Source: an uncultured bacterium (GTDB lineage Bacteria; Cyanobacteriota; Vampirovibrionia; Gastranaerophilales; Gastranaerophilaceae). From it: a stretch of DNA of 64,000 bases. The notes under the pieces were generated by a model, which searched no databases, had not been told where the DNA came from, and worked only from the letters and a program-made list of their open reading frames with translations. The position numbers and the translations under genes were made by a program. Location: assembly GCA_949290355.1 (NCBI GenBank), contig CASERN010000011.1, positions 733,865 to 797,864 on the forward strand, read 5' to 3'. Below are positions 1-64,000 of the stretch, one piece after another (position 1 is the stretch's first letter; each line of letters opens with the position of its first letter).

Positions 1-2
1 CT

Positions 3-1805
3 TTTAATAGTATGAAAATCAATAATCCTTTAGTATTGATTTCTGTTCCAAATACTAAGATTTCATTAAATGAAAAAGATATTATTTTAAACAGTGCGTA
101 TGTCCTTTTGAATAATTCAAGGATAGATTTTACAGGGAAAGTCTCTGATTATATGGGTAAAAATATAAAATTTTTAATCTCAGGAAAAGGTAATATTTTA
201 TCTTCTGATATTAAAAATCTTTTTCCAAAAGAGTTGAAAAAAGATATTAATGCTTCAGGGAAATTGCCTCTCGTTGTTGATGTAACTGGTAATGATAAGA
301 GTCAAGATATTGCTTTTAATATTACTTCAAATCCTTCTAATTATGTATCTATAGTTTCTGTTGATCAATTCCAAGGGAAATCAACAGTTGTTAAGGGAAA
401 TTTGAATGTTTCTGGTGATTCCTTAAAATTTAATAATACCGGAATTTTTGCGAATGGCACAGAATTCGTTGCATTAAGTGGCAGTGTTAATAATTTATCT
501 TCATCACAGAAGCTTAAATTAAATATTGAAACAAAAAACAACTTAGATTTTGTTATCCCAGGATTTCCTAAATCAAAAATTAATGCAAAAGCTGATATTG
601 ATATACTTGGCAGTACCATTTCTCCTAAATTAAAAGGGAATGTATCTGTACCTTCTGTAAAAATTCCTGAAATTCCTCTATCAATTAATAATCTGCAAAT
701 TTCATTGGATGGACCAATTTTAAAAGGTAAAGGAACAATAAGTAAATTTGTATCCGGAGGTATTGTTGCTGAAAATCTTTCTTCTGATTTTAATTTAATA
801 AATAATATTTTTTATTTGACAAATATTTTAGGAGATGCTTTTTCTGGAAAAATTAATGGGAATATTTCCTATAATATTCAAAGTGGGCATATTGGAGTTA
901 ATTTTAAAGGTATTGGCTTAGATGCACAAAAGGCTATTGCAGGTGCTGCAGGATTAAAAAATGCTTTGTCCGGTAAATTAAATTTTAATGCAAATGTAAC
1001 TTTGCATGGTGCAACTGATGTTGAAATGATGAAAAATTTGAAGGGTAATGCATCTTTTGATATTACTGATGGGACTTTGGGCAATATAGGTCGTTTTGAA
1101 AACTTCTTGTTAGCTCAAAATCTTCAATCTAACAGTATTATAAAAGCTGCAGTGAATTCTGTATCTTCTTTGCTTGCAATAAAAAATACGGCTCAATTCA
1201 AATCAATAAAAGGAAATTTGAACTTCTCAAATGGTTGGACAAATTTAAATCCTATAACAACTTCAGGTCCTTCTATGTCATATTATATTACAGGAAAATA
1301 TAACCTACTTAATTCGACTGCAAATGTTATAATTTTAGGTAGAATTTCTGCAGAAGTAGTTTCATTATTAGGACCTTTAGGAGATTTATCTGTATCAAAA
1401 TTAACTTCCTATATTCCAAAATTTGGAGCATTAACTGGTAATATTATAAATGCTATGACTTCAGACCCTAAGAATGAAAAAATTTCATCAATTCCTCAAT
1501 TATCAACAGGAAATAAAAATTATAAAGATTTCAAAGTCGTTTTTAACGGAGGTGTTGAGAGTAAAAGTTCTGTAAAATCGTTTAAATGGTTATCAAAATG
1601 CGATACTTCTGATATCGAAAAAACAACTGTGAAAGAACAAGTTCAACAAACCAAACAAGCTGTTAAAACAGTTGTACAAGAAAAAAAAGAAGCTTTTAAT
1701 AATCATATTCAAGAACAAAAACAATCTGCCCAAGAAGCCAAACAGCAGCTTCAAGATGCTGCTGCCGGTCTAAAAAATTTGAAAAATTTATTTAAAACTA
1801 ATTAA
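3..1805 (+). CDS. AsmA-like envelope protein, C-terminal part (5' partial)
   Basis: The frame is open to the window edge with no signal anchor at its start, so the ATG at base 12 is probably internal and the gene begins upstream. The protein is mostly short alternating beta segments (K-x-N-x-S patterns), as in AsmA/TamB-type proteins. The stretch around residues 310-480 (NASFDITDGTLGNIGRFENF, then GPLGDLSV) resembles the AsmA C-terminal domain. AsmA-family proteins are anchored in the inner membrane and act in outer-membrane lipid homeostasis. The last 70 residues are Gln/Lys/Ala-rich and likely coiled coil. The gene ends only 4 bp from a convergent gene, with no terminator visible between them. 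Family assignment is by pattern; the exact member is unknown. Confidence 0.75.
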   Translation, partial: FNSMKINNPLVLISVPNTKISLNEKDIILNSAYVLLNNSRIDFTGKVSDYMGKNIKFLISGKGNILSSDIKNLFPKELKKDINASGKLPLVVDVTGNDKSQDIAFNITSNPSNYVSIVSVDQFQGKSTVVKGNLNVSGDSLKFNNTGIFANGTEFVALSGSVNNLSSSQKLKLNIETKNNLDFVIPGFPKSKINAKADIDILGSTISPKLKGNVSVPSVKIPEIPLSINNLQISLDGPILKGKGTISKFVSGGIVAENLSSDFNLINNIFYLTNILGDAFSGKINGNISYNIQSGHIGVNFKGIGLDAQKAIAGAAGLKNALSGKLNFNANVTLHGATDVEMMKNLKGNASFDITDGTLGNIGRFENFLLAQNLQSNSIIKAAVNSVSSLLAIKNTAQFKSIKGNLNFSNGWTNLNPITTSGPSMSYYITGKYNLLNSTANVIILGRISAEVVSLLGPLGDLSVSKLTSYIPKFGALTGNIINAMTSDPKNEKISSIPQLSTGNKNYKDFKVVFNGGVESKSSVKSFKWLSKCDTSDIEKTTVKEQVQQTKQAVKTVVQEKKEAFNNHIQEQKQSAQEAKQQLQDAAAGLKNLKNLFKTN

Positions 1806-1809
1806 TATT

Positions 1810-2742
1810 CTAAAGGACACAGGCTAAAATCATTAGTAAGATTGTACCAATCTGCATAGCGGTTGCCATGTTCTGGGAAAATTTGTTTGAGTCGTATCTG
1901 CTTGCTGTTTTTTGAGCTTTGTATGCGCTGGCAATACGATTCAAACGGTCCTCCTGTGTGTCTGTGTTAAAGGTTGTTCCAAACATTGTGGATTCTAGTC
2001 TTGATAATCTATTGTCTGTACTATCTCCATTAAAAGATTTCTTGAATATAGATTTTTCAACTGAAGCAAGATTAACTCTTTCGGGTTTTATGTTTCTTGC
2101 ATTATATGCATCATAATCAAATTCAGGCGGTTGATATTCATCTAATGAATAATTTTTATCAAGTGTAATTGTATCTCCATCATAAAAATCATTTGAAGAT
2201 TGTGCAATATTATTGTCCATAAATGATTTTGGCTTTAATTTAGCTTGGAGCCTTTCTACTCTTGATGAAAATGGGTCATTATCATAAGTTTGTCCTAGAG
2301 ATTTCTTCTCAAGATTTGCAAGTCTGCTGTTCAAATCTTGATTTTTAAATTCTTTATTAAAAACTTGTCTTTCAAGTTCATTAATTGATGGATAATCTAC
2401 GTTAGCTCCTGCTGGAGGCATTTGTTCTTCTGCAATTGTATCTTTGTAACTGTCTTGTTCTTCTGCAAATGTATCTTCTTTAGGAGTTATTTCATGTCCT
2501 ATTTGCTCGACAGACATATCTTTATTCAGATTTGCAATTCTTTCGTTAATTGATTTATTAGGTCTGCTTTGTCCATATACACTTTCTTCTATTCTTGAAA
2601 GTCTTGATGCATCATCAGATGTTGTGTATGTAAAACCGTATAATGAATTTTCTAATTTATCTAAAACTGCTGAATATTGACTTGCTGCAATAGCACAATT
2701 TATACTGAGTAAAACACTTATGACTAAAATATATTTTTTCAT
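1810..2742 (-). CDS. Secreted repeat protein with C-terminal membrane segment, unknown function
   Basis: This 310-residue protein starts with a clear Sec signal peptide (MKKYILVISVLLSINCAIAA). The mature part holds four or so copies of a degenerate unit built on LE-x-x-x-(F/Y)G-x-x-(F/Y)-x-x-D-x-x-x-x-RL-x-RLE. Examples are SRIEESVYGQ, LERQVFNKEF, LEKKSLGQTY and LESTMFGTTF. Acidic, Gln-rich linkers separate the units. The last 20 residues are hydrophobic (IGTILLMILACVL) and could be a C-terminal anchor. I do not recognise a named family. The repeats suggest a structural or binding role in the envelope, which is inference. Confidence 0.75.
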   Translation of the reverse strand: MKKYILVISVLLSINCAIAASQYSAVLDKLENSLYGFTYTTSDDASRLSRIEESVYGQSRPNKSINERIANLNKDMSVEQIGHEITPKEDTFAEEQDSYKDTIAEEQMPPAGANVDYPSINELERQVFNKEFKNQDLNSRLANLEKKSLGQTYDNDPFSSRVERLQAKLKPKSFMDNNIAQSSNDFYDGDTITLDKNYSLDEYQPPEFDYDAYNARNIKPERVNLASVEKSIFKKSFNGDSTDNRLSRLESTMFGTTFNTDTQEDRLNRIASAYKAQKTASRYDSNKFSQNMATAMQIGTILLMILACVL

Positions 2743-2830
2743 AACTATAAACTCCTTATAGATAGGATAAGTGTGAATATAGTATAAATCTATTCAACAG
2801 AGTTAGGATTTAAATTTTTGATAAATAAAC

Positions 2831-2868
2831 AAAAAATCGTAGTACAAAAGTTCTACGATTTTTTTTAT
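2831..2868 (-). terminator. Rho-independent terminator after nifS
   Basis: On the minus strand an AATCGTAG/CTACGATT stem is followed by a T run, 28 bp past the nifS stop codon. It separates nifUS from the downstream repeat-protein gene. Confidence 0.8.
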
Positions 2869-2895
2869 TATTAGAAAATAGTATTGTTAAATAGT

Positions 2896-4089
2896 TTAAT
2901 GTCTTAATCTTTTCAAAGCTTCTAATTCATCTTGGTATGGTGAAATATTAGTTAATTTTTCAATTATTCCGGGCATTTTTTCGCATACATAATCAATTTC
3001 TTTTTCTGTTGTGAATTTGCTTAATGAAAATCTAATACTTCCATGAATTGCTGTGAATGGAACATTCATTGCTCTTAGCACGTGGCTAGGCTCTAAGGAA
3101 CCTGATGTACATGCACTGCCTGAACTTGCGCAGATACCTAAATCACTTAAGTGAAGTAAAATTAATTCTCCTTCAATATATTCAAATCCGATATTTGTGG
3201 TATTTGGTACCCTGTTTACAATTCCGGTATTTAATCTTGCATTGAATACATTTTTAACGATATTTTTTTCCAATTTATCTCGGAGTCTTTTCACTTCTGT
3301 TGCTTCATATTTCAAATGGTCTTGAGCGAGTTCTGCAGCTTTTGCCATTCCTACTATATATGGAACATTTTCAGTTCCTGCACGTTTCCCTCTTTCTTGG
3401 TGTCCGCCAATTATTAATGGAGTGATAAGAGTTCTTGAATTTACATAAAGAGCCCCTATTCCTTTTGGAGCGTGAAATTTATGTCCTGAAATTCCAACTA
3501 AATCAGCTCCTATTGCTTGAACATCAATAGGAATTTTACCTGAGACTTGTACAGCATCTACGAAGAATTTAGTTTCTTTATTTTTTGATTTAATAATTTC
3601 AGAAATCTTTTCAATCGGGAAAATTACACCTGTTTCATTATTTGCGTACATAACAGAAACAAGTGCTGTATCATCATCGATTGCTTCTTCTAGCTGAGCT
3701 AAATCAAGTTCTCCGTTAGAATTTACACCGATATAATCGACTTTGTATCCTTCTTTTTCAAGTGTTTGATATAAATTTAAAACACAAGGATGTTCTACCT
3801 TTGTGGTAATAATATGTCTTTTGTTCTTGTTCATATTTAAAACACCACGAATAGCAGTGTTAGCACTTTCTGAGCCGCAGGATGTAAAGATTATTTCTTT
3901 TTCATCTTTTGCATTGAAGAAATCTTTCATTACTCCGCGAGCTTCTTTTACAGCATGATTTGAACGCTTTGCAAAATCATAAATGCTTGAAGGATTTGCA
4001 TATTCTTCTTTAAAATAAGGTAGCATTGCTTCTAATACTTGTGGATCAACTTTAGTGGTTGCATTGTTATCTAAATATATTAAACTCAT
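2896..4089 (-). CDS. nifS: Cysteine desulfurase (NifS/IscS family)
   Basis: This PLP enzyme releases sulfur from cysteine for Fe-S cluster assembly. The 397-residue length is normal. Visible motifs are the N-terminal YLDNNATTKVDP, the PLP lysine motif SGHKFHAPKG, and the catalytic-cysteine loop SSGSACTSGSLEPSHVL. It lies 4 bp downstream of the NifU scaffold gene on the same strand, so the two form a two-gene operon, with a terminator just after nifS. The pairing with a three-domain NifU favours the name NifS, but activity could equally be housekeeping IscS-like, since no nitrogenase genes are in view. Confidence 0.95.
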   Translation of the reverse strand: MSLIYLDNNATTKVDPQVLEAMLPYFKEEYANPSSIYDFAKRSNHAVKEARGVMKDFFNAKDEKEIIFTSCGSESANTAIRGVLNMNKNKRHIITTKVEHPCVLNLYQTLEKEGYKVDYIGVNSNGELDLAQLEEAIDDDTALVSVMYANNETGVIFPIEKISEIIKSKNKETKFFVDAVQVSGKIPIDVQAIGADLVGISGHKFHAPKGIGALYVNSRTLITPLIIGGHQERGKRAGTENVPYIVGMAKAAELAQDHLKYEATEVKRLRDKLEKNIVKNVFNARLNTGIVNRVPNTTNIGFEYIEGELILLHLSDLGICASSGSACTSGSLEPSHVLRAMNVPFTAIHGSIRFSLSKFTTEKEIDYVCEKMPGIIEKLTNISPYQDELEALKRLRH

Positions 4090-4093
4090 TTTT

Positions 4094-4942
4094 CTATACC
4101 TCTATGACTTCGATATTTTTATCAACAGTTTCTCTTAATGTTGATTCGACAAAAGATTTAAGTGTCAGGTGTGAATTTTTACAGCCTGAACATTTACCGC
4201 GAAGTTTTACCATAACTTTGTTACCGTCAATATCAACTAAAGTTATGTCTCCGCCATCTTTTCTTAATTCCGGTGATATTTGATTTTCTATTACGTTATT
4301 AATTTTTAAAATCTTTTGAGCAGGAGAAAGTGTTGATTCTGCTTTTTCGTGTTCTTCTTTTTTATAGTAAGTATTAATTATATCTTGGATTAATCCTTTA
4401 CATTTTCCGCAAGCACCACCTGCTTTTGTGTAGTTTGTGATTTCTTCAACGGTTTTTAGTCCGTTAATTTTTATTGCATCCCAGATGACATTTTCAGTAA
4501 TTCCAAAGCAGGTGCATACAATTTTTTCGCGCTGCTTATTTGCTTCTTCTTCGTTTCTGATATCGTCAAGGTCTGTATAGTCATCGTAATTTTTCAGGGC
4601 ATCTTCCAATGCTTCATATCCCATAACAGAGCAGTGCATTTTCTCAGGCGGAAGTCCGCCCAATTGGTCTGCAATATCTTTGTTTGTAATTTTTTTTACT
4701 TCTTCAATCGGTTTACCGATAATCATTTCGGTCAGAATACTTGAACTTGCTACAGCAGAACCGCATCCGAAAGTTTGGAATTTTGCATCTGTAACAATTC
4801 CGTTGTTTATTTTTAAATATATTTTTAATGAATCTCCGCAAGCTAAAGATCCGGCTTCACCTATTGCGTCTGCATTATCAATTTTCCCTACATTACGAGG
4901 GTTTCTGTAATGGTCTATAACTTTATCTGAATAATCCCACAT
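4094..4942 (-). CDS. nifU: Fe-S cluster scaffold NifU, three-domain form
   Basis: This 282-residue protein has the full NifU layout. Residues 1-125 are an IscU-like scaffold with its three cysteines (SLACGD, FGCGSA, MHCSVMG). Residues 140-190 are a BFD-like [2Fe-2S] domain (CTCFGI, then GGACGKCKG). The C-terminal NifU domain carries the CSGC pair (GKCSGCKNSHLTL). It assembles and hands on Fe-S clusters using sulfur from the adjacent NifS. A good Shine-Dalgarno (AAGGGA) precedes the ATG. It is the first gene of the operon. Confidence 0.95.
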   Translation of the reverse strand: MWDYSDKVIDHYRNPRNVGKIDNADAIGEAGSLACGDSLKIYLKINNGIVTDAKFQTFGCGSAVASSSILTEMIIGKPIEEVKKITNKDIADQLGGLPPEKMHCSVMGYEALEDALKNYDDYTDLDDIRNEEEANKQREKIVCTCFGITENVIWDAIKINGLKTVEEITNYTKAGGACGKCKGLIQDIINTYYKKEEHEKAESTLSPAQKILKINNVIENQISPELRKDGGDITLVDIDGNKVMVKLRGKCSGCKNSHLTLKSFVESTLRETVDKNIEVIEV

Positions 4943-5025
4943 AGTCTTTTTCCCTTATAATTATCTGTTAACATAATTATATTTTAGCTCAAAAACAAAA
5001 GTGAGAATAATTAATTAATATAAAA

Positions 5026-5829
5026 TTAATTATTTAGCATTCCATAAGGTATTGTTGCTTTTTTAGCAGAATGCGATGCGGGAAAGTTTTTTATCAGAGG
5101 TAAATTTAGCTCTTCAAAAATATAATCCGCATTTTCGCAATTTAAAAACTCACCTATAGCGATAGCTTTTGTATTTTTTCGGATTTTTTCGATATTGAAT
5201 AATTGAGTTACCATTTTATCGATTTTGTAAAGGGGTTCATTTAAATCCTCTAAAAACAGTGTAAATTCAAAATCTGGAATAAAATCTTGTCCGCAAAGAG
5301 ATACTAGCGTAGATAAATTCCCTCCCCAAAAAGTTTCTTGGTAATCAAATTTATCTTCACATACAGTTTCAAAAAATTTATTAATTGTGTATTCACAAAG
5401 GTCTTCTTGTCCAAAATCGCTTAAAATCATAGGGCCTGAATAAGTCATAAGCCCTGCATATTTTAAAAACATTGCGTTTAGTGCGGTAACGTCAGAGTAA
5501 CCACAAAAAATCTTAGGATTTTGTCTTATTAAATTGTAATCAATTTTATTGATTAGCCTGATTGCTCCATATCCTCCTCTTAGACAAATAATTGCGTTAA
5601 CAGATGTATCCGCAAACATTTTATGTAAAGAGTTTAATCTTTCTTCATCAGTTCCTGCAAGATATCTGTTTTTTGAATAAACGTTGTCTGATAGCTTTAT
5701 TTTATAACCTTTATTTTCAAAGAATTTTATTGCTCTTAAAAGCTCTGTATCATCGTCCATAGCTCCTGATGGAGCTAAAATCCCTATAGTATCCCCTTCT
5801 TTTAGCAATGCAGGTTTAATAATCTTCAT
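5026..5829 (-). CDS. LD-carboxypeptidase (peptidase family S66)
   Basis: Family S66 enzymes remove the terminal D-Ala from murein tetrapeptides during cell-wall recycling, in the cytoplasm. The protein shows the family signatures GDTIGILAPSG near the N-terminus, LRGGYGA, and FCGYSDVTAL with the nucleophilic serine. Near the end, the HSAKKATIPYG segment supplies the catalytic-type histidine. At 267 residues it is shorter than typical members (about 300), because it stops right after the PYG motif. AAGGGA precedes the start. It is divergent from dnaX with a 40-bp gap. Confidence 0.88.
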   Translation of the reverse strand: MKIIKPALLKEGDTIGILAPSGAMDDDTELLRAIKFFENKGYKIKLSDNVYSKNRYLAGTDEERLNSLHKMFADTSVNAIICLRGGYGAIRLINKIDYNLIRQNPKIFCGYSDVTALNAMFLKYAGLMTYSGPMILSDFGQEDLCEYTINKFFETVCEDKFDYQETFWGGNLSTLVSLCGQDFIPDFEFTLFLEDLNEPLYKIDKMVTQLFNIEKIRKNTKAIAIGEFLNCENADYIFEELNLPLIKNFPASHSAKKATIPYGMLNN

Positions 5830-5857
5830 AATATTTCCCTTTTAGATATAATCTTGT

Positions 5858-5863
5858 TATAAT
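5858..5863 (+). promoter_or_regulatory. Extended -10 box giving a probable leaderless dnaX transcript
   Basis: TGTTATAAT ends 6 bases before the dnaX ATG, so transcription would start at or beside the A of the start codon. No Shine-Dalgarno is visible. Confidence 0.5.
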
Positions 5864-5869
5864 TTTACC

Positions 5870-7798
5870 ATGAACGAAAAATATATACCTTTATACAGAA
5901 AATATCGTCCACAAAAATTGGAAGAAGTTGTTGGACAAGAACATATTAAAAAAGCTTTAAAAAATGCAATAGAGCTGAATAAAATCTCTCATGCCTATCT
6001 TTTTACAGGGCCTAGAGGTACGGGAAAAACTTCTACTGCCCGCATTTTTGCAAAATCCTTAAATTGTAAGGAAGGACCTACTATTACTCCTTGTGGTGTT
6101 TGTGAAAATTGTATTGATATCACCAATTCAACACCGATGGATGTGATTGAAATTGATGCTGCTAGTAACAGAAAAGTTGAAGACGCTCAGAATATTTTAG
6201 AAAAAGTTATGTATGCACCTGTCAACAGCAGATATAAAATTTATATTATAGACGAAGTCCATATGCTTTCAACAACAGCATTTAATGCTCTTTTGAAAAC
6301 GTTAGAAGAACCGCCTAAAAATGTTATATTTATTCTGGCTACAACTGAAGTGCATAAAGTACTTGATACTATCAAAAGCCGTTGTCAGCGCTTTGATTTC
6401 AAACGTATTACAACAGATGATATAGTTAAACATTTAAGATATATCTCTGATAAAGAAAAAATTAATATAACTGATGATGCTTTGTTTACTATTGCAAAAA
6501 ATGCAGCAGGTGGTATGCGTGATAGTATAGCATTGTTAGATCAATTAAGTGTTCTTGATGGTGAAGAAGCTATTTTAACTGATGATATCAATAATTTATT
6601 AGGAAGATTATCATTTGATACATTAAATTCTTTAGCTGATAAAATAGTTAATTCCAAACCTCAGGAAGCTATTGAAGATTTAGAGAAAATTTATAATTCA
6701 GGTAATGAACCGGTTCAGATTTTAACAAATTTGATGGATTATTTGAAAAATCTTCTAATTGTTAAAAATTGTAGAAAAGAAATTGTATTTGAATTGACTC
6801 AGGCAAATGATGCTCAAATTGAGGCATTAAATTCTCAAGCAGAGTTAGTAGAAACTCATCAAATTGTATTTTTAATTGATAAATGTGCAGATTATATAAA
6901 AGAGCTTAAATCGACTAACAATCCACGTTTGTGGTTAGAAGTTTCAATAATTGATTTGGCAAATCTAATGGAAAATACATCTTTAGTTGAACTTCAAAAT
7001 AGAATTGCAAGATTAGAAGGTGGGGATACAAATATTGGTAGTAATACAAGGGTATATGCATCTCCTGTTCAGGTCGCTTCATATAAGACAGCGCCAACTC
7101 CTGTAATGAAAGCTGAAATTCAAAAAACTGAACATGCAAAACCTGATATATTAAACCAAAAAGAGACAGAAAAACAAGTTGAAATTTCTAAAGAACACGC
7201 TGTATTAAAATCAAATGAAGAAAATCAGACTCCTGCAAAAGCTCAAATCCAAATTAATGATGATTTTGCTCCTATGCCAAAATCAAGGGCTGCTGAGGGT
7301 GATGACATTTCTGTATTATGGGGGCAATTGTTAGAAAATATTCACAGTGCCCCGACAAGAGCACTTTTGAAACAGTGGGCAAATCCTATTAAAATAGCTT
7401 CTGATGAGACAGTTTTGTCTATGAAAAATGAAATTTTCTTAAATCAAGTTCAATCGGGTTCTAAAAAACAAGCTATTGTTGATGCTGTAAATTCCCTATT
7501 TAGACAAGAAAATTCAAATGTTTTAGTCAGACTTCCTCATCCTGATGATGTGCAGGTAAAGCCATCAGCTCCTCATCATTCAGCTTCTAAAACATTTGAT
7601 GCCCCAAAACCAAAGCCTTCGCCTGTAATGAAACATGTAGATGTTGAACCTGAAGTTAAATCAGAAGAAGTTGAAGAGTTAAAAGAAGAAGTTACTCAAA
7701 ATGTGAAAACAGATAGTGCAGCTAAAATAGAAGCATCTTTACACTCTGATAATGTGAATATGGTAATGGAATTATTTGATGGTAAAGTTATTGAATAA
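5870..7798 (+). CDS. dnaX: DNA polymerase III subunit gamma/tau
   Basis: This is the clamp-loader ATPase of the replicative polymerase. It has the N-terminal YRPQKLEEVVGQEH motif, Walker A GPRGTGKT at residues 47-54, and a four-cysteine zinc module (C-x8-C-x2-C-x2-C type, around 64-80). Walker B IIDEVHML and the sensor/arginine motif SRCQRF are also present. The middle (about 380-480) is a low-complexity linker. A C-terminal domain starting near residue 480 (ISVLWGQLLENI) probably binds the polymerase, and an acidic tail follows. No A-rich slippery site typical of E. coli dnaX frameshifting stands out. The start lacks a Shine-Dalgarno and may be leaderless. Confidence 0.95.
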   Translation: MNEKYIPLYRKYRPQKLEEVVGQEHIKKALKNAIELNKISHAYLFTGPRGTGKTSTARIFAKSLNCKEGPTITPCGVCENCIDITNSTPMDVIEIDAASNRKVEDAQNILEKVMYAPVNSRYKIYIIDEVHMLSTTAFNALLKTLEEPPKNVIFILATTEVHKVLDTIKSRCQRFDFKRITTDDIVKHLRYISDKEKINITDDALFTIAKNAAGGMRDSIALLDQLSVLDGEEAILTDDINNLLGRLSFDTLNSLADKIVNSKPQEAIEDLEKIYNSGNEPVQILTNLMDYLKNLLIVKNCRKEIVFELTQANDAQIEALNSQAELVETHQIVFLIDKCADYIKELKSTNNPRLWLEVSIIDLANLMENTSLVELQNRIARLEGGDTNIGSNTRVYASPVQVASYKTAPTPVMKAEIQKTEHAKPDILNQKETEKQVEISKEHAVLKSNEENQTPAKAQIQINDDFAPMPKSRAAEGDDISVLWGQLLENIHSAPTRALLKQWANPIKIASDETVLSMKNEIFLNQVQSGSKKQAIVDAVNSLFRQENSNVLVRLPHPDDVQVKPSAPHHSASKTFDAPKPKPSPVMKHVDVEPEVKSEEVEELKEEVTQNVKTDSAAKIEASLHSDNVNMVMELFDGKVIE

Positions 7799-7812
7799 AA
7801 AGGAATAATTAA

Positions 7813-8120
7813 ATGTTGGTAAATGGAATAAGCAAACAATCATTTGGTCATCTCAGGTTTATAAAGAAGTTTTACTAGGTAGAGAAAATTTTTATTTTTT
7901 AAGTGCTGATGACAAACTTAATGTAATTTGTGATAAATTAAACAGTTTAGAAAAAGATCATAGAGGTTTATTTGAAAATCAGAGAAAAATGAATAATTTT
8001 AATAGACATGCATTTGATTGTATTGTAGCTGCTTTTTCAAAAAATAGTCATAACGCAGATACCGCTTTTGAAAATATTGAATATCAATATAACAAAAATA
8101 ATATTAATCTGGTTGGCTAA
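7813..8120 (+). pseudogene. Small gene broken by a one-base frameshift
   Basis: An AAGGA ribosome binding site and ATG at 7813, 14 bp after dnaX, open the frame MLVNGISKQSFG, which runs to a stop after 21 codons. The other frame is open from 7809 to the TAA at 8118 and encodes SQVYKEVLLGRENFYFLSAD followed by a plausible soluble protein. Adding one base near 7856-7860 would join the two into one protein of about 100 residues. This is either a recent mutation or an assembly error. The family is unknown. The last 4 bp overlap the convergent MEMO-AMMECR1 gene. Confidence 0.55.
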
Positions 8121-9439
8121 ATCTTTGTTGTGCTGAATTTAAAAGCTTCTAAACTTTCTGAAGAATAATCATTAGGCATGCCTGCTTTTAGTTTTAATTG
8201 TTCTAAAAATTCTTTTTTATTCGGCAATTGTTCCCAAACATCAGGTAAAAATACTGATTGATATTTCCCGTCCCTAATTATTAATCCATCTTTATTTGGG
8301 ATTAGTTTTTGCAGGAGTTCTTGTTCTGTATCAAAACTTATTCTTTCCGGTTTGGATAGTAGTGATATTTTAATATTAATTTTATTGTATTCATTAAGAG
8401 TAAGCGCAGGAAATCTTGGGTCTGCAAAAGCTGCTGCGTGAGCATTTTTTGTTAGATCTTGTATAAGTGATTGATGAGGAATGATAGATCCAATACATCC
8501 TCTTAAAATTCCGTTTAATTCAAGGGTTACAAAAGATGCTCCGTATTCTTCAAATACACATTCATAGTTCTCTGTATCAGTATGTCCAAGTTGTAGCCCT
8601 GATAAAATACTATCTGAACAAATTTTTTTTACAAAATCTGAATAGTATTTTTTGATATATTGATTTTTAGTACCCTCAAATAAAAACCAACTTCCATATC
8701 CAACTACACGAGATGAATCACCTGTTGTTGATGCAGAATTTGTAAGTCCGTTTCTTATAAGAGAAAATCCTTTTTCTTTCGCAAATTTGATCAACCCGCA
8801 AATTCCAACTGCACCGCAAGCTTGCTCTTGCTCAAAATTATTTAAGTTGTTTTCTTCAATCATTTTTGCAGTATAGTTATCTATTCTGGCAGCCTCCTTT
8901 TCAGGATAAAAATGGCTTAAATCACTTGAAATTATAAAAGCATTATCCTCGTCTTTATAAAAATGCTCTATTGTATCAGATAAATTCTTGAAATTTTCAC
9001 ATCCATATAGTACTGGAACAATTTTTGCATTTGGTAAAAAATATTTTATTAGCGGTAATTGCACCTCTATTGAATGTTCTTTTTCAAAGGCAAAATTTCC
9101 AGTATTACAGTCGCATAATTTGGCAATTTCTTTTGTAAGTGTTTTATTTACTTCAATTTCTCCAAATGGAGTTTCAAATGCGTTATAGTCGCATACTGAA
9201 CATCCAAAAATTCTTTCATAGTGTGATGGTGCAAATATAAAAATATTTTTTATATCTTTTTTTAGTTGTTGTATCCCCTTTGCAGCAAGTTTTCCTGAAT
9301 AAATATAGCCAGCATGAGGTATTATAACCGCTCTTGAATGATATTTTGGAATTTCTGTTTTATAAAAATTAAAAAGGTTTTCTAATTCAGTTTTATTTGC
9401 AGGATAAAATGTTCCTGATGCATTCATTTTCTTTATCAT
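8117..9439 (-). CDS. AmmeMemoRadiSam system proteins B and A fused (MEMO1-AMMECR1)
   Basis: Residues 1-265 are a MEMO1-type domain, with the putative metal-ligand motifs IPHAGYIYSG, APSHYERIFG and CGAVGICGL, plus DLSHFYP. Residues 280-440 are an AMMECR1 domain (LELNGILRGCIGSI, then AFADPRFPALT). These are proteins B and A of the AmmeMemoRadiSam set, whose third member, a radical-SAM enzyme, is not in this window. The biochemical role is unsettled. I chose the ATG at 9439 because the longer frame would start at a TTG without support. A TATAAT ends 6 bases before this ATG. It follows ribD on the same strand. Confidence 0.88.
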   Translation of the reverse strand: MIKKMNASGTFYPANKTELENLFNFYKTEIPKYHSRAVIIPHAGYIYSGKLAAKGIQQLKKDIKNIFIFAPSHYERIFGCSVCDYNAFETPFGEIEVNKTLTKEIAKLCDCNTGNFAFEKEHSIEVQLPLIKYFLPNAKIVPVLYGCENFKNLSDTIEHFYKDEDNAFIISSDLSHFYPEKEAARIDNYTAKMIEENNLNNFEQEQACGAVGICGLIKFAKEKGFSLIRNGLTNSASTTGDSSRVVGYGSWFLFEGTKNQYIKKYYSDFVKKICSDSILSGLQLGHTDTENYECVFEEYGASFVTLELNGILRGCIGSIIPHQSLIQDLTKNAHAAAFADPRFPALTLNEYNKINIKISLLSKPERISFDTEQELLQKLIPNKDGLIIRDGKYQSVFLPDVWEQLPNKKEFLEQLKLKAGMPNDYSSESLEAFKFSTTKI

Positions 9440-9445
9440 AGATTT

Positions 9446-9451
9446 ATTATA
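9446..9451 (-). promoter_or_regulatory. -10 box for a probable leaderless MEMO-AMMECR1 transcript
   Basis: On the minus strand TATAAT is followed by 6 bases (AAATCT) and then the ATG. There is no Shine-Dalgarno. Confidence 0.4.
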
Positions 9452-9462
9452 CAACTTTTTGT

Positions 9463-10506
9463 TTATTTTAAAATAGGATAATAAGTTAATAGAATATCAG
9501 GTCCAAAAATATCTGTTTGTGCAATTTTAAAATTGTAACTATCATTTATATTGTCAATCTGTTGAAAATTGAAACAGGATAAAGAATTGTTATCACCTGT
9601 AATTTTGGGAGCTATAAAATGATAGATTTTATCAGTGTATTTTAATATTTCTCCGTTCAAATGCCCACCGCTTTCAACAAGAATACTTTTGATTCCAAGC
9701 TCATAAGCTTTTTTTAATATGAATTTTAAGTCTAATTTATTATTTTTAATAGGAGATTTTATAAAGTTTATTCCTCCTTCAAACATGTCAAGAGATTCAT
9801 TAAACAAATAAATTTCTCCATTTTTATATATTGGACTTTCTAAATTTGTTTTGAGAGTTCTGTCTAATATAATTTTTTTTCTATGTTGCATTGTCGGATT
9901 GTCTGCAAGGATTGTAGATGATGTTGTCATTATTGCATCATATCTATTTCTTATTTTTTTTACTTCTTCTCTTGAATTTTCTGATGTAATCCATTTTGAA
10001 GATCCATTGTATGTAGCTATTTTCCCATCAAGAGTCGTAGCAGTTTTGATGGCAACAAAAACTTCCTGCTTTATCATATTTTTTATGAAAATTTCATTTA
10101 ATATTTTGCACTCATCTGCAAGTACGTTTTCTATTACTTCAATTCCTGCTTTTTTTAATTTTCTTATCCCATTGCCAGCAACAATCGGGTTCACATCTTG
10201 CATTCCTATTACTACTTTTTTTATCCCTCTTTCAATTATTAAATCTGCACAAGGTGGAGTTTTTCCAAAATGAGAGCAAGGTTCAAGATTTACAATTAAA
10301 GTTCCGCCTTTTTCTTCTCCATTATGTAGTTTTAATAGCGCATCTCTTTCTGCATGATTTTCTCCGTATTTATGATGGTATCCGTTAGAAATCTCATTTC
10401 CGTCTTTGTCAAGCACAATACAGCCGACTAGAGGGTTTGGAGAAGTTAAACCTTCTCCTTGTTTTGCTAAATCTATGCATTTTTTCATTAATAAGTTATA
10501 TTGCAT
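9463..10506 (-). CDS. ribD: Bifunctional riboflavin enzyme RibD (deaminase/reductase)
   Basis: It catalyses the second and third steps of riboflavin synthesis from the GTP-derived pyrimidine. The N-terminal deaminase has the zinc motif NHAERDAL followed by LEPCSHFGKTPPC. The C-terminal reductase starts near residue 145 (VAIKTATTLDGKIA) and includes SRE/NR-type substrate residues (WITSENSREEV) and SILVESGG. The length of 347 is normal. No other rib gene is adjacent. TAAAAT lies 6 bases upstream of the ATG and no Shine-Dalgarno is seen, so the transcript may be leaderless. Confidence 0.95.
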   Translation of the reverse strand: MQYNLLMKKCIDLAKQGEGLTSPNPLVGCIVLDKDGNEISNGYHHKYGENHAERDALLKLHNGEEKGGTLIVNLEPCSHFGKTPPCADLIIERGIKKVVIGMQDVNPIVAGNGIRKLKKAGIEVIENVLADECKILNEIFIKNMIKQEVFVAIKTATTLDGKIATYNGSSKWITSENSREEVKKIRNRYDAIMTTSSTILADNPTMQHRKKIILDRTLKTNLESPIYKNGEIYLFNESLDMFEGGINFIKSPIKNNKLDLKFILKKAYELGIKSILVESGGHLNGEILKYTDKIYHFIAPKITGDNNSLSCFNFQQIDNINDSYNFKIAQTDIFGPDILLTYYPILK

Positions 10507-10512
10507 AATTGT

Positions 10513-10518
10513 ATTTTA
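10513..10518 (-). promoter_or_regulatory. -10 box for a probable leaderless ribD transcript
   Basis: On the minus strand TAAAAT is followed by ACAATT and the ATG, with no ribosome binding site. Confidence 0.35.
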
Positions 10519-10574
10519 CAATAAAATTTGTTATATTGTTTAATATTAAAAAATTAAATAAAAGGAGAGAGTTT

Positions 10575-11249
10575 ATGGATCTAAGATATATAGGACATAG
10601 CGCATTTGAAATTAAGTTAAAAGAAAATTCAATTATGATTGATCCTTATGTAGCAATTAACTCAAAATATGACTGGCATAGTGCTAATATTACGGATATA
10701 TTCTTAACTCATGCACATGGAGATCATTTAGGACAAGCAATAGAAATTGCCAAAGAAAAAGATGCAACAATTACTGCAATTGTTGAATTGGCACAATATT
10801 GTAAAGAGCAAGGCTGTAAGGTTAGATCTATTAATTTTGGCGGGTGGTTAAATTATGATTGGGGTAGAGCAGTTTTTGTACCTGCCGCTCATACAAGTAG
10901 CTTGCCTGATGGAAGATATGCTGGAGAACCTGCGGGTATTGTATTTGATGTAGAAAATATTCGAATTTATCATGCTGGAGATACAGCGTTGACTTCTGAA
11001 ATGAAAACGATAAAAGAGCTTTATAGACCTAATATTGCGATGTTGCCAATTGGCGGACATTATACTATGGATGAAGAACATGCAGCGTTGGCTGCTCATT
11101 GGGTTGGTGCTCAGACAATTATTCCAATGCATTATGATACTTTCCCTGAAATAAAAGCTGACTTGAAGAAATTTATGGGGCTTTTGCAAATGAATAATTC
11201 AAATTGTGTCGTTCTTGACCCTGAAAGAATTAATGCTGTTAATAATTAA
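10575..11249 (+). CDS. Metal-dependent hydrolase, UlaG-like/UPF0173 metallo-beta-lactamase fold
   Basis: This 224-residue protein begins LRYIGHSAFEIKL and carries the metallo-beta-lactamase ligands THAHGDHLG, AHTSS, YHAGDTAL and PIGGHYTMD. Its layout matches the UPF0173/UlaG-like hydrolases, whose natural substrates are mostly unknown. I set the start at 10575, preceded by a strong AAAGGAGAG. The frame could be extended to 10509, but that part lies upstream of the ribosome binding site and is AT-rich. It is followed by a clear terminator. Confidence 0.88.
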   Translation: MDLRYIGHSAFEIKLKENSIMIDPYVAINSKYDWHSANITDIFLTHAHGDHLGQAIEIAKEKDATITAIVELAQYCKEQGCKVRSINFGGWLNYDWGRAVFVPAAHTSSLPDGRYAGEPAGIVFDVENIRIYHAGDTALTSEMKTIKELYRPNIAMLPIGGHYTMDEEHAALAAHWVGAQTIIPMHYDTFPEIKADLKKFMGLLQMNNSNCVVLDPERINAVNN

Positions 11250-11270
11250 AACTTTTTCATATTATTGTCA

Positions 11271-11302
11271 AAAAAACAAACCATAAAAGGTTTGTTTTTT
11301 TT
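11271..11302 (+). terminator. Rho-independent terminator
   Basis: A stem AAACAAACC/GGTTTGTTT with a 6-base loop is followed by a T run, 20 bp after the hydrolase gene. Confidence 0.9.
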
Positions 11303-11379
11303 ATGATAATTAAGGTATCTTATAGAGTTATTGTCTCTTTTTTTATTTAATGCTAACATTACTTTGAAAAGAGGTTTTT

Positions 11380-12339
11380 ATGGATATCTTATTTGTAATA
11401 GACAGGTTAGAGCTAAAATATTTTGAATTTAACAATTTAGTAACAAATTTTTGGATAATTAGAGAGTTATTGAAAGAGAATAACAAAGTATATATTACAA
11501 CTATAGATAAATTATTTATTAAATTAGGAATTGCATATGCTCATTGTTATGAAGCTTATGAAAAAGATGGTAATATTTTCTATGATAAGGCTTTATGTGA
11601 TTCTAAAATAAATGATTTTTCTCTTGTTATGTTTAGACCGGATCCTCCAGTTGATATTGATTATATTAATGCAACATATGTTTTTGATTTTGTTGATCGC
11701 AATAAAACAAAAATAATAAATGATCCTATTTCTATTCGTAATTTTAATGAAAAGCTGCATACTCTCAAATTTATAGATTTAATGCCTGAAAACATTGTTA
11801 CATCTTCAAAATCTGATATTATTGATTTTTTAAATAAATATGATGAAATTGTTTTGAAACCTTTGAATGCTTGTTTTGGTTCTGGGGTTATGACTTTAAA
11901 AAAAGGTGATAAAAATACTGCAGTTATTATTAATACGATGACAAAAAATCAAACTCAGTTAATAATGGTACAAAAGTATATTTCAAAAGCTCGTTTTGGT
12001 GATAAACGTGTTATGTTTTTGGGTGATGAAGTTTTGGATGTCTGTGTCCAAAAACTTCCTTCTAATGACGATTTTAAATTTAATGAGCATTGTGATAGTA
12101 ATATTATAAAAGCAGAATTGACACAAAATGAAAAAGAAAAATTTTTGCCTGTAGCTAAAGAATTAAATTCTTTGGGATTACCGTTGGTAGGTTTAGATGT
12201 TATTGACGAAAAAATAATTGAGATAAATGTAACAAGTCCTTGTTATTTTATTAAAGAAGTAAATGGATATTTTAATTGTGAACTCGAAAAGAAAATAACT
12301 CAATTTATTCTTTCTAGTTTGTATTCATCTGTTCATTAA
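11380..12339 (+). CDS. gshB: Glutathione synthetase-like ATP-grasp ligase
   Basis: This 319-residue protein is the length of bacterial GshB and follows its plan. An N-terminal Rossmann-like part (MDILFVIDRLELKYF) leads to the signature FRPDPPVDIDYI. ATP-grasp elements follow: IVLKPLNACFGSGVMTL, a second strand LIMVQKYI, and the metal site LDVIDEKIIEINVTSP. GshB ligates glycine to gamma-glutamylcysteine. No gshA is in the window, so another peptide-ligase substrate is possible. GAGG precedes the ATG. Confidence 0.8.
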   Translation: MDILFVIDRLELKYFEFNNLVTNFWIIRELLKENNKVYITTIDKLFIKLGIAYAHCYEAYEKDGNIFYDKALCDSKINDFSLVMFRPDPPVDIDYINATYVFDFVDRNKTKIINDPISIRNFNEKLHTLKFIDLMPENIVTSSKSDIIDFLNKYDEIVLKPLNACFGSGVMTLKKGDKNTAVIINTMTKNQTQLIMVQKYISKARFGDKRVMFLGDEVLDVCVQKLPSNDDFKFNEHCDSNIIKAELTQNEKEKFLPVAKELNSLGLPLVGLDVIDEKIIEINVTSPCYFIKEVNGYFNCELEKKITQFILSSLYSSVH

Positions 12340-12347
12340 AATAAATA

Positions 12348-12377
12348 TACGGAATTGTTATACTTTACAATTCCGTA
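12348..12377. terminator. Perfect 11-bp hairpin between convergent genes
   Basis: TACGGAATTGT and its exact complement surround an 8-base loop between gshB and tsaD. There is no clear T run on either strand, so its role as a terminator is likely from position but not certain. The rest of the gap to 12494 shows nothing recognisable. Confidence 0.5.
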
Positions 12378-12494
12378 AAAAAGGTTTCATAGTATAGTTT
12401 ATATTTCCCAAGATTTTCAACAATAGTAAATTAGCTAAAAAACAAATTTTGCTATTTAAAAGTGTAAAATTTACAATTGTTTATATTTTGGGTT

Positions 12495-13553
12495 CTAAAT
12501 TTTTACTCTTGAAAATACTTCAGTATTCACATCATCAAAAGTGTTTGTATTAAAATAGGCACAAGATGCAACCATAGCTGCATTATCAGTACAATATTTC
12601 ATTGGCGGAGCAAAGACTTTATATCCTTCTTTTTCAAGATCAAATATTTTACGTCTGATCTCAGAATTAGCTGCAACTCCTCCTGCTATTACAACTTGGT
12701 TATATTTACTTGATTCAAGAGCTTTCTTCAATTTATGAAGTAATGTAGAAGATACTGTTTCTTGAAAACTTGCACAAATATCTTTTTCAGGAATGTTTTT
12801 CCCATTAAAAGATTTTACAAGTCTTAGTACAGCAGTTTTTAGACCGCTAAAGCTAAAATTATATCCATCAACTTTTGACTCCGGTAATTTATAAGCGTAA
12901 GGATTTCCTTCTTGAGCAAGCTTATCCAATCTTGGACCACCAGGATAAGGAAGTCCGATTAGTCTAGCAACTTTGTCATAAGCTTCCCCAACAGCGTCAT
13001 CAACAGTTTCCCCAAGAATTGTTTGTTCTGAATAAGATTTAACATCAATAATTTGAGTATGACCGCCACTTACCAATAGTGCCATAAATGGAGGTTTTAA
13101 ATCTGTATCAAGATAATTTGCGCACAAATGAGCGTTTAAATGGTTTACACCAATAAAAGGTTTATCATAAGTTAGAGCGAGTGCTTTTGTTGCATTAAGA
13201 CCAACCAAAAGACACCCTACTAGTCCTGGTCCCACTGTACCTGCAAATGCTGTTATGTCTTCTGGTGATATGTTCGCAGTCTCTTTTGCTTGTCTAAAAG
13301 CTTCATCAATTATTATATTTATTGAATCAAGATGTTCTCTTGCTGCAATTTCAGGGATTACTCCTCCAAATTTAGCATGTGTTTTTATTTGAGAAGCAAC
13401 TACATTTGCAATTACCTCACGTCCATTTTTCACAATTGCACAAGCTGTTTCATCACAACTTGATTCAATAGCCATTATGTAATTATCATATTTGCTTTCA
13501 GGCCCGATTTGTACTTCTTCATTTGAGAATAATTTATTTTTTATATTTTTCAT
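12495..13553 (-). CDS. tsaD: tRNA N6-threonylcarbamoyladenosine transferase TsaD
   Basis: It transfers threonylcarbamoyl to A37 of ANN-decoding tRNAs together with TsaB/E. Visible are the N-terminal MAIESSCDETACA, the metal-binding motif NHLNAHL (H-x3-H), the GGHTQI nucleotide motif, and GGVAANSEIR. An extra 30 or so residues precede the usual start. I chose the ATG at 13553. The frame can begin 18 bp earlier at a TTG. Neither has a Shine-Dalgarno, but TATAAT ends 6 bases before the ATG. It is divergent from obgE. Confidence 0.93.
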   Translation of the reverse strand: MKNIKNKLFSNEEVQIGPESKYDNYIMAIESSCDETACAIVKNGREVIANVVASQIKTHAKFGGVIPEIAAREHLDSINIIIDEAFRQAKETANISPEDITAFAGTVGPGLVGCLLVGLNATKALALTYDKPFIGVNHLNAHLCANYLDTDLKPPFMALLVSGGHTQIIDVKSYSEQTILGETVDDAVGEAYDKVARLIGLPYPGGPRLDKLAQEGNPYAYKLPESKVDGYNFSFSGLKTAVLRLVKSFNGKNIPEKDICASFQETVSSTLLHKLKKALESSKYNQVVIAGGVAANSEIRRKIFDLEKEGYKVFAPPMKYCTDNAAMVASCAYFNTNTFDDVNTEVFSRVKI

Positions 13554-13559
13554 AGTATT

Positions 13560-13565
13560 ATTATA
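13560..13565 (-). promoter_or_regulatory. -10 box for a probable leaderless tsaD transcript
   Basis: On the minus strand TATAAT is followed by AATACT and the ATG. A weak TTCATT lies 17 bases further upstream. Confidence 0.4.
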
Positions 13566-13583
13566 ATACAAAAGGAAATAAAA

Positions 13584-14867
13584 ATGAAATTTATAGATAA
13601 AAGTAAAATAAGAGTTGTCTCAGGTCGTGGTGGAAATGGTATGGTAGCTTGGCGCCGAGAAAAATATGTCGATAAAGGAGGACCTGCAGGTGGTGATGGC
13701 GGCCGCGGCGGGGATGTTTATCTTGTTGCTGATGAAAATATGTCAACTCTTATGGATTTTAAACATAAATCTGTGTTTAAGGCTGAATCAGGTGAAAATG
13801 GCGGAATTAAAAATATGCATGGACGTTGTGCTAAAGATTTATTTATAAAGGTTCCGGTAGGCACAGTAGTAAAAGATGTTAAAAATGGTAATATAATTGC
13901 TGATTTAACTGAGCACGAACAGAAAGTTCTTGTAGCAAAAGGCGGCAGAGGCGGTAGAGGAAATGCCAGATTTGCAACAGCTCAAAAAAGGGCTCCTCAG
14001 TTTTGCGAACCTGGAGAGCCATCTATAGAAAGAGAATTATTTTTGGAATTAAAACTAATTGCTGATGTCGGATTATTAGGAATGCCTAATGCCGGAAAAT
14101 CAACTCTTATAAGTCGCATTAGTTCTGCTAAACCAAAAATTGCAGATTATCCTTTTACAACTCTAATTCCAAATTTAGGAGTTGTTACCAAAAGATCTGG
14201 AGACGGCTATGTAGTTGCAGATATTCCCGGACTAATTGAAGGGGCATCTGAAGGTGTTGGGTTAGGTCATGATTTTTTACGCCATGTTGAAAGATGCAGA
14301 TTTCTTGTTCATCTTGTTGATTCAACAGAGGAAGATCCATTTGGAAACTTTACTAAGATTAACAATGAGCTAAAAAAATATTCAGAGCATTTAGCAAATC
14401 TTTATCAAATTGTTGCAATAAATAAAATCGATTCAATTGATGAAGAAAAGAAAGAAAAATTATTTGCCCAGTTTAGGAAAGCTGAGAAAGATGTTTTCGA
14501 AATTTCTGCTGTAACTGGTGAGAATTTAGATAGTTTACTTGACTTTATGGGAGAAAAAGTTGATGAAATTCCTAAGCCTGCAACTGAGATTGTAGTTGAG
14601 GAAGACTTAGGAGCATATAATAATGATGACAGCTCTTTCGAAATTTTCAAAGTTGCAAAAGATACTTTTATTATTGAAGGCGGAAAAATTGAAAGACTCT
14701 CCGGTGTTACTGATGAACGGAATGCTGAACAGGTGATTCGCTTTCAAAATATAATGAAGGGTATGGGTGTATTTGATGCTTTAGCTAAGAAAGGAATAAA
14801 AGACGGTGATACAGTCATTATAGGTAATTTGGAATTTGTCTTTTATTCAGATGAAATTTTTGGGTAA
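13584..14867 (+). CDS. obgE: Obg-family GTPase
   Basis: This essential GTPase works in 50S ribosome assembly and stress signalling. Residues 1-158 form the glycine-rich Obg fold (GRGGNGMVAWRREK, GGPAGGDGGRGGD). The G domain starts at about 160 with GMPNAGKST, then DIPGLIEGA and NKID. Residues 345-427 are an OCT domain (FKVAKDTFIIEGGKIERL). The 427-residue length and domain order are those of Gram-positive and cyanobacterial Obg. An AAAGGAA ribosome binding site precedes the ATG. Confidence 0.96.
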   Translation: MKFIDKSKIRVVSGRGGNGMVAWRREKYVDKGGPAGGDGGRGGDVYLVADENMSTLMDFKHKSVFKAESGENGGIKNMHGRCAKDLFIKVPVGTVVKDVKNGNIIADLTEHEQKVLVAKGGRGGRGNARFATAQKRAPQFCEPGEPSIERELFLELKLIADVGLLGMPNAGKSTLISRISSAKPKIADYPFTTLIPNLGVVTKRSGDGYVVADIPGLIEGASEGVGLGHDFLRHVERCRFLVHLVDSTEEDPFGNFTKINNELKKYSEHLANLYQIVAINKIDSIDEEKKEKLFAQFRKAEKDVFEISAVTGENLDSLLDFMGEKVDEIPKPATEIVVEEDLGAYNNDDSSFEIFKVAKDTFIIEGGKIERLSGVTDERNAEQVIRFQNIMKGMGVFDALAKKGIKDGDTVIIGNLEFVFYSDEIFG

Positions 14868-14890
14868 GATCTGAAAAGTGTAGAATTGAT

Positions 14891-15763
14891 ATGAAAGTTA
14901 GCAGTGTAAGTAGTTTTTCTTTTAGCAGAAAATATAATAAAGAAACAAAAAATAATAACAGTTCTAAAAATTCTCAATCACAAAGTGCAAAGATATTTGC
15001 AGGAGTTGCTGGAGGGTGCGCTATTGGTGTTGCCTCTTATTTTATTTTTAGACCGGGTAAAGCTTTTTATGATGCTCGTAAGCAAAAATTTTTACCTTTC
15101 CCAAAAATAAACTTAGACAATGTTTTATCAAAAATCAAAACAAATATTTCAGAAATAAAAAGTGAGGTTTATAAAGAAAATAAATCAGGAGTGTTGGTTG
15201 AATTATCTGATTCTGCAGATGAAATAAAATATTCAAATAAAGAATCTTTGTTTTTTAATCTTGTTGGAGATTTATATAGAAGAATTGTATCGCATTATAA
15301 TCCGGAATCAAAGAAGTTAGTACGATCAATTTATTCGGGTGATACAAAATCTTTATTATCTTTGGATCCCAAGAATACTACAAAACAGACTATGACTTTT
15401 AAAACGGTTGATACTTTATGGGAAGGAAGAGCTGTATCCAGAAGAGAAATCAAAATTGTAAATCCTAATAATTCAGGTAAAATTATATATAATTATTATA
15501 GTTCTGATGGTAAATTGATTCAAAAAGATATCTCTACATATTCTAATATGGAGACTTTAGCTTCTGCAAATTCTGTGATTTACAGGTATGGATATGATCA
15601 TGATGGAATACTTGTAGGTTATTCAAAACAAATTTATCAACAAAATGGGGAGTTACAAAATAACGATATTGAAGTAACAATTAAAGATGGTATAAAATAT
15701 AATGTTAAAAATTATTTTGATTTAACTGATTCTGATGAAGCTTTTAATCCTGATAATTTTTAA
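14891..15763 (+). CDS. Hypothetical membrane-anchored protein
   Basis: This 290-residue protein has a Ser/Asn-rich N-terminus (KVSSVSSFSFSRKY), then one hydrophobic segment at about 36-55 (IFAGVAGGCAIGVASYFIF). A larger soluble part with beta-rich, sugar- or peptide-binding-like spacing follows (IIYNYYSSDGKLIQKD, then YDHDGILVGYSK). No named family is recognised. It sits 23 bp after obgE on the same strand and may be cotranscribed. The YDHDG and YSSDGK motifs resemble short repeat units of wall-associated proteins, but this is weak. Confidence 0.7.
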   Translation: MKVSSVSSFSFSRKYNKETKNNNSSKNSQSQSAKIFAGVAGGCAIGVASYFIFRPGKAFYDARKQKFLPFPKINLDNVLSKIKTNISEIKSEVYKENKSGVLVELSDSADEIKYSNKESLFFNLVGDLYRRIVSHYNPESKKLVRSIYSGDTKSLLSLDPKNTTKQTMTFKTVDTLWEGRAVSRREIKIVNPNNSGKIIYNYYSSDGKLIQKDISTYSNMETLASANSVIYRYGYDHDGILVGYSKQIYQQNGELQNNDIEVTIKDGIKYNVKNYFDLTDSDEAFNPDNF

Positions 15764-15771
15764 TTAATATC

Positions 15772-15800
15772 TTGCATTTTCAGCTTTTCTTGAATAAAAT
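15772..15800 (+). promoter_or_regulatory. Promoter for a leaderless amidohydrolase-like gene
   Basis: TTGCAT, a 17-base spacer and TAAAAT are followed by 6 bases and the ATG. This is the most complete leaderless-type promoter in the window. Confidence 0.5.
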
Positions 15801-15806
15801 ATTCAT

Positions 15807-17111
15807 ATGAGATGTTATAAGGCTAAATGGATAATAACTTCTGCAGGTAATGTATTAGAGGATATGGCGTTAGTTGTTGATGAAGGTAAATTTATCGACA
15901 TAATACCTAATGCAGAAGTCAAATTTGAAGAAAAGTTTGTAAAAGATTTCGGCAATGCAGTTATTACTCCTGGATTTGTGGACTTGTTGACTCAGTTCCA
16001 ATATACAGAAGTAGGTATTGCAAAGCCTCAGAGTTTAAAAAATAAAATAAAAAAATTCTTCAAATTAATTGCTTTGAAATATAATTTTGCAGGAGTTAAA
16101 GAAAATAGTTATTCCCGCAAATGGGCAGAAATATTGACCGATTATTCTTCATTTGACCGCTCTGAAAAGATTGAAGCTTTCAAAAAAGGAATTTCTGAAT
16201 CTATAAAATCAGGTACTACCTGTGTAGCCCAAGTATCAAAAGAGTTTAAATATTTTGATATAATAAATAAATTACCAATAAAAAATTATTTATTTTTTGA
16301 AATCTTTGCTGATAGTAAAGAAAAAAGTAAAAAACAGTTTAAAAAATCACGTTCAGTTATTGAAGAGTTAATTTGGCACAAAGGTGAAAATACTCATATA
16401 GGAGTTATGCTTAATTCGATTTCTGGTGTTCATAAAAAACTGTGGGCATTGTTTTCAAAATATTGCCGTAAGCATAATATGTTAATGATGACCAGATTTG
16501 CTGAATCTATTGATGAAATAGAATGGCTAGATCATGGATTTTCTGATATTGATATATTGCATAAATTTATGGGAATGCGAAAAATATCGCCGTATTCTAA
16601 AGAACTTACTCCTGAAGAATATTTGAATAATTTAAAAGTATTAACTAAAAAAGTTCTTGTTGCCAACGCAAATTATTCGTCAGATCTTGAAACTTTAGCA
16701 TCAACAGGCGCTAAATATATTTATCAGCCATACTATAGTAAAGAAATATGTAATAAAGTTTTAGATTTAGAGACTGTTCTCAAATATTTTGAAGGGAATT
16801 TCGGATTTTCTACTCAAAGTTTTGCAAAAGAGAAAAATTACAGTTTACTTGAATTAGCTCGTATTGCTAACAAAGATGGCTGTTTAGATACTATTGAAAT
16901 GATAAAATATTTGACAATATATCCTGCAAAAATTTTGCGTTTAGACAATTCTATAGGATCAATAGAAAAAGGCAAAGATGCTGATTTTAATGTATTTAAA
17001 CTATTTGATGGCGAGGATTACAATTCTATAATCAAACAAAATCAGCCGTTTGCTACATATGCAAGAGGTAAAAAAATAGCGAAAGACGGATGTTTGAGGT
17101 TTAATTTATGA
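15807..17111 (+). CDS. Amidohydrolase-superfamily protein lacking the metal-binding residues (probable pseudoenzyme)
   Basis: The ends match a cytosine deaminase/SsnA-type amidohydrolase: the beta-sandwich start (AKWIITSAGNVLEDMALVVDEGKF), AVITPGFVD, and the C-terminal YPAKILRLDNSIGSIEKGKDAD. However, the position of the HxH metal pair reads DLLTQFQ, the later histidine motif reads VLVANANYS, and the catalytic aspartate motif (GTDS in relatives) reads GFSTQSFA. The four usual ligands therefore appear replaced, while the rest of the fold is intact. It overlaps yjbQ by 4 bp (ATGA), so the two are coupled. Confidence 0.8.
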   Translation: MRCYKAKWIITSAGNVLEDMALVVDEGKFIDIIPNAEVKFEEKFVKDFGNAVITPGFVDLLTQFQYTEVGIAKPQSLKNKIKKFFKLIALKYNFAGVKENSYSRKWAEILTDYSSFDRSEKIEAFKKGISESIKSGTTCVAQVSKEFKYFDIINKLPIKNYLFFEIFADSKEKSKKQFKKSRSVIEELIWHKGENTHIGVMLNSISGVHKKLWALFSKYCRKHNMLMMTRFAESIDEIEWLDHGFSDIDILHKFMGMRKISPYSKELTPEEYLNNLKVLTKKVLVANANYSSDLETLASTGAKYIYQPYYSKEICNKVLDLETVLKYFEGNFGFSTQSFAKEKNYSLLELARIANKDGCLDTIEMIKYLTIYPAKILRLDNSIGSIEKGKDADFNVFKLFDGEDYNSIIKQNQPFATYARGKKIAKDGCLRFNL

Positions 17112-17524
17112 CAGTAATTAATGAAAAGTTTACGGTAAATACTCAAGGTTTTTCGGATATTATAGATATCACGCAAAAAGTTAAACATGCTGTATATAGT
17201 CATTCTTTGCAGTCTGCAGTTGTACATGTTTATGTAGCAGGCAGTACTGTATCAATTACCAATATTGAATTTGAACCTGGGCTTTTGGTTGATTTGCCCG
17301 AGGCACTAGAAAAGTTTGCTCCTCTAGCTGCAGAATATCATCACGATGAAACTTGGCATGATGGTAACGGTTATGCTCATGTAAGGGCATCAATTGTAGG
17401 TAATAGTACAATGGTCCCATTAATAGATGGCGCACTGCAATTAGGTCAGTGGCAGCAAATTGTTCTAATTGATTTTGATAATAAAGCTAGAACAAGAACT
17501 GTATATGTGCAAATAGTTTATTAA
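17108..17524 (+). CDS. YjbQ/UPF0047 family protein
   Basis: This 138-residue protein is the normal length of the YjbQ family. It has the signature YHHDETWHDGNGYAHVRAS, followed by PLIDGALQLGQWQQIVLIDF. E. coli YjbQ has weak thiamine-phosphate synthase activity, but the physiological role of the family is unclear. The start overlaps the stop of the amidohydrolase-like gene (ATGA), so translation is probably coupled. Confidence 0.93.
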   Translation: MTVINEKFTVNTQGFSDIIDITQKVKHAVYSHSLQSAVVHVYVAGSTVSITNIEFEPGLLVDLPEALEKFAPLAAEYHHDETWHDGNGYAHVRASIVGNSTMVPLIDGALQLGQWQQIVLIDFDNKARTRTVYVQIVY

Positions 17525-17530
17525 TATATG

Positions 17531-17559
17531 TTGTATTTTTCATGAAAATAGTTTATAAT
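17531..17559 (+). promoter_or_regulatory. Promoter P1 of prepilin module A
   Basis: TTGTAT, 17 bases, TATAAT. It lies 31 bases upstream of the 15-codon leader ORF and outside the conserved module. Confidence 0.6.
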
Positions 17560-17590
17560 TATATATGGAAATAGGAAAGGAGCTAGATTT

Positions 17591-17638
17591 ATGGAAAGAT
17601 TTGACGTATTGCAGAATTTCGGGGGGGGGGCGATTTAA
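17591..17638 (+). CDS. 15-codon upstream ORF with a ten-G tract (copy A)
   Basis: The ORF encodes MERFDVLQNFGGGAI and has an AAAGGAG site 8 bases before the ATG, plus its own promoter. The three glycine codons and the next G form an unbroken G10. After a -1 shift, or with one extra G, the frame stays open for 33 codons and enters the prepilin at its ATG in frame. This would add a 46-residue N-terminal extension. Confidence 0.6.
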   Translation: MERFDVLQNFGGGAI

Positions 17639-17663
17639 GGCTTTCCACAAAGGTTTTCGGGGG

Positions 17664-17691
17664 TTGCAAAAGTAAAAAAATCTGTTATAAT
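17664..17691 (+). promoter_or_regulatory. Promoter P2 of prepilin module A
   Basis: TTGCAA, 16 bases, TATAAT with an extended -10 (TGTTATAAT). It lies between the leader ORF and the prepilin start, and is identical in copies B and C. Confidence 0.65.
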
Positions 17692-17727
17692 GGTAATGTA
17701 TATCATCACAATTATAGCGGAGAGTTT

Positions 17728-18423
17728 ATGAAAAAAATATTCGGATTTACGTTAGCAGAGGTATTGATTACTCTAGGAATTATTGGCGTTGTCGCAGCAA
17801 TGACAATACCTACATTAATGGCTAATTATCAAAAGCAGGTATGGATAAATCAGTTGAAAAAGACTTATTCAGTTTTGAATGAGGGCTATAGGCAAATATA
17901 TGTCAATCAGGGCTGTACAGATATGACTTGTACAGGTTTTATGGATGGTGCTTACTTGAATTTTGATAATGAAGAAGTAAAAAATAAATTTGTTTCTACT
18001 TTTAAATTATCTAATGTCAATAATTCAAATCTTTTAAATTATAAAGTAAATACTGGCGGTGGTAATACAGGTTATACTTTTAATGATTTTTTAGATACAC
18101 CTACCTTATCAGGTACTACTGCGGATGGAAGTATTATTGGTTTTGTAGATGGGTATATTTTAGGTGGATTGATATCAGTTGATACAAATGGCTTAAGAGG
18201 CCCAAATGAGGTAGGAAGAGATATTTTTATATTTGTATATACAGATAAAATGATTGCTCCTTTTTATAGTAAGGCACATATAGATTGGGTTGGTGAATTT
18301 GGAATTGAAGGTTCTGCATCTGAAGATGAAAGGAAACAAGCTGTTGAGGAATATTGTAATGCTGACCAAAGAATGTCTTGTGCAGAAAAAATCATAATGG
18401 ACGGGTGGCAGATGAATTATTAA
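17728..18423 (+). CDS. Type IV prepilin-like protein A
   Basis: This 231-residue protein begins MKKIFGFTLAEVLITLGIIG, a class III prepilin signal. Prepilin peptidase would cut after the G before FTLAEV (E at +5 of the mature chain), leaving a hydrophobic helix for pseudopilus or pilus packing. The body contains VDTNGLRGPNEVGRDIF, shared with the next gene, and ends in a C-x-x-KII-x-DGW motif. No assembly ATPase, peptidase or platform gene is in the window. GGAGAG precedes the ATG. It lies downstream of the conserved 235-bp module and is followed by a terminator. Confidence 0.88.
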   Translation: MKKIFGFTLAEVLITLGIIGVVAAMTIPTLMANYQKQVWINQLKKTYSVLNEGYRQIYVNQGCTDMTCTGFMDGAYLNFDNEEVKNKFVSTFKLSNVNNSNLLNYKVNTGGGNTGYTFNDFLDTPTLSGTTADGSIIGFVDGYILGGLISVDTNGLRGPNEVGRDIFIFVYTDKMIAPFYSKAHIDWVGEFGIEGSASEDERKQAVEEYCNADQRMSCAEKIIMDGWQMNY

Positions 18424-18427
18424 TAGC

Positions 18428-18465
18428 AAAATAGCTGGCCTTAATTGGTCAGCTATTTTATTTTC
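18428..18465 (+). terminator. Terminator after prepilin A
   Basis: A 13-bp stem (AAAATAGCTGGCC and its partner, one G-T pair) has a 6-base loop and ends in a T-rich run. Confidence 0.85.
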
Positions 18466-18485
18466 TATAAATTATTTTTCTAATA

Positions 18486-18514
18486 TTGAAATTTCCTGAA
18501 AAATCTTTTATAAT
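18486..18514 (+). promoter_or_regulatory. Promoter P1 of prepilin module B
   Basis: TTGAAA, 17 bases, TATAAT. It lies upstream of the leader ORF of copy B. The sequence is unrelated to P1 of copy A but sits in the same place. Confidence 0.65.
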
Positions 18515-18550
18515 AAAAAAGTATTCAGATATAAGAAAGGAGCTAGATTT

Positions 18551-18598
18551 ATGGAAAGATTTAACGTAATACGGAGTTTCGGGGGGGGGGCGATTTAG
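18551..18598 (+). CDS. 15-codon upstream ORF with a ten-G tract (copy B)
   Basis: The ORF encodes MERFNVIRSFGGGAI and has an AAAGGAG site. The shifted frame after the tract is open up to the prepilin ATG and reads DLELLTRIFGG where copy A reads DLRLSTKVFGG. Two of these changes are conservative (K/R, V/I). Confidence 0.6.
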   Translation: MERFNVIRSFGGGAI

Positions 18599-18623
18599 AG
18601 CTCCTAACAAGAATTTTCGGGGG

Positions 18624-18651
18624 TTGCAAAAGTAAAAAAATCTGTTATAAT
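18624..18651 (+). promoter_or_regulatory. Promoter P2 of prepilin module B
   Basis: TTGCAA, 16 bases, TATAAT with extended -10. It is the same as in copies A and C. Confidence 0.65.
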
Positions 18652-18687
18652 GGTAATGTATATCATTACAATTATAGCGGAGAGTTT

Positions 18688-19437
18688 ATGAAAAAAATAT
18701 TCGGATTCACGTTAGCAGAGGTATTGATTACTCTAGGAATTATTGGCGTTGTCGCAGCAATGACAATACCATCAATTATTAACAAAACGAATAAAAAAGA
18801 GTTGCAAACATCTTTTAAAGCTGCATATTCGATATTAAGTCAAGCTGTGTCTCAAGTAGTTACTGAAGAAGGCGGTAATTTAAGAAAAACGTACGTATAT
18901 ACAGAACCAAATGATTCTACTTCATCTGGTGTTTGGTATCCAAATAATAAATTAATCGCAGATAAATTGTATTCAAAATTGAAAGTTATTGGCGAATGTA
19001 ATTATACAGGTTCTGTTAGAACATTTAATAAGTCCTCAGATTCACCTCAGATTGATAGGGGGACAGTAAAGCCTAATCGAGCTTTAGCTAATGGGATGTG
19101 TTTTAATGTTGGCATGAATGCTGGACAAATAAATTTGACTATTGATACTAATGGAACCAAAGGTCCAAATATTTTGGGATATGATATATTTTATTTTGAT
19201 ATAGATGATAGTGATAAGTTACGTCCAAAGCAGGCTTCATCTCACATATATACAGAAGATGAATTAGAAAATATATTTGGGACTAATTATTCTGATTCTT
19301 TGTCAGCAGTTCAATATGGAGATCCTTGTTCTTTAAATTCAAATCAGGCCGGTAATGGACTTGGTTGTGCCTATTATGCACTAATTGATCAAAATCCAGA
19401 TGATAAAACAAAAGGTTATTGGGAATCTTTGAGATAA
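18688..19437 (+). CDS. Type IV prepilin-like protein B
   Basis: This 249-residue protein has the same class III leader as protein A (FGFTLAEVLITLGIIG, cleavage before FTLAEV) and the body motif IDTNGTKGPNILGYDIF. Outside the leader and this motif it differs widely from protein A. It has several cysteines in the second half (NGMCFNVG, GDPCSLNS, GLGCAYYA), so disulfides after export are likely. It lies behind module B with GGAGAG before the ATG. It is probably a minor pilin or pseudopilin; the partner machinery is elsewhere. Confidence 0.88.
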   Translation: MKKIFGFTLAEVLITLGIIGVVAAMTIPSIINKTNKKELQTSFKAAYSILSQAVSQVVTEEGGNLRKTYVYTEPNDSTSSGVWYPNNKLIADKLYSKLKVIGECNYTGSVRTFNKSSDSPQIDRGTVKPNRALANGMCFNVGMNAGQINLTIDTNGTKGPNILGYDIFYFDIDDSDKLRPKQASSHIYTEDELENIFGTNYSDSLSAVQYGDPCSLNSNQAGNGLGCAYYALIDQNPDDKTKGYWESLR

Positions 19438-19440
19438 ATC

Positions 19441-19469
19441 TTGTATTTTTGTTGTGTTCCTGTTAAAAT
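19441..19469 (+). promoter_or_regulatory. gpmI promoter
   Basis: TTGTAT, 17 bases, TAAAAT with TGT just upstream (extended -10). It lies 31 bases before the gpmI ATG. Confidence 0.55.
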
Positions 19470-19500
19470 CTCTATGAAATATAGATAGGGGAATACGATT

Positions 19501-21030
19501 ATGACAGAAAAAAGAGTATTATTATGTATTATGGACGGTTGGGGAATTAGCAAAAATCATCCAGAGTATGATGCTACAAAACTTTCTCATCCAGTTCATG
19601 TTGATAAGTTAGAAAAAGAATATCCATCAATTTCTATTCACGCTGACGGGCAATATGTTGGTTTGCCTGATGGGCAAATGGGTAACAGTGAAGTCGGTCA
19701 TTTGAATTTAGGTGCAGGAAGAATTGTTTATCAAGATTTATCCAGAATTAACAGAGCTATTAAAGATGGTTCATTCTTCAAAAATGAACGCTTTTTGATG
19801 GCTATGAATCACGCAAAGGAAAATAATTCTGCTTTGCATATTTTTGGCTTGGTATCTACAGGTGGTGTTCATTCATCATTAGATCATTTGTTAGCATTGA
19901 TTAAGATGGCTGCCGATAACGGTTTAAAAAAAGTTTATGTACATGCATTTTTAGATGGTCGTGATACTCCTCCTCAGAGTGCTTGTACATTCATTCAACC
20001 TGTTGAAGATGAGTTGAAAAAATATAATTTACCGCCTGTTGCAACAATTATTGGACGTTATTATATAATGGACAGAGATAATCGCTGGGATAGAGTTGAA
20101 AAAGGATACAATGCTTTATTATTTGGTGATGGTGAAAAAGCCGCTTCTGCTTGTGAAGGTGTAAAAGCGTCTTACGCAAGAGGTGATAATGACGAATTTG
20201 TTCTTCCTACAGTTATTGGTGGTGAAGAATCAAGGATTCATGATAATGATTCTATTATCTTTATTAACTTTAGACCTGATAGAGCAAGAGAAATTTCTAA
20301 AGCACTTAATTTCAAAGATTTTGACGGTTTTGAAAGAAAGAAAGTTCTTAAAAATCTTTGCTATATTACAATGACAAGTTACAATGAAGATTTTACATTC
20401 CCTGTAGCTTTCCCAAAAGAACATCTTGTGAATATTTTAGGTGATGTTCTTGAAGCGAATGGAATTCATCAATTTAGAACTGCTGAAACAGAAAAATATG
20501 CTCATGTTACATTTTTCTTCAATGGCGGTATTGATGAACCTCAACCTCATGAAACAAGAGTACTTGTACCATCTCCAAAAGTTGCTACTTACGATATCCA
20601 GCCTGAGATGAGCGCTCCTGAAGTATGTGAAAATGTTTTGAAAGCAATTGAAAATCCTGAATACGGTTTTATATTAGTAAACTTTGCAAACCCAGATATG
20701 GTTGGTCATACAGGTGTTCTTGAAGCTGCAGAAAAAGCATGTCATACAGTTGATGAATGTGTTGGTAAAATAGCAGATGCTTGTAAAGAACACGGTATAA
20801 TAATGCTGTTAACTGCCGATCATGGTAATTCTGAGGTTATGGTAAATCCAGATACTGGGAAACCTCAGACAGCGCATACTACAAACAAAGTTCCATTTGT
20901 CTTGATTAATGCCCCTAAAGATATACAATTAAAAGACGATGGTGCTTTATGTAATATCGCTCCAACGGTTCTTCAATTGCTTGGTATTACAAAACCGGCT
21001 GAAATGGATTGCGATTCATTGATTAAATAG
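19501..21030 (+). CDS. gpmI: 2,3-bisphosphoglycerate-independent phosphoglycerate mutase
   Basis: It interconverts 3- and 2-phosphoglycerate in glycolysis using two Mn ions and a phosphoserine intermediate. The N-terminal metal motif is LLCIMDGWGIS. The catalytic serine is in MGNSEVGHLNLGAGR. The insert domain has FLDGRDTPP and YYIMDRDNRWDR. The C-terminal metal motifs are NFANPDMVGHTG and LLTADHGNSE. The length of 509 is normal. A good GGGGA site precedes the ATG, and a strong terminator follows. Confidence 0.97.
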   Translation: MTEKRVLLCIMDGWGISKNHPEYDATKLSHPVHVDKLEKEYPSISIHADGQYVGLPDGQMGNSEVGHLNLGAGRIVYQDLSRINRAIKDGSFFKNERFLMAMNHAKENNSALHIFGLVSTGGVHSSLDHLLALIKMAADNGLKKVYVHAFLDGRDTPPQSACTFIQPVEDELKKYNLPPVATIIGRYYIMDRDNRWDRVEKGYNALLFGDGEKAASACEGVKASYARGDNDEFVLPTVIGGEESRIHDNDSIIFINFRPDRAREISKALNFKDFDGFERKKVLKNLCYITMTSYNEDFTFPVAFPKEHLVNILGDVLEANGIHQFRTAETEKYAHVTFFFNGGIDEPQPHETRVLVPSPKVATYDIQPEMSAPEVCENVLKAIENPEYGFILVNFANPDMVGHTGVLEAAEKACHTVDECVGKIADACKEHGIIMLLTADHGNSEVMVNPDTGKPQTAHTTNKVPFVLINAPKDIQLKDDGALCNIAPTVLQLLGITKPAEMDCDSLIK

Positions 21031-21033
21031 AAA

Positions 21034-21070
21034 AAAATAAGATGCCGTATAAAACGGCATCTTATTTTGT
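21034..21070 (+). terminator. Terminator after gpmI
   Basis: A perfect 15-bp stem (AAAATAAGATGCCGT and complement) with a 5-base loop ends in TTTT. Confidence 0.92.
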
Positions 21071-21093
21071 AAAAAATATTATATAAGGTGATT

Positions 21094-24066
21094 ATGGTTG
21101 AGAATAAAGTTTTAGATATTGATTTTTCATTTAAAAAAAATAATGTTGATGAATTGTTTTTTAATTTATCAGAGAATCCTGATGGATTTAAGAACAAGGA
21201 TTTCAGATATACTCTAAGTTTAATATATCAAACTGTTGAAGATGAATTTGCAGGAGTATTTTTAAGCCCAAATGCTCCGACAAGAAATACTGATTTCTTT
21301 TTGGTGAACAATAATGATAAATTATCTTTTTTTGTTACGCCAACTAATAATTTTCAGTATTATTTAAAATCTAAAGGTTCATTATTCCGCTTTAAATCTG
21401 AAGTTATGGATGATAAAGTCGGTTATGCAATGAGCCTAGATTTAGTAATGGATTATTTTGGCGGTTTCGGAAATGTCGTAGATCTAGAGTCATTGACGCC
21501 GACTTTTATTTATCTTAACAAGCTTACTTATTTTGTAATGAAACTAATAGAAAAGCTTTATTTTATTCCAACCATAAAAAAACACGGTTCTATGTTCAGG
21601 ATTGTGTATGAACCTATTATCAACTCTCAACAACTGGCTAGAATCATAAACCAATTTGAAGAAAATATGCCTGAAAATTTATTTATAAAAGGAGAAAAAC
21701 CTAAGAATTTTATAAATGAATTTATATATAATTATTTAAACTATGTTATTTATAAATTTCTTGCAATTAAGGCTTATAAATTTAAAGATGTAAAATCCGG
21801 AACTTATATGATTAAGGATTTGGAACAGCGCTCGGTGATGAAAGGTTTAGATATAGCCGAAAGCTTTTCTCAGTGGTTTGATGAGCTTTATTTGGGGAAA
21901 TATGATGTTATTCCGTTTTTCAAAATTGATAAATTGGAAGGTCAAGAACTTTTCAGGTTGAAAGTCTATATTAAAAACAGAAAAACAAATGAAGATGTAT
22001 TGATAGATAAATTATATACAGATGAAGAAGTTTTTGATGCAAACTCTTCAGATATTGCTAGAATTGTTGAAAAACAGCTTAATTATGCAATTCGTTACAT
22101 GCCAGAGTTAGAAGACTTGTTTGAAGATGAAGATAAGCTAGCTCTTGATTTAGATTTGAATCAAGTATACAAAATTATTACACAAACAGCTTATTATCTT
22201 CAAAAAGCTCAAATAGAAGTTATTTTGCCTAAAGAATTAACTAATATAGTTGTTCCAAGAGCCTCTATTAATGCACGTGTAAAAAACTCCAGATCCAAAG
22301 ATTTGGCTGATATATTTAACAATACTTCTTCATCAAAAATATCGTTAGATGATATTCTTGATTTTTCATATGAAATTGCAATTGGTAATGAAAAATTGTC
22401 TATTGAGGAATTCAATAATCTTATTCAAGGACAAAATGGACTAATAAAATATAAAAATAAATATGTATTAATTGATCAAGACGATACTAAAAAGATTTTT
22501 GAGCAGCTTGCTAAAGCTAATCTAAAATCAATGTCTCGTATGGAATTGATTCATGCATCAATGTCAGGACAGCTTGATCAATATGATTTTGATTATGATG
22601 AAGCTTTTGCAAAAGTTATTCAAGACTTCAATAAGCCTGTTGAGGTTACCCCTCCTGCTACATTGAAAGGAGAATTAAGACCTTATCAGCAAACCGGTCT
22701 TAAATGGTTATGGACAAATATTTCAAAAGGCTTTGGTGCTTGTATGGCAGATGATATGGGGTTAGGTAAAACTATACAAGTCATTAGCCTTATATTAAAA
22801 ATGAAAGAGGAAAATAAGCTTGATAAGCCTGTATTGGTAATTTGCCCTACTACTTTGATGGGAAATTGGATGAAAGAGCTTCAAATGTTTGCTCCATCTT
22901 TAGATGCTGTGATTTATCACGGCCCTGAAAGAAAACTTGATTTAAAACATGATGTCATTTTAACGACTTACGCAATCATGAGAATTGATGTTGAAGAGTT
23001 GAAAAAGAATCAATGGGGAATTATTATTGTTGACGAAGCCCAAAATATTAAAAATCCGGATACTGCACAGACTTTAGCTATAAAAATGTTAAAATCAGAT
23101 GTAAAAATTGCTATGACAGGTACTCCTGTTGAAAATAGATTGACAGAGCTTTGGTCAATATTTGATTTCATCAACCACGGTTACCTTGGAACTTTAAGAG
23201 AGTTTCAAAAAAGTTATGCAATTCCTATTGAGCGATTTAAGGAAACTTCCCGCGCTGCTAAATTGAAGATGTCTGTATCTCCATTTGTATTAAGACGTTT
23301 AAAAACAGATAAACATGTTATTACTGATTTGCCAGAAAAAATGGTTATTAATGATTACTGTTACTTGTCTAAATCTCAAGCTGTACTTTATGAAAAGACT
23401 CTTAATGAAATGATGGAAAAAATTTCAGGTTTTACAGGTATAAACAGACGTGGGAATATATTCAAATTAATAACAGCTTTGAAGCAAATTTGTAACCATC
23501 CTTATCAATTCTTAAAGGGTGGAGAAATCAATAAGGAATTATCAGGTAAAATGGATAAATGTATTTCTACTGTTCAAAGCATACTTGATAATAATGAAAA
23601 AACTCTTATTTTTACTCAATATAAAGAAATGGGTGATATATTATGCAAGGTTATAAATGATGAGTGCAATACAGACCCTCTATTTTTCCATGGTTCTTTA
23701 ACAGTAAATCAAAGAGAAGAGCTTATAAGTCGTTTCCAAAATGAGGATTCGGCAAAAATTATGGTTCTATCATTAAAGGCTGGTGGAACTGGTTTGAATT
23801 TAACAAGTGCTACAAATGTTATTCATTATGATTTATGGTGGAACCCTGCTGTAGAAGATCAGGCCACAGATAGAACTTATCGTATAGGTCAAGATAAAAA
23901 TGTTATGGTGCATAGAATGATTACTCTTGGAACATTTGAAGAAAAAATTGATGAAATGCTAAAAGCCAAAAAAGAACTTGCTGATCTTGCAGTATATGAA
24001 GGTGAAAAAATCATTACAGAGTTATCAGATGATGAAATTTATCAAATATTTACTCTATCAGCATAG
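21094..24066 (+). CDS. SNF2/Swi2-family helicase-like ATPase
   Basis: This protein of about 990 residues has a 510-residue N-terminal region without recognised motifs, then a complete Snf2 motor. LRPYQQTGLKWL and Walker A ADDMGLGKT (near 553-560) come first. DEAQNIKNPD is the motif II box, and MTGTPVENRL is motif III. In the second lobe are LIFTQYKEMGD, LSLKAGGTGLNLT and DRTYRIGQ. Bacterial Snf2 proteins of this RapA/HepA-like type remodel protein-DNA or RNA polymerase complexes; the target here is unknown. I chose the ATG at 21094 with AAGGTG upstream. A GTG at 21088 is also possible. Confidence 0.92.
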   Translation: MVENKVLDIDFSFKKNNVDELFFNLSENPDGFKNKDFRYTLSLIYQTVEDEFAGVFLSPNAPTRNTDFFLVNNNDKLSFFVTPTNNFQYYLKSKGSLFRFKSEVMDDKVGYAMSLDLVMDYFGGFGNVVDLESLTPTFIYLNKLTYFVMKLIEKLYFIPTIKKHGSMFRIVYEPIINSQQLARIINQFEENMPENLFIKGEKPKNFINEFIYNYLNYVIYKFLAIKAYKFKDVKSGTYMIKDLEQRSVMKGLDIAESFSQWFDELYLGKYDVIPFFKIDKLEGQELFRLKVYIKNRKTNEDVLIDKLYTDEEVFDANSSDIARIVEKQLNYAIRYMPELEDLFEDEDKLALDLDLNQVYKIITQTAYYLQKAQIEVILPKELTNIVVPRASINARVKNSRSKDLADIFNNTSSSKISLDDILDFSYEIAIGNEKLSIEEFNNLIQGQNGLIKYKNKYVLIDQDDTKKIFEQLAKANLKSMSRMELIHASMSGQLDQYDFDYDEAFAKVIQDFNKPVEVTPPATLKGELRPYQQTGLKWLWTNISKGFGACMADDMGLGKTIQVISLILKMKEENKLDKPVLVICPTTLMGNWMKELQMFAPSLDAVIYHGPERKLDLKHDVILTTYAIMRIDVEELKKNQWGIIIVDEAQNIKNPDTAQTLAIKMLKSDVKIAMTGTPVENRLTELWSIFDFINHGYLGTLREFQKSYAIPIERFKETSRAAKLKMSVSPFVLRRLKTDKHVITDLPEKMVINDYCYLSKSQAVLYEKTLNEMMEKISGFTGINRRGNIFKLITALKQICNHPYQFLKGGEINKELSGKMDKCISTVQSILDNNEKTLIFTQYKEMGDILCKVINDECNTDPLFFHGSLTVNQREELISRFQNEDSAKIMVLSLKAGGTGLNLTSATNVIHYDLWWNPAVEDQATDRTYRIGQDKNVMVHRMITLGTFEEKIDEMLKAKKELADLAVYEGEKIITELSDDEIYQIFTLSA

Positions 24067-24141
24067 TTGACTTGAATTTTATTTTAAGTTATTATAATTG
24101 TAATAATTAGTAAAAATGCTATAAAGGTGGTGAAAATATAA

Positions 24142-24315
24142 ATGGCAGAAGTTAAAGTTGGCGAAAACGAATCAATTGAAAGCGCATTGCGTCGTTTCAA
24201 AAAGAAAATTCAAAAAGCCGGTATTCTTTCAGAAGTAAAAAAACGTGAAAGATATGAGAAACCAAGCGTAAAAAGAAAACGTAAATCTGAAGCTGCTCGT
24301 AAAAGAAAAGTGTAA
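24142..24315 (+). CDS. rpsU: 30S ribosomal protein S21
   Basis: This 57-residue basic protein reads [20 protein letters not shown] followed by [20 protein letters not shown] and a Lys/Arg-rich tail. This is the S21 pattern, in which the [11 protein letters not shown] core is highly conserved. AAAGGTGG precedes the ATG. It lies between the SNF2 gene and prepilin module C and is closed by its own terminator. Confidence 0.96.
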
Positions 24316-24333
24316 GATTACATAGATATAATA

Positions 24334-24369
24334 AATAGAGACATAGTTTTTTACTATGTCTCTATTTTT
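24334..24369 (+). terminator. Terminator after rpsU
   Basis: A 13-bp stem (AATAGAGACATAG and complement) with a T-rich loop is followed by TTTT. Confidence 0.9.
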
Positions 24370-24381
24370 AATAATGCATTA

Positions 24382-24409
24382 TTGAAAATATTATAAAATA
24401 TGTTAAAAT
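24382..24409 (+). promoter_or_regulatory. Promoter P1 of prepilin module C
   Basis: TTGAAA, 16 bases, TAAAAT, starting just after the rpsU terminator. Confidence 0.55.
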
Positions 24410-24443
24410 GACAATATACACAATAAAGAAAGGAGCTAGATTT

Positions 24444-24491
24444 ATGAAAAGATTTGATGTATTGCAGAATTTCGGGGGGGGGGCGATTTAA
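24444..24491 (+). CDS. 15-codon upstream ORF with a ten-G tract (copy C)
   Basis: The ORF encodes MKRFDVLQNFGGGAI and has an AAAGGAG site. As in the other copies, the -1 frame is open from the G tract to the prepilin ATG. Confidence 0.6.
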   Translation: MKRFDVLQNFGGGAI

Positions 24492-24516
24492 GGCTTTCTA
24501 CAAAGGTTTTCGGGGG

Positions 24517-24544
24517 TTGCAAAAGTAAAAAAATCTGTTATAAT
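24517..24544 (+). promoter_or_regulatory. Promoter P2 of prepilin module C
   Basis: TTGCAA, 16 bases, TATAAT with extended -10. It is identical to P2 of copies A and B. Confidence 0.65.
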
Positions 24545-24580
24545 GGTAATGTATATCATCACAATTATAGCGGAGAGTTT

Positions 24581-25285
24581 ATGAAAAAAATATTTGGATT
24601 TACGTTAGCAGAGGTATTGATTACTCTGGGGATTATCGGGGTTGTAGCAGCATTAACGATACCAGTATTGATGCAAAAATATAAAAATCAAGTGGTAGAG
24701 ACTCGTTTAAAAAAATTCTATACTTCTATAAATCAAGCTATAAAAATGTCTGAGTCTCAAAATGGGCCAAAAGAATTCTGGTATGCAAGTTATTCAGGAG
24801 CAGTAATTGGAGATGATGGAAAACCTATTGAGGGTACATCTCAGGCTCAAGCGTGGTTCGAAAATTATATTGGAAAGTATATGAATATTCTAAAATATGA
24901 AACATTGTCTGATGGTACTTTTTTGGTATATTTCCCTGATGGATCATCTTTAGAACAATTGAATAGGACTCAGTCTAGGGATTGGACTTTTTATCCTGGA
25001 GATCCACATAAATGTCTAGAAAAATACAATAATCAAGTCTATGATACTATTGGTAGATGTAGCTTTGCATTTCAATTTATGCCTACAGTATCAAATGAAT
25101 ATGGATATCTATGGACTTATCATATAAATAAAGGCTTTGAGCCATGGCGTTATAGTTGGAATGGTGATTTAGATGAACTATATACTGATTGTGCTAGTAA
25201 TGCCCATCGAAAGTATTGTACTGCGATTATTCAAAATAACGGATGGAAAATCCCAAATAATTACCCACAAAAAATATTTTATTAA
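24581..25285 (+). CDS. Type IV prepilin-like protein C
   Basis: This 234-residue protein has the prepilin leader MKKIFGFTLAEVLITLGIIG. The body differs from proteins A and B. It lacks the DTNG-x-x-GPN motif but keeps a C-terminal C-x-x-I-x-x-NGWKI motif comparable with that of protein A. It is rich in aromatics (FWYASYSG, WTFYPGD). Paired cysteines (HKCLEKY, GRCSFAF, TDCASN, KYCTAI) suggest disulfides. It sits behind module C and ends at a terminator. Probably a minor pilin or pseudopilin. Confidence 0.87.
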   Translation: MKKIFGFTLAEVLITLGIIGVVAALTIPVLMQKYKNQVVETRLKKFYTSINQAIKMSESQNGPKEFWYASYSGAVIGDDGKPIEGTSQAQAWFENYIGKYMNILKYETLSDGTFLVYFPDGSSLEQLNRTQSRDWTFYPGDPHKCLEKYNNQVYDTIGRCSFAFQFMPTVSNEYGYLWTYHINKGFEPWRYSWNGDLDELYTDCASNAHRKYCTAIIQNNGWKIPNNYPQKIFY

Positions 25286-25312
25286 AAAAACTGCTTAAAG
25301 CAGTTTTTTTTA
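25284..25312. terminator. Terminator between prepilin C and the convergent small gene
   Basis: An AAAAAAACTGCT/AGCAGTTTTTTT hairpin with a 3-base loop could act in both directions. Confidence 0.85.
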
Positions 25313-25573
25313 AGCCAATATATTCAAAGATTTTTTATGATTAGTTTGCATTTTTTCTTGCAGAAAAGTTAATTTATAAAGAAATTTATTAGTTGGCAAA
25401 TCAAGACCAACTTGTTTATCTATTTTATTTAGCATACTTAAATCATGTTCTCCGCCAAAAGTATGTGTAGAATTTTGAGAACTCATTTTAGCATTAGAAT
25501 TTTGCAATTGAGCTGCAGAGGAATTATTTATTAAATTATTGTTACTAAAACGGACTATTGAAGAAACTAACAT
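25310..25573 (-). CDS. Small hypothetical protein
   Basis: This 87-residue protein has an Asn/Ser/Gln-rich first half (NNNLINNSSAAQLQNSNA), a THTFGGEHDL motif and a helical, basic second half (FLYKLTFLQEKMQTNHKK). A good AGGAG site lies 8 bases before the ATG. No family is recognised. Its style (short, Asn-rich start followed by a TFGG-type motif) resembles other small proteins of this window such as the one at 36806-37198. Confidence 0.6.
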   Translation of the reverse strand: MLVSSIVRFSNNNLINNSSAAQLQNSNAKMSSQNSTHTFGGEHDLSMLNKIDKQVGLDLPTNKFLYKLTFLQEKMQTNHKKSLNILA

Positions 25574-25665
25574 TCCTTAACTCCTACATGTCTCCTACCT
25601 TTTTATTATAATCCAGCTATAAAATTAAATCAAGTATTAATTTTTGTAACAATGTGGGTAATCTT

Positions 25666-25701
25666 TGAAATTAGATAATGTTTATATACTTTATATATAT
25701 G
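25666..25701 (+). promoter_or_regulatory. Bipartite promoter-like element (copy h)
   Basis: TGAAATT, 12 bases, TATACTTTATATATAT. The second box and the spacing are the same as upstream of the genes starting at 45396, 46524 and 47597. It drives the small unit at 25706-25832. Confidence 0.55.
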
Positions 25702-25737
25702 TATACATTAAATAACATAAGGTTATTAAGAGAGAGA

Positions 25738-25791
25738 ATGTATACATCAAAAAAAGAGAGAGATTTTAAATTCCTATTCCTACCTTCCTAA
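25738..25791 (+). CDS. 17-codon small ORF
   Basis: The ORF encodes MYTSKKERDFKFLFLPS after an AGAGAGAGA purine stretch that could serve as a weak ribosome binding site. It is either a real small peptide or a chance frame inside a small RNA. Confidence 0.25.
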   Translation: MYTSKKERDFKFLFLPS

Positions 25792-25803
25792 AAAAAATTT
25801 TTC

Positions 25804-25830
25804 ACCTCCTTATTATTTAAGGGGGTTTTT
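25804..25830 (+). terminator. Terminator of the small unit
   Basis: ACCTCCTT pairs with AAGGGGGT (one G-T pair) around a 7-base loop, followed by TTTT. Confidence 0.65.
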
Positions 25831-25836
25831 ATTTAG

Positions 25837-25870
25837 TAAAAGAGGCTATAAATAACTATAGCCTCTTTTA
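25837..25870. terminator. Terminator after pyk (usable from both sides)
   Basis: A perfect 14-bp stem, TAAAAGAGGCTATA and its complement, with a 6-base loop and T-rich flanks, lies 34 bp past the pyk stop. Confidence 0.85.
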
Positions 25871-25904
25871 TAATAAATAATGTGTTTGATAATTTATTAT
25901 TTAA

Positions 25905-27365
25905 TTATTTATTTTCTTTGTCTTGTCTTGCAAGTTTTCCAATTTCATGAATTTTAATAAAGTTTGTACCACCAACAAGCAGTTCTGGAACAGAACCTGT
26001 TACTAATACTAAATCTCCATCTTTAAGATCCATGTTCTTTATTATATAAGCATCCATTTGTTTTAATGATTCTCTGTCTATAGAAGCATCAAAGTCAACA
26101 AAGAATGGGAAAACACCTCTGTATAATTTTACATCTCTACAAGTGTGTTTGCATGGACAACAAGCAAAAATAGGTATGCTAAGTTTTACTTCTGCTAACA
26201 TTGCAGCTGTAAAACCACTACCTGTTAATGCAATAACTGCTTTAACATTCATTTTTCTTGCCATATCTGCAATAGACATACCGATAGCCATTGCTTGAGA
26301 ATCTTTTTCTTCTTCAATCATTTTACGAGGGAATTTATTTTTTCTCATAAATGGAGATTCTTCTACATTGTCTGCAATCTTTTTCATCATAGCAACAGCT
26401 TCTACAGGATAAGCACCAGCTGCAGTTTCGCCTGATAACATAATTGCATCTGTACCGTCAAGAATAGCATTTGCTACGTCAGAAGTCTCCGCACGAGTTG
26501 GAATTGGATTTTCAATCATACTATCAAGCATTTGTGTCGCAACGATAACAACTTTTCTTTTTGAGTTAGCTTTTCTAATAATAGTTTTTTGAACAATAGG
26601 TACTTTTTCATTTGAAATTTCTATACCTAAATCTCCCCTTGCAACCATAATACCGTCAGATACTTCAATTATTGCATCAATATTATTGACTGCTTGAGGT
26701 TTTTCAATTTTAGAAATAATTTTCGCAGTTGTATTACCATGTCCTTTTAGTAACTCCCTAAGTTTTACTATATCAGAAGCTTCTCTAACAAAAGATAGTC
26801 CAAGGTAGTCAATATCGTTATGTGCTGCAAATTCGACAAATTTTAGGTCTCTTTCTGTAAGTACATCTAAACTTCCTTGAGATCCTGGTATATTAATACC
26901 TTTTCTTTGTTTTAAAAGTCCATCTGTTAGAACTTCTGCGAAAATAACTTTATCTTCAACTTTTTTTACTTCTAATTGAATTTTACCATCATCAATCATG
27001 ATTTTTTCGCCTGGTGTAACATCATCAGCCATTCCTTTGTAATCAACTGGTAAAATGTCTCCTGTGATTTCTTGTTGGTGGCGGAATTTAAGAATTTGTC
27101 CTTTTTTTATTTCTATAGATTCAGGTAAGTTTCCTATTCTGATTTTAGGACCTTGTAAATCTAGTAAAACAGGGATTAAAGTTTTTTCTTCTTTTTCAAT
27201 TTCTCTTATGTAAGACAAATTTGTCTTATGCATTTCAACATCACCATGTGAAGAGTTTAATCTAAACATGGTAACTCCAGCATGGAAAAGTTCTCTGATT
27301 TTTTCTTTTGTGGATGTTGCAGGCCCAAGTGTTGCAACAATTTTCGTCATAGTGTAATTATCCAT
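25905..27365 (-). CDS. pyk: Pyruvate kinase
   Basis: It makes pyruvate and ATP from phosphoenolpyruvate. Visible are KIVATLGPAT at the N-terminus, MFRLNSSHG, the metal/substrate segment ISKIEKPQAVNNID, and the signature MVARGDLGIEI. Also present are ATQMLDSMIENPIPTRAE and the C-terminal domain from about residue 350. The 486-residue length fits the bacterial form without an extra PEP-utiliser domain. AAAGGAAG precedes the ATG. It is divergent from the SLH-protein gene. Confidence 0.97.
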   Translation of the reverse strand: MDNYTMTKIVATLGPATSTKEKIRELFHAGVTMFRLNSSHGDVEMHKTNLSYIREIEKEEKTLIPVLLDLQGPKIRIGNLPESIEIKKGQILKFRHQQEITGDILPVDYKGMADDVTPGEKIMIDDGKIQLEVKKVEDKVIFAEVLTDGLLKQRKGINIPGSQGSLDVLTERDLKFVEFAAHNDIDYLGLSFVREASDIVKLRELLKGHGNTTAKIISKIEKPQAVNNIDAIIEVSDGIMVARGDLGIEISNEKVPIVQKTIIRKANSKRKVVIVATQMLDSMIENPIPTRAETSDVANAILDGTDAIMLSGETAAGAYPVEAVAMMKKIADNVEESPFMRKNKFPRKMIEEEKDSQAMAIGMSIADMARKMNVKAVIALTGSGFTAAMLAEVKLSIPIFACCPCKHTCRDVKLYRGVFPFFVDFDASIDRESLKQMDAYIIKNMDLKDGDLVLVTGSVPELLVGGTNFIKIHEIGKLARQDKENK

Positions 27366-27412
27366 AATCTTCCTTTCTATTTGGGTTAATAATTTAAATT
27401 TATAATCACATG

Positions 27413-27441
27413 TTTACAAAAATCATTATGTACGTTATAAT
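27413..27441 (+). promoter_or_regulatory. Promoter of the SLH-protein gene
   Basis: TTTACA, 17 bases, TATAAT. It is followed by a GAGGAAG site before the ATG at 27486. Confidence 0.6.
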
Positions 27442-27485
27442 CTTACACGAAAAAGGTTTACTAGTAAATATGAGGAAGTAAGAAA

Positions 27486-28754
27486 ATGAAAAAATTTATT
27501 TCTGCTATTATGGCTATGTCTCTCTTAGCATTTAATGCTATACCAGCTTTAGCCGTTTCAATTAGTGATGTTAGCTCAACTTATTGGGCTAGTAAGGAGA
27601 TTAATGCTGTTGTAGATGCAAATGTTTTGACTCTAACAGGCAGCCGTTTTAATCCAGAAGCTAACATTTCTCGTGTAGATTTCGTTAATGCACTGCTAAA
27701 AGTTTTATCAGATGAAAATTTAAATGTATCAATTGCAAATAAATTTTCAGATGTATCAAAAGACAACGCAAACTATGATAATATTTTGCGTTCTCAACAA
27801 CTAGGGTTAGTTTATGGCTATCCAGATGGAACATTCAAACCATACAATCCTGTTTTAAGATCAGAGGCTCAATCAGTCATTAGTCATATCACAAAAGATA
27901 TGGACGCAGATAAAACTGTATTGAATCAATTTAAAGATGCAGCATCTATTCCAGCATGGGCAAAAAATGTATATGCTAAAACAATTAATTATGGTATATA
28001 TGTAAATTACCCTGATTCAAGAGAATTAAGACCAAATGATAGATTGTCAAGAGCAGAAGCAGCAGTATTGCTTGCAAGATTGAAAGACAAGTTGGACTTA
28101 GTAAAAGCTCAGTATTTAGGAGCAACAAGAGTAGAACATTTGAATGTAACTAAAAAAGCACCTAATAATGAAGTAAAAGTAAATAATATTGAAAGTGTTA
28201 TTGCTCAAGGTAATGTTTTGGTTGTAGCATTTGATGAAAAATTCAAATCTGAAGATCACAAAGCCGGTGATATTGTTACTTTTGTTGCAAATGAAGATAT
28301 CTGTACAGAAGAAGGTACTCTTGTTATTCCTAAAGGATCAAAATTTATTGCGAAGTTAAATGAAGTAAAAGATCCAAAATGGTTTAATAAAAATGCGAGA
28401 GTATATCCTCAATTATGCAAAATAGTTTTACCTAACGGTAAAGAAGTTGCATTTAATGCAAAACCATTTTCTAAAGATTATTCTTTGAAAGAAGGACCTT
28501 GGATGACTACTGGTAAATTAGTTCTATGCACATTAACAGGTGGAGCTGTTGGTACAGGTGCTGGAGTTGGTTTTGCATTTATTCCAAGTCCTGCCAAAGT
28601 AGGTACTGGTGTTGCAATCGGTTTACCTGTTGGTGCTGCTGTTGGTCTAGCTACTGGTTTAGTTACTAAAGGATTAAACTACCATGCAAAAGCAGGTGAA
28701 GAAGTATATGTAATTCTTCTTGATGATGCTGCTGTTACTAAAGTTCAGCAATAA
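27486..28754 (+). CDS. SLH-domain envelope protein with C-terminal glycine-rich segment
   Basis: A signal peptide (residues 1-23, ending NAIPALA) is followed by three SLH repeats at about 24-75, 82-130 and 145-195. Their cores include SDVSSTYWASKEI, YGYPDGTFKPYNPVLRSEAQ and LRPNDRLSRAEAAVLLARL. SLH domains bind pyruvylated wall polymer, and a CsaB-type transferase is encoded at 53613. The second half has a beta-rich domain (VIPKGSKFIAKL), then a Gly/Ala-rich hydrophobic stretch (GGAVGTGAGVGFAF, GLPVGAAVGLATGLV) that may insert in a membrane. The protein probably links outer membrane and wall, which is inference. Confidence 0.9.
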   Translation: MKKFISAIMAMSLLAFNAIPALAVSISDVSSTYWASKEINAVVDANVLTLTGSRFNPEANISRVDFVNALLKVLSDENLNVSIANKFSDVSKDNANYDNILRSQQLGLVYGYPDGTFKPYNPVLRSEAQSVISHITKDMDADKTVLNQFKDAASIPAWAKNVYAKTINYGIYVNYPDSRELRPNDRLSRAEAAVLLARLKDKLDLVKAQYLGATRVEHLNVTKKAPNNEVKVNNIESVIAQGNVLVVAFDEKFKSEDHKAGDIVTFVANEDICTEEGTLVIPKGSKFIAKLNEVKDPKWFNKNARVYPQLCKIVLPNGKEVAFNAKPFSKDYSLKEGPWMTTGKLVLCTLTGGAVGTGAGVGFAFIPSPAKVGTGVAIGLPVGAAVGLATGLVTKGLNYHAKAGEEVYVILLDDAAVTKVQQ

Positions 28755-28775
28755 TTCAATTAAATTAAATTAATA

Positions 28776-28815
28776 AATAAGGGGACTACTTTCGGGTATT
28801 CCCCTTATTATTTTG
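28776..28815 (+). terminator. Terminator after the SLH-protein gene
   Basis: AATAAGGGGA and its complement enclose a 14-base loop and are followed by ATTTT. Confidence 0.8.
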
Positions 28816-28899
28816 GCTATAGTAAACTCCTGTTATAAAGTTTAAAATAAGTTTGGAAATTTTGAATAATGTTTGTAGTTAATTAAATGGGAGTATTTT

Positions 28900-29187
28900 A
28901 TGAAAAATTTATTTTTAACTTTTAGTTTACTTGGTATTATGCTATTTTCGCTTCAGTCTGTATCTCAAGCAGCTCCTTGTCAAATACAATATATAAATCC
29001 TATGCCATCTATATCTTGTAATGACCAATTGCCTTGTCAAAATATGGAAAAAGCGAAACCTGCTTTTAGTTTAAATCCATTTACAGGATTTAAGAATTGC
29101 AACAAATGCAAAGTAAAAAAATGCGATGAGTGTACAAATATTCAAGTATCGCCATGTCCTTCATGTAAAAGAGCGTTTGCAAGATAA
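28900..29187 (+). CDS. Small secreted cysteine-rich protein
   Basis: This 95-residue protein has a signal peptide (residues 1-25, ending SVSQAA). The mature part has nine cysteines, most in the C-terminal half as C-x-x-C pairs (NCNKCKVKKCDEC, then PCPSCKR). They could bind metal or form disulfides in the envelope. A GGGAG site lies before the ATG and a strong terminator follows, so it is a single-gene unit. No family is recognised. Confidence 0.75.
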   Translation: MKNLFLTFSLLGIMLFSLQSVSQAAPCQIQYINPMPSISCNDQLPCQNMEKAKPAFSLNPFTGFKNCNKCKVKKCDECTNIQVSPCPSCKRAFAR

Positions 29188-29200
29188 ATTTTGAACAAAC

Positions 29201-29234
29201 AAAAAAGAACCGATTTTTATCGGTTCTTTTTTTG
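29201..29234 (+). terminator. Terminator after the cysteine-rich protein gene
   Basis: AAAAAGAACCGAT and its complement with a short T-rich loop, then a T run. Confidence 0.9.
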
Positions 29235-29237
29235 TTA

Positions 29238-30071
29238 CTATATATCTATATCGTGTAGTGCTTTAAATATTTTATCCGTTATTTGTTGAATATATTCTTG
29301 AGAAACCATTCCATTTATAACTGCATCTGAAATTTGATATGCAGGCCTGATATACTGCTGTGCTGTTTTGTTTACATCTTGGAACTGTAAATCAGCAGCA
29401 ATACCTGTTTTACCTCTTAAGGCTGCTCTTTTATACCATCTGTCTTTTATAACTTCTAGAGGAGTAAATACGTATACTTTTACATCCATTATATCTCTAA
29501 TGCCTTCATTCAAAACATACAGTCCTTCAGTTAATACAACTTTAGCTGGTTTTTTTAAGTCTCCATCTGGATTTGATACACAAGTTACAAAGTCATATTT
29601 AGGAGATTTAATTTCTTTGCCAGATTTTAGTTTCATTAAGTGCTTTTTCATTAATTCCAAATCAATAGCATCAGGAGTATCAAAACTAAAACCGGTTTTA
29701 AATAATTCTTCATAACTTCCGGCTGCTTTCAATTCTTTAGAAGTATCTTTATAATAATCATCACATCTTATTACAGTATAAATACCCTCTTCTTTTTTCT
29801 TCACGCATGCTTTAATAGTGTTGTCTACAAAAACAGTTTTACCAGAAGCACTTTCTCCAGTAATTCCAATAAGGAAAGTTTTCTTTTTTTCTTGGACAAC
29901 TTTTCTTGCTATATTTAAAATTAAATTTTCAGAAGTTTTTAAAAATAGCGGTTGAACTTGAAGTTTGTCTTCTTCTAGGATCTTTTTTAACGACTCTACA
30001 ATATTTGATATAATCTCCATATCACGTCTGCTTGAATAATAATCATAACTTGTTAGAAAATCTGTAGCCAT
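29238..30071 (-). CDS. Uridine kinase/phosphoribulokinase-family P-loop kinase
   Basis: The P-loop GITGESASGKT is at residues 69-79, followed by the substrate aspartate motif RCDDYYKD and the acceptor region FDTPDAIDLELM. YDFVTCVSNPDG, LTEGLYVL and RWYKRAALRGKTG come next. This is the layout of uridine kinase/PRK-type enzymes that phosphorylate a ribose or similar hydroxyl. The 65-residue N-terminal extension is not part of the kinase core. The exact substrate cannot be read from the sequence. GAGGA precedes the ATG. Confidence 0.82.
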   Translation of the reverse strand: MATDFLTSYDYYSSRRDMEIISNIVESLKKILEEDKLQVQPLFLKTSENLILNIARKVVQEKKKTFLIGITGESASGKTVFVDNTIKACVKKKEEGIYTVIRCDDYYKDTSKELKAAGSYEELFKTGFSFDTPDAIDLELMKKHLMKLKSGKEIKSPKYDFVTCVSNPDGDLKKPAKVVLTEGLYVLNEGIRDIMDVKVYVFTPLEVIKDRWYKRAALRGKTGIAADLQFQDVNKTAQQYIRPAYQISDAVINGMVSQEYIQQITDKIFKALHDIDI

Positions 30072-30223
30072 TCTGTTTCCTCTATATATATTCTAACATT
30101 TTACATTAAAGTAATTTTATTTTGTAGGAATAATAAATTTTGTAACAATATTATAAATTTTATTAAAGATTGTTCAAAAAGTTTCCGTTATGGGAATATG
30201 TGAAGAAAAGAGGAGTATGCACA

Positions 30224-30397
30224 ATGTATCATGATGAAATTTTTGAAAAAGCACTAAAAGATGTAAAAGAAGAAAGCTACAAAGCTTTGAAAAATGAAAT
30301 ATCTTCAATGGAATCTACGATTGAACGTTTTATAAAAAATGTTCTTGAATGTACTTCCAGTAGATCAGAAAGAGATTTTAACGTAAATTCAATTTAA
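30224..30397 (+). CDS. Small hypothetical protein
   Basis: The 57-residue protein reads MYHDEIFEKALKDVKEESYK and continues helical and charged, ending with Ser/Arg-rich residues. I chose the ATG at 30224 because AAGAGGAG lies 8 bases upstream. The same frame opens earlier at 30170 but without a ribosome binding site. It is closed by a terminator. A small helical adaptor or regulator is possible; no family is recognised. Confidence 0.6.
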   Translation: MYHDEIFEKALKDVKEESYKALKNEISSMESTIERFIKNVLECTSSRSERDFNVNSI

Positions 30398-30400
30398 CTT

Positions 30401-30427
30401 AAAAGGCCACAAAATGTGGCCTTTTTT
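30401..30427 (+). terminator. Terminator after the small protein gene
   Basis: AAAAGGCCACA/TGTGGCCTTTT with a 3-base loop and a T run. It overlaps the 3' end of the convergent gene by 2 bp. Confidence 0.92.
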
Positions 30428-31793
30428 ATGCTATTTTAGAGAATGTTGAATTTGTGGAAGCAACTATATTTTCAAGTTTATTAATTATGTCTGTATAATC
30501 TGATTTAACTGTTTTTGTTGGTTCTACAATATTATCAGTTTCTGAAGATATTGTATTTTGAACTTCTGATGTTATATTATTTTGTTTTTCTTCAACTAAT
30601 TTTTGGTAACTATCTATAATACCTTGATCAGAACAACCTTGATCTTTTTCTGCTCTTTCTTCAACTTTTGCTAATAATTTATCTTTTCCTTCATCAGATT
30701 GAGCTGCTTCTTTGGCTAGTTTTCTAGCTTGTTCTTGTTTACTTTTTTCAATTTCTGATTTCCCAACGATGCTTTTAGCTCCTTTTCCTGCTAGCCAACT
30801 GCATAGAACTCCTGTCCCAACACCAATTATTGCACCAATACCTGCTCCAATTGCTGTTCCAACAGGACCGCCAATGCAGGTTCCTATTGCTGCGCCAACT
30901 TTTGCTCCAGCAACTCCTCCAATTTTAGCTCCTATTGCATATCCTGCACCTTCTGCAGCAACAACAGCTACAGTTTTGCCTAATTGTTTTGTCCCTTTGG
31001 CTGCACCTAATTCTTTATATGTATTGTATATTTCTGGAGTTTCCGCAGCTAGTCCTATTGCTGCTGTTGCAAGCCCTCCATTTTTTGCTCCTTTTGAGAT
31101 AATTCTAATTGCCTTATTTGAACTTAGTACACCTTTTTTTATGCTGCCATTTACTGCATTATAACCTGAATATTTTTTCATTCCTGCCCAAATTTTTCCT
31201 CTTTTGGTCGTAGCTTTAATTTCCCCATTTTTTATAGCATTATGAACTTCTAGGTCCGCAGCGGCAATTGCTCTATCAATTTTTTTTAGTTGTTCACTTA
31301 GAGCTTTTCCGGTTAATTTTTGTGTTTTTGCTTGATTGATAAGTTCTTGTGCTTTTTTATAATAATTTGCTTTCTTTGAGTTATTAATCCATTTTTTTCT
31401 TGCTGCTTCTGTTTTTAATGTTCCCCATTGTGAATAATTAGATTTTTGGGGTAACTTCTTTTCTAATTCAAGTATTGAATTGTAATTTGCTTTGTTATTA
31501 ATTGTTTGAAAAATATTTTTATTTTTTAAATAGCTGGTGGCATTTTTTGCTTCATTTCTTTTTGAAATAAGTTCTTGCCAAGCAGATTTATAGTTGTGCT
31601 TATTATTCCACATCCATTTTGGTGTATCCCATAAAAGCCCTTTTGCGCCTTGATAAGCAAGAGGTAAAAACATTAATCCACCTGTAAAAAGTAATTCAGA
31701 TTGTAAATCAGCTGCGTCATTATGATTTACTTCTGCGTTTACTGCATATCCAGCAAGTTTATAGTAGTCTGTATAACTATAGCTATAACTCAT
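30426..31793 (-). CDS. Glycine-zipper protein, unknown function
   Basis: This 455-residue protein has no signal peptide (MSYSYSYTDYYKLAGYAVNA). A basic, helical first half rich in Lys/Asn leads to a long Gly/Ala repeat at about 270-345 (AIGAKIGGVAGAKVGAAIG, GTAIGAGIGAIIGVGTG). This is the glycine-zipper pattern of membrane-inserting proteins. It is followed by SIVGKSEIEKSKQEQARKLA and an acidic, coiled-coil tail. The neighbour at 31911 carries the same zipper-then-GKS-x-x-EK-x-x-x arrangement. An AGAGG site precedes the ATG, and upstream lies a copy of the bipartite AGCAATT element. It may be secreted by a signal-peptide-independent route (inference). Confidence 0.75.
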   Translation of the reverse strand: MSYSYSYTDYYKLAGYAVNAEVNHNDAADLQSELLFTGGLMFLPLAYQGAKGLLWDTPKWMWNNKHNYKSAWQELISKRNEAKNATSYLKNKNIFQTINNKANYNSILELEKKLPQKSNYSQWGTLKTEAARKKWINNSKKANYYKKAQELINQAKTQKLTGKALSEQLKKIDRAIAAADLEVHNAIKNGEIKATTKRGKIWAGMKKYSGYNAVNGSIKKGVLSSNKAIRIISKGAKNGGLATAAIGLAAETPEIYNTYKELGAAKGTKQLGKTVAVVAAEGAGYAIGAKIGGVAGAKVGAAIGTCIGGPVGTAIGAGIGAIIGVGTGVLCSWLAGKGAKSIVGKSEIEKSKQEQARKLAKEAAQSDEGKDKLLAKVEERAEKDQGCSDQGIIDSYQKLVEEKQNNITSEVQNTISSETDNIVEPTKTVKSDYTDIINKLENIVASTNSTFSKIA

Positions 31794-31817
31794 TGTATTT
31801 CCTCTTAAATTCCCCTT

Positions 31818-31852
31818 AATATATATAAAACATTTTTTTATAATTAATTGCT
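31818..31852 (-). promoter_or_regulatory. Bipartite promoter-like element (copy a)
   Basis: On the minus strand AGCAATT is followed after about 11 bases by a TTTTATATATATTA box, 25 bases before the glycine-zipper gene. The spacing is one base shorter than in copies c-f. Confidence 0.45.
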
Positions 31853-31910
31853 TTTTATGTAAAGTTTTGTAATATAAAATACCTGTAAATATTTTACAGG
31901 TACTTTATAT

Positions 31911-32711
31911 TTAGCATTGATAATTTAGTTTGTTTAACCCTGATGCATTTGCCATGAAATCTTGACTCATAGGGTTAGCGTACATATTGTTATATAACAT
32001 ATTTTGATACGCTTGTTGTTGGTTTAAATTTTGGATACCTTTATCTGAAAAATAATTTCCTTGATTGTATTGCGAGTTATATAGCTGTTGCGCCATTAAC
32101 TGTTGTTGATTTAGCAATTCTTGTTGTTTTGCTTCTTCTTCAGCCTTTTTTTCAGAATGGCTTTTCCCAACAACTTTACTTAATAGCCAATCTCCTGCAA
32201 AAGCACCGATTAAGCCGCCTGCTATAGGTATTGGAATAAGAGCTTGACCAATTGCGAATCCTGCAGTGCAACCAGCTAGTCTTACTGTTGATTTGCCTGT
32301 TTCAAGTATGCCACCAACAATACCTTTGTCTTTGAAAGCAGAGAAAATATTCGGCAATTCAAAAGCTGCAGTCATTAGAACTCCTAACAAAGGCATTCTT
32401 TTCCAGAACTGTTTAAATGCAGCTTTTCCTTTAGAAGCTAACTTAGTCTCATTTTTCCATGCAGTTTTTATGTCAGGTAGCAATGTTTTTAATGAATTGC
32501 GTAAGTTGTTCCAGAAAGGAACTTTAGCAGTTCTTTTTTCTGCTTTTATAAAAGCATTGCCTATATTTTGGTGTAAATTATAATAACTGTTTTTACCCTG
32601 CATTACATTAAATCTTTTAGTAGCTTTAATTGTACTAGTTACTGAATCTTGAAATTTAGGGTCAAACAATAATCTGCCGCCAGCTTGTAATACTCTAGTG
32701 ATACTTCCCAT
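31911..32711 (-). CDS. Glycine-zipper protein with Gln-rich tail, unknown function
   Basis: This 266-residue protein lacks a signal peptide. Residues 1-130 are basic and helical (SVTSTIKATKRFNV, then FWNNLRNSLKTLLPDIK). Residues 135-185 form a Gly/Ala-rich membrane-type segment (GCTAGFAIGQALIPIPIAGG, then GAFAGDWLLSKVVGKS). The remainder is Gln/Asn-rich (QQELLNQQQLMAQQLYNSQY). The zipper plus VGKS-x-SEKK junction matches the 455-residue neighbour, so the two are probably distant paralogues. AAAGG precedes the ATG. A weak copy of the bipartite element is upstream. Confidence 0.72.
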   Translation of the reverse strand: MGSITRVLQAGGRLLFDPKFQDSVTSTIKATKRFNVMQGKNSYYNLHQNIGNAFIKAEKRTAKVPFWNNLRNSLKTLLPDIKTAWKNETKLASKGKAAFKQFWKRMPLLGVLMTAAFELPNIFSAFKDKGIVGGILETGKSTVRLAGCTAGFAIGQALIPIPIAGGLIGAFAGDWLLSKVVGKSHSEKKAEEEAKQQELLNQQQLMAQQLYNSQYNQGNYFSDKGIQNLNQQQAYQNMLYNNMYANPMSQDFMANASGLNKLNYQC

Positions 32712-32736
32712 TTTAACTACCTTTTATAACCTTCCT

Positions 32737-32772
32737 TATTTATTTAAAAAATTTATTATTTTATAAATTGCT
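32737..32772 (-). promoter_or_regulatory. Weak bipartite promoter-like element (copy b)
   Basis: AGCAATT is present with the 12-base spacing, but the second box is only AATTTTTTAAATAAATA. Confidence 0.25.
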
Positions 32773-32897
32773 TTTTATTTATTAATTGTTAAAAAATATT
32801 AAGAAATATGAGTTTAATTTTTACATTATATGCTTTGCAAATATTAAGCATAGTTGTATAATAGTTAGCATGGTTTGTTAATTTTATGTGAGGGATA

Positions 32898-33896
32898 ATG
32901 AGAAATATTACTTTGATCAATGGAGATGGAATAGGTCCTGAAATTTCTAATGCAGTATTGAAAATAATTGACGCTGCCGGAGTAAAAATTAATTGGGACA
33001 TACAAACAGCAGGGGCTGATGTTATTGAGAAAGAGGGTACTCCATTGCCCCAAAGAGTAATAGATTCAATAAAAAAAAATAAAGTTGCATTAAAAGCTCC
33101 TGTAACAACACCAATTGGTAAAGGATTTAGATCTGTAAATGTGCAATTAAGGAAAGAGCTTGATTTGTATGCTAATTTAAGACCTTGCAAAAATTTACCA
33201 AGTGTAAAAACAAGATTTGAAAATGTTGATATTGTAGTAATAAGGGAAAATACTGAGGATTTGTATGCTGGAATTGAAAGACAAGTAGATTCTGATACTG
33301 CTGAAAGTATAAAAATTATAACTAGAAAAGCCTCTGAAAGGATTTGTAAATTTGCATTTGATTATGCTGTTAAAAATCATAGAAATGAGGTTTGCGTCGT
33401 TACAAAGGCAAATATAATGAAGCTTTCTGATGGCCTTTTTTTGGAATCTTATAGAAAGATTTCTGAAAATTATCCTATGATTAGAAAAAGGGAAATTCTT
33501 GTTGATAATTTGTGTATGCAATTAGTCCAGAATCCGGAACAATTTGATGTATTAGTTTTACCAAATCTATATGGAGATATTGTGTCTGATTTGTGTGCGG
33601 GGCTGATAGGAGGACTTGGTGTTGCTCAGGGGGCAAATATCGGTTCGGATTATGCTGTATTTGAGCCAGTACATGGATCTGCTCCTGATATCAAAGGTCT
33701 AAACAAGGCTAATCCTACTGCTCTTTTGTTGTCAGCAATAGACTTGTTAAAATATATTGGAGAATTAAATGTTGCCGATAAGATAAATAATGCATTATTT
33801 ACAACATTAAAACAAGGAATATCTACTCAAGATTTGGGAGGTTATGCAACAACAAACGAGTTTGCTGATGCTATAATTCAAAATCTAAAACTATAA
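32898..33896 (+). CDS. NAD-type isocitrate dehydrogenase (short form)
   Basis: This 332-residue member of the isocitrate/isopropylmalate dehydrogenase family has LINGDGIGPEIS at the N-terminus and SVNVQLRKELDLYANLRP for substrate binding. RENTEDLYAGIE is typical of isocitrate rather than isopropylmalate enzymes. LPNLYGDIVSDLCAGLIGG is the metal site, and FEPVHGSAPDIKG the cofactor site. It converts isocitrate to 2-oxoglutarate. The next gene is on the opposite strand and ends 3 bp away. No other TCA-cycle gene is near. GAGGG precedes the ATG. Confidence 0.9.
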   Translation: MRNITLINGDGIGPEISNAVLKIIDAAGVKINWDIQTAGADVIEKEGTPLPQRVIDSIKKNKVALKAPVTTPIGKGFRSVNVQLRKELDLYANLRPCKNLPSVKTRFENVDIVVIRENTEDLYAGIERQVDSDTAESIKIITRKASERICKFAFDYAVKNHRNEVCVVTKANIMKLSDGLFLESYRKISENYPMIRKREILVDNLCMQLVQNPEQFDVLVLPNLYGDIVSDLCAGLIGGLGVAQGANIGSDYAVFEPVHGSAPDIKGLNKANPTALLLSAIDLLKYIGELNVADKINNALFTTLKQGISTQDLGGYATTNEFADAIIQNLKL

Positions 33897-33898
33897 TA

Positions 33899-34939
33899 CT
33901 AGTCAGAGATTACAATTTTTTTCTTTTTCTTTAAACTTATAAGCAAAAGTACTGATAAAATTAATAATAATGTTGTAAATTCTGGATGAAGACTTACCCA
34001 GCAGATTGATATTGCAATAGTACTTAAAGATAAAGTTATTAATATTGTATATAAAAAAGTTGCTTGTTGATTGAGTTTACCCCAAAAAGGTAATTTGTAT
34101 TGAAATGTTGCTGCTGATTGCATTATAAAATTGATACCAATAAACATTAGAATAATACCTATCCCTCTATTAAGCCAATTATTTTTGTAGTTTATACTTT
34201 TATAGTCTTCAATCATAGTCTTAAAGTCAACAAGTCCTTCTCTAACAATTACAAAATTTCCATATTTTGCATCCATATTTACAAGTTTATTATTTGATAA
34301 TTTGGCTATTATTGATAGTTTTATCCCAGAAGGAATATATGAATAAAAAATTTTTTGATCTCCAATCTCTGGAGTATCATAATTATTTCCTGTAAAATAA
34401 AATCCATTGTATATTTTGAAGTTATCATTATAAGGAAGCTGTGTAATTTTATTTATAGAATTTATTTTGTCTATTATTTCCTCTGAAATATTAAAATTTC
34501 CTAAAAAAATATTATTTGCATATATAACCTTTGGAGGGTATTCCATTATAGAAGGGTTATATCTATATTTTTCTTTAAATTTTGAAGAATTAATTACTTT
34601 TCTATTCCATACTTTATTATATATATATTTATCGTTATCCTTTATTTCCTGCCATTGGTACATTTCACAAGTTCGAAAAAGTGCAATAGCTTTTGGAATA
34701 TTAATAATATTGTCAGATAATGTTTGAGACGAATATACAACTCCAGCCATATAAACATTTTGATCTTTTTTTATTTGTTGACTATATGGAGATAGTTTAA
34801 TTGTATCTTTAGAAATATTATTTATAATTTTTAAGGTATTAACATATGATGTTTCATTATAAATTAAGGTAACTATGGATAAAATGCATATAATAATACC
34901 TATAAGCGAAGCTGATAAAAATTTTTCTCTAGTTTTCAA
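33899..34939 (-). CDS. TMEM43/LUMA-family membrane protein
   Basis: This 346-residue protein has an N-terminal membrane helix (about 10-28), then a large non-cytoplasmic part with the family motif FRTCEMYQWQE followed by the NKVWNRKVINSSKFK segment. Three or four helices follow from residue 255 on (GIGIILMFIGINFIM, then FLYTILITLSLSTIAISI). The pattern is that of TMEM43/LUMA, a family found in eukaryotes and scattered bacteria, with unknown bacterial function. The start is a TTG with GGGAG about 10 bases upstream. Confidence 0.75.
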   Translation of the reverse strand: MKTREKFLSASLIGIIICILSIVTLIYNETSYVNTLKIINNISKDTIKLSPYSQQIKKDQNVYMAGVVYSSQTLSDNIINIPKAIALFRTCEMYQWQEIKDNDKYIYNKVWNRKVINSSKFKEKYRYNPSIMEYPPKVIYANNIFLGNFNISEEIIDKINSINKITQLPYNDNFKIYNGFYFTGNNYDTPEIGDQKIFYSYIPSGIKLSIIAKLSNNKLVNMDAKYGNFVIVREGLVDFKTMIEDYKSINYKNNWLNRGIGIILMFIGINFIMQSAATFQYKLPFWGKLNQQATFLYTILITLSLSTIAISICWVSLHPEFTTLLLILSVLLLISLKKKKKIVISD

Positions 34940-34957
34940 TTTTTATCATCTCCCAAA

Positions 34958-35284
34958 CTAGTCAATTAATCCTAAATCTTTTAAAAAACGTTTATTATCA
35001 GACAATTCTAGTAACTTTTCATCATCAGAAGGGTCTTTAACTCCCTTAGAAAATAGAATATCCATTATTTTATTGTGAGAATCATTTTCGGGGTCTGATA
35101 GTGCTAATTTTGTAAAGTTTTTTATATCACATTTTCTTTCATACATATTAACAGCTTTTTTTGTTAATTTGTTTAGGAATAAACTATCTTTACCTTCAAA
35201 ATCAACAGCTAAAGGATTAGTTGCAGCACTTGAATGTTTTTGCTTTTCTATTTTTAATTTTTGAGCTAACTTTTTGAACATCAT
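34958..35284 (-). CDS. Small hypothetical protein
   Basis: This 108-residue, charged and helical protein begins MMFKKLAQKLKIEKQKHSSA and ends KRFLKDLGLID. I chose the start at 35284: AAGGGA lies 7 bases upstream, and a promoter sits inside the longer alternative frame that starts at 35314. It has no membrane segment or signal. It is followed after 18 bp by the TMEM43-like gene, so the two may be cotranscribed. No family is recognised. Confidence 0.6.
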   Translation of the reverse strand: MMFKKLAQKLKIEKQKHSSAATNPLAVDFEGKDSLFLNKLTKKAVNMYERKCDIKNFTKLALSDPENDSHNKIMDILFSKGVKDPSDDEKLLELSDNKRFLKDLGLID

Positions 35285-35305
35285 AACACAATCCCTTATA
35301 TCTAT

Positions 35306-35333
35306 ATTATACACCTATTGTCAAGATTGTCTA
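35306..35333 (-). promoter_or_regulatory. Promoter of the small protein gene
   Basis: On the minus strand TAGACA, 16 bases, TATAAT, 21 bases before the ATG at 35284. Confidence 0.5.
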
Positions 35334-35368
35334 CAATTCTTAACATATTTGATAATATAATTTTTTTC

Positions 35369-35397
35369 TTGATTATAACTTATATTTACACTAGAAT
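35369..35397 (+). promoter_or_regulatory. serS promoter
   Basis: TTGATT, 17 bases, TAGAAT, 39 bases before the serS ATG. No T-box-like leader is present. Confidence 0.5.
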
Positions 35398-35436
35398 AAA
35401 ATTCATAAGTGCATTGAATAATGAAAGAGGTTTAAA

Positions 35437-36702
35437 ATGCTTGATATTAAATTAATTAGAGAGTGTCCTGAAAAAATTAACGAACTTTTAAAGAGAAGAA
35501 ATCCAGAACTTTCTATAGATGAAGTTTTAAAAATTGACGAAGAAAGAAGAAAGATACAAACGCAAGCAGATGAATTGCGTGCAAAAAGAAAAAATGATTC
35601 TCAAAAAATTGGTCAAATGAAAAAGAATGGCGAAAATACTGATGCAATTCAAGAAGAAGTTCGTAAATTAGGTGATGATATTAAAGCATTGGAAGAAAAA
35701 CAAAATGAATTGGACAATAAACAGAGGGATATTCTATTACATATTCCAAATATTCCAGATGAGACAACACCTATTGGTTTGTCAGAAGATGATAATGTAG
35801 AAGTATATAAATGGGGAGAACCAAGAAAATTTGATTTTGAATATAAAGCTCATTGGGATTTATGTGAAGAAAAAGGACTTGTTGATTTTGAACGTGGAGT
35901 AAAACTTTCACAAAGCAGATTTATTTTGTATAGAAATAAAGGTGCAAAACTTGAAAGAGCAATAATAAACTTCTTCTTGGATTATCATTGTAATGAACAA
36001 GGTTATGTAGAAGTTTTACCTCCATTTATGGCTAATGCTGCGACTATGACAGGAACAGGTCAGCTTCCTAAATTTAAAGAGGATATGTATAAATGTGTTG
36101 ACGAAGATTTGTATTTAATCCCTACTGCTGAAGTTCCTGTTACAAATATCTATGCAAATGAAATTTTATCTGAAGATGATTTGCCAAAATATATGACAGC
36201 ATATACACCATGTTTTAGACGAGAATCAGGCTCTGCTGGAAAAGACACAAGAGGTTTAATAAGAGTTCACCAATTTAATAAAGTTGAACTTGTAAAATTG
36301 TGTACTCCTGAAACTAGTAAAGAAGAACATGAAAAATTAACTGAAGACGCTGAAAAAATGCTTCAATTATTAGAACTTCCATATCGTCGTGAAGCTTTAT
36401 CTACCGGTGATATTGGCTTTTCAGCTAATAAATGTTGGGATTTAGAAGTTTGGATGCCATCTTACGGAACTTATAAAGAAATTTCAAGCTGTTCTAATTA
36501 TGGTGATTATCAAGCTAGACGCGCAAATATTAGATACAGAGAAAAAGCAACTGGTAAAGTAAAATTAGTTCACACAATTAACGGATCAGGACTTGCTGTT
36601 GGTAGAACTTTTGCCGCAATTGTTGAAAATTATCAGCAGGCAGATGGTACAATTATTATTCCGGAAGTTTTAAGAAAATACACTGGTTTTGACAAAATTT
36701 AA
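35437..36702 (+). CDS. serS: Seryl-tRNA synthetase
   Basis: It charges tRNA-Ser. The N-terminal 110 residues form the long coiled-coil arm ([20 protein letters not shown]). The class II core follows, with motif 1 near [20 protein letters not shown], motif 2 [15 protein letters not shown], and motif 3 [17 protein letters not shown]. The length of 421 is normal. GAAAGAGG precedes the ATG, and a terminator follows. Confidence 0.97.
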
Positions 36703-36724
36703 TAATACTAATTTTCTTATTTGA

Positions 36725-36758
36725 AATAAAAAGCTCCTTATAAAGGAGCTTTTTATTA
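36725..36758 (+). terminator. Terminator after serS
   Basis: AATAAAAAGCTCCTT and complement with a 4-base loop, ending in a T run. Confidence 0.92.
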
Positions 36759-36774
36759 TATATAAATTTTACAT

Positions 36775-36806
36775 TCTTTCTTTCTTTCTTTATTTATTTA
36801 TTTATT
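36775..36806. repeat. Tetranucleotide microsatellite
   Basis: About three TTTC units run into four or five TTTA units, ending at the stop codon of the minus-strand small gene. Length change here would not alter the protein. Confidence 0.8.
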
Positions 36807-37198
36807 TACGCAAAAATATCATCATAGTTTAAGTCTTTTTTGGCAAATTTGTCATTTGCTTTATCAGCAATTTTCCCCATTTTTTTTATAAAACCAACGA
36901 CTCCGCCTCCAAAAATCTTTGAAAATAAATTTTCAGAGTGTTGCTCGAAAAATCTATCATCTGAATTATTAGATTTTGTGTATATATTAGCAGATAATGA
37001 TTTATTATCAGGATTAGCCATCAAAGTGATATCAATTCTAGGATTATTTGCTTGTTTATCAATTATTTTATTTAATAATTCTAATTCTGAGCTATTTTTT
37101 ATTCTTGATTTAATTATTTTATTAACATTAATATTTGAATGTATAGCCATTCCAAAGTTTTGTTGATAAGAATATCCTTGATCAAAGTTTACTTTCAT
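36806..37198 (-). CDS. Small hypothetical protein with NFGMAIH motif
   Basis: This 130-residue protein begins KVNFDQGYSYQQNFGMAIHS. An amphipathic helical region (SSELELLNKIIDKQANN), a beta pair (RIDITLMANPDNKSLSANIY) and a basic C-terminus follow (FIKKMGKIADKANDKFAKK). I chose the ATG at 37198 with AAAGGAG 8 bases upstream; the longer frame has no such site. A weak copy of the bipartite element lies upstream. No named family is recognised. Confidence 0.65.
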   Translation of the reverse strand: MKVNFDQGYSYQQNFGMAIHSNINVNKIIKSRIKNSSELELLNKIIDKQANNPRIDITLMANPDNKSLSANIYTKSNNSDDRFFEQHSENLFSKIFGGGVVGFIKKMGKIADKANDKFAKKDLNYDDIFA

Positions 37199-37213
37199 TT
37201 GGTTGTCTCCTTT

Positions 37214-37247
37214 ATATACTATAAAATACAAGATATTTTTTTTTGCT
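37214..37247 (-). promoter_or_regulatory. Weak bipartite promoter-like element (copy i)
   Basis: On the minus strand AGCAAAA is followed after roughly 12 bases by GTATTTTATAGTATA. It is similar to, but weaker than, copies c-f. Confidence 0.25.
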
Positions 37248-37317
37248 ACTGAAAATAATAAAGTTTTACAAATCCATGTTTTTAGGGCATAATATTATTA
37301 TAGCAAAAGGAGTTTAG

Positions 37318-39603
37318 ATGTACGAGTTTCCATTTGAGCTGGATGAATTTCAAAAAGAGGCGTGCAAGTATATTGATGATAATAAAAGTGTTGTTGTATG
37401 CGCGCCAACAGGTGCTGGTAAAACTGTTATTGCACAGCATGCAATCCATAGAGCATTAGAAAATGGAAAGAGAATTTTTTACACAACTCCATTAAAAGCT
37501 CTTTCTAATCAGAAATATTACGATTTCGGAGAGAAATATGGACATGATAAAGTAGGGCTTTTGACAGGTGATACTTCAATTAATCGTAACGCTCAAATTG
37601 TTATAATGACGACAGAAGTCTTTCGTAACATGCTTTATGGTACAAATTTTGGTTCCGTAACTGATAATATGAAAGATGTAAAATATGTAGTATTAGATGA
37701 AGTTCATTATATGAATGATGAACAACGTGGAACAGTTTGGGAAGAGAGTATTATTTACTGCCCGACAAATGTTCAAATAATAGCTCTTTCTGCGACTGTT
37801 GCAAATGCTCAAGAGCTTACTGATTGGATAAATACTGTGCACTCAAAAACAGAATTGGTGAATACAGATTTTAGACCTGTACCTTTAAAATTTTACTATT
37901 TTGATAGCTCTCAACCAACAAAATTGTTACCACTATTAACTCCAAGCGGTCAATTAAATAAAAAAATTAAACCAGAAAAGAAAGTTTTTGGTCGTAAATT
38001 TCAAAATAAAAAATCATATGTTAAAGATATTATCAGAAATTTAAAAGAAAATGATATGTTACCAGCGATATATTTTACATTTTCGCGTAGAAAATGTGAT
38101 GAACAAATGGAAAAATGTGCATCATTGGAGTTGGTAACAAAGGGCGAAAAGGCTGAAATAAGACAGTTTATAGACGATTACATAGCAGAAAATCCTCACT
38201 TATATAACAATAAACATATTGAATATTTGCTTTGCGGTGTTGCCTCTCATCACGCAGGATTATTACCAGCTTGGAAAATATTAGTTGAAAAACTTTTTCA
38301 AAAAGGACTTATTAAAGTTGTTTTTGCGACTGAAACATTAGCTGCCGGAATTAATATGCCAGCTCGTTCTACAGTAATTAGTTCTACTAGTAAAAGAACT
38401 GATAGCGGACATAGAATGCTAACAGCCAGTGAGTTTTTGCAAATGTCCGGCAGAGCCGGCAGAAGAGGAATGGATGAAGTTGGTTATGTAACAATTGTTG
38501 GAACTCAATTTCAAACTCCTGAGGAAGTTGCTGAACTTGTATTGAGCGATGCTAATCCATTAGAGAGTCGTTTTTCACCTAGTTATTCTATGGTTTTAAA
38601 TTTACTTCAAAGATTTTCATTGGAAGAAGCTAAAGAATTAATATTAAAAAGTTTTGGGTATTTTTCATCCGATTCAAGATTGCAGCCATTATTAAAATTG
38701 CAAGATCAAATTTATAATGATATAAATTCAAGAGCATTTTTATGTCCGTATAAATTACCTGATAAAGAATTAAATGAATATGATAAAATAAGACATATAT
38801 ATGTTCAAAACAGGCAAACATATAAAAAAATATGCAAACAAGAACGTTCAAAAAATAGACCACTTTCTCCTGAAGCATTAGAATTTGGTAAACAAACAAA
38901 AGAATTACTTGAAAAAATGCATACATTTAGGTGTGATAACTGTAAATTATACAAAAAGCACTCGAAAAATATTGAAGTAATAGAACGGTTAAATATAAGA
39001 AATAATAAACTTCAAAAAGAAATAGAAAAACAAAGAGACATATTCTGGAATAAATTTTTGGCTCATAGAAACGTATTAATTGATGTTGGCTATTTAAAAG
39101 ATGATTATCCGACAGAACAAGGAAAGACTACATCTCAAATTCGTTCTGAAAATGAGTTGTTTATTGCTGAAATAGTATTTTCTAATGTACTTGAAAATTT
39201 AACTCCATCACAATTAGCTGCAGTAATTTGTGCAGTTACAACAGAAGATTTAAGAATAGATATTCCATACTTGCCTTTATCAACTACTGTGCGAAAAACT
39301 CTTAATTTGATAAGAAATTTAAGAAGAAAAATCGAAAAAATTCAATGCAGGTACTCTGTAGAAGCTCCTATGTATATAAATCCATATTTTAGCTCATTAA
39401 TAGAGTTATGGACAGATGGCGCAGATTGGGAAAATATAGCTGAACAAATTGATATTGGAGAGGGCGATATTGTTAGATCATTTAAGCGTGTAGTAGATGT
39501 TCTCCGCCAATTAACGGTTATTGACAATATCCCTGAAAGCCTTGTTTTTACTGCGAGAGAAGCCATTGAAAAAATACAACGCGAACCTGTTAATATTGAT
39601 TAA
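37318..39603 (+). CDS. Ski2-like DEVH-box RNA helicase
   Basis: This 761-residue protein has the complete Ski2-type helicase core. The elements are Walker A CAPTGAGKT (residues 28-36), TTPLKALSNQKY, motif II LDEVHYMND, motif III ALSATVANA, and motif VI LQMSGRAGRRGMDEVG. FATETLAAGINMPAR lies just before motif VI. The C-terminal 330 residues contain a C-x-x-C pair (RCDNCKLYKKH) and a helical region comparable to the DSHCT domain of Mtr4/Ski2. Such proteins unwind RNA; cyanobacterial relatives exist. AAAGGAG precedes the ATG. Confidence 0.92.
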   Translation: MYEFPFELDEFQKEACKYIDDNKSVVVCAPTGAGKTVIAQHAIHRALENGKRIFYTTPLKALSNQKYYDFGEKYGHDKVGLLTGDTSINRNAQIVIMTTEVFRNMLYGTNFGSVTDNMKDVKYVVLDEVHYMNDEQRGTVWEESIIYCPTNVQIIALSATVANAQELTDWINTVHSKTELVNTDFRPVPLKFYYFDSSQPTKLLPLLTPSGQLNKKIKPEKKVFGRKFQNKKSYVKDIIRNLKENDMLPAIYFTFSRRKCDEQMEKCASLELVTKGEKAEIRQFIDDYIAENPHLYNNKHIEYLLCGVASHHAGLLPAWKILVEKLFQKGLIKVVFATETLAAGINMPARSTVISSTSKRTDSGHRMLTASEFLQMSGRAGRRGMDEVGYVTIVGTQFQTPEEVAELVLSDANPLESRFSPSYSMVLNLLQRFSLEEAKELILKSFGYFSSDSRLQPLLKLQDQIYNDINSRAFLCPYKLPDKELNEYDKIRHIYVQNRQTYKKICKQERSKNRPLSPEALEFGKQTKELLEKMHTFRCDNCKLYKKHSKNIEVIERLNIRNNKLQKEIEKQRDIFWNKFLAHRNVLIDVGYLKDDYPTEQGKTTSQIRSENELFIAEIVFSNVLENLTPSQLAAVICAVTTEDLRIDIPYLPLSTTVRKTLNLIRNLRRKIEKIQCRYSVEAPMYINPYFSSLIELWTDGADWENIAEQIDIGEGDIVRSFKRVVDVLRQLTVIDNIPESLVFTAREAIEKIQREPVNID

Positions 39604-39643
39604 TAAATTGGCAAAAATTTTTGTTTATAATTTTTGATAAGGT

Positions 39644-40498
39644 ATGAAAATAATTCCAACATTTATTACACACAAAAGGATTTTACCTTTATTTACTGCT
39701 GTCTCTTTAATGGTTCCTTTAAAAACGGCAAAGGAAACTACTAATTTGTTGCCAAATGTATTTAATTCTGCATATATCATTCCAAATTCTAAGAGTTTGC
39801 ATAAAAACGTAATACAAGGATTGAAAATTATAAAATCAGTGAATTTTCAAGGTGGAGTTTCATATATGTTTGATTCTCTGTCAGTAAAAATTTTAAAAGA
39901 CAGGATTATGAGGCAAGATTCTCAAATCGTTTATAAATTACCTATAAAAAATACTAAAAATGTTTATCTTGAACCTTTTGGAATGTTTGGGGCTGATAGA
40001 CCAAACGGAAAAGATATTCGACCTCATTTAGGGTTGGATATATTTGTATCTCCTTATTCTCGAAAACCAAAATCCCCAGTTACAATATATTCACCAATTG
40101 ATGGTGTTGTAATTTCACATAAAAGAGCAAGAAAAGATGATAATGTAATTTCTAATTGCATAACAATGTTGGGAGTAGATGGAAGAAAGTATTCTTTTGA
40201 TCATATGGCAAGACCTACCGACTATAAGGATTCCATACCATTGCCTACAGTTGGAACAATTATTAATGCAGGTGATAAAATTGGTTATGTTGGCGCTACA
40301 GGAGAAACTACAATGTGGCATTTACACTTGATTGTTATGACTGATGAAGAGCTTCAAAAACAAGTTAAAAATCAATCAATAGTTGATATGGCAAAAAAAT
40401 CAGACTACTGCCCAATAAGAGGCCAAGTAAATCCTCTAAGTGAAAAAGATGCTGGTCCTATTGCGAAATTATTAAATGAATATAGAGTTAAAAAATAA
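39644..40498 (+). CDS. M23-family peptidase (LytM-like)
   Basis: This 284-residue protein has a hydrophobic N-terminal stretch (about 12-26) that could anchor it. The C-terminal zinc peptidase domain has the ligands HLGLDIFVS (H-x-x-x-D) and WHLHLIVM (H-x-H). YSPIDGVVISHKRA and GDKIGYVGATGETT lie between them, as in LytM/LasA enzymes. Such enzymes cut peptide bridges in peptidoglycan. The order of motifs is complete, so it is probably active. AAGG precedes the ATG, and a TATAAT lies 12 bases further upstream. Confidence 0.9.
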   Translation: MKIIPTFITHKRILPLFTAVSLMVPLKTAKETTNLLPNVFNSAYIIPNSKSLHKNVIQGLKIIKSVNFQGGVSYMFDSLSVKILKDRIMRQDSQIVYKLPIKNTKNVYLEPFGMFGADRPNGKDIRPHLGLDIFVSPYSRKPKSPVTIYSPIDGVVISHKRARKDDNVISNCITMLGVDGRKYSFDHMARPTDYKDSIPLPTVGTIINAGDKIGYVGATGETTMWHLHLIVMTDEELQKQVKNQSIVDMAKKSDYCPIRGQVNPLSEKDAGPIAKLLNEYRVKK

Positions 40499-40557
40499 AG
40501 ATAAAAAGTGTTAATGATACTATATTAAGTTTTGTAAAACCCTTGATATAAAAGGGA

Positions 40558-40586
40558 TTGAAGTATTTGTTAAAATATGTTACAAT
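40558..40586 (+). promoter_or_regulatory. Promoter of the glycosidase-like gene
   Basis: TTGAAG, 17 bases, TACAAT. Transcription would start near 40593, giving a leader of about 117 nt. Confidence 0.5.
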
Positions 40587-40592
40587 AGTAGT

Positions 40593-40709
40593 AGGAAGAT
40601 CCTGAAAATGGTTTAATCAAAAAAAATCAGGTTTCCGATGAGTGTTATTCCCCACCCCACTCTTAAATCAAAAAGGTATCCGGTTACTTTTACCAGATGA
40701 GGTGACACT
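40593..40709 (+). promoter_or_regulatory. Structured mRNA leader, possible riboswitch or attenuator
   Basis: The leader is richer in G+C than its surroundings. It can form GGAA-GATCCTGA pairing with TCAGG-TTTCC, then a GAGTG/CACTC hairpin enclosing CCCCACCC. GGTA/TACC pairing follows close to the GATGAGGTGAC ribosome binding site. I match it to no known riboswitch class. Confidence 0.4.
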
Positions 40710-41975
40710 ATGGATACGTTGATTTATAATGCTGAAAATTATGAGCTGAAAAAATTATTTGAAGTACTTACCAATATTTTAATAATTGGTGTAATAATTT
40801 TGTGTCAGGTGTTGCTTCCTATTCATGCAAGTGGTACAAAAGTTGCACAGGTTACAGCACCTGACTTTGATACAGGACAAATTAAACAGAGGATATTAAA
40901 TGAAATATCCCCTGAGATTCGGCAGAAAAATTTTGATACCTTAGTAAAAAATAAGTACCCAAAAGCTGCCATATATAATGTAACAAATGGGGTAAAGCAT
41001 ATTAAAGTTACAAAATACTATAATGGAAAACCTGTCAGAATAAATGTTGTAGAAGTTGATATGAAACTTGCAAATAATTTGGAATTGACTCCAGCACTTT
41101 CATCAGATTCCACATTAAAAAGTAGAAGGACTATTACTACAATTGCGAAAAATAATAACGCTATAGTTGCATTAAATGGTACATATTTTAAACCTCAAAC
41201 AGGTGTTCCTCTTGGAACATTAATGATAAATGGAAAAATTTATACAGGACCAATCTATGATAGGGTAGCAATGGGTGTTTTTGACAATAAATTTGAACTT
41301 GCAAGAATTCAATTGAATGCAAATATAAAAGGAAGCGGAAAAACAATAAAAGTTGACAATATTAATCAACCAAGAATGCTTTCGACATATGTTCTAGTAT
41401 ACACCCCGGAATGGGGAAAATTAGCACCTGCTGCTCCTAAATATGGTGTTGGTTTACAGATTAATAAGGAAAATAAAATTGTAAAAGCATCAGCAAATGC
41501 ACTTGAAATACCTGAAGGAGGATTTGTAATTTCAGGTCCAAAAAGTCTTTTATATCAATTATTAAAAAATAAAGATGTTGAACTATCTATTAACACAAAT
41601 CCTGAGTGGAAAGGCGTTAAGCATATTATTAGTGGAGGACCATATCTTGTTAAAGATGGTGAAGTATATGTTGATATGACTGCACAAAAATTAGGTGCTA
41701 TTGGAGGCAGGAATCCAAGAAGTGCTATTGGCTATACAGCAGATAATAATTTGATTTTAGTTGCTGTAGATGGACGTGAAGGAAGTTCTATCGGTATGAC
41801 ATTAATGGAATTAGCTAACTTTATGCAATCAATTGGTTGTGTTGGTGCTATCAATTTGGATGGCGGAGGCTCAACTGTTATGTATGTAAATGGCAAAGTT
41901 GTAAACAACCCACAACAAACAGGTGGAATTCCACTTTCTAATGCAATTATATTATCAAAAACTGAAAAATCTTAG
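40710..41975 (+). CDS. Phosphodiester glycosidase-family protein (NAGPA/DUF2233)
   Basis: This 421-residue protein has one membrane helix at about 24-45 (VLTNILIIGVIILCQVLLPI) and an extracytoplasmic domain. The NAGPA-type signatures are ALNGTYFKPQTGVPLGTLMI, HIISGGPYLVKDG, GGRNPRSAIGYT, LVAVDGREGSSIG and INLDGGGSTVMYVNG. Family members include the mammalian uncovering enzyme and bacterial proteins tied to exopolysaccharide and spore-wall metabolism; the substrate here is unknown. A long structured leader and a good GAGGTG site lie upstream. Confidence 0.92.
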   Translation: MDTLIYNAENYELKKLFEVLTNILIIGVIILCQVLLPIHASGTKVAQVTAPDFDTGQIKQRILNEISPEIRQKNFDTLVKNKYPKAAIYNVTNGVKHIKVTKYYNGKPVRINVVEVDMKLANNLELTPALSSDSTLKSRRTITTIAKNNNAIVALNGTYFKPQTGVPLGTLMINGKIYTGPIYDRVAMGVFDNKFELARIQLNANIKGSGKTIKVDNINQPRMLSTYVLVYTPEWGKLAPAAPKYGVGLQINKENKIVKASANALEIPEGGFVISGPKSLLYQLLKNKDVELSINTNPEWKGVKHIISGGPYLVKDGEVYVDMTAQKLGAIGGRNPRSAIGYTADNNLILVAVDGREGSSIGMTLMELANFMQSIGCVGAINLDGGGSTVMYVNGKVVNNPQQTGGIPLSNAIILSKTEKS

Positions 41976-42001
41976 TCATTAATCTTTCATAATCAGCACA
42001 C

Positions 42002-42031
42002 CCTGCATAATATTTATGCAGGCTTTTTTTT
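42002..42031 (+). terminator. Terminator after the glycosidase-like gene
   Basis: CCTGCATAA/TTATGCAGG-type stem with a short loop, followed by a run of eight Ts. It overlaps the end of the convergent operon by 2 bp. Confidence 0.88.
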
Positions 42032-42437
42032 ATCTAGAAATATTTTGGTCAATAATGTCAGATACCCAAGGGATATAGCTGTATTTGCCTAAAAAAGCAG
42101 TTACTGCAAGATAAATAAGAAATATGTAAATAATTGTTTGTAATATTGAATAATCAAAAAATAGTGGCATATTTAAAAGGAAATTAATTTGTGCAACTAA
42201 TTTATTTACAAATGGAATAAAACTTGCCAAATTTGATAACCACCCAATGAAAATGGACAAAACCGCAAAAGCTAAAGATATGAATATAGATTGAAAAATA
42301 TGATATTGCAAAAAAGGTCTCAATTTAGCTTTTGTAAATAAACCAATGATAAGCCAAATAAAACCTGCCATTCCCATTGTTAAATAAGAAAATGGTGCAA
42401 CTAATCTCTCAATTGGATATGGGGTATCTTCACGCAT
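42030..42437 (-). CDS. Four-helix membrane protein, possibly Tic20-like
   Basis: This 135-residue protein has about four hydrophobic segments (FSYLTMGMAGFIWLIIGLF, SIFISLAFAVLSIFIGWL, INFLLNMPLFF, ILQTIIYIFLIYLAVTAFLG). The FLQYHIFQSIFISL motif recalls the NTMQAI region of cyanobacterial Tic20-type proteins. The call is tentative. It starts directly after the stop codon of the TPR gene (TAAATG) and is the last gene of a four-gene operon. Confidence 0.6.
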   Translation of the reverse strand: MREDTPYPIERLVAPFSYLTMGMAGFIWLIIGLFTKAKLRPFLQYHIFQSIFISLAFAVLSIFIGWLSNLASFIPFVNKLVAQINFLLNMPLFFDYSILQTIIYIFLIYLAVTAFLGKYSYIPWVSDIIDQNISR

Positions 42438-43499
42438 TTATACAGCTTCTCCGTTTCTTTTTTTGTCAATATACTCATCTAAAATTTGTGTATATACAAG
42501 TCTATATTCATCATTTTCAGGAGAAATATTAATTGAAGCTCTGTATGATGCAATAGCTTGTTCAATTTCACCTTTTAGATAATGGGCATTACCAAGCAGC
42601 ATATATGTTTTGCTGCTGTTTGGTTTTAATCTAATGGCTTCTTTATATAAATCCATTGCCAAATCTAATTGGTTAAAATTTGTATATAAATTAGCAAGAA
42701 GTACTTGTGCATTTATCTCTTTTGGTTGGACATCAACAGCTTTTTTATACATTCCGACAGCCATGTCGTATTCTCCAAATTCAGAAAGCGAAATAGCATA
42801 ACAAATATAAGCTTTGTAATTGTTTCCCTCCATTTTTAAAGCTTTTTCGAAATAATTGTAAGCTTTTTCTCTCTCTTTCATTAAGGTTAGAGTATTACCT
42901 ATACATATTGCAACAATTTTGTTGTCAGGATTTAATACAAATACCTTTTTATAAAGTTCTAGAGCTGTTTCATAATCATATAATTTGAAACAAACATTAC
43001 CCATGTCAACCAATGCAGTTAAATTTTCAGGATCTAATGAAAGAGCCTTTTCATAGTATGCTTTAGCTTCAATATAATCTTCGTTATCTTGGTATAAAAG
43101 TGCAATTGCATTATAAATTTCAGGGTTTGTAGAATTTAAATCAATTGCTCTATTGTAATAAAATAATGCTTTGGGAAAATTTTTCCATTCCGCAAAAACA
43201 TTACCCATATTATAATATATAAGATAATTTTTAGGATTCACTTCCAAAGCTTTATTGTAGTAAGCTAAAGACTTTCTAAAATCTTTTTCATAAAACCACA
43301 TTGTACCCATGCCAACAAGAGCTTGTACATCATTCGGTTTTATAGCAAGTAAACTTTCTAAGACAGACATAACCTTATCGTAATCCTCAAGTTGAAGATA
43401 AAGCTCAGATAACTTATGATAATTGTCTGTATTTTGAGGATCTTTAGCCATATTTAGCACAAGATCATTAATTTGTTTATTTAATTCGTTTCTATCCAT
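42438..43499 (-). CDS. TPR-repeat protein
   Basis: This 353-residue protein consists almost entirely of about nine tetratricopeptide repeats. Typical units include FRKSLAYYNKALEVNPKN, FPKALFYYNRAIDLN and YETALELYKKVFVLNPDN. It has no signal peptide, so it is probably a cytoplasmic scaffold or, with the membrane protein that follows without a gap, an adaptor for it. AAAGG precedes the ATG. It lies between rsfS and the membrane-protein gene. Confidence 0.92.
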   Translation of the reverse strand: MDRNELNKQINDLVLNMAKDPQNTDNYHKLSELYLQLEDYDKVMSVLESLLAIKPNDVQALVGMGTMWFYEKDFRKSLAYYNKALEVNPKNYLIYYNMGNVFAEWKNFPKALFYYNRAIDLNSTNPEIYNAIALLYQDNEDYIEAKAYYEKALSLDPENLTALVDMGNVCFKLYDYETALELYKKVFVLNPDNKIVAICIGNTLTLMKEREKAYNYFEKALKMEGNNYKAYICYAISLSEFGEYDMAVGMYKKAVDVQPKEINAQVLLANLYTNFNQLDLAMDLYKEAIRLKPNSSKTYMLLGNAHYLKGEIEQAIASYRASINISPENDEYRLVYTQILDEYIDKKRNGEAV

Positions 43500-43592
43500 A
43501 ATACCTTTATTTTACACTATTTTTAATTTATTGCAATAGTATTTAGAAATGTTACACAAAGAAAAAGCCCCGAATTAACGGAGCTGATTACG

Positions 43593-43988
43593 TTATTTGA
43601 ATTCTTTATAATCTTTAGAAATTTCTTTCCATTCATCTTCAGAGATACTAAAAGCATTGCTCCAGAATTTTTCTATAGCATATGTTTCTCTTTCTTCTTT
43701 ATGTAAAATATGGACTACCACATCACCATAATCCAATAAATTCCAACGGTTTTTTAAATCGTTTTCTACTCTTATCGGAGATCTTGAGAAAAATTCCTTA
43801 ATTCTATCTTTGGTATTATTCATTAAAGCTTTTACTTGTGGAGTTGAATCTCCCGTTACAATAACGAAATAATCAGCTAAAGATGAAACATTACTAATGT
43901 TTAATATTGTTATATCTTTTCCTAACTTGTCGTCAAGAGTCCTAGCTATAACACAAGCTAACTTTTTCGAATCAATTTCTTCTGTCAT
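43593..43988 (-). CDS. rsfS: Ribosome silencing factor RsfS
   Basis: This 131-residue Iojap-family protein has LACVIARTLDDKLGKDITIL, SSLADYFVIVTGDSTPQVKA and NRWNLLDYGDVVVHI, then EERETYAIEKFW. RsfS binds ribosomal protein L14 and blocks subunit joining when nutrients are short. The usual neighbour nadD is not here. It follows rpiB in the same operon with an AAAAGGA site. Confidence 0.94.
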   Translation of the reverse strand: MTEEIDSKKLACVIARTLDDKLGKDITILNISNVSSLADYFVIVTGDSTPQVKALMNNTKDRIKEFFSRSPIRVENDLKNRWNLLDYGDVVVHILHKEERETYAIEKFWSNAFSISEDEWKEISKDYKEFK

Positions 43989-44041
43989 AATTTTTCCTTT
44001 TTATTAAGTATAACATGAAGATTTTTGCATATAAACGTAAA

Positions 44042-44476
44042 TTATTCAATCATGTCAACTCTGCGTTTATGTCTACCAGCTTCAAACCCTGTTTTTAGCC
44101 AAACGTCAACAATATCTAAAGCAAGATATTCTCCGATTACTCTTTGACCCAGACAAAGAACATTTGCATTGTTATGTGCACGAGAAACCCTAGCAGAATA
44201 TGTATCATTACACAATGCAGCTCTAATACCTCGGACTTTATTTGCAGCAATTGACATTCCAATACCGGTACCACAAATTAAAATCCCTCTATTTGCTTCT
44301 CCTGACAATAATTTTTCTGCAACATGCTTTGCTATAATCGGGTAATCACAAGATTCATGAGTATATGTCCCAACATCAATATATTCTATATTTCTAGCTT
44401 TTAAATACTCAATAACTTGCTCTTTGTAATCAAAACCACCATGGTCTGAGCCGATAGCCACTTTTAAATCTTCCAT
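44042..44476 (-). CDS. rpiB: Ribose-5-phosphate isomerase B
   Basis: This 144-residue RpiB/LacAB-type isomerase has VAIGSDHGGFDYKEQVIEYL, DVGTYTHESCDYP, and the active-site CGTGIGMSIAANKVRGIRAA, then NDTYSARVSRAHNNANVL. It interconverts ribose 5-phosphate and ribulose 5-phosphate. It is the first gene of the rpiB-rsfS-TPR-membrane protein operon. GAGGGG precedes the ATG. Confidence 0.95.
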   Translation of the reverse strand: MEDLKVAIGSDHGGFDYKEQVIEYLKARNIEYIDVGTYTHESCDYPIIAKHVAEKLLSGEANRGILICGTGIGMSIAANKVRGIRAALCNDTYSARVSRAHNNANVLCLGQRVIGEYLALDIVDVWLKTGFEAGRHKRRVDMIE

Positions 44477-44535
44477 ATAACCCCTCTTTCATTTAACAGA
44501 TTTATTATACATGTTTTTTTTATTATTGTAAATAG

Positions 44536-44566
44536 AAAAAAGCGGATAAATAATATCCGCTTTTTT
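44536..44566 (-). terminator. Terminator of the gene at 44581-45396
   Basis: A perfect 13-bp stem (AAAAAAGCGGATA and complement) with a 5-base loop and T run on the minus strand. Confidence 0.92.
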
Positions 44567-44580
44567 CACAAGATAATTTA

Positions 44581-45396
44581 TTAGTGGGCGTATGATCCTC
44601 CGCCTATTGCGTTATTATCAAAAGGTCTTTGGTGAAGTTCATATTTTCCTGTTGTTTTATTAAATTCAATAAGATATACTTGTCTGTTATTACTTCCTCC
44701 TCTTGGATTTGTATCTTCTACATACAAATAACCATTCGGTGCATTACTAATTATCTTATATTGGTGATTTCCAATTGTAACTGTTTGAGTTGCAGCGTTA
44801 TAGTTTTTAGCTTTTGCACTTGCAAAGTCTTTTACATCAACATTATTTTCATCTTTGCAATCATCATAAACACCTAATAAATTGTTAAATATATCTTGTA
44901 AATTTCCTCCTGATTTTACAGGTGAATTATTAGAATTTGCATAATAACTTGCAAGAGAATCAGTTTCTTGTTTTGGTTCAGGTTGTGTAGCTTTTTTAGC
45001 TAAATCACCTTTTAATTTTTCAATTTCAGCAGCTTGAGCTTCTAATTGTTGGTTCAATTTTTCAAGATCAGGATTTTGAGCTTTATTTTCAGCTTTTCCA
45101 CCTTGTCCTTCAGTCTTATCCTTGCCGGAAATTCCACTCATAATTGCTCCGCCAAGTGCGGCTATTCCGCCAAAGGCAAGCCCGATTTTGTCCCAAGTGG
45201 ACAATTTATTATTTCCGCAATCAAAGCCATAATAGCCATCATAGTTTCCATAGAAATTATTTTGTATGTTAATTTCTGTTCTTGGTCTTTGGAAAATATT
45301 CATACTTTTTACGCCCATTTGCCCGGCTCTTATACCGTTTGTAAAAGAACGCCTTGTTGAACTTGGTGAATATCCTAATATGTTCATTTCGCCCAT
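44581..45396 (-). CDS. IxIxNNFFG-motif protein 1, unknown function
   Basis: This 271-residue protein has no signal peptide. EINIQNNFYG is at 41-50, and a hydrophobic Gly/Ala segment at about 66-88 (KIGLAFGGIAALGGAIMSGI). A coiled coil (LEKLNQQLEAQAAEIEKLKG) and a Ser/Asn linker lead to a C-terminal beta-rich domain (YLYVEDTNPRGGSNNRQVYL). The two genes downstream of it in this direction's neighbourhood (45595 and 46638) share the NNF(F/Y)G motif and the coiled-coil layout. A GGAAG site and a strong bipartite AGCAATT element lie upstream. Confidence 0.72.
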   Translation of the reverse strand: MGEMNILGYSPSSTRRSFTNGIRAGQMGVKSMNIFQRPRTEINIQNNFYGNYDGYYGFDCGNNKLSTWDKIGLAFGGIAALGGAIMSGISGKDKTEGQGGKAENKAQNPDLEKLNQQLEAQAAEIEKLKGDLAKKATQPEPKQETDSLASYYANSNNSPVKSGGNLQDIFNNLLGVYDDCKDENNVDVKDFASAKAKNYNAATQTVTIGNHQYKIISNAPNGYLYVEDTNPRGGSNNRQVYLIEFNKTTGKYELHQRPFDNNAIGGGSYAH

Positions 45397-45425
45397 ATGC
45401 TTACTTCCATTTCGTTATACTCTCT

Positions 45426-45461
45426 TATATATATAAAGTATATAACTTATAAATAATTGCT
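45426..45461 (-). promoter_or_regulatory. Bipartite promoter-like element (copy c)
   Basis: On the minus strand AGCAATT, 12 bases, TATACTTTATATATATA, 30 bases before the ATG. Confidence 0.6.
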
Positions 45462-45541
45462 TATATATTTAAATATATTAAGAATTTGTTACAATTATCC
45501 CTTTAATATAATATTTCCCAAAGTTTTCATTGTATAAACAA

Positions 45542-45571
45542 AATAGGCTGCTTATTATCAAGCAGCCTATT
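45542..45571 (-). terminator. Terminator of the gene at 45595-46524
   Basis: AATAGGCTGCTT and its complement around a 6-base loop. Confidence 0.82.
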
Positions 45572-45594
45572 AATGATATAAAAAGCTATAATTA

Positions 45595-46524
45595 TTATTT
45601 ATTAATTTGCACATAAATTGTAGGACAATGATTTTTAAACTCATTAGGGGAAATCGGTATTCCTTTATTATCTTTGTATACTATAAATCCATTTCCAAAA
45701 ACTGTAGCTGTATACCCATTAGCTCCTTTAATAGTCTTTTCTGCAGTGAAAGTATTCTTTTTAATCCATGCAGAAGTTGGAATATCAAGCTTAGATAAAT
45801 CTGCATTCTTTTTTAGATTACCATTTTTATCAAATACACTTGGATTTTTTTGAATAATAAAATTTACTAGCTCATCTTTAACTTTGCTAAAATTGTAGCC
45901 AGTTTTACTTGCAATAACATCATTTGCAACACATTGAGCTGGTGTAATATTTGCTTTTTTAGCCTTTTCAGTTAATATAGTCTTATTATATTGTAAAGTT
46001 TGAGATCTATCATTGCTTGCTCTATACCATCCTTTTGGAGATTTTGATACTTTTGAATCAGACTTAGCGTTTTCTGAATTAGTATTGTTTGTATTAGTAG
46101 TAGTTTCGTCTGAAATTACTGCATCTTCAGTGTCGGCTTCATTATTAACATTACTAGTATTATTATTTCTTAATCTTGATTCAAGTGTTTCATTTTTTGA
46201 AATTTCATCAGATTTGGACTGTTTTTTCAATTCTTGATTTTCTAAGAGCAGTTTATTATATTTTTCGTTTAACTTTTGATAATCATTGTATAAATCTGAA
46301 TTATAAGGAGTTTTGCCTCCTGCACCTTCTTGTGGATAATATGGAGTTTGTGTATAGGGATTTACTCCATATTGATTTGGAGTAAAAGTATTGGATAAAA
46401 AATTATTAAATAAATTCAATCCAGCCATCATCGTAAACAAGCTATTATTGCTATAACTATTGCAAAAGCAATTGTTATAAAATGGAGGAGGTCCAAAAAA
46501 ATTGTTTTTAATATTTATCCTCAT
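45595..46524 (-). CDS. IxIxNNFFG-motif protein 2, unknown function
   Basis: This 309-residue protein begins directly with the motif (RINIKNNFFG at 2-11), followed by a Pro/Phe/Tyr/Asn-rich stretch (PPPFYNNCFCNSYSNNS). A coiled coil follows (YNKLLLENQELKKQ), then a long Asn/Ser/Glu linker. The C-terminal domain (GWYRASNDRS, then SKLDIPTSAWIKKNTF) is of unknown fold; its DLSKLDIP part faintly resembles LysM-like segments, but I do not claim that. AGGAG precedes the ATG, and a strong bipartite element lies upstream. Confidence 0.72.
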   Translation of the reverse strand: MRINIKNNFFGPPPFYNNCFCNSYSNNSLFTMMAGLNLFNNFLSNTFTPNQYGVNPYTQTPYYPQEGAGGKTPYNSDLYNDYQKLNEKYNKLLLENQELKKQSKSDEISKNETLESRLRNNNTSNVNNEADTEDAVISDETTTNTNNTNSENAKSDSKVSKSPKGWYRASNDRSQTLQYNKTILTEKAKKANITPAQCVANDVIASKTGYNFSKVKDELVNFIIQKNPSVFDKNGNLKKNADLSKLDIPTSAWIKKNTFTAEKTIKGANGYTATVFGNGFIVYKDNKGIPISPNEFKNHCPTIYVQINK

Positions 46525-46545
46525 AATAAGCTCCTAATTATACTC

Positions 46546-46581
46546 TATATATATAAAGTATATGTAGATATAAAAATTGCT
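46546..46581 (-). promoter_or_regulatory. Bipartite promoter-like element (copy d)
   Basis: On the minus strand AGCAATT, 12 bases, TATACTTTATATATATA, 22 bases before the ATG. Confidence 0.6.
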
Positions 46582-46637
46582 TATTATTTACTAAAAACTT
46601 AATATATCTTAAAAAAGTACTTTATAAAAAGTCTTTT

Positions 46638-47597
46638 TTAATTGTTATACTTAGATTTAATTATATTGTCATATTCTTCAGATGACATTAATTTATTTTG
46701 TATTACATATGCTTTTGATAATTTATTTTTACCTGATAGAAATTCTTCTTTCAATTTTTGTAATCTTTGATTTGTTTTTTGCATTTCTGTTTGTTTATTT
46801 ATGTTGTTTTTTGCATCTTCTTTAAGAGCATTTATCCCAAATTCTGATACCCCTTTTAAAATAACTTCTTCTCCTGAAAATGGATTGTTAATTTTACGTG
46901 TTTCAGATTTTTGAGTATGAAATTGTCTTTCTGCTGTTTCTATTTTTGCTTTTTCTTTTTCTCCATTATCAAAAAATCTACTTTTAACCGCTTCTGCAGT
47001 ATCACCATCATGGACTATAGCTTTTATATCATATCTTTGTACACCATTTTCATCTTTATATGAGTTTAAGATATGGTTGTTTATATATTTATTTTCATTG
47101 GAATTTGGATTTGTAGAGCTTGTAGTATTATCATTATTATCCTGTTTTTTAGAATTTTGAGTATCAGATTTGGTATGACTTAAATCTGCATTATCTTTTA
47201 ATTCATTTATAGGTTTGTCTTTCTCAATTTCTTTTTTTAACTCGTCAATTTCTTTTTGTATTCCATCAATTCTTTTACTTAAATTATCTATTTTAGTATC
47301 ATTTTCTTTTTGAGGAATTGATGAATAATTATAATTATTATATCTATTAAAGTTGTTATAATAGTTATTTCCGTTAGCAAAACTGTTCCACGGATTAAAT
47401 TGATTGTTAATCAAATTAGTTATCAGTGAGTATTGTAAAATATTATTGAAATAACCATTACTGCCGCAGCAAAAAATAGGGGCAGGTCTAAATGGAATAC
47501 CTCCAAAGAAATTATTTCTTATGAAGATTCTGTTACCGCCATGATGGCTAAAAAATGGTCTTGGACCTCCAAAACATCCGTGAAATCTATCAAACAT
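46638..47597 (-). CDS. IxIxNNFFG-motif protein 3, unknown function
   Basis: This 319-residue protein has a Gly/Phe/His-rich start (MFDRFHGCFGGPRPFFSHHG), the motif RIFIRNNFFG at 23-32, and an Asn/Tyr-rich low-complexity region. A coiled coil follows (LSKRIDGIQKEIDELKKEIE), then a charged linker and a helical C-terminal part (AEAVKSRFFDNGEKEKAKIE). The architecture parallels the two neighbouring genes. It may belong to a secreted or surface structure, although no signal peptide is visible. A bipartite element lies upstream. Confidence 0.72.
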   Translation of the reverse strand: MFDRFHGCFGGPRPFFSHHGGNRIFIRNNFFGGIPFRPAPIFCCGSNGYFNNILQYSLITNLINNQFNPWNSFANGNNYYNNFNRYNNYNYSSIPQKENDTKIDNLSKRIDGIQKEIDELKKEIEKDKPINELKDNADLSHTKSDTQNSKKQDNNDNTTSSTNPNSNENKYINNHILNSYKDENGVQRYDIKAIVHDGDTAEAVKSRFFDNGEKEKAKIETAERQFHTQKSETRKINNPFSGEEVILKGVSEFGINALKEDAKNNINKQTEMQKTNQRLQKLKEEFLSGKNKLSKAYVIQNKLMSSEEYDNIIKSKYNN

Positions 47598-47620
47598 ATT
47601 TTATCCCCAACTTATATCCT

Positions 47621-47656
47621 TAAATATATAAAGTATATAATTCTAAGATAATTGCT
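47621..47656 (-). promoter_or_regulatory. Bipartite promoter-like element (copy e)
   Basis: On the minus strand AGCAATT, 12 bases, TATACTTTATATATTTA, 24 bases before the ATG. Confidence 0.6.
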
Positions 47657-47691
47657 ATTTAAAATTTATTTGTTAAAAAATGTTAACATAC

Positions 47692-50070
47692 TTATATATC
47701 AAGTCCATTAAAAAGCTCAAAAGTCGTTGTTTCTTTAAGTGCAGGGAAATTATCAATATCTTTATTATTTATAAAATATATAGCTTCATTACGAGCTATT
47801 TCTAGAATTTCAGCATCTCTGACAATATCAGAAATAATAAGATCAGGAAGACCACTTTGACGGGTTCCTAAAAATTCTCCTGGACCGCGAAGTTGCAAAT
47901 CTTTCTCCGCAATTACAAATCCGTCATTTGTTTGCGTCATAATATTCAATCTTTCTCGTGTTTCGATAGATTTACTTGCTGTATACAAGATACAATATGA
48001 TTGCAAATTACTTCTTCCAACTCTTCCTCTTAGCTGATGAAGTTGTGATAACCCAAATCTTTCTGCGTTTTCAATGAGCATTACAGTGGCATTAGGAACA
48101 TCCACTCCGACTTCGACAACTGTTGTCGAGACAAGGATATCATATTTTTTTGATTTAAAATCAGCCATTACTTGCTCTTTTTCGTCATTTCTCAATTTCC
48201 CATGCAAAAGTCCTACTTTAAATTTAGGAAATACTTCTTTTTGCAAACGTTCAGCTTCAATTGTTGCAGCTTTTGCAGATAATGTTTCGCTTTCTTCAAT
48301 TAACGGGTATACAACATATGCTTGACGTCCTTGTTCAAGTTCATTTTGAATATGTTCATAGACTCCTTTATGAGAAGTTACTAAAATTGTTTTAATAGGC
48401 TTTCGACCTTTTGGTAATTCATCAATTATAGTTAAGTCTAAATCTCCATGAACCGTTAAAGCTAAAGTTCTGGGTATAGGAGTTGCTGTCATGGTTAGCA
48501 TTTGAGGATTTTGAGATTTTTTCTTTAATACATTTCTTTGTTTTACGCCAAATCTATGCTGCTCATCTACTACAATTGCTCCTAAATTATTAAAATCTAC
48601 ACCATCTTGAATTAGAGCATGAGTTCCAACTGCTATATTCATTTGTCCATTTCTTAAATCTGTTCTAAATTTTTCTCTTATTTTTTTCCCTTGACTACCT
48701 AAAAATAAACCTACACTTATACCTAAAGGCGTCAGCCATTGTTGAAGATTATTATAATGCTGCTGAGCAAGAATTTCTGTCGGAGCCATAAAAGCACCCT
48801 GATAGCCGTTTTCAATTCCTGCTAAAAGCATAATGGTTGCAACAACTGTTTTCCCGCTACCAACATCACCTTGAAGCAGTCTAGCCATGGGAACTTCTGA
48901 ATTTAGATCATTTAAAATTTCATTAACAGCTCTTTTTTGCCCTCCTGTTAATTCAAATGGCAAGCTATTGATAAATTTATGAACAATACCGTCGGATTTT
49001 ACAGATAAAGCAAGGGCATTATGATTATTTGAATTTTCTTTACGTAATCGCGCAAGTTTAAGTTGTATTAAGAAAAGTTCTTCAAAAATTAAAGAGAATC
49101 TTGCTTTTTGCAATGCATCAAATGTTTTAGGAAAATGTATTTGCTCAATAGCAGTTTTTTTATCTAAAAGTTGATATTTCTCTATAATATAATCAGGTAA
49201 AGTATTTTCAATCTGGTCTTTATAAGTCTCAATTGCATTAAAAATTGCTTTTCTTAATACTTTAATGCTAAGATCTTCACAAACAGGGTATATTGGAACA
49301 ATCCTTGCAATATTTAAATTGGAATTATTTTCCTCAATAAACTCTCCTGTCATAATTGAATAAGAAGGTTTATCAAAGGTTAACTTTTTATCATAATTGT
49401 TTAGTTTAACTGTGCCGGAAAGCATTATACCTGCATTATGCGGGAATTGTGCTTTTATTCTTTCAAGCATAAACCTATTTGATTTTGCTTGAAAAAAGCT
49501 TAAATCTATTTTACCGCTTTCATCTGCAACTGTTACTTTTACAACTGATAAATTATTTCTTGTCGTAAATGCGGAAACAGATTTTATATATCCAAAAACT
49601 GTTGTATTTTCTCCTTCTTTTAAATTCTTGATTAATGTTCTTGAAGAGTAGTCTATATGCTTTTTAGGGAAATACATCATCAAATCTTTAACAGTATAAA
49701 TCCCTAATTTGTTGAATTTATATGCAATTTTGGGTCCAACACCTTTCAGATACATTACATCTGTGTCTTTTGCAGATTTTAAATTAGATTTTTTTACGGA
49801 AGGATTTTTAGAAGGATTAATTTCAGATTTTAAAATTTTTATTAATCTATCAATACTTCTTCTTCTTTCATTTATACCAGCGAAAGGATAATGTTCGAAC
49901 ATTTCTGCAAGTACAGCCCACTTAGGATTTTTACCTGATAATTTATAATATCTTTTCGCTTCATTTTTAATATAACTTGAAAAGGCCTGAGATTTACCAT
50001 GGATATCAATATATTTATATTGAATTTCTATATCTATTGCTTTTTTTAGTTGTTCAATATTATCAATCAC
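47692..50070 (-). CDS. recG: ATP-dependent DNA helicase RecG
   Basis: This branch-migration helicase acts at stalled forks and Holliday junctions. It has an N-terminal extension of about 100 residues, then a helix-hairpin start (YLKGVGPKIAYKFNKLGIYT). The wedge/OB domain comes next (about 120-250). The helicase core has LLQGDVGSGKTVVA, VDEQHRFGVKQR, TATPIPRTLAL, STTVVEVGVDVPNA and QLRGRVGRSNLQSYC. The long N-terminus resembles cyanobacterial RecG. Its start overlaps the end of the adenylate cyclase gene by 8 bp, so translation is probably coupled. Confidence 0.96.
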   Translation of the reverse strand: MIDNIEQLKKAIDIEIQYKYIDIHGKSQAFSSYIKNEAKRYYKLSGKNPKWAVLAEMFEHYPFAGINERRRSIDRLIKILKSEINPSKNPSVKKSNLKSAKDTDVMYLKGVGPKIAYKFNKLGIYTVKDLMMYFPKKHIDYSSRTLIKNLKEGENTTVFGYIKSVSAFTTRNNLSVVKVTVADESGKIDLSFFQAKSNRFMLERIKAQFPHNAGIMLSGTVKLNNYDKKLTFDKPSYSIMTGEFIEENNSNLNIARIVPIYPVCEDLSIKVLRKAIFNAIETYKDQIENTLPDYIIEKYQLLDKKTAIEQIHFPKTFDALQKARFSLIFEELFLIQLKLARLRKENSNNHNALALSVKSDGIVHKFINSLPFELTGGQKRAVNEILNDLNSEVPMARLLQGDVGSGKTVVATIMLLAGIENGYQGAFMAPTEILAQQHYNNLQQWLTPLGISVGLFLGSQGKKIREKFRTDLRNGQMNIAVGTHALIQDGVDFNNLGAIVVDEQHRFGVKQRNVLKKKSQNPQMLTMTATPIPRTLALTVHGDLDLTIIDELPKGRKPIKTILVTSHKGVYEHIQNELEQGRQAYVVYPLIEESETLSAKAATIEAERLQKEVFPKFKVGLLHGKLRNDEKEQVMADFKSKKYDILVSTTVVEVGVDVPNATVMLIENAERFGLSQLHQLRGRVGRSNLQSYCILYTASKSIETRERLNIMTQTNDGFVIAEKDLQLRGPGEFLGTRQSGLPDLIISDIVRDAEILEIARNEAIYFINNKDIDNFPALKETTTFELFNGLDI

Positions 50071-52009
50071 TTAGTCGTAAAACCTCATAAATATCCATTT
50101 TTTTTGATTTACCTCTGATTGTAACATCCGCAATTTTAATAACATCTGTTATATCACTTACATGAGAATATGTAGAACTGCTTATGAGCAAATTTGTTTT
50201 GTATACTTTATTATAACTTTCTATTCTGCTTGCAAGGTTCACAGTATCGCCAATTACAGTGTATTCAAGTCTTTTTTCAGAACCGATATTCCCAACAAAT
50301 GCATCACCTGTATTTATACCTATTCCTATTTCAATTTTCGGTTTCCCTTCAAACAGCCATTTTTCACGTAATTGTTCCACTTTATTTAACATTGCACAAG
50401 CACATTTTACAGCGTTTTGAGGATGATTTATATCCTGAATAGGTTCCCCAAATATTGCCATTACAGCATCTCCAATAAATTTATTGATTACTCCGTTGTA
50501 TTTTGTAATTATTGGTTCAATTTCTGAAAAATACTCATTTAGAATAACTGATACCTCTTCGGCAGTCATTTTTTCACTCATGCTTGTAAATCCTCTGATA
50601 TCGGCAAATAAAACTGTAACATTCGCCCTTTTACCGCCTAATTTTATGTCATCAATATTTTGTACAACATTTTTCATAATATCTTGGGATAGGTATTTTC
50701 CCATTGCATTTTTTATTTTTTCTTTATTTCGCCCCTCAAGTATAAACTTGTAAGAGTAGCCGAAAATCATAGTAATTAACTGAATTATTAAAGGTGTAAT
50801 AACATTAGGAGCAATTCCATAACTAAAGCAGATTGCCGTAAATGCAAAATATACTATACCTATAAGGATTAAAGAAATAATTGATTGAAAAATTGACAAC
50901 TTAGTAATTAAAATAAAAGCAATCAAACTTAAAACCACAATTGTGAATAGATCTTGAATTAAGGAAGTTGTCTTAATAAATTGATTATTCATTAAGTTAT
51001 CAAAATAAGTAGCTTGAATATCAACTCCCGGATGTCTTTGCAGTATAGGAGTAGGCAAAGCATCTTCAAGCGCAAGTCCTGCTCCTTTGGCATTAGCTCC
51101 GACAAAAATAACCATATTATTAAATTCAGCAGGTTCAACTATTGGCTTTTTCCCAGCTTTAATATTGTCAAGTGAATCTATTATATCAATTGCAGAGTAT
51201 TTTTTATGAGTATATTCGGAATTTTTAAATCTTTTATAATACCTTGTAAAATTTTGTATACCAACTGGTGTAGATTCTGATGGTATAACTAAATTTGTAT
51301 TATCTACTATAATATTAGAGTTATTAATAGTAACTTTATCAGAATTATTTAAATACATATACATTTTTAATGCTAAAGAAGGATAATATGAATCTTTTAT
51401 CTTTACAATATTATCAGCACGTCTTAAATAGCCGTCATAATCTTGATTTATATTAACGGAACCTGCGTATTTTATAGAATAAAAATATTCCTGAGGAAAT
51501 TTTGATATGCTATTGTATATATTAGGATAGATATCTGTTCTTTTGTCATTTACATTTATTTTAAACTTATCCCCAAACATCTTCAAATAATCAGTAGAAT
51601 TTTCATTAATTTCCGCTAAAGGACTAAAACCAACTACAAGATTATCAATACTTTTTAATTTATTAAACAAAATATTATCTGATTTTTTATCTTCTGATGA
51701 GCTTAAAATTGCATCATAACCAATTATTTTTGGATTTGAGTATTCGTGCAAATATTCAAAAATCTTAGCATACAATTCTCTTTTCCACGGCCACCTGTAT
51801 CGTTCAATAGATTTATCATCAATTACAATAACAGCGATGTTTTTATCCCCTTGGCTCCTTGCAGAAAAATTCTGTACCATAAAATTATATACTTTAGGCT
51901 CAAAAGCAAACCAAGATACAAATATCACTATAATTGATAAAAATATATGCATTAATGCTGAGTATATAAAAAAAGTTTTAGATTTTATAAAATTTTTTAA
52001 ATTTGCCAT
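50063..52009 (-). CDS. CHASE2-domain class III adenylate/guanylate cyclase
   Basis: This 648-residue protein has an N-terminal helix (about 14-36) and an extracytoplasmic CHASE2 sensor (about 40-340, with IAVIVIDDKSIERYRWPWKR and VFVGANAKGAGLALED). Three helices follow (about 345-425), then a catalytic domain. The metal aspartates are in FADIRGFTS and FIGDAVMAIFG, the base-selecting lysine in VINKFIGD, and the transition-state pair in VNLASRIE. All are present, so it should be active. It makes a cyclic nucleotide in response to an external signal. A GGGAG site precedes the ATG; recG follows with an 8-bp overlap. Confidence 0.93.
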   Translation of the reverse strand: MANLKNFIKSKTFFIYSALMHIFLSIIVIFVSWFAFEPKVYNFMVQNFSARSQGDKNIAVIVIDDKSIERYRWPWKRELYAKIFEYLHEYSNPKIIGYDAILSSSEDKKSDNILFNKLKSIDNLVVGFSPLAEINENSTDYLKMFGDKFKINVNDKRTDIYPNIYNSISKFPQEYFYSIKYAGSVNINQDYDGYLRRADNIVKIKDSYYPSLALKMYMYLNNSDKVTINNSNIIVDNTNLVIPSESTPVGIQNFTRYYKRFKNSEYTHKKYSAIDIIDSLDNIKAGKKPIVEPAEFNNMVIFVGANAKGAGLALEDALPTPILQRHPGVDIQATYFDNLMNNQFIKTTSLIQDLFTIVVLSLIAFILITKLSIFQSIISLILIGIVYFAFTAICFSYGIAPNVITPLIIQLITMIFGYSYKFILEGRNKEKIKNAMGKYLSQDIMKNVVQNIDDIKLGGKRANVTVLFADIRGFTSMSEKMTAEEVSVILNEYFSEIEPIITKYNGVINKFIGDAVMAIFGEPIQDINHPQNAVKCACAMLNKVEQLREKWLFEGKPKIEIGIGINTGDAFVGNIGSEKRLEYTVIGDTVNLASRIESYNKVYKTNLLISSSTYSHVSDITDVIKIADVTIRGKSKKMDIYEVLRLSD

Positions 52010-52064
52010 ATTTCTCCCTAATCTTTCTTTTATGATATAATAAATTTAATAAAAAAGGTAGATT

Positions 52065-52673
52065 ATGAAAGAAAATTTAATTAATATTTTATCAGAAGAA
52101 AAAATATTCCCCATTTTAAGGAATAGTGATGCAAAAACTGCTATTGATACTGCGAAAGCGTTAGTTGATGGCGGTATTAAAATTTTAGAAATAAATGTTG
52201 TAAATCCTTCAATATATAAAGCAATTGAAGAAGTTTCTAAATTCGCAACAGTATGCGCTGGAGGCATAATTACTTCAATGCAAGCAAATGCAGCAATAAA
52301 CTCAGGAGCAAAAATTTTATCTTCTCCTATATTTTCAATGAATTTGGTTAAAATTTCAAAAGATAAAGAAATTCCTTTTATTGCAGGTACATCTACCGCA
52401 AATGAGGCTTATAATGCATGGAAAGCTAGGATTCCATTGATTAAAATTTATCCTATTACAGCAATGGGTGGAGCAATGTACGTTGAAGATTTATTAAGAC
52501 CTATGCCATTTTTAAATATCATGCCTTTAGGTAATGTTAAAATAGATGAAGTTAAATCATATATCAATGCAGGAGCCACAGTTGTAGGTGTTGGCAGAGA
52601 TTTATATGATGGATTCACATTCCAAGAAATCACAGCAAGAGCTAAAAAAGTTTTAGCAGATTTGAAAGGTTAA
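52065..52673 (+). CDS. eda: KDPG/KHG aldolase
   Basis: It cleaves 2-keto-3-deoxy-6-phosphogluconate to pyruvate and glyceraldehyde 3-phosphate. The protein has ILEINVVNPSIYKAIEE with the catalytic glutamate, VCAGGIIT, and PFIAGTSTANEA. The Schiff-base lysine is in PLIKIYPITAMGG, and VVGVGRDLYDG is near the end. The length of 202 is normal. The gene lies 2 bp before kdgK, so together they handle KDG from uronate or polysaccharide breakdown. Confidence 0.93.
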   Translation: MKENLINILSEEKIFPILRNSDAKTAIDTAKALVDGGIKILEINVVNPSIYKAIEEVSKFATVCAGGIITSMQANAAINSGAKILSSPIFSMNLVKISKDKEIPFIAGTSTANEAYNAWKARIPLIKIYPITAMGGAMYVEDLLRPMPFLNIMPLGNVKIDEVKSYINAGATVVGVGRDLYDGFTFQEITARAKKVLADLKG

Positions 52674-52675
52674 TT

Positions 52676-53620
52676 ATGGATGAAAAAATAGATATTGTAG
52701 CAATTGGTGAGAGTTTAATTGAATTATCTACTAATGCAAGAATGTCTGAAGCAGGCTGCCTTTATAAATATTACGGAGGTGATGCTCTTACAACTGCTAT
52801 TTCAGCCTTGAGAATGGGATCCAAAGTCGGATTTATTTCTCGTATTGGTAATGATCCATTTAAAAATTATCTTATAGAAAGCTGGGAAAATGAAGGGTTA
52901 GATATTTCCCAAACGAAATTAACTAATGAACCAAATGGTTTATATATTATTGCAAGACCCTCCCTTGATGAAAAAGAAATTGTATACTATAGAAAAAAAA
53001 TTGCTCCATCAAAACTTTCAATAGACGATATCAATCCAGATTATATAAAAAATTCTTCTGTGGTGTATGCTTCAGGAGTAACACAATCTCTTTCATCTTC
53101 TGCTTCGGAAGCTGTAGAAGCTGCTTTTAAAATAGCTAAGGATAATGGTATTTTTACAGCATATGATCCTAATTATTATTCTTCTATTACAACACCCGAT
53201 GAAGCTAAAGAAGAGTTTGCAAGAATAAATCAATATATTGATATACTATTTATGAATACAACACATGATGCTGTAAATATCTTAGAAATCGAATCTCCAG
53301 AAAATATTATTAAAAGACTTTGGGACATGGGAATCCAAATTGTAGTATTAAAGTCAAAAGATCAAAAAGGATACTACACTGGTTATAATGGAAATATTAT
53401 TTTTACAGATTTTTACACATCGGATTATATTGATACAACTTGCTCGGGCGATGCATTCAACGGAGGATTCTTGCACGCTTTAACTCATGGTTTTACCCCG
53501 TTTGAAGCTACAAAATTCGCCTCAATTCTCGCAGGAATTCAAGCAAAAGGGATAGGAGCAATCAAATCTATACCATACAAAGATGAAGTATACAAAATAT
53601 ATAGAGGTTTTGATGGCTAA
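52676..53620 (+). CDS. kdgK: 2-keto-3-deoxygluconate kinase, PfkB family
   Basis: This 314-residue PfkB-type sugar kinase has VAIGESLIEL at the N-terminus, YYGGDALTTAISALRMGSKV, and the substrate segment YYRKKIAPSKLS. The catalytic signature is DTTCSGDAFNGGFLHAL. Its position 2 bp after the KDPG aldolase gene makes KDG the likely substrate. Specificity within PfkB kinases cannot be read with certainty. The 3' end overlaps the csaB-like gene by 8 bp. Confidence 0.88.
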   Translation: MDEKIDIVAIGESLIELSTNARMSEAGCLYKYYGGDALTTAISALRMGSKVGFISRIGNDPFKNYLIESWENEGLDISQTKLTNEPNGLYIIARPSLDEKEIVYYRKKIAPSKLSIDDINPDYIKNSSVVYASGVTQSLSSSASEAVEAAFKIAKDNGIFTAYDPNYYSSITTPDEAKEEFARINQYIDILFMNTTHDAVNILEIESPENIIKRLWDMGIQIVVLKSKDQKGYYTGYNGNIIFTDFYTSDYIDTTCSGDAFNGGFLHALTHGFTPFEATKFASILAGIQAKGIGAIKSIPYKDEVYKIYRGFDG

Positions 53621-54611
53621 AGTTGCAATTTCTGGATATTATGGATTTAAAAATTTCGGGGATGAAGCTATTTTATCTGTCCTAGTTAATCACTTAAAAG
53701 CTTTAGGGGCGGATGTTACAGTTTTTTCTAGTGATACAAAATTTACTACTGATACATATAATGTAAATTCAGTAAAACGTTTTGATATTCATAGTGTTGT
53801 CAAAACAATCAAAAATTCTGATATTTTAATCTCCGGTGGTGGCAGCCTCTTACAAGATACTACGAGCCTTAAGAGTATAATATATTATCTTTTTATAATA
53901 GCATTAGGAATTTTATTTAGTAAAAAAGTTATTATATTCGCTCAAGGTATTGGACCTATAAACAATTTGTTTGCCAAATTTATAACTAAAAATTTGTTAA
54001 AATTATGTTCATATGTTTCAGTAAGGGATCAAAATAGTTATAACCTTTTAAAAAATTGGAATGTAGATGTAAAGTTAGTTTGTGATCCTATATATTCGGT
54101 CAATGTCCCTTATTCAGACACAACTGGAATTATTGGGATTCAGTTAAGAGAATTTAAAACAATGAACTACAATTTAATTCACAAACTTGCTATGCTTGTT
54201 GCTTCAAAGTTTACAAATTATAAAGTTAAAATTTTTTCACTACAAGAAACTCAGGATCTTGACCTGGCAAAACAATTTGAACATTTATTGCATACATTGA
54301 ATTCTGAAATTTCAACGGATATTATTACTGATGATATTATTGAAAATTTATCAAAACTTGAATATTTAATTGCAATGAGATTTCACGCTTTACTTGTCGC
54401 AATGAAAGCTGGTGTTAAATCATGTGCAATAAATTATGACATAAAAGTTGAAAAACTCGCTAATGATGCATCAATTCCTGAAATATCAATGGATGCATCT
54501 GAAAATTTCGAAGAAATCTTTGATGCATTAAAAAACCTTAATAAAGATGACTTATTAAGGTTTGCAAATTCAAAATCTTTTGATTGGACAGATTTTGACA
54601 ATTTATTTTGA
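53613..54611 (+). CDS. csaB: Polysaccharide pyruvyl transferase (CsaB family)
   Basis: This 332-residue protein has the CsaB pattern: VAISGYYGFKNFGDEAIL, ILISGGGSLLQDTTSLKSII, KKVIIFAQGIGPI, SVRDQNSY and LEYLIAMRFHALLVAMKAG. CsaB adds ketal pyruvate to a wall-linked polysaccharide so that SLH domains can bind; an SLH protein is encoded at 27486. I chose the ATG at 53613 with AGAGG upstream. The longer frame from 53583 lies within kdgK and has no ribosome binding site. Convergent overlap of 9 bp with the EF-hand gene. Confidence 0.9.
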   Translation: MAKVAISGYYGFKNFGDEAILSVLVNHLKALGADVTVFSSDTKFTTDTYNVNSVKRFDIHSVVKTIKNSDILISGGGSLLQDTTSLKSIIYYLFIIALGILFSKKVIIFAQGIGPINNLFAKFITKNLLKLCSYVSVRDQNSYNLLKNWNVDVKLVCDPIYSVNVPYSDTTGIIGIQLREFKTMNYNLIHKLAMLVASKFTNYKVKIFSLQETQDLDLAKQFEHLLHTLNSEISTDIITDDIIENLSKLEYLIAMRFHALLVAMKAGVKSCAINYDIKVEKLANDASIPEISMDASENFEEIFDALKNLNKDDLLRFANSKSFDWTDFDNLF

Positions 54612-55454
54612 GTCTTTAAATAAGCTTCGATAGTTTTTTTGCATTGCAGTATCAAAATCATTAGTTGATGATGATTTCATTAAAATGCTCCAGTTATCAA
54701 AATCTTTTTTATCTATTTTTCCATCTAAAGAATTTTTATCTGTAGAACTAGTATCAAAAGTCGCAAATACTGATGATAATTCTTTCCAGTCAACAACACC
54801 ATCTTTATTTGTATCAACTTTATTAAAAGCGTTCATAGCTAAATATGTAGCCTCTTGTTTTTGTGCCTCTGTTGCATTACTATCCAACTTGCTTAATTCA
54901 TGGTCTACAAATTCCTTTTGAGAAACTTTACCATCTTTATTTGAATCAATTAATGCACCATAAGATTTTCCTAATTCACTTAAATCATTTTTATATTTAT
55001 CACTTGATTCTGCAGAAGCAATGCTTATCTCTGTGAAATTACTATCTGATGCTGTATCAAAAGCTTTCCCTTTAGAAGTATCTTGATTTTTATCAATATC
55101 TCCCGCATACTCATTATTCATTTGATTTGTAACATTGTTTTGATTTAAAAAGCCAAAATAAGATGGAGATGCCCCGTTCATTGCATTTTGATACAAAGAT
55201 TGACCATATTGATAGGCAATCATATTACCCATTTGACGGTTTGCACAGTTAAAGGAGTTATTTGGTAACCATGAAAATCCCATTGGATCAGCATACATTT
55301 GAGCCATGCCACAATATCCGCCAAAATTACCAAAGCCAAATATGCTCCCGCATTTCGCAGATTTTAAAGCAATTGAAGTGGCTGTGGTTTGCAAAAGTCC
55401 ATTTCCAAATTGTGTTAAACTATTACCTATATTTTGCCAAGATATATTTGCCAT
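54603..55454 (-). CDS. EF-hand protein of the AGCAATT-element group
   Basis: This 283-residue protein has a Gly/Asn/Ala-rich N-terminal half without a signal peptide (MANISWQNIGNSLTQFGNGL, then GSIFGFGNFGGYCGM). The C-terminal half has calcium-loop motifs: DSNKDGKVSQKEF, DTNKDGVVDWKEL, and a weaker third one around LDGKIDKKDF. The first two loops have all usual acidic ligands. A GGAGAG site and a strong bipartite AGCAATT element lie upstream, as for the three NNFFG-motif genes. Its role is unknown; calcium-dependent folding after export is plausible. Confidence 0.78.
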   Translation of the reverse strand: MANISWQNIGNSLTQFGNGLLQTTATSIALKSAKCGSIFGFGNFGGYCGMAQMYADPMGFSWLPNNSFNCANRQMGNMIAYQYGQSLYQNAMNGASPSYFGFLNQNNVTNQMNNEYAGDIDKNQDTSKGKAFDTASDSNFTEISIASAESSDKYKNDLSELGKSYGALIDSNKDGKVSQKEFVDHELSKLDSNATEAQKQEATYLAMNAFNKVDTNKDGVVDWKELSSVFATFDTSSTDKNSLDGKIDKKDFDNWSILMKSSSTNDFDTAMQKNYRSLFKDSK

Positions 55455-55486
55455 ATACTTCTCTCCAGTTAAAATAGTTTATATAC

Positions 55487-55522
55487 TATATATATAAAAA
55501 ATATATTATATAAAAAATTGCT
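55487..55522 (-). promoter_or_regulatory. Bipartite promoter-like element (copy f)
   Basis: On the minus strand AGCAATT, 12 bases, TATTTTTTATATATATA, 33 bases before the ATG. Confidence 0.55.
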
Positions 55523-55604
55523 ATATATAACTTTTGATATTTCATCTATTCCCTTATATGGCAAGTGTTCTGCAGAAAATTAACATTTCTTAATAAATTA
55601 AGCA

Positions 55605-55631
55605 TTAAAAAAGAACTCTAACGAGTTCTTT
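55605..55631 (-). terminator. Terminator of tRNA-Leu
   Basis: On the minus strand AAAGAACTC/GAGTTCTTT with a 4-base loop and a T run directly after, starting 5 bp past the tRNA. Confidence 0.88.
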
Positions 55632-55635
55632 AAAT

Positions 55636-55721
55636 TGCCCTGGGCCAGACTTGAACTGGCACTGGATTTAACTCCAACCGGATTTTAAGTCCGACGCGTC
55701 TACCGATTCCGCCACCAGGGC
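55636..55721 (-). tRNA. tRNA-Leu (anticodon UAA)
   Basis: The gene is 86 nt long. The acceptor stem is GCCCTGG/CCAGGGC and the D arm has GGCGGAATCGGTAGACGC. The anticodon arm CGGA-CTTAAAA-TCCG gives anticodon TAA. There is a long class II variable arm, and the T arm is GCCAGTTCAAGTCTGGC. The discriminator base is A, and CCA is not encoded. TTGACA and TATACT lie upstream, and a terminator follows. Confidence 0.96.
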
Positions 55722-55740
55722 TTAATTTCAGCATTACTAT

Positions 55741-55767
55741 AGTATACCAAAAAAAAATAATTGTCAA
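55741..55767 (-). promoter_or_regulatory. tRNA-Leu promoter
   Basis: On the minus strand a perfect TTGACA and TATACT with a spacer of only 15 bases, about 20 bases before the tRNA. Confidence 0.5.
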
Positions 55768-55772
55768 TAAGT

Positions 55773-56978
55773 TTATTTAGTTGAAAATCTCTTCAAATAT
55801 GAGTTAAATTCCTCAATTTTTAAATTTATATTATTTACCAGCTGAGCAATTTGAGCCTTGATTAAATTTTCATTTCTTAAAAACATTCTACCAAAAAGCG
55901 GTGGGTAATCTAAATTTTTATTAAATAATGCTTTAAATTCCATAATCGAATTATAGTCTTTTCTATCTATAATTTTATTAAGTTCACACAAATCAGTAAA
56001 TAAATCACCTAATTGCATTTTAGCTTTCTGAATTTTTCTGGATTCTATATATTTTTGAATTTTTGCAAGATTTGAATAAATTGTTGAATAATATCCCTTC
56101 AAAGCCAATTTCTTGTTAGGAAGTGTATTCTTAAAGTATGATAAAGTTTGATCATAACCAGCTTGAATCAATTCATTTCTTTTAGCTTCATTTATATTGA
56201 AGTCCACTACAACTATATCACCGGTATTTAGAACAATATAGTCAAATTTATCACGATTTCCATAAATTCTTGTTAAAAAAGAGGTTGACATTGCTGTCAT
56301 GCAGCTATATACAGCATTTGCGTAATTAATGCCAGAAATATCGTCATTATTTTCATAATATCCTTCTAGTCTGAATTCAAGTATGCGTTCATCAGAATTC
56401 AATAAATGCTCAGATAGCTGCCACATAGGCCAACTTTTTTGCAGATCACCATCAACAAGCAAGGTATTATTATATTCTACAGGTTTCATTAATCCCGGCA
56501 TACAACAAGAAATTCGTATTGCTGAAGCTATCTCATAATCTGGAGTATCAAATTTTGAAAATTCTTTACACTCAAAATTTGAAAGATCAGTTGTAATAAT
56601 TACAAGATTTTTTTCTAAATCTTTAAAAGTTACAGCTCTATTTAATCCTTTTTTATATTTTTCACCATAATATTTTTTTTCAATAAGTTCCCTTACCCAT
56701 TCTAAAAAAACTTCACCTTTACTAAGTGCAAAAATCGGTCCTATTCCTATTGAAATATCTTTGAATAATTCAAAATTAACTTTTGAAAATATTTGTCTTA
56801 GCTCATTAGAAGAATATCCTATAGCTAGTAATGCTGCAAAAATAGAACCAACAGAAGATCCCGCAAGAGTACTAGGATTAACACCTAATTCTTCAAATGC
56901 TTTAATTGCACCAATATATGATATGCCTCTAATAGCTCCGCCACCAAATAAACATGTATATTTAAAATTATTATCCAT
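55773..56978 (-). CDS. Patatin-like phospholipase
   Basis: This 401-residue protein has the patatin oxyanion loop GGGAIRGISYIGAI, the nucleophile elbow GSSVGS (G-x-S-x-G) and the catalytic aspartate in LLVDGDLQKSWPM. Such enzymes hydrolyse acyl esters of membrane lipids. The last 120 residues are helical and not part of the core. It starts 19 bp after the stop of the GT-C-like gene. TATAAT lies 7 bases before the ATG and no Shine-Dalgarno is visible, so it may have its own leaderless transcript. Confidence 0.9.
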   Translation of the reverse strand: MDNNFKYTCLFGGGAIRGISYIGAIKAFEELGVNPSTLAGSSVGSIFAALLAIGYSSNELRQIFSKVNFELFKDISIGIGPIFALSKGEVFLEWVRELIEKKYYGEKYKKGLNRAVTFKDLEKNLVIITTDLSNFECKEFSKFDTPDYEIASAIRISCCMPGLMKPVEYNNTLLVDGDLQKSWPMWQLSEHLLNSDERILEFRLEGYYENNDDISGINYANAVYSCMTAMSTSFLTRIYGNRDKFDYIVLNTGDIVVVDFNINEAKRNELIQAGYDQTLSYFKNTLPNKKLALKGYYSTIYSNLAKIQKYIESRKIQKAKMQLGDLFTDLCELNKIIDRKDYNSIMEFKALFNKNLDYPPLFGRMFLRNENLIKAQIAQLVNNINLKIEEFNSYLKRFSTK

Positions 56979-56985
56979 ATTACAA

Positions 56986-56991
56986 ATTATA
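56986..56991 (-). promoter_or_regulatory. -10 box for a probable leaderless patatin-gene transcript
   Basis: On the minus strand TATAAT is followed by 7 bases and the ATG. Confidence 0.35.
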
Positions 56992-56997
56992 TTATAT

Positions 56998-58506
56998 TTA
57001 AAATTTTATTCCTGTATTAAATAGTGTATTTTTATAATAATTTATGTCATTAGTCGGTTGTTTAAAATTTTTGTCAGGGTATGATTGTGGTAAAAATACT
57101 CCAAAATATTTACCCTCATAAACAACTTTCCATATTTTATCATTTTTGAGTTTATTATATATTGGATAACTTTTTTCTAAAATCATAACATCTGGCGGAA
57201 AATGTTCAAATAGTTGCTTCCAATTTGGATATACAAGGAAAAATTCTTTTAATACAGGAACCATATAATTACCATAGACCTCTTCATATCTGCCATCCAT
57301 ATATATCAAATTATTAGGATATAATTTATATGCTGCATAACTCCCTATACCAAAATTAGTAAGCAAATTTCCTTTTAAGTTATTAATTTTGATAAATTCA
57401 ATTTCCTTTACTGGGTATACATCCATTCCAATCGGCACAGAGTAATTTTTCGATGTAAGCGTAAATATAGATATAAAAAGTAAAATAACATATATTACTC
57501 TGTCTTTCCAGCATGGGAATTTAATGTTTTTGACCAAATTATAAAAATCTTCATATACAAAACAAACTGAAGCAATTGCAAAAAACGGTAAAAGTTTGAC
57601 ATGGCTAATAGCTAAATATAAAGTTGATAAAAGTACAATATATTTAACTTTGTCAGATTTTAAATACCAATTTTTAAATTTTTCTACCGTAATTATTTTT
57701 GAAATGCTTAAAATTTCCGTAATGATTGATAATACCATGAATAACTTAAATTCTATTTGTTTGAATAAGTAAAATTTTGAAAATAATCCCCACCATTCAA
57801 CTATATATGGACGTTTCATTGTATTTGCCATGAGTAAAAATTTAATATATTCATTTCCCCAAGGATTAATTATTAGTGCAGCAAAAGATATTAAAAATGT
57901 TATTATGTATTTTCTGTACGGTTTTTTATTCAAAAATTCTCCAACAGCATACATTATAAGAAGCCCTAGGCCTGATATGACTCCCCCGTGAACATTGTTC
58001 CAAAATATTACAAGGAAAGGAATAATAAATAAAAGTTTGTTGCAGCCATTTCTTACTCTTTCCAATATGTAAATAAATATGGTAAATAGTAAGAAACTGA
58101 ACATATGACATCTTATTGGGGAGTTCAAATTTCCCATTACAGCCATAAGAGCAAAAAAGTAAAATAATATGTTATATGGAGGAAGTTTGGTTCTATATTT
58201 TACAACTTTTGATGCAGTAAAAAATATTCCAAATAACATACATGCTTGTAAAATTATTAAGCTATACGGGCCAAAAATTTTTAAGAATAAATAGAAAATT
58301 ACACCAGATCCCCATTCGTGGTCCCACCAAGTATGTACAGGCGTATATGAAAGGAAATCAGTTTTTAATACATGTCCTCCATCTACTACACCCATACCAG
58401 CAATCAAGCGAGCCCAAAGATCAAAATCAAAATGAGTTGCAGTTGTTGAAAATGCTAAAATTAGCAAAAATAAAGTTATATAAAATAATATAGCTCGTTT
58501 CCCCAT
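56998..58506 (-). CDS. Multi-pass membrane protein, GT-C glycosyltransferase-like
   Basis: This 502-residue protein has about ten membrane helices. The first large loop holds DFDLWARLIAGMGVVDGG, DFLSYTPVHTWWDHEWGSG, an arrangement of acidic and HE residues as in GT-C-type glycosyltransferases. A soluble C-terminal part (IYMDGRYEEVYGNY, then PPDVMILEKSYPI) follows. Donor and acceptor are unknown. The start has TATAAT (extended) 7 bases upstream and no Shine-Dalgarno. The patatin gene follows after 19 bp on the same strand. Confidence 0.68.
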   Translation of the reverse strand: MGKRAILFYITLFLLILAFSTTATHFDFDLWARLIAGMGVVDGGHVLKTDFLSYTPVHTWWDHEWGSGVIFYLFLKIFGPYSLIILQACMLFGIFFTASKVVKYRTKLPPYNILFYFFALMAVMGNLNSPIRCHMFSFLLFTIFIYILERVRNGCNKLLFIIPFLVIFWNNVHGGVISGLGLLIMYAVGEFLNKKPYRKYIITFLISFAALIINPWGNEYIKFLLMANTMKRPYIVEWWGLFSKFYLFKQIEFKLFMVLSIITEILSISKIITVEKFKNWYLKSDKVKYIVLLSTLYLAISHVKLLPFFAIASVCFVYEDFYNLVKNIKFPCWKDRVIYVILLFISIFTLTSKNYSVPIGMDVYPVKEIEFIKINNLKGNLLTNFGIGSYAAYKLYPNNLIYMDGRYEEVYGNYMVPVLKEFFLVYPNWKQLFEHFPPDVMILEKSYPIYNKLKNDKIWKVVYEGKYFGVFLPQSYPDKNFKQPTNDINYYKNTLFNTGIKF

Positions 58507-58513
58507 AGTTTTG

Positions 58514-58519
58514 ATTATA
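58514..58519 (-). promoter_or_regulatory. Extended -10 box for a probable leaderless transcript of the GT-C-like gene
   Basis: On the minus strand TGTTATAAT ends 7 bases before the ATG, right after the terminator of the preceding gene. Confidence 0.4.
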
Positions 58520-58523
58520 ACAT

Positions 58524-58558
58524 AAAAAAAGGACTGCTTTAAACAGTCCTTTTTTTTA
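58524..58558 (-). terminator. Terminator of the HEAT-like gene
   Basis: AAAAAAAGGACTG/CAGTCCTTTTTTT with a 7-base loop; the T run works on both strands. Confidence 0.9.
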
Positions 58559-58573
58559 TAAACTTATAAATGA

Positions 58574-58858
58574 TTAAGCAGCTACAGAACCTTTTATTTC
58601 TCTAATAAGATATTCTGCAACCCATTCAAAATCTTTGTTACATTCAGCAGCTTTTTGCAAATATTTAACGGAAGCATCTCCAATTCTAATCAAAGTCATT
58701 GCAACAACACCTCTTTTAATACCTCTAACTACTTGTAACTCGTTTACTAATTCAGGAAGAACTGATGTACCGATACTTACTAATTCATTTTCAACTTTGT
58801 TTTTAGTATTATTGTCTGCATTTTCCAATTTTGAAAGAATTTCATTAACTGTTTCCAT
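58574..58858 (-). CDS. Small HEAT-repeat-like protein
   Basis: This 94-residue all-helical protein reads METVNEILSKLENADNNTKN and continues SIGTSVLPELVNELQVVRG and MTLIRIGDASVKYLQKAAE. The spacing is that of two HEAT/PBS-lyase-type repeats. I chose the ATG at 58858 with GGAG 9 bases upstream; the 15-bp longer start overlaps that site. It is a single-gene unit with its own terminator. It is probably a protein-binding module. Confidence 0.72.
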   Translation of the reverse strand: METVNEILSKLENADNNTKNKVENELVSIGTSVLPELVNELQVVRGIKRGVVAMTLIRIGDASVKYLQKAAECNKDFEWVAEYLIREIKGSVAA

Positions 58859-58956
58859 TATAATTATCTCCATTTATCTAATCTATATTATGATTATAAA
58901 CTAAAAAATAGATAAACCTTTATTTCCTTACATAATCTTTATATCTTATTAAGATA

Positions 58957-58983
58957 AATAAAAAGCAGGTTAAAAACCTGCTT
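58957..58983 (-). terminator. Terminator of the 703-residue protein gene
   Basis: On the minus strand AAGCAGGTT/AACCTGCTT with a 3-base loop and a T-rich run. Confidence 0.85.
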
Positions 58984-59017
58984 AAATAAGTTAGTGTAGG
59001 GGAAAAATAAATGTGTA

Positions 59018-61129
59018 TTAACTGTATATTTTGAATGTTCTTTCGATATTTTTATCAATAGCTGTTTTTATAGAATCATATTCTGTTTGTAATGAATTAT
59101 GTTCTGTATCAATATTTTTTAATTCAAGATCATATTTTTTATCTTTATTTTCAATTTTATTCATTGCTGCATTATATTCTGCTTCTGCAATAGTAACAGC
59201 AGCATTATTTGTCTGTTCGGTAATATCGCTACAATTTGAATATGATAAAGTATTCCATGTTGAATTAGAATCAACCTGCTCCATTGTTACCAAACCACTT
59301 TCCAATGCAAACTGAATCCATTCTGAGCTGGAAGCAAGCCCATCTTGTAATACTTTATAATTATCTTTTGTACCATTACCCATTCTTTCAAATAGGTTTG
59401 CATACCATTGATATTTAGCCTCTCCGTTTTCATTTTGGTTATTTGTATCAATCCAAGTATATTTAGGTTCTCCATAAGTGTTGAATACTCTATCCAAAAT
59501 AATTACGTCGTATATCGGCTGAAAATTACTTTGCATGTTACCACCAGCCTGACCAAGTTTTTCCCAAACATAGTCTAAATCAACTAAATTAGGTATTTCA
59601 TCAAAGGCACAAATTGAATTACCATGAATATCTAAGAAATTGTTATTAGTATCAAATACAGGAGCTCCAGTTGAATCAGTTTTTACATCATAACCAAATG
59701 ATTTTAGCAATTCTGCAGCAGCTGAAACATAAGCTTTGTATTCTGTAGTATCTTTTTCAGGTGCAAATTTTGCACTATCCCAATGAGCATAAATACCTTC
59801 ATCAAGAGAATTAACTATAGAGCTCAAAATTTCTTTTATATATTCAAAATCTGTTAAATCGTATTCTGATTTTATATTAAAAGAGCTTGCAGTATTGTAG
59901 CTTTTCCATAAATCTTCATCTTCAAATATATCATCAATAGAAGTTTTTCCTGCAACATCTATACTATTAATTGAATATGTCGCACTAGTTTTATCTGTTC
60001 CATCTTCTTGAGGTTCTTTTATTAAAACTGCATTTTTTTCCTGATCATATTCTCCTTTTCGAGTTGTATCTTCAACTAATTCGTTGGTTTTTTCATCAAT
60101 ATTGTAAAGTTTTACAATATATGGGTTATCGGCATTTTCATCAGGATTTTTATAAATTCTAAATACAGTATCACAATCTTCAATTCCTAATTCTAAATCA
60201 TTTTTACTATTATTTAGTTCAATATAATTTCCTGAAGCGTCAGTACCCAATTTAACTTCGCTATTACTTTGGTTAAAACTTCTGCCTTTAATTGATTCTG
60301 TTTCTGCTATTAAATCATCAAAAAATTTAATATCAGATGTATCCCCGGCATAAGTTTTACAACTATCAATAACTCCGCCTAAACTGTCGATTATATTTGA
60401 AATATCAACAGCAGTAGTTTCTTCATCAATATTTTCAATTTGGTCAAGTAAATCAGATTTCATAAACTTACTATATTCTGCTTCAATATTACTTGATAAT
60501 TTTTCAGAATAAGATGTATATGCAGAGTCAAAGTTTGTGAGTGCACTTTGAAAAGCATAGTATTCAGGGCTAGCAATGGTTGAAGCATAACCCGGGTGGA
60601 TTGAACTACCATTTATACCTTCATAATATGCTCTCAGTTCATCACCGGTAAGTCCTGTAGAGAACATTTCATTAGTACCATCATCGTTCATATTACCAGT
60701 CATGTATTGAACTTTTCCACTTGAATCTAAAGTAAAACTTGTATCATCAAAATAAGTAGAATTATATTCTAGTCCATAGTAACTTACAAATTTTTCTAAA
60801 CTACCATTAGCGTTTTGATAATTTTTAGCATCCTGTTCTGATACTAAAATTTGACCTGATGCATTTGACAATCCATACTGGTTATTATATGGATTGTAAT
60901 TTGTCATAGAATTAAAAGTTAATTGTTGATAACTTGCATTGTTATTAGAATCATAATTAGTAAACATCAATTGTGCATTATTAAGAGCATTTACATAAGC
61001 TTCACTCACTTGAGAACTTTCAGTTGCAAGACGCAATTTATTATTGTTGATAATCTGAGCTCTTAACTCGTTATCAGACATACGAGAGGTTATTGATAAT
61101 AGTCTAGCTTGTCCTGCAGCCATTCCCAT
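59018..61129 (-). CDS. 703-residue protein with sigma-28-type promoter, unknown function
   Basis: The N-terminus (MGMAAGQARLLSITSRMSDN) and the following helix (AQIINNNKLRLATESSQVSE) have no signal peptide. The helical start and helical, charged end flank a long Asn/Asp/Ser/Tyr-rich middle. This distribution resembles flagellin- or hook-type proteins exported by a type III apparatus. I do not recognise a named family. The final 60 residues form a coiled coil (MNKIENKDKKYDLELKNID). AAAGG precedes the ATG. The promoter at 61176 matches the flagellar sigma-28 consensus, which supports a late-flagellar or secreted role (inference). Confidence 0.75.
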   Translation of the reverse strand: MGMAAGQARLLSITSRMSDNELRAQIINNNKLRLATESSQVSEAYVNALNNAQLMFTNYDSNNNASYQQLTFNSMTNYNPYNNQYGLSNASGQILVSEQDAKNYQNANGSLEKFVSYYGLEYNSTYFDDTSFTLDSSGKVQYMTGNMNDDGTNEMFSTGLTGDELRAYYEGINGSSIHPGYASTIASPEYYAFQSALTNFDSAYTSYSEKLSSNIEAEYSKFMKSDLLDQIENIDEETTAVDISNIIDSLGGVIDSCKTYAGDTSDIKFFDDLIAETESIKGRSFNQSNSEVKLGTDASGNYIELNNSKNDLELGIEDCDTVFRIYKNPDENADNPYIVKLYNIDEKTNELVEDTTRKGEYDQEKNAVLIKEPQEDGTDKTSATYSINSIDVAGKTSIDDIFEDEDLWKSYNTASSFNIKSEYDLTDFEYIKEILSSIVNSLDEGIYAHWDSAKFAPEKDTTEYKAYVSAAAELLKSFGYDVKTDSTGAPVFDTNNNFLDIHGNSICAFDEIPNLVDLDYVWEKLGQAGGNMQSNFQPIYDVIILDRVFNTYGEPKYTWIDTNNQNENGEAKYQWYANLFERMGNGTKDNYKVLQDGLASSSEWIQFALESGLVTMEQVDSNSTWNTLSYSNCSDITEQTNNAAVTIAEAEYNAAMNKIENKDKKYDLELKNIDTEHNSLQTEYDSIKTAIDKNIERTFKIYS

Positions 61130-61175
61130 AGTTGATGATTACCTTTCAATTTTCCTTAGTAACTTTCAATATGGT

Positions 61176-61203
61176 ATATCGGCTTATTTTAAGAAAAACT
61201 TTA
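61176..61203 (-). promoter_or_regulatory. Sigma-28 (FliA/SigD)-type promoter
   Basis: On the minus strand TAAAGTTT, 12 bases, GCCGATAT, about 47 bases before the ATG. The known consensus is TAAA (TAAAGTTT), a spacer putting GCCGATAA/T about 15 bases after TAAA. The spacer here is one longer. Confidence 0.7.
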
Positions 61204-61231
61204 ATTATTATAATTTATTGTTACAAATTGT

Positions 61232-62257
61232 TTACAATTTTAAAAGTGCATTTTTAAGTTTATTTAATTTTTTATTATCAGTACCTATCCCACACAAAAG
61301 CATTGTAGATATATCATTTGTTTTTTCATCTTCAATATCGTATTTATCAAAAAGTTTTTCAGAAAGCTCATAACCGCTTAAATTTTGCTTTTTGATAAGT
61401 ATTTTAGTTATATCATCACCACCAAATTCAATATTTTTTACCGAATTTTTCAACTCTTTAATAGAATCAATTAAGTTTTCTATTTTTTTACGCCCTTTAC
61501 GGGAATTCAGGTAATTTATATTAGCTTCAATAGAAGTAAGCAAAGGATATGATGGAGAAGTCGTATTTATCATATCAAGAGCATTTTGAGTATTAATATC
61601 ACAATTAACGTGTAATAAAGCTGTAGGATTTAACCCTCCTGCAGTTTTGTGAAGAGATTGAATTGTAAAATCTGCAATATTAACTGCACTTTGAGGTAAT
61701 CTGTCTGAAAATGGATAAAGAGCTCCATGTGCTTCATCAACAATCAAAAAAGCTCCATTTTTTCTACAAACTGATTTCAATGCTTTGATATCAGAAACTA
61801 TACCTTCATAAGAAGGAGAAGTAACTATGACAGCTTTTGCATCTTTAATATCAATAAGATCACTTGTAATTTTATCAGGGATACCCCAATCACTAATTTT
61901 AGGAATATCATAATACATTGGAATACATCCAGCTAACTTTACAGCATTTTCGTGAGATCTATGAGCATTACGCCATATTAAAACTTTATCTCCCTTTTTA
62001 GTACAAGCAATTACAGAGGCTATTATACCGCTTGTGGAACCATTTGTTAAAAAATAGGTATATTTAGTCCCATATATTTTCGAGGCTTTTTCTTGAGCCA
62101 ATAAAAGAGCTCTCTCAGGATTATGAGCTTCTGTTTCAGAAATATCATATTTATAAAATTGCCTAAACTTATTAAATAGAAAAAACTTTTGTCCATGAGA
62201 CGGAGTCGTAAACAAAAGTTTTTTATTTTTTATTCTCAGTAATTTAACTAAGCTCAT
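61232..62257 (-). CDS. Orn/Lys/Arg decarboxylase-family PLP enzyme, short form
   Basis: This 341-residue protein contains the major domain of the fold-type I basic amino acid decarboxylases: TTPSHGQKFF, FLTNGSTSGI, RNAHRSHENAVKLAG and TSPSYEGIVSDI. IVDEAHGALYPFSD carries the cofactor aspartate, and SLHKTAGGLNPTALLH holds the PLP lysine. It is much shorter than the classical 450-750 residue enzymes and lacks most of the C-terminal domain. The reaction could be decarboxylation of lysine, ornithine or arginine, not distinguishable here. TATAAA lies 5 bases before the ATG without a Shine-Dalgarno. Confidence 0.85.
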   Translation of the reverse strand: MSLVKLLRIKNKKLLFTTPSHGQKFFLFNKFRQFYKYDISETEAHNPERALLLAQEKASKIYGTKYTYFLTNGSTSGIIASVIACTKKGDKVLIWRNAHRSHENAVKLAGCIPMYYDIPKISDWGIPDKITSDLIDIKDAKAVIVTSPSYEGIVSDIKALKSVCRKNGAFLIVDEAHGALYPFSDRLPQSAVNIADFTIQSLHKTAGGLNPTALLHVNCDINTQNALDMINTTSPSYPLLTSIEANINYLNSRKGRKKIENLIDSIKELKNSVKNIEFGGDDITKILIKKQNLSGYELSEKLFDKYDIEDEKTNDISTMLLCGIGTDNKKLNKLKNALLKL

Positions 62258-62262
62258 TTTGT

Positions 62263-62268
62263 TTTATA
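62263..62268 (-). promoter_or_regulatory. -10-like box for a possible leaderless decarboxylase transcript
   Basis: On the minus strand TATAAA ends 5 bases before the ATG; no Shine-Dalgarno. Confidence 0.3.
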
Positions 62269-62296
62269 CTTTCATAAAAATAATTTTTATATGCTT

Positions 62297-62887
62297 TTAC
62301 TTATTTTGAATTTCAATACTTCTTTTGCTACAGTATTGAATTAATGTCATTCGATCTTTTGCAACTTTATACTCAAATCTTCCTGACACAGTATACCCAT
62401 TATTCTCGTTTTTCTCAATTCTTATTGGACTGAAAAAGCATGAAATAGACTGTTCTTCTGATAAAGGTATAGTAATTTGATATTTACCATCTATATTTAT
62501 GTTTTCATTGGTAATAAATTTCATACCACCAGCAGAAATATCAAGAGTAATAATCTTATATTCCTTATTATCCAGAAGTAAACCTAGCTCTTCTTTAAAT
62601 TTAATACGGGTATATTGACGTCTTTGCAAAAATCTATGTTTTGCTGGCGTTGCTACTACAATTTTTTTACCCTCAATTTTTTCAGGATATGAATCAAAAT
62701 ATAAAGTTCCATGAGTAGTTTGAGTATAAAATTCGCAGTAATTATGACGCATAATCCCACTTGGTTCAAATTCTAATTCAATTGTAAAATATTTTGGTTC
62801 TACTTCAGTAATAATGCCTTTATTAGCGCATTTAAAATCTGATGGAACAACAGTGATTTTTCTATTTTTTTCAATTAGTTCTCTCAT
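62297..62887 (-). CDS. PilZ-domain protein (probable c-di-GMP receptor)
   Basis: This 196-residue protein has a YcgR-N-like first half and a C-terminal PilZ domain. The c-di-GMP motifs are RRQYTRIKF (R-x-x-x-R) and LDISAGGMKF (D-x-S-x-x-G). Both are intact, so binding is likely. YcgR-type proteins slow the flagellar motor or alter surface traits. The ATG at 62887 was chosen because AAAGGA lies just upstream; a promoter (62910-62938) sits inside the longer alternative frame. Confidence 0.9.
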   Translation of the reverse strand: MRELIEKNRKITVVPSDFKCANKGIITEVEPKYFTIELEFEPSGIMRHNYCEFYTQTTHGTLYFDSYPEKIEGKKIVVATPAKHRFLQRRQYTRIKFKEELGLLLDNKEYKIITLDISAGGMKFITNENINIDGKYQITIPLSEEQSISCFFSPIRIEKNENNGYTVSGRFEYKVAKDRMTLIQYCSKRSIEIQNK

Positions 62888-62909
62888 AACAATCCTTTTC
62901 TTTGCTACT

Positions 62910-62938
62910 ATTCTACAATATATTTTAATTTTTGTCGA
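62910..62938 (-). promoter_or_regulatory. Promoter of the PilZ gene
   Basis: On the minus strand TCGACA, 17 bases, TAGAAT, 22 bases before the ATG. Confidence 0.5.
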
Positions 62939-62954
62939 TATGTTAAGTAAAATC

Positions 62955-62986
62955 AAAAAAAAAGCTCCCCTTATATATTGAGGAGC
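62955..62986 (-). terminator. Rho-independent terminator
   Basis: On the minus strand GCTCC/GGAGC around a 13-base A/T-rich loop is followed by nine Ts. It ends a transcript entering from the secY side. The stretch 62990-63080 between this and the secY terminator holds no recognisable gene. Confidence 0.75.
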
Positions 62987-63080
62987 AAATACTGAGCAAT
63001 CAGAAGAGTTGAGGATTTACATATATACTATACAAATTTTCTTTAACAAATTCATTGAACTAAATATTAATTATTTACAC

Positions 63081-63111
63081 AAAAAAATAGCCTCTTTTAC
63101 CAAGAGGCTAT
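63081..63111 (-). terminator. Terminator of the secY transcript
   Basis: On the minus strand ATAGCCTCTT/AAGAGGCTAT with a 5-base loop and a T7 run, 18 bp past the secY stop. Confidence 0.9.
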
Positions 63112-63128
63112 CTTCTTATTTTTTTTAT

Positions 63129-64000
63129 TTATTCTTTTAAGAATGATTCATAATTTCTTGCTAGAAGATGAGTTCTAACTTGGTTAATCAAATCAAGAGC
63201 AACACCTACCATGATTATTAATGAAGTAGCTCCAATCCCTTGTAAAGTTTTAATATTAGTAATATAACTTGCAAGAGAAGGAACTAAAGCAATAATACCA
63301 AGTCCCATAGCTCCAATAAAAGTTGTCTTAGTTAATATTTTATCAAGAGCTTCTGCTGTAGGTCTGCCTGGCTTAATACCAGGAATTGAAGAACCATATT
63401 TTTTCAAGTTATCCGCTATATCTTTTGGCTGCATATTCGGCATAATTGATGCATAGAAAAAGGTTAACGCAACAATTAATAAGAAATATAATACATAATA
63501 TGTTATACCATCAGGACTCAATATTTGATTCAAATGGATAACAACATTTTTTACAGCTTCATTTTTAAAATTAGCTTGTCCAACCAAACTTAATACAGTT
63601 GATGGGAAAAGTAATATTGCTATAGCAAAGATAATTGGCATAACACCACCGGGATTAAGTTTAAACGGAATAAATGAATTCATGCCGCCATATACTTTAT
63701 TCCCAACTTGCCTTTTAGGATTTACAATTATTACTTTTCTAACAGCTTCTTGCATTATTACAATGAATACCATTGCTGCAAAGAATATTAAAAGTAAAAC
63801 TATCAAACCTAATTGCATCATAGAATTATTTGCAACTATCTGAGCTGTTCTTGAGGCATAAATTGGTATCCCTGACAAAATACCTATAAAGATAATCAAA
63901 GAACCACCATTACCAATACCTTTTTCAGTAATAAGCTCCGAAATCCACATAACAAGAACTGAACCAGCTGTTAAAACTACTATAGAACTTATAAAGAACA
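63129..64000 (-). CDS. secY: Preprotein translocase subunit SecY (5' partial)
   Basis: This is the C-terminal part of the Sec channel; the frame continues past the window end. Visible are WISELITEKGIGNGGSLIIF (the loop after TM4), the plug-gate helices, the cytoplasmic loop VNPKRQVGNKVYGGMNSFIP, and the conserved KLNPGGVMPIIFA. The SecA-binding loop has ADNLKKYGSSIPGIKPGRPT. The C-terminus NYESFLKE matches the family end. Apparently it is the last gene of its operon, since a terminator follows and ribosomal-protein genes, its usual neighbours, would lie upstream. Confidence 0.96.
   Translation of the reverse strand, partial: FFISSIVVLTAGSVLVMWISELITEKGIGNGGSLIIFIGILSGIPIYASRTAQIVANNSMMQLGLIVLLLIFFAAMVFIVIMQEAVRKVIIVNPKRQVGNKVYGGMNSFIPFKLNPGGVMPIIFAIAILLFPSTVLSLVGQANFKNEAVKNVVIHLNQILSPDGITYYVLYFLLIVALTFFYASIMPNMQPKDIADNLKKYGSSIPGIKPGRPTAEALDKILTKTTFIGAMGLGIIALVPSLASYITNIKTLQGIGATSLIIMVGVALDLINQVRTHLLARNYESFLKE

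What the first reader, a model, noticed from the sequence alone, without database searches (positions are those of the whole stretch)
61176..61203. Flagellar-type sigma-28 promoter before an unrecognised 703-residue protein
TAAAGTTT-N12-GCCGATAT is very close to the FliA/SigD consensus and is the only such sequence I found. The protein lacks a signal peptide and has helical ends with a polar middle, as flagellar export substrates do. A PilZ protein lies nearby. It suggests a flagellar or flagellum-derived secretion apparatus in this genome.
Basis: partly seen in the sequence, partly recalled or inferred. Interest (0 to 1): 0.55.

Follow-up and report, generated by a model that had tools for sequence, protein, structure and literature searches.

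The report
Flagellum-derived exporter without a filament
The promoter is real and belongs to a flagellar-type control switch that, in this gut bacterium without recognisable flagellin, sits before an unnamed family of proteins shaped like export substrates, alongside a second flagellum-like protein exporter that nearly all examined relatives keep, most of them without a flagellum.

Summary
Confirmed and extended. TAAAGTTT-N12-GCCGATAT lies exactly at 61176-61203(-), 46 nt before the 703-aa ORF (59018-61129-). Evidence that it is a sigma-28 promoter: one fliA per genome; seven of eight paralogs of the protein carry the site at the same spacing (one with a mismatch); among related loci 42 of 70 family genes have it against 0 of 325 other ORFs. 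The protein belongs to an unnamed multi-copy family (no Pfam or NCBIfam model) with conserved N- and C-terminal helices and a variable middle, found in 117 of 117 sampled Gastranaerophilales genomes. This genome has no flagellin over Pfam's cut-off, yet has FlhA, FlhB, FliE, FliF, FliH, rod proteins and fliA. The order holds two FlhA/FliF sets: one only in flagellin-bearing genomes (34-35 of 36), a second in 114 of 117, including 79 of 81 without flagellin. The second FlhA is its own clade (100/100) with dN/dS about 0.03. So the 'partial flagellum' that earlier papers read as loss looks like a retained second flagellum-type export system. That it exports this family, and what the proteins do outside, is inferred: the predicted structure is a helical hairpin around a middle domain, but fold searches were not significant.

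The parts
61176..61203 (-). sigma-28 (FliA) promoter TAAAGTTT-N12-GCCGATAT
   Evidence: same spacing before 6 further paralogs (one with a mismatch) and in 42 of 70 related family genes
61142..61147 (-). likely ribosome binding site GAAAGG, 12 nt before the ATG
   Evidence: read from the sequence; not tested
59018..61129 (-). 703-aa protein, member of an unnamed multi-copy family (MG[ML]AA[SG]QAR... ...DTE...TEY... ends)
   Evidence: no Pfam or NCBIfam family over cut-off
60980..61126 (-). N-terminal helix, residues 2-50, conserved end
   Evidence: predicted structure, pLDDT 75-89 per block; conservation
59024..59206 (-). C-terminal helix, residues 642-702, conserved end
   Evidence: predicted structure; conservation
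59207..60979 (-). variable middle domain, residues 51-641
   Evidence: predicted strands and helices; length and sequence vary between paralogs, 324-703 aa in this genome, 336-838 aa among 66 full-length relatives
30164..30191 (+). second sigma-28-like site in the window, TAAAGATT-N12-TCCGTTAT, probable regulon member
   Evidence: not tested by conservation
30224..30397 (+). 57-aa helical-looking ORF (MYHDEIFEKALKD...) 32 nt after the second site
   Evidence: read; no search made

Best explanation
The site is a FliA (sigma-28) promoter. In Gastranaerophilales, one FliA controls a regulon whose main shared members are an unnamed family of helical-hairpin proteins with variable middle domains; the 703-aa protein is one of eight in this genome. 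The order carries, separately from the ordinary flagellum and in most genomes without it, a second flagellum-type type III export apparatus (FlhA-2, FliF-2, FliE, FliH, rod proteins, a transglycosylase and, in a relative, FliI). The most likely working is: FliA is active when the export apparatus is ready (inferred from flagellar biology), switches on the hairpin proteins, they pass through the FlhA-2 gate led by their N-terminal helix, and stay on the rod as a short cap or fibre, or leave the cell, showing their variable middle domains. Shown: promoter, regulon around the family, presence and independent retention of the second apparatus. Inferred: export of the family by it, their assembly and their target.
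For: Promoter. One FliA over cut-off in each of 117 of 117 genomes. Family in 117 of 117 genomes, 31 of 31 genera. No flagellin in this genome over cut-off; flagellin in 36 of 117. Two FlhA classes: 857.9-889 bits in 34 genomes, all flagellin-bearing, and 576-737 bits in 114. Two FliF classes: 167-193 bits in 35 genomes, all flagellin-bearing, and 101-128 bits in 114; the same 3 genomes (G034, G085, G111) lack both FlhA-2 and FliF-2. FlhA-2 is one clade (100/100), apart from FlhA-1, and pairs of genomes recur in both clades. FlhA-2 between two flagellin-less genomes: dN 0.046, dS 1.467. Apparatus parts by Pfam in this genome: FliE, FliF, FliH, FlgB/FlgC/FlgG-type rod proteins, FlhB. Predicted structure: helices 2-50 and 642-702 around a middle domain, mean pLDDT 84.3; same plan in a 336-aa relative.
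Against: No direct evidence of export. Two genomes (G034, G111) have the family and FliA but neither FlhA nor FliF class; G085 has only the flagellar class; a missing contig could explain this, untested. 28 of 70 family genes lack the strict site, and one of eight here (C11:287585) has none. Foldseek found nothing at E 0.001 or better for either model; hhalign finds no sequence kinship with flagellin. FliP/Q/R, FliM/N and MotA/B were not searched in this genome. The middle protein between fliF and fliH matches no FliG domain, so the parts list is incomplete. The family was not found near FlhA-2 in the three relatives read.
Confidence: 0.66

Rival explanations
1. Decaying flagellum: after loss of motility the remaining flagellar genes, fliA and its targets are leftovers on the way out, as the published genome papers suggest.
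For: No flagellin here. Di Rienzi 2013 and Soo 2014 (passages) read partial sets in this order as loss or ongoing genome reduction.
Against: The retained FlhA and FliF are not the flagellar copies: flagellin-bearing genomes have both classes and flagellin-less genomes keep only the second. Open full-length frames with no internal stops in the listed matches, dN/dS about 0.03, 79 of 81 flagellin-less genomes retain it.
Confidence: 0.07
2. Alternative filament: the second apparatus is a flagellum or flagellum-like fibre whose filament is built from the hairpin family instead of flagellin, possibly still rotating.
For: Hairpin plan with N- and C-terminal helices; several paralogs of different size, as with multiple flagellins; sigma-28 control, as for flagellin; seven of 22 flagellin starts read in relatives have a like site; best Foldseek rows for the short relative are Salmonella flagellin and cap chains, though at E 0.11 and worse.
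Against: No sequence kinship with flagellin; structure matches not significant; the protein at the FliG position has no FliG domain in the five proteins scanned. MotA/B and FliM/N not searched.
Confidence: 0.2
3. The hairpin proteins are cytoplasmic or envelope proteins (for example partners of gliding or cell-division machinery) that FliA controls for reasons unrelated to export.
For: No export experiment; two genomes keep the family without any complete FlhA.
Against: Universal company of fliA and, in 114 of 117 genomes, of FlhA-2/FliF-2; hairpin architecture with conserved ends.
Confidence: 0.07

Closest known systems
FliA/SigD (sigma-28) flagellar regulon
   Same: One FliA over the NCBIfam cut-off; TAAAG...GCCGATAA-type sites with fixed spacing before late, substrate-like genes.
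   Different: The main target family is not flagellin; TAAA-to-CCG spacing is 17, one more than the E. coli consensus (the E. coli figure is recalled).
Flagellar basal body kept without filament in Buchnera aphidicola (PMC8109811, passages)
   Same: Basal body and export genes retained without flagellin; proposed to act as an exporter.
   Different: Buchnera keeps its one reduced flagellum; here the retained set is a second paralogous system that coexists with a full flagellum in relatives, with its own large candidate substrate family under sigma-28.
Myxococcales 'Myxo' type III systems (PMC3459982, passages)
   Same: Flagellum-derived, lacking motility parts, first annotated as decaying relics, argued to be working.
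   Different: Myxo systems lack FlgBCDEK and FliEG; here FliE and FlgB/FlgC-type rod proteins are present.
Flagellin and hook-associated proteins (D0/D1 hairpins)
   Same: Conserved N- and C-terminal helices around a variable middle; sigma-28 control.
   Different: No Pfam match, no profile kinship to the order's own flagellins; no significant fold match.

Membership tests
sigma-28 promoter | TAAAG -35-like and GCCGATAA -10-like boxes at fixed spacing | tested here: met
sigma-28 promoter | a FliA-type sigma factor in the genome | tested here: met
   TIGR02479, 241.9 bits, over cut-off
sigma-28 promoter | transcription start and FliA dependence | not testable with these tools
   needs transcription experiments
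canonical flagellum | flagellin filament | tested here: not met
   no PF00669 match over cut-off in this genome, best 14.6 of 26.6 bits
canonical flagellum | M-ring, export gate and rod (FliF, FlhA, FlhB, FliE, FlgB/C/G) | tested here: met
   FliP/Q/R not searched in this genome
canonical flagellum | FliG rotor domain | tested here: inconclusive
   the protein between fliF and fliH has no FliG domain in this genome, G005, G010 or G011; FliG_C was not searched genome-wide
canonical flagellum | MotA/MotB, FliM/FliN | not tested
non-flagellar type III secretion system (injectisome) | absence of flagellum-specific FlgB, FlgC, FliE (the three names are recalled) | tested here: not met
   FliE 63.2 bits and rod proteins present
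non-flagellar type III secretion system (injectisome) | export gate protein within the SctV clade | tested here: inconclusive
   FlhA-2 is its own clade; joined with SctV against the flagellar rows at 92/90, long branches, not starred; FlhA-1 plus FlhA-2 as one clade p-AU 0.058
non-flagellar type III secretion system (injectisome) | secretin | not tested
   -
flagellin family | sequence match to Flagellin_N | tested here: not met
   0 of 40 members match PF00669 at E 0.01; hhalign probability 0.1 to 8 flagellins of the order
flagellin family | D0/D1 hairpin fold | tested here: inconclusive
   hairpin predicted; VIA Z 9.1 to a chain of the Salmonella cap-filament complex over 108 residues, below what long helices give by chance

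The most novel reading that the evidence does not exclude
Gastranaerophilales carry an unrecognised, order-wide surface or secretion organelle: a flagellum-derived type III exporter, independent of the flagellum, that under sigma-28 control loads a lineage-specific, fast-diversifying family of hairpin proteins onto its rod or out of the cell. The 'incomplete flagella' described in gut Melainabacteria are this organelle, not relics.
Probability: 0.5. Interest if true: 0.85.

Novelty: new variant of a known kind. Interest (0 to 1): 0.74.

Why it matters
These are uncultured gut relatives of Cyanobacteria. Genome papers have scored them as 'flagellated' or 'lost flagella' from partial gene sets. 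If the partial set is a separate exporter with its own substrates, it is a third use of the flagellar machine beside swimming and the injectisome, it gives a candidate way for these bacteria to meet host or neighbour cells, and the published motility calls and flagellar trees for the group mix two paralogous systems. It also turns 'why keep half a flagellum' into a testable question with named genes and a named promoter.

Tried and rejected
N-terminal Asn/Ser/Thr-rich or 'FG' motifs as a wider export signal in other proteins: weak ([NSTP]F[GK] in residues 1-50 of 25 against residues 51-100 of 10, of 276 proteins; NSTQ-rich starts 5 against 3) and dropped.

Counting loose sigma-28 sites genome-wide as evidence: 25 against 23 in the reversed control, so not used; position and conservation are used instead.

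Profile search of solved structures with the family alignment: two telomerase rows at E 0.02-0.03, taken as chance. Fold search of the two models: nothing at E 0.001 or better. In the VIA second look most rows are helical-bundle (receptor fusion) matches at Z 9-11; one row, 9gnz_U of the Salmonella cap-filament complex, Z 9.1, runs from residue 8 to 703. This neither shows nor excludes a flagellin-type fold.

Plasmid-borne relatives of the family: tblastn, no match in 72,556 plasmid records.

First FlhA tree had a wrong row: my longest-frame pick for Cupriavidus was not FlhA. It was dropped and the tree rebuilt with 29 rows. The other outgroup rows are few (4 FlhA, 3 SctV), so the deep place of FlhA-2 is open.

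Flagellin promoters: my start pattern recognised 22 starts in the 26 loci given (13 of 20 in family f1), 7 of 22 with a site; the first look at 6 loci with one spacing had shown none beside a flagellin start. So sigma-28 control of flagellin here is only partly seen.

Full report
WHAT WAS CHECKED. The exact pattern occurs once in the window (0 in 100 shuffles) and twice in the genome (0 for the reversed pattern). Loose versions are not rarer or commoner than chance in this AT-rich genome (4 against 1.47 in the window; 25 against 23 genome-wide), so number alone proves little.

THE PROMOTER IS REAL BY POSITION AND CONSERVATION. The genome codes for eight full-length proteins that share the first 50 or so and last 60 or so residues with the 703-aa protein, plus a 110-aa protein that is little more than the two ends. 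Six of the eight genes have a TAAAG-N16-YCGWNAW site directly upstream, a seventh has one with a single mismatch; the eighth, C11:287585, shows none. In 79 related loci from named genomes, 40 of 68 family starts have the strict site within 160 nt, against 0.08 expected. Compared with all other ORFs of 100 aa or more in the same loci the split is 39 of 67 against 3 of 328; the three exceptions are family members spelled SQAK, so it is 42 of 70 against 0 of 325. The spacing of 17 between TAAA and YCG is found in 43 of 65, other spacings in at most 6. Some flagellin genes of the order carry a site of the same kind (7 of 22 starts recognised), which ties the motif to FliA. FliA itself is present once in each of 117 of 117 genomes.

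THE PROTEIN FAMILY. No Pfam or NCBIfam model covers it, for the window protein or for 40 members (single weak matches only). It is found in 117 of 117 sampled genomes of the order, in 31 of 31 genera, in several copies (weakest best E-value 9.7e-8). Full-length members among the named loci run from 336 to 838 aa (66 read). The predicted structure of the 703-aa protein (40 sequences, mean pLDDT 84.3, pTM 0.56) is a helix 2-50, a large mixed middle and a helix 642-702; a 336-aa relative has the same plan at lower confidence (pLDDT 64.2). That is the plan of axial proteins of the flagellum, but fold search gave no significant match and profile comparison with eight flagellins of the order gave none. 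So it works like, but is not shown to be, a flagellin relative.

THE APPARATUS. In this genome Pfam finds FliE, FliF and FliH next to FlhA (C11:295080-301066), FlgB, FlgC and two FlgF/G-type rod proteins on the same contig and within 6 kb of fliA (C7), and FlhB with a FlgE/F/G-type protein (C11:646979-655786... region, FlhB 381.9 bits). FliJ-like and FliK-like matches are below their cut-offs. The protein between fliF and fliH, where FliG belongs, matches no FliG domain, here and in three relatives. Flagellin is absent at Pfam's cut-off. FliP/Q/R, FliI, motor and outer-ring genes were not searched in this genome.

TWO SYSTEMS IN THE ORDER. Flagellin occurs in 36 of 117 genomes. FlhA matches fall in two score classes: 857.9-889 bits in 34 genomes, all flagellin-bearing, and 576-737 bits in 114 genomes. 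FliF does the same: 167-193 bits in 35 genomes, all flagellin-bearing, and 101-128 bits in 114. The same three genomes lack FlhA-2 and FliF-2: G034 and G111 (which have neither class) and G085 (flagellar class only). Of 81 flagellin-less genomes 79 have the second system and none the first. In G010, G011 and G005 the two sets sit in different gene clusters: one reads fliP-fliQ-fliR-flhB-flhA (names by resemblance, except FlhA), the other flgF-flgG-flgB-flgC-transglycosylase-fliE-fliF-[unknown]-fliH-flhA, followed in G011 by a type III ATPase (SLT and ATPase by Pfam, FliF and FlhA, the rest by resemblance to the proteins scanned in this genome). In a tree of 29 rows FlhA-2 (14 rows) and FlhA-1 (8 rows) are each one clade at 100/100, and the pairs G010/G005 and G097/G065 recur in both, as vertical descent would give. 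The deep position of FlhA-2 is unsettled: outside the flagellar rows at 92/90, one clade with FlhA-1 not clearly rejected (p-AU 0.058), long branches. Between this genome and G012, both without flagellin, FlhA-2 has dN 0.046 and dS 1.467, so it is kept by selection.

WHAT THE LITERATURE SAYS. [quoted passage not shown] their list of shared flagellar genes holds two flhA of ACD20 on different contigs. [quoted passage not shown] Later papers follow this (PMC5877343, passages; PMC9029806, passages). Searches of the held library for Gastranaerophilales or Melainabacteria with type III secretion or injectisome gave 2, 3 and 1 papers; by title and abstract none is about such a system, and in the one I looked into (PMC7018530, passages) it is not described. 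Searches with flagell- terms gave 47, 6 and 30 papers, of which the lists show 20, 6 and 20. Only this open library was searched.

HOW IT PROBABLY WORKS. Shown: a conserved sigma-28 promoter in front of most members of one unnamed family; a single FliA per genome; a second flagellum-type export gate and M-ring that outlives the flagellum. Inferred: FliA links substrate synthesis to the state of the apparatus as in flagella; the N-terminal helix is the export signal; the hairpin ends assemble on the rod while the middle domains differ in what they bind; or the proteins are released. I put about two in three on export through the second apparatus, one in five on these proteins forming the filament of a still flagellum-like organelle, which overlaps with it.

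MEMBERSHIP. It is a sigma-28 promoter by sequence, conservation and presence of FliA; FliA dependence was not tested. The apparatus is flagellar-type (FliE and rod present) and not an injectisome by that criterion, but it is not a canonical flagellum in this genome because flagellin is missing.

RESULTS AGAINST. The family and FliA persist in two genomes where neither FlhA nor FliF was found; 28 of 70 family genes lack the strict site; no fold match; no gene linkage of the family to the second cluster in the three relatives read, though in this genome two members lie 5-8 kb from fliE (C11:287585 and C11:289870).

Noticed in passing
G000:C6:30140-41387 (L034); L237-L243: A phage head and packaging module (endolysin, major head protein, head-tail adaptor, both terminase subunits by PHROGs) lies directly upstream of the family paralog at C6:39636. 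In 6 of 7 IMG/VR contigs the order is terminase-like gene, a 76-aa (in one 96-aa) ORF, family gene; in the seventh two other genes lie between. Five of the 7 carry the strict sigma-28 site. A fixed, perhaps domesticated phage module or an insertion hot spot.
   Followed up: partly
G000:C6:10724-12202: A 492-aa protein holds only the C-terminal (cytoplasmic) part of FlhA (PF00771 positions 309-653, 166 bits). Further matches beyond the two full FlhA classes are counted in most genomes of the order: a soluble docking platform?
   Followed up: no
G000:C11:2640-3551 (L071): A 303-aa protein with an MgtE_N match (29.9 bits, over cut-off; FliG and MgtE_N folds are alike, recalled) follows a sigma-28-like site at C11:2587.
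   Followed up: no
G000:C11:289870-290202 (L028): A 110-aa protein made almost only of the family's two ends, behind a sigma-28-like site at C11:289431 and a 90-aa ORF, 5 kb from fliE; a needle- or rod-like minimal member?
   Followed up: no
window 54603-55454 (-): 283-aa EF-hand protein without obvious signal peptide; weak, far below cut-off, match to a calcium-binding type III effector family model (26.7 of 120 bits).
   Followed up: no
window 62297-62887 (-): Stand-alone PilZ protein in a genome without flagellin; weak YcgR-type match only (12.1 of 400 bits).
   Followed up: no
G000, sites: Further intergenic sigma-28-like sites precede small proteins (C4:14201, C4:31685, C4:38317, C8:157825, C11:380829, C11:880941, C11:1029261), possible other regulon members.
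   Followed up: partly
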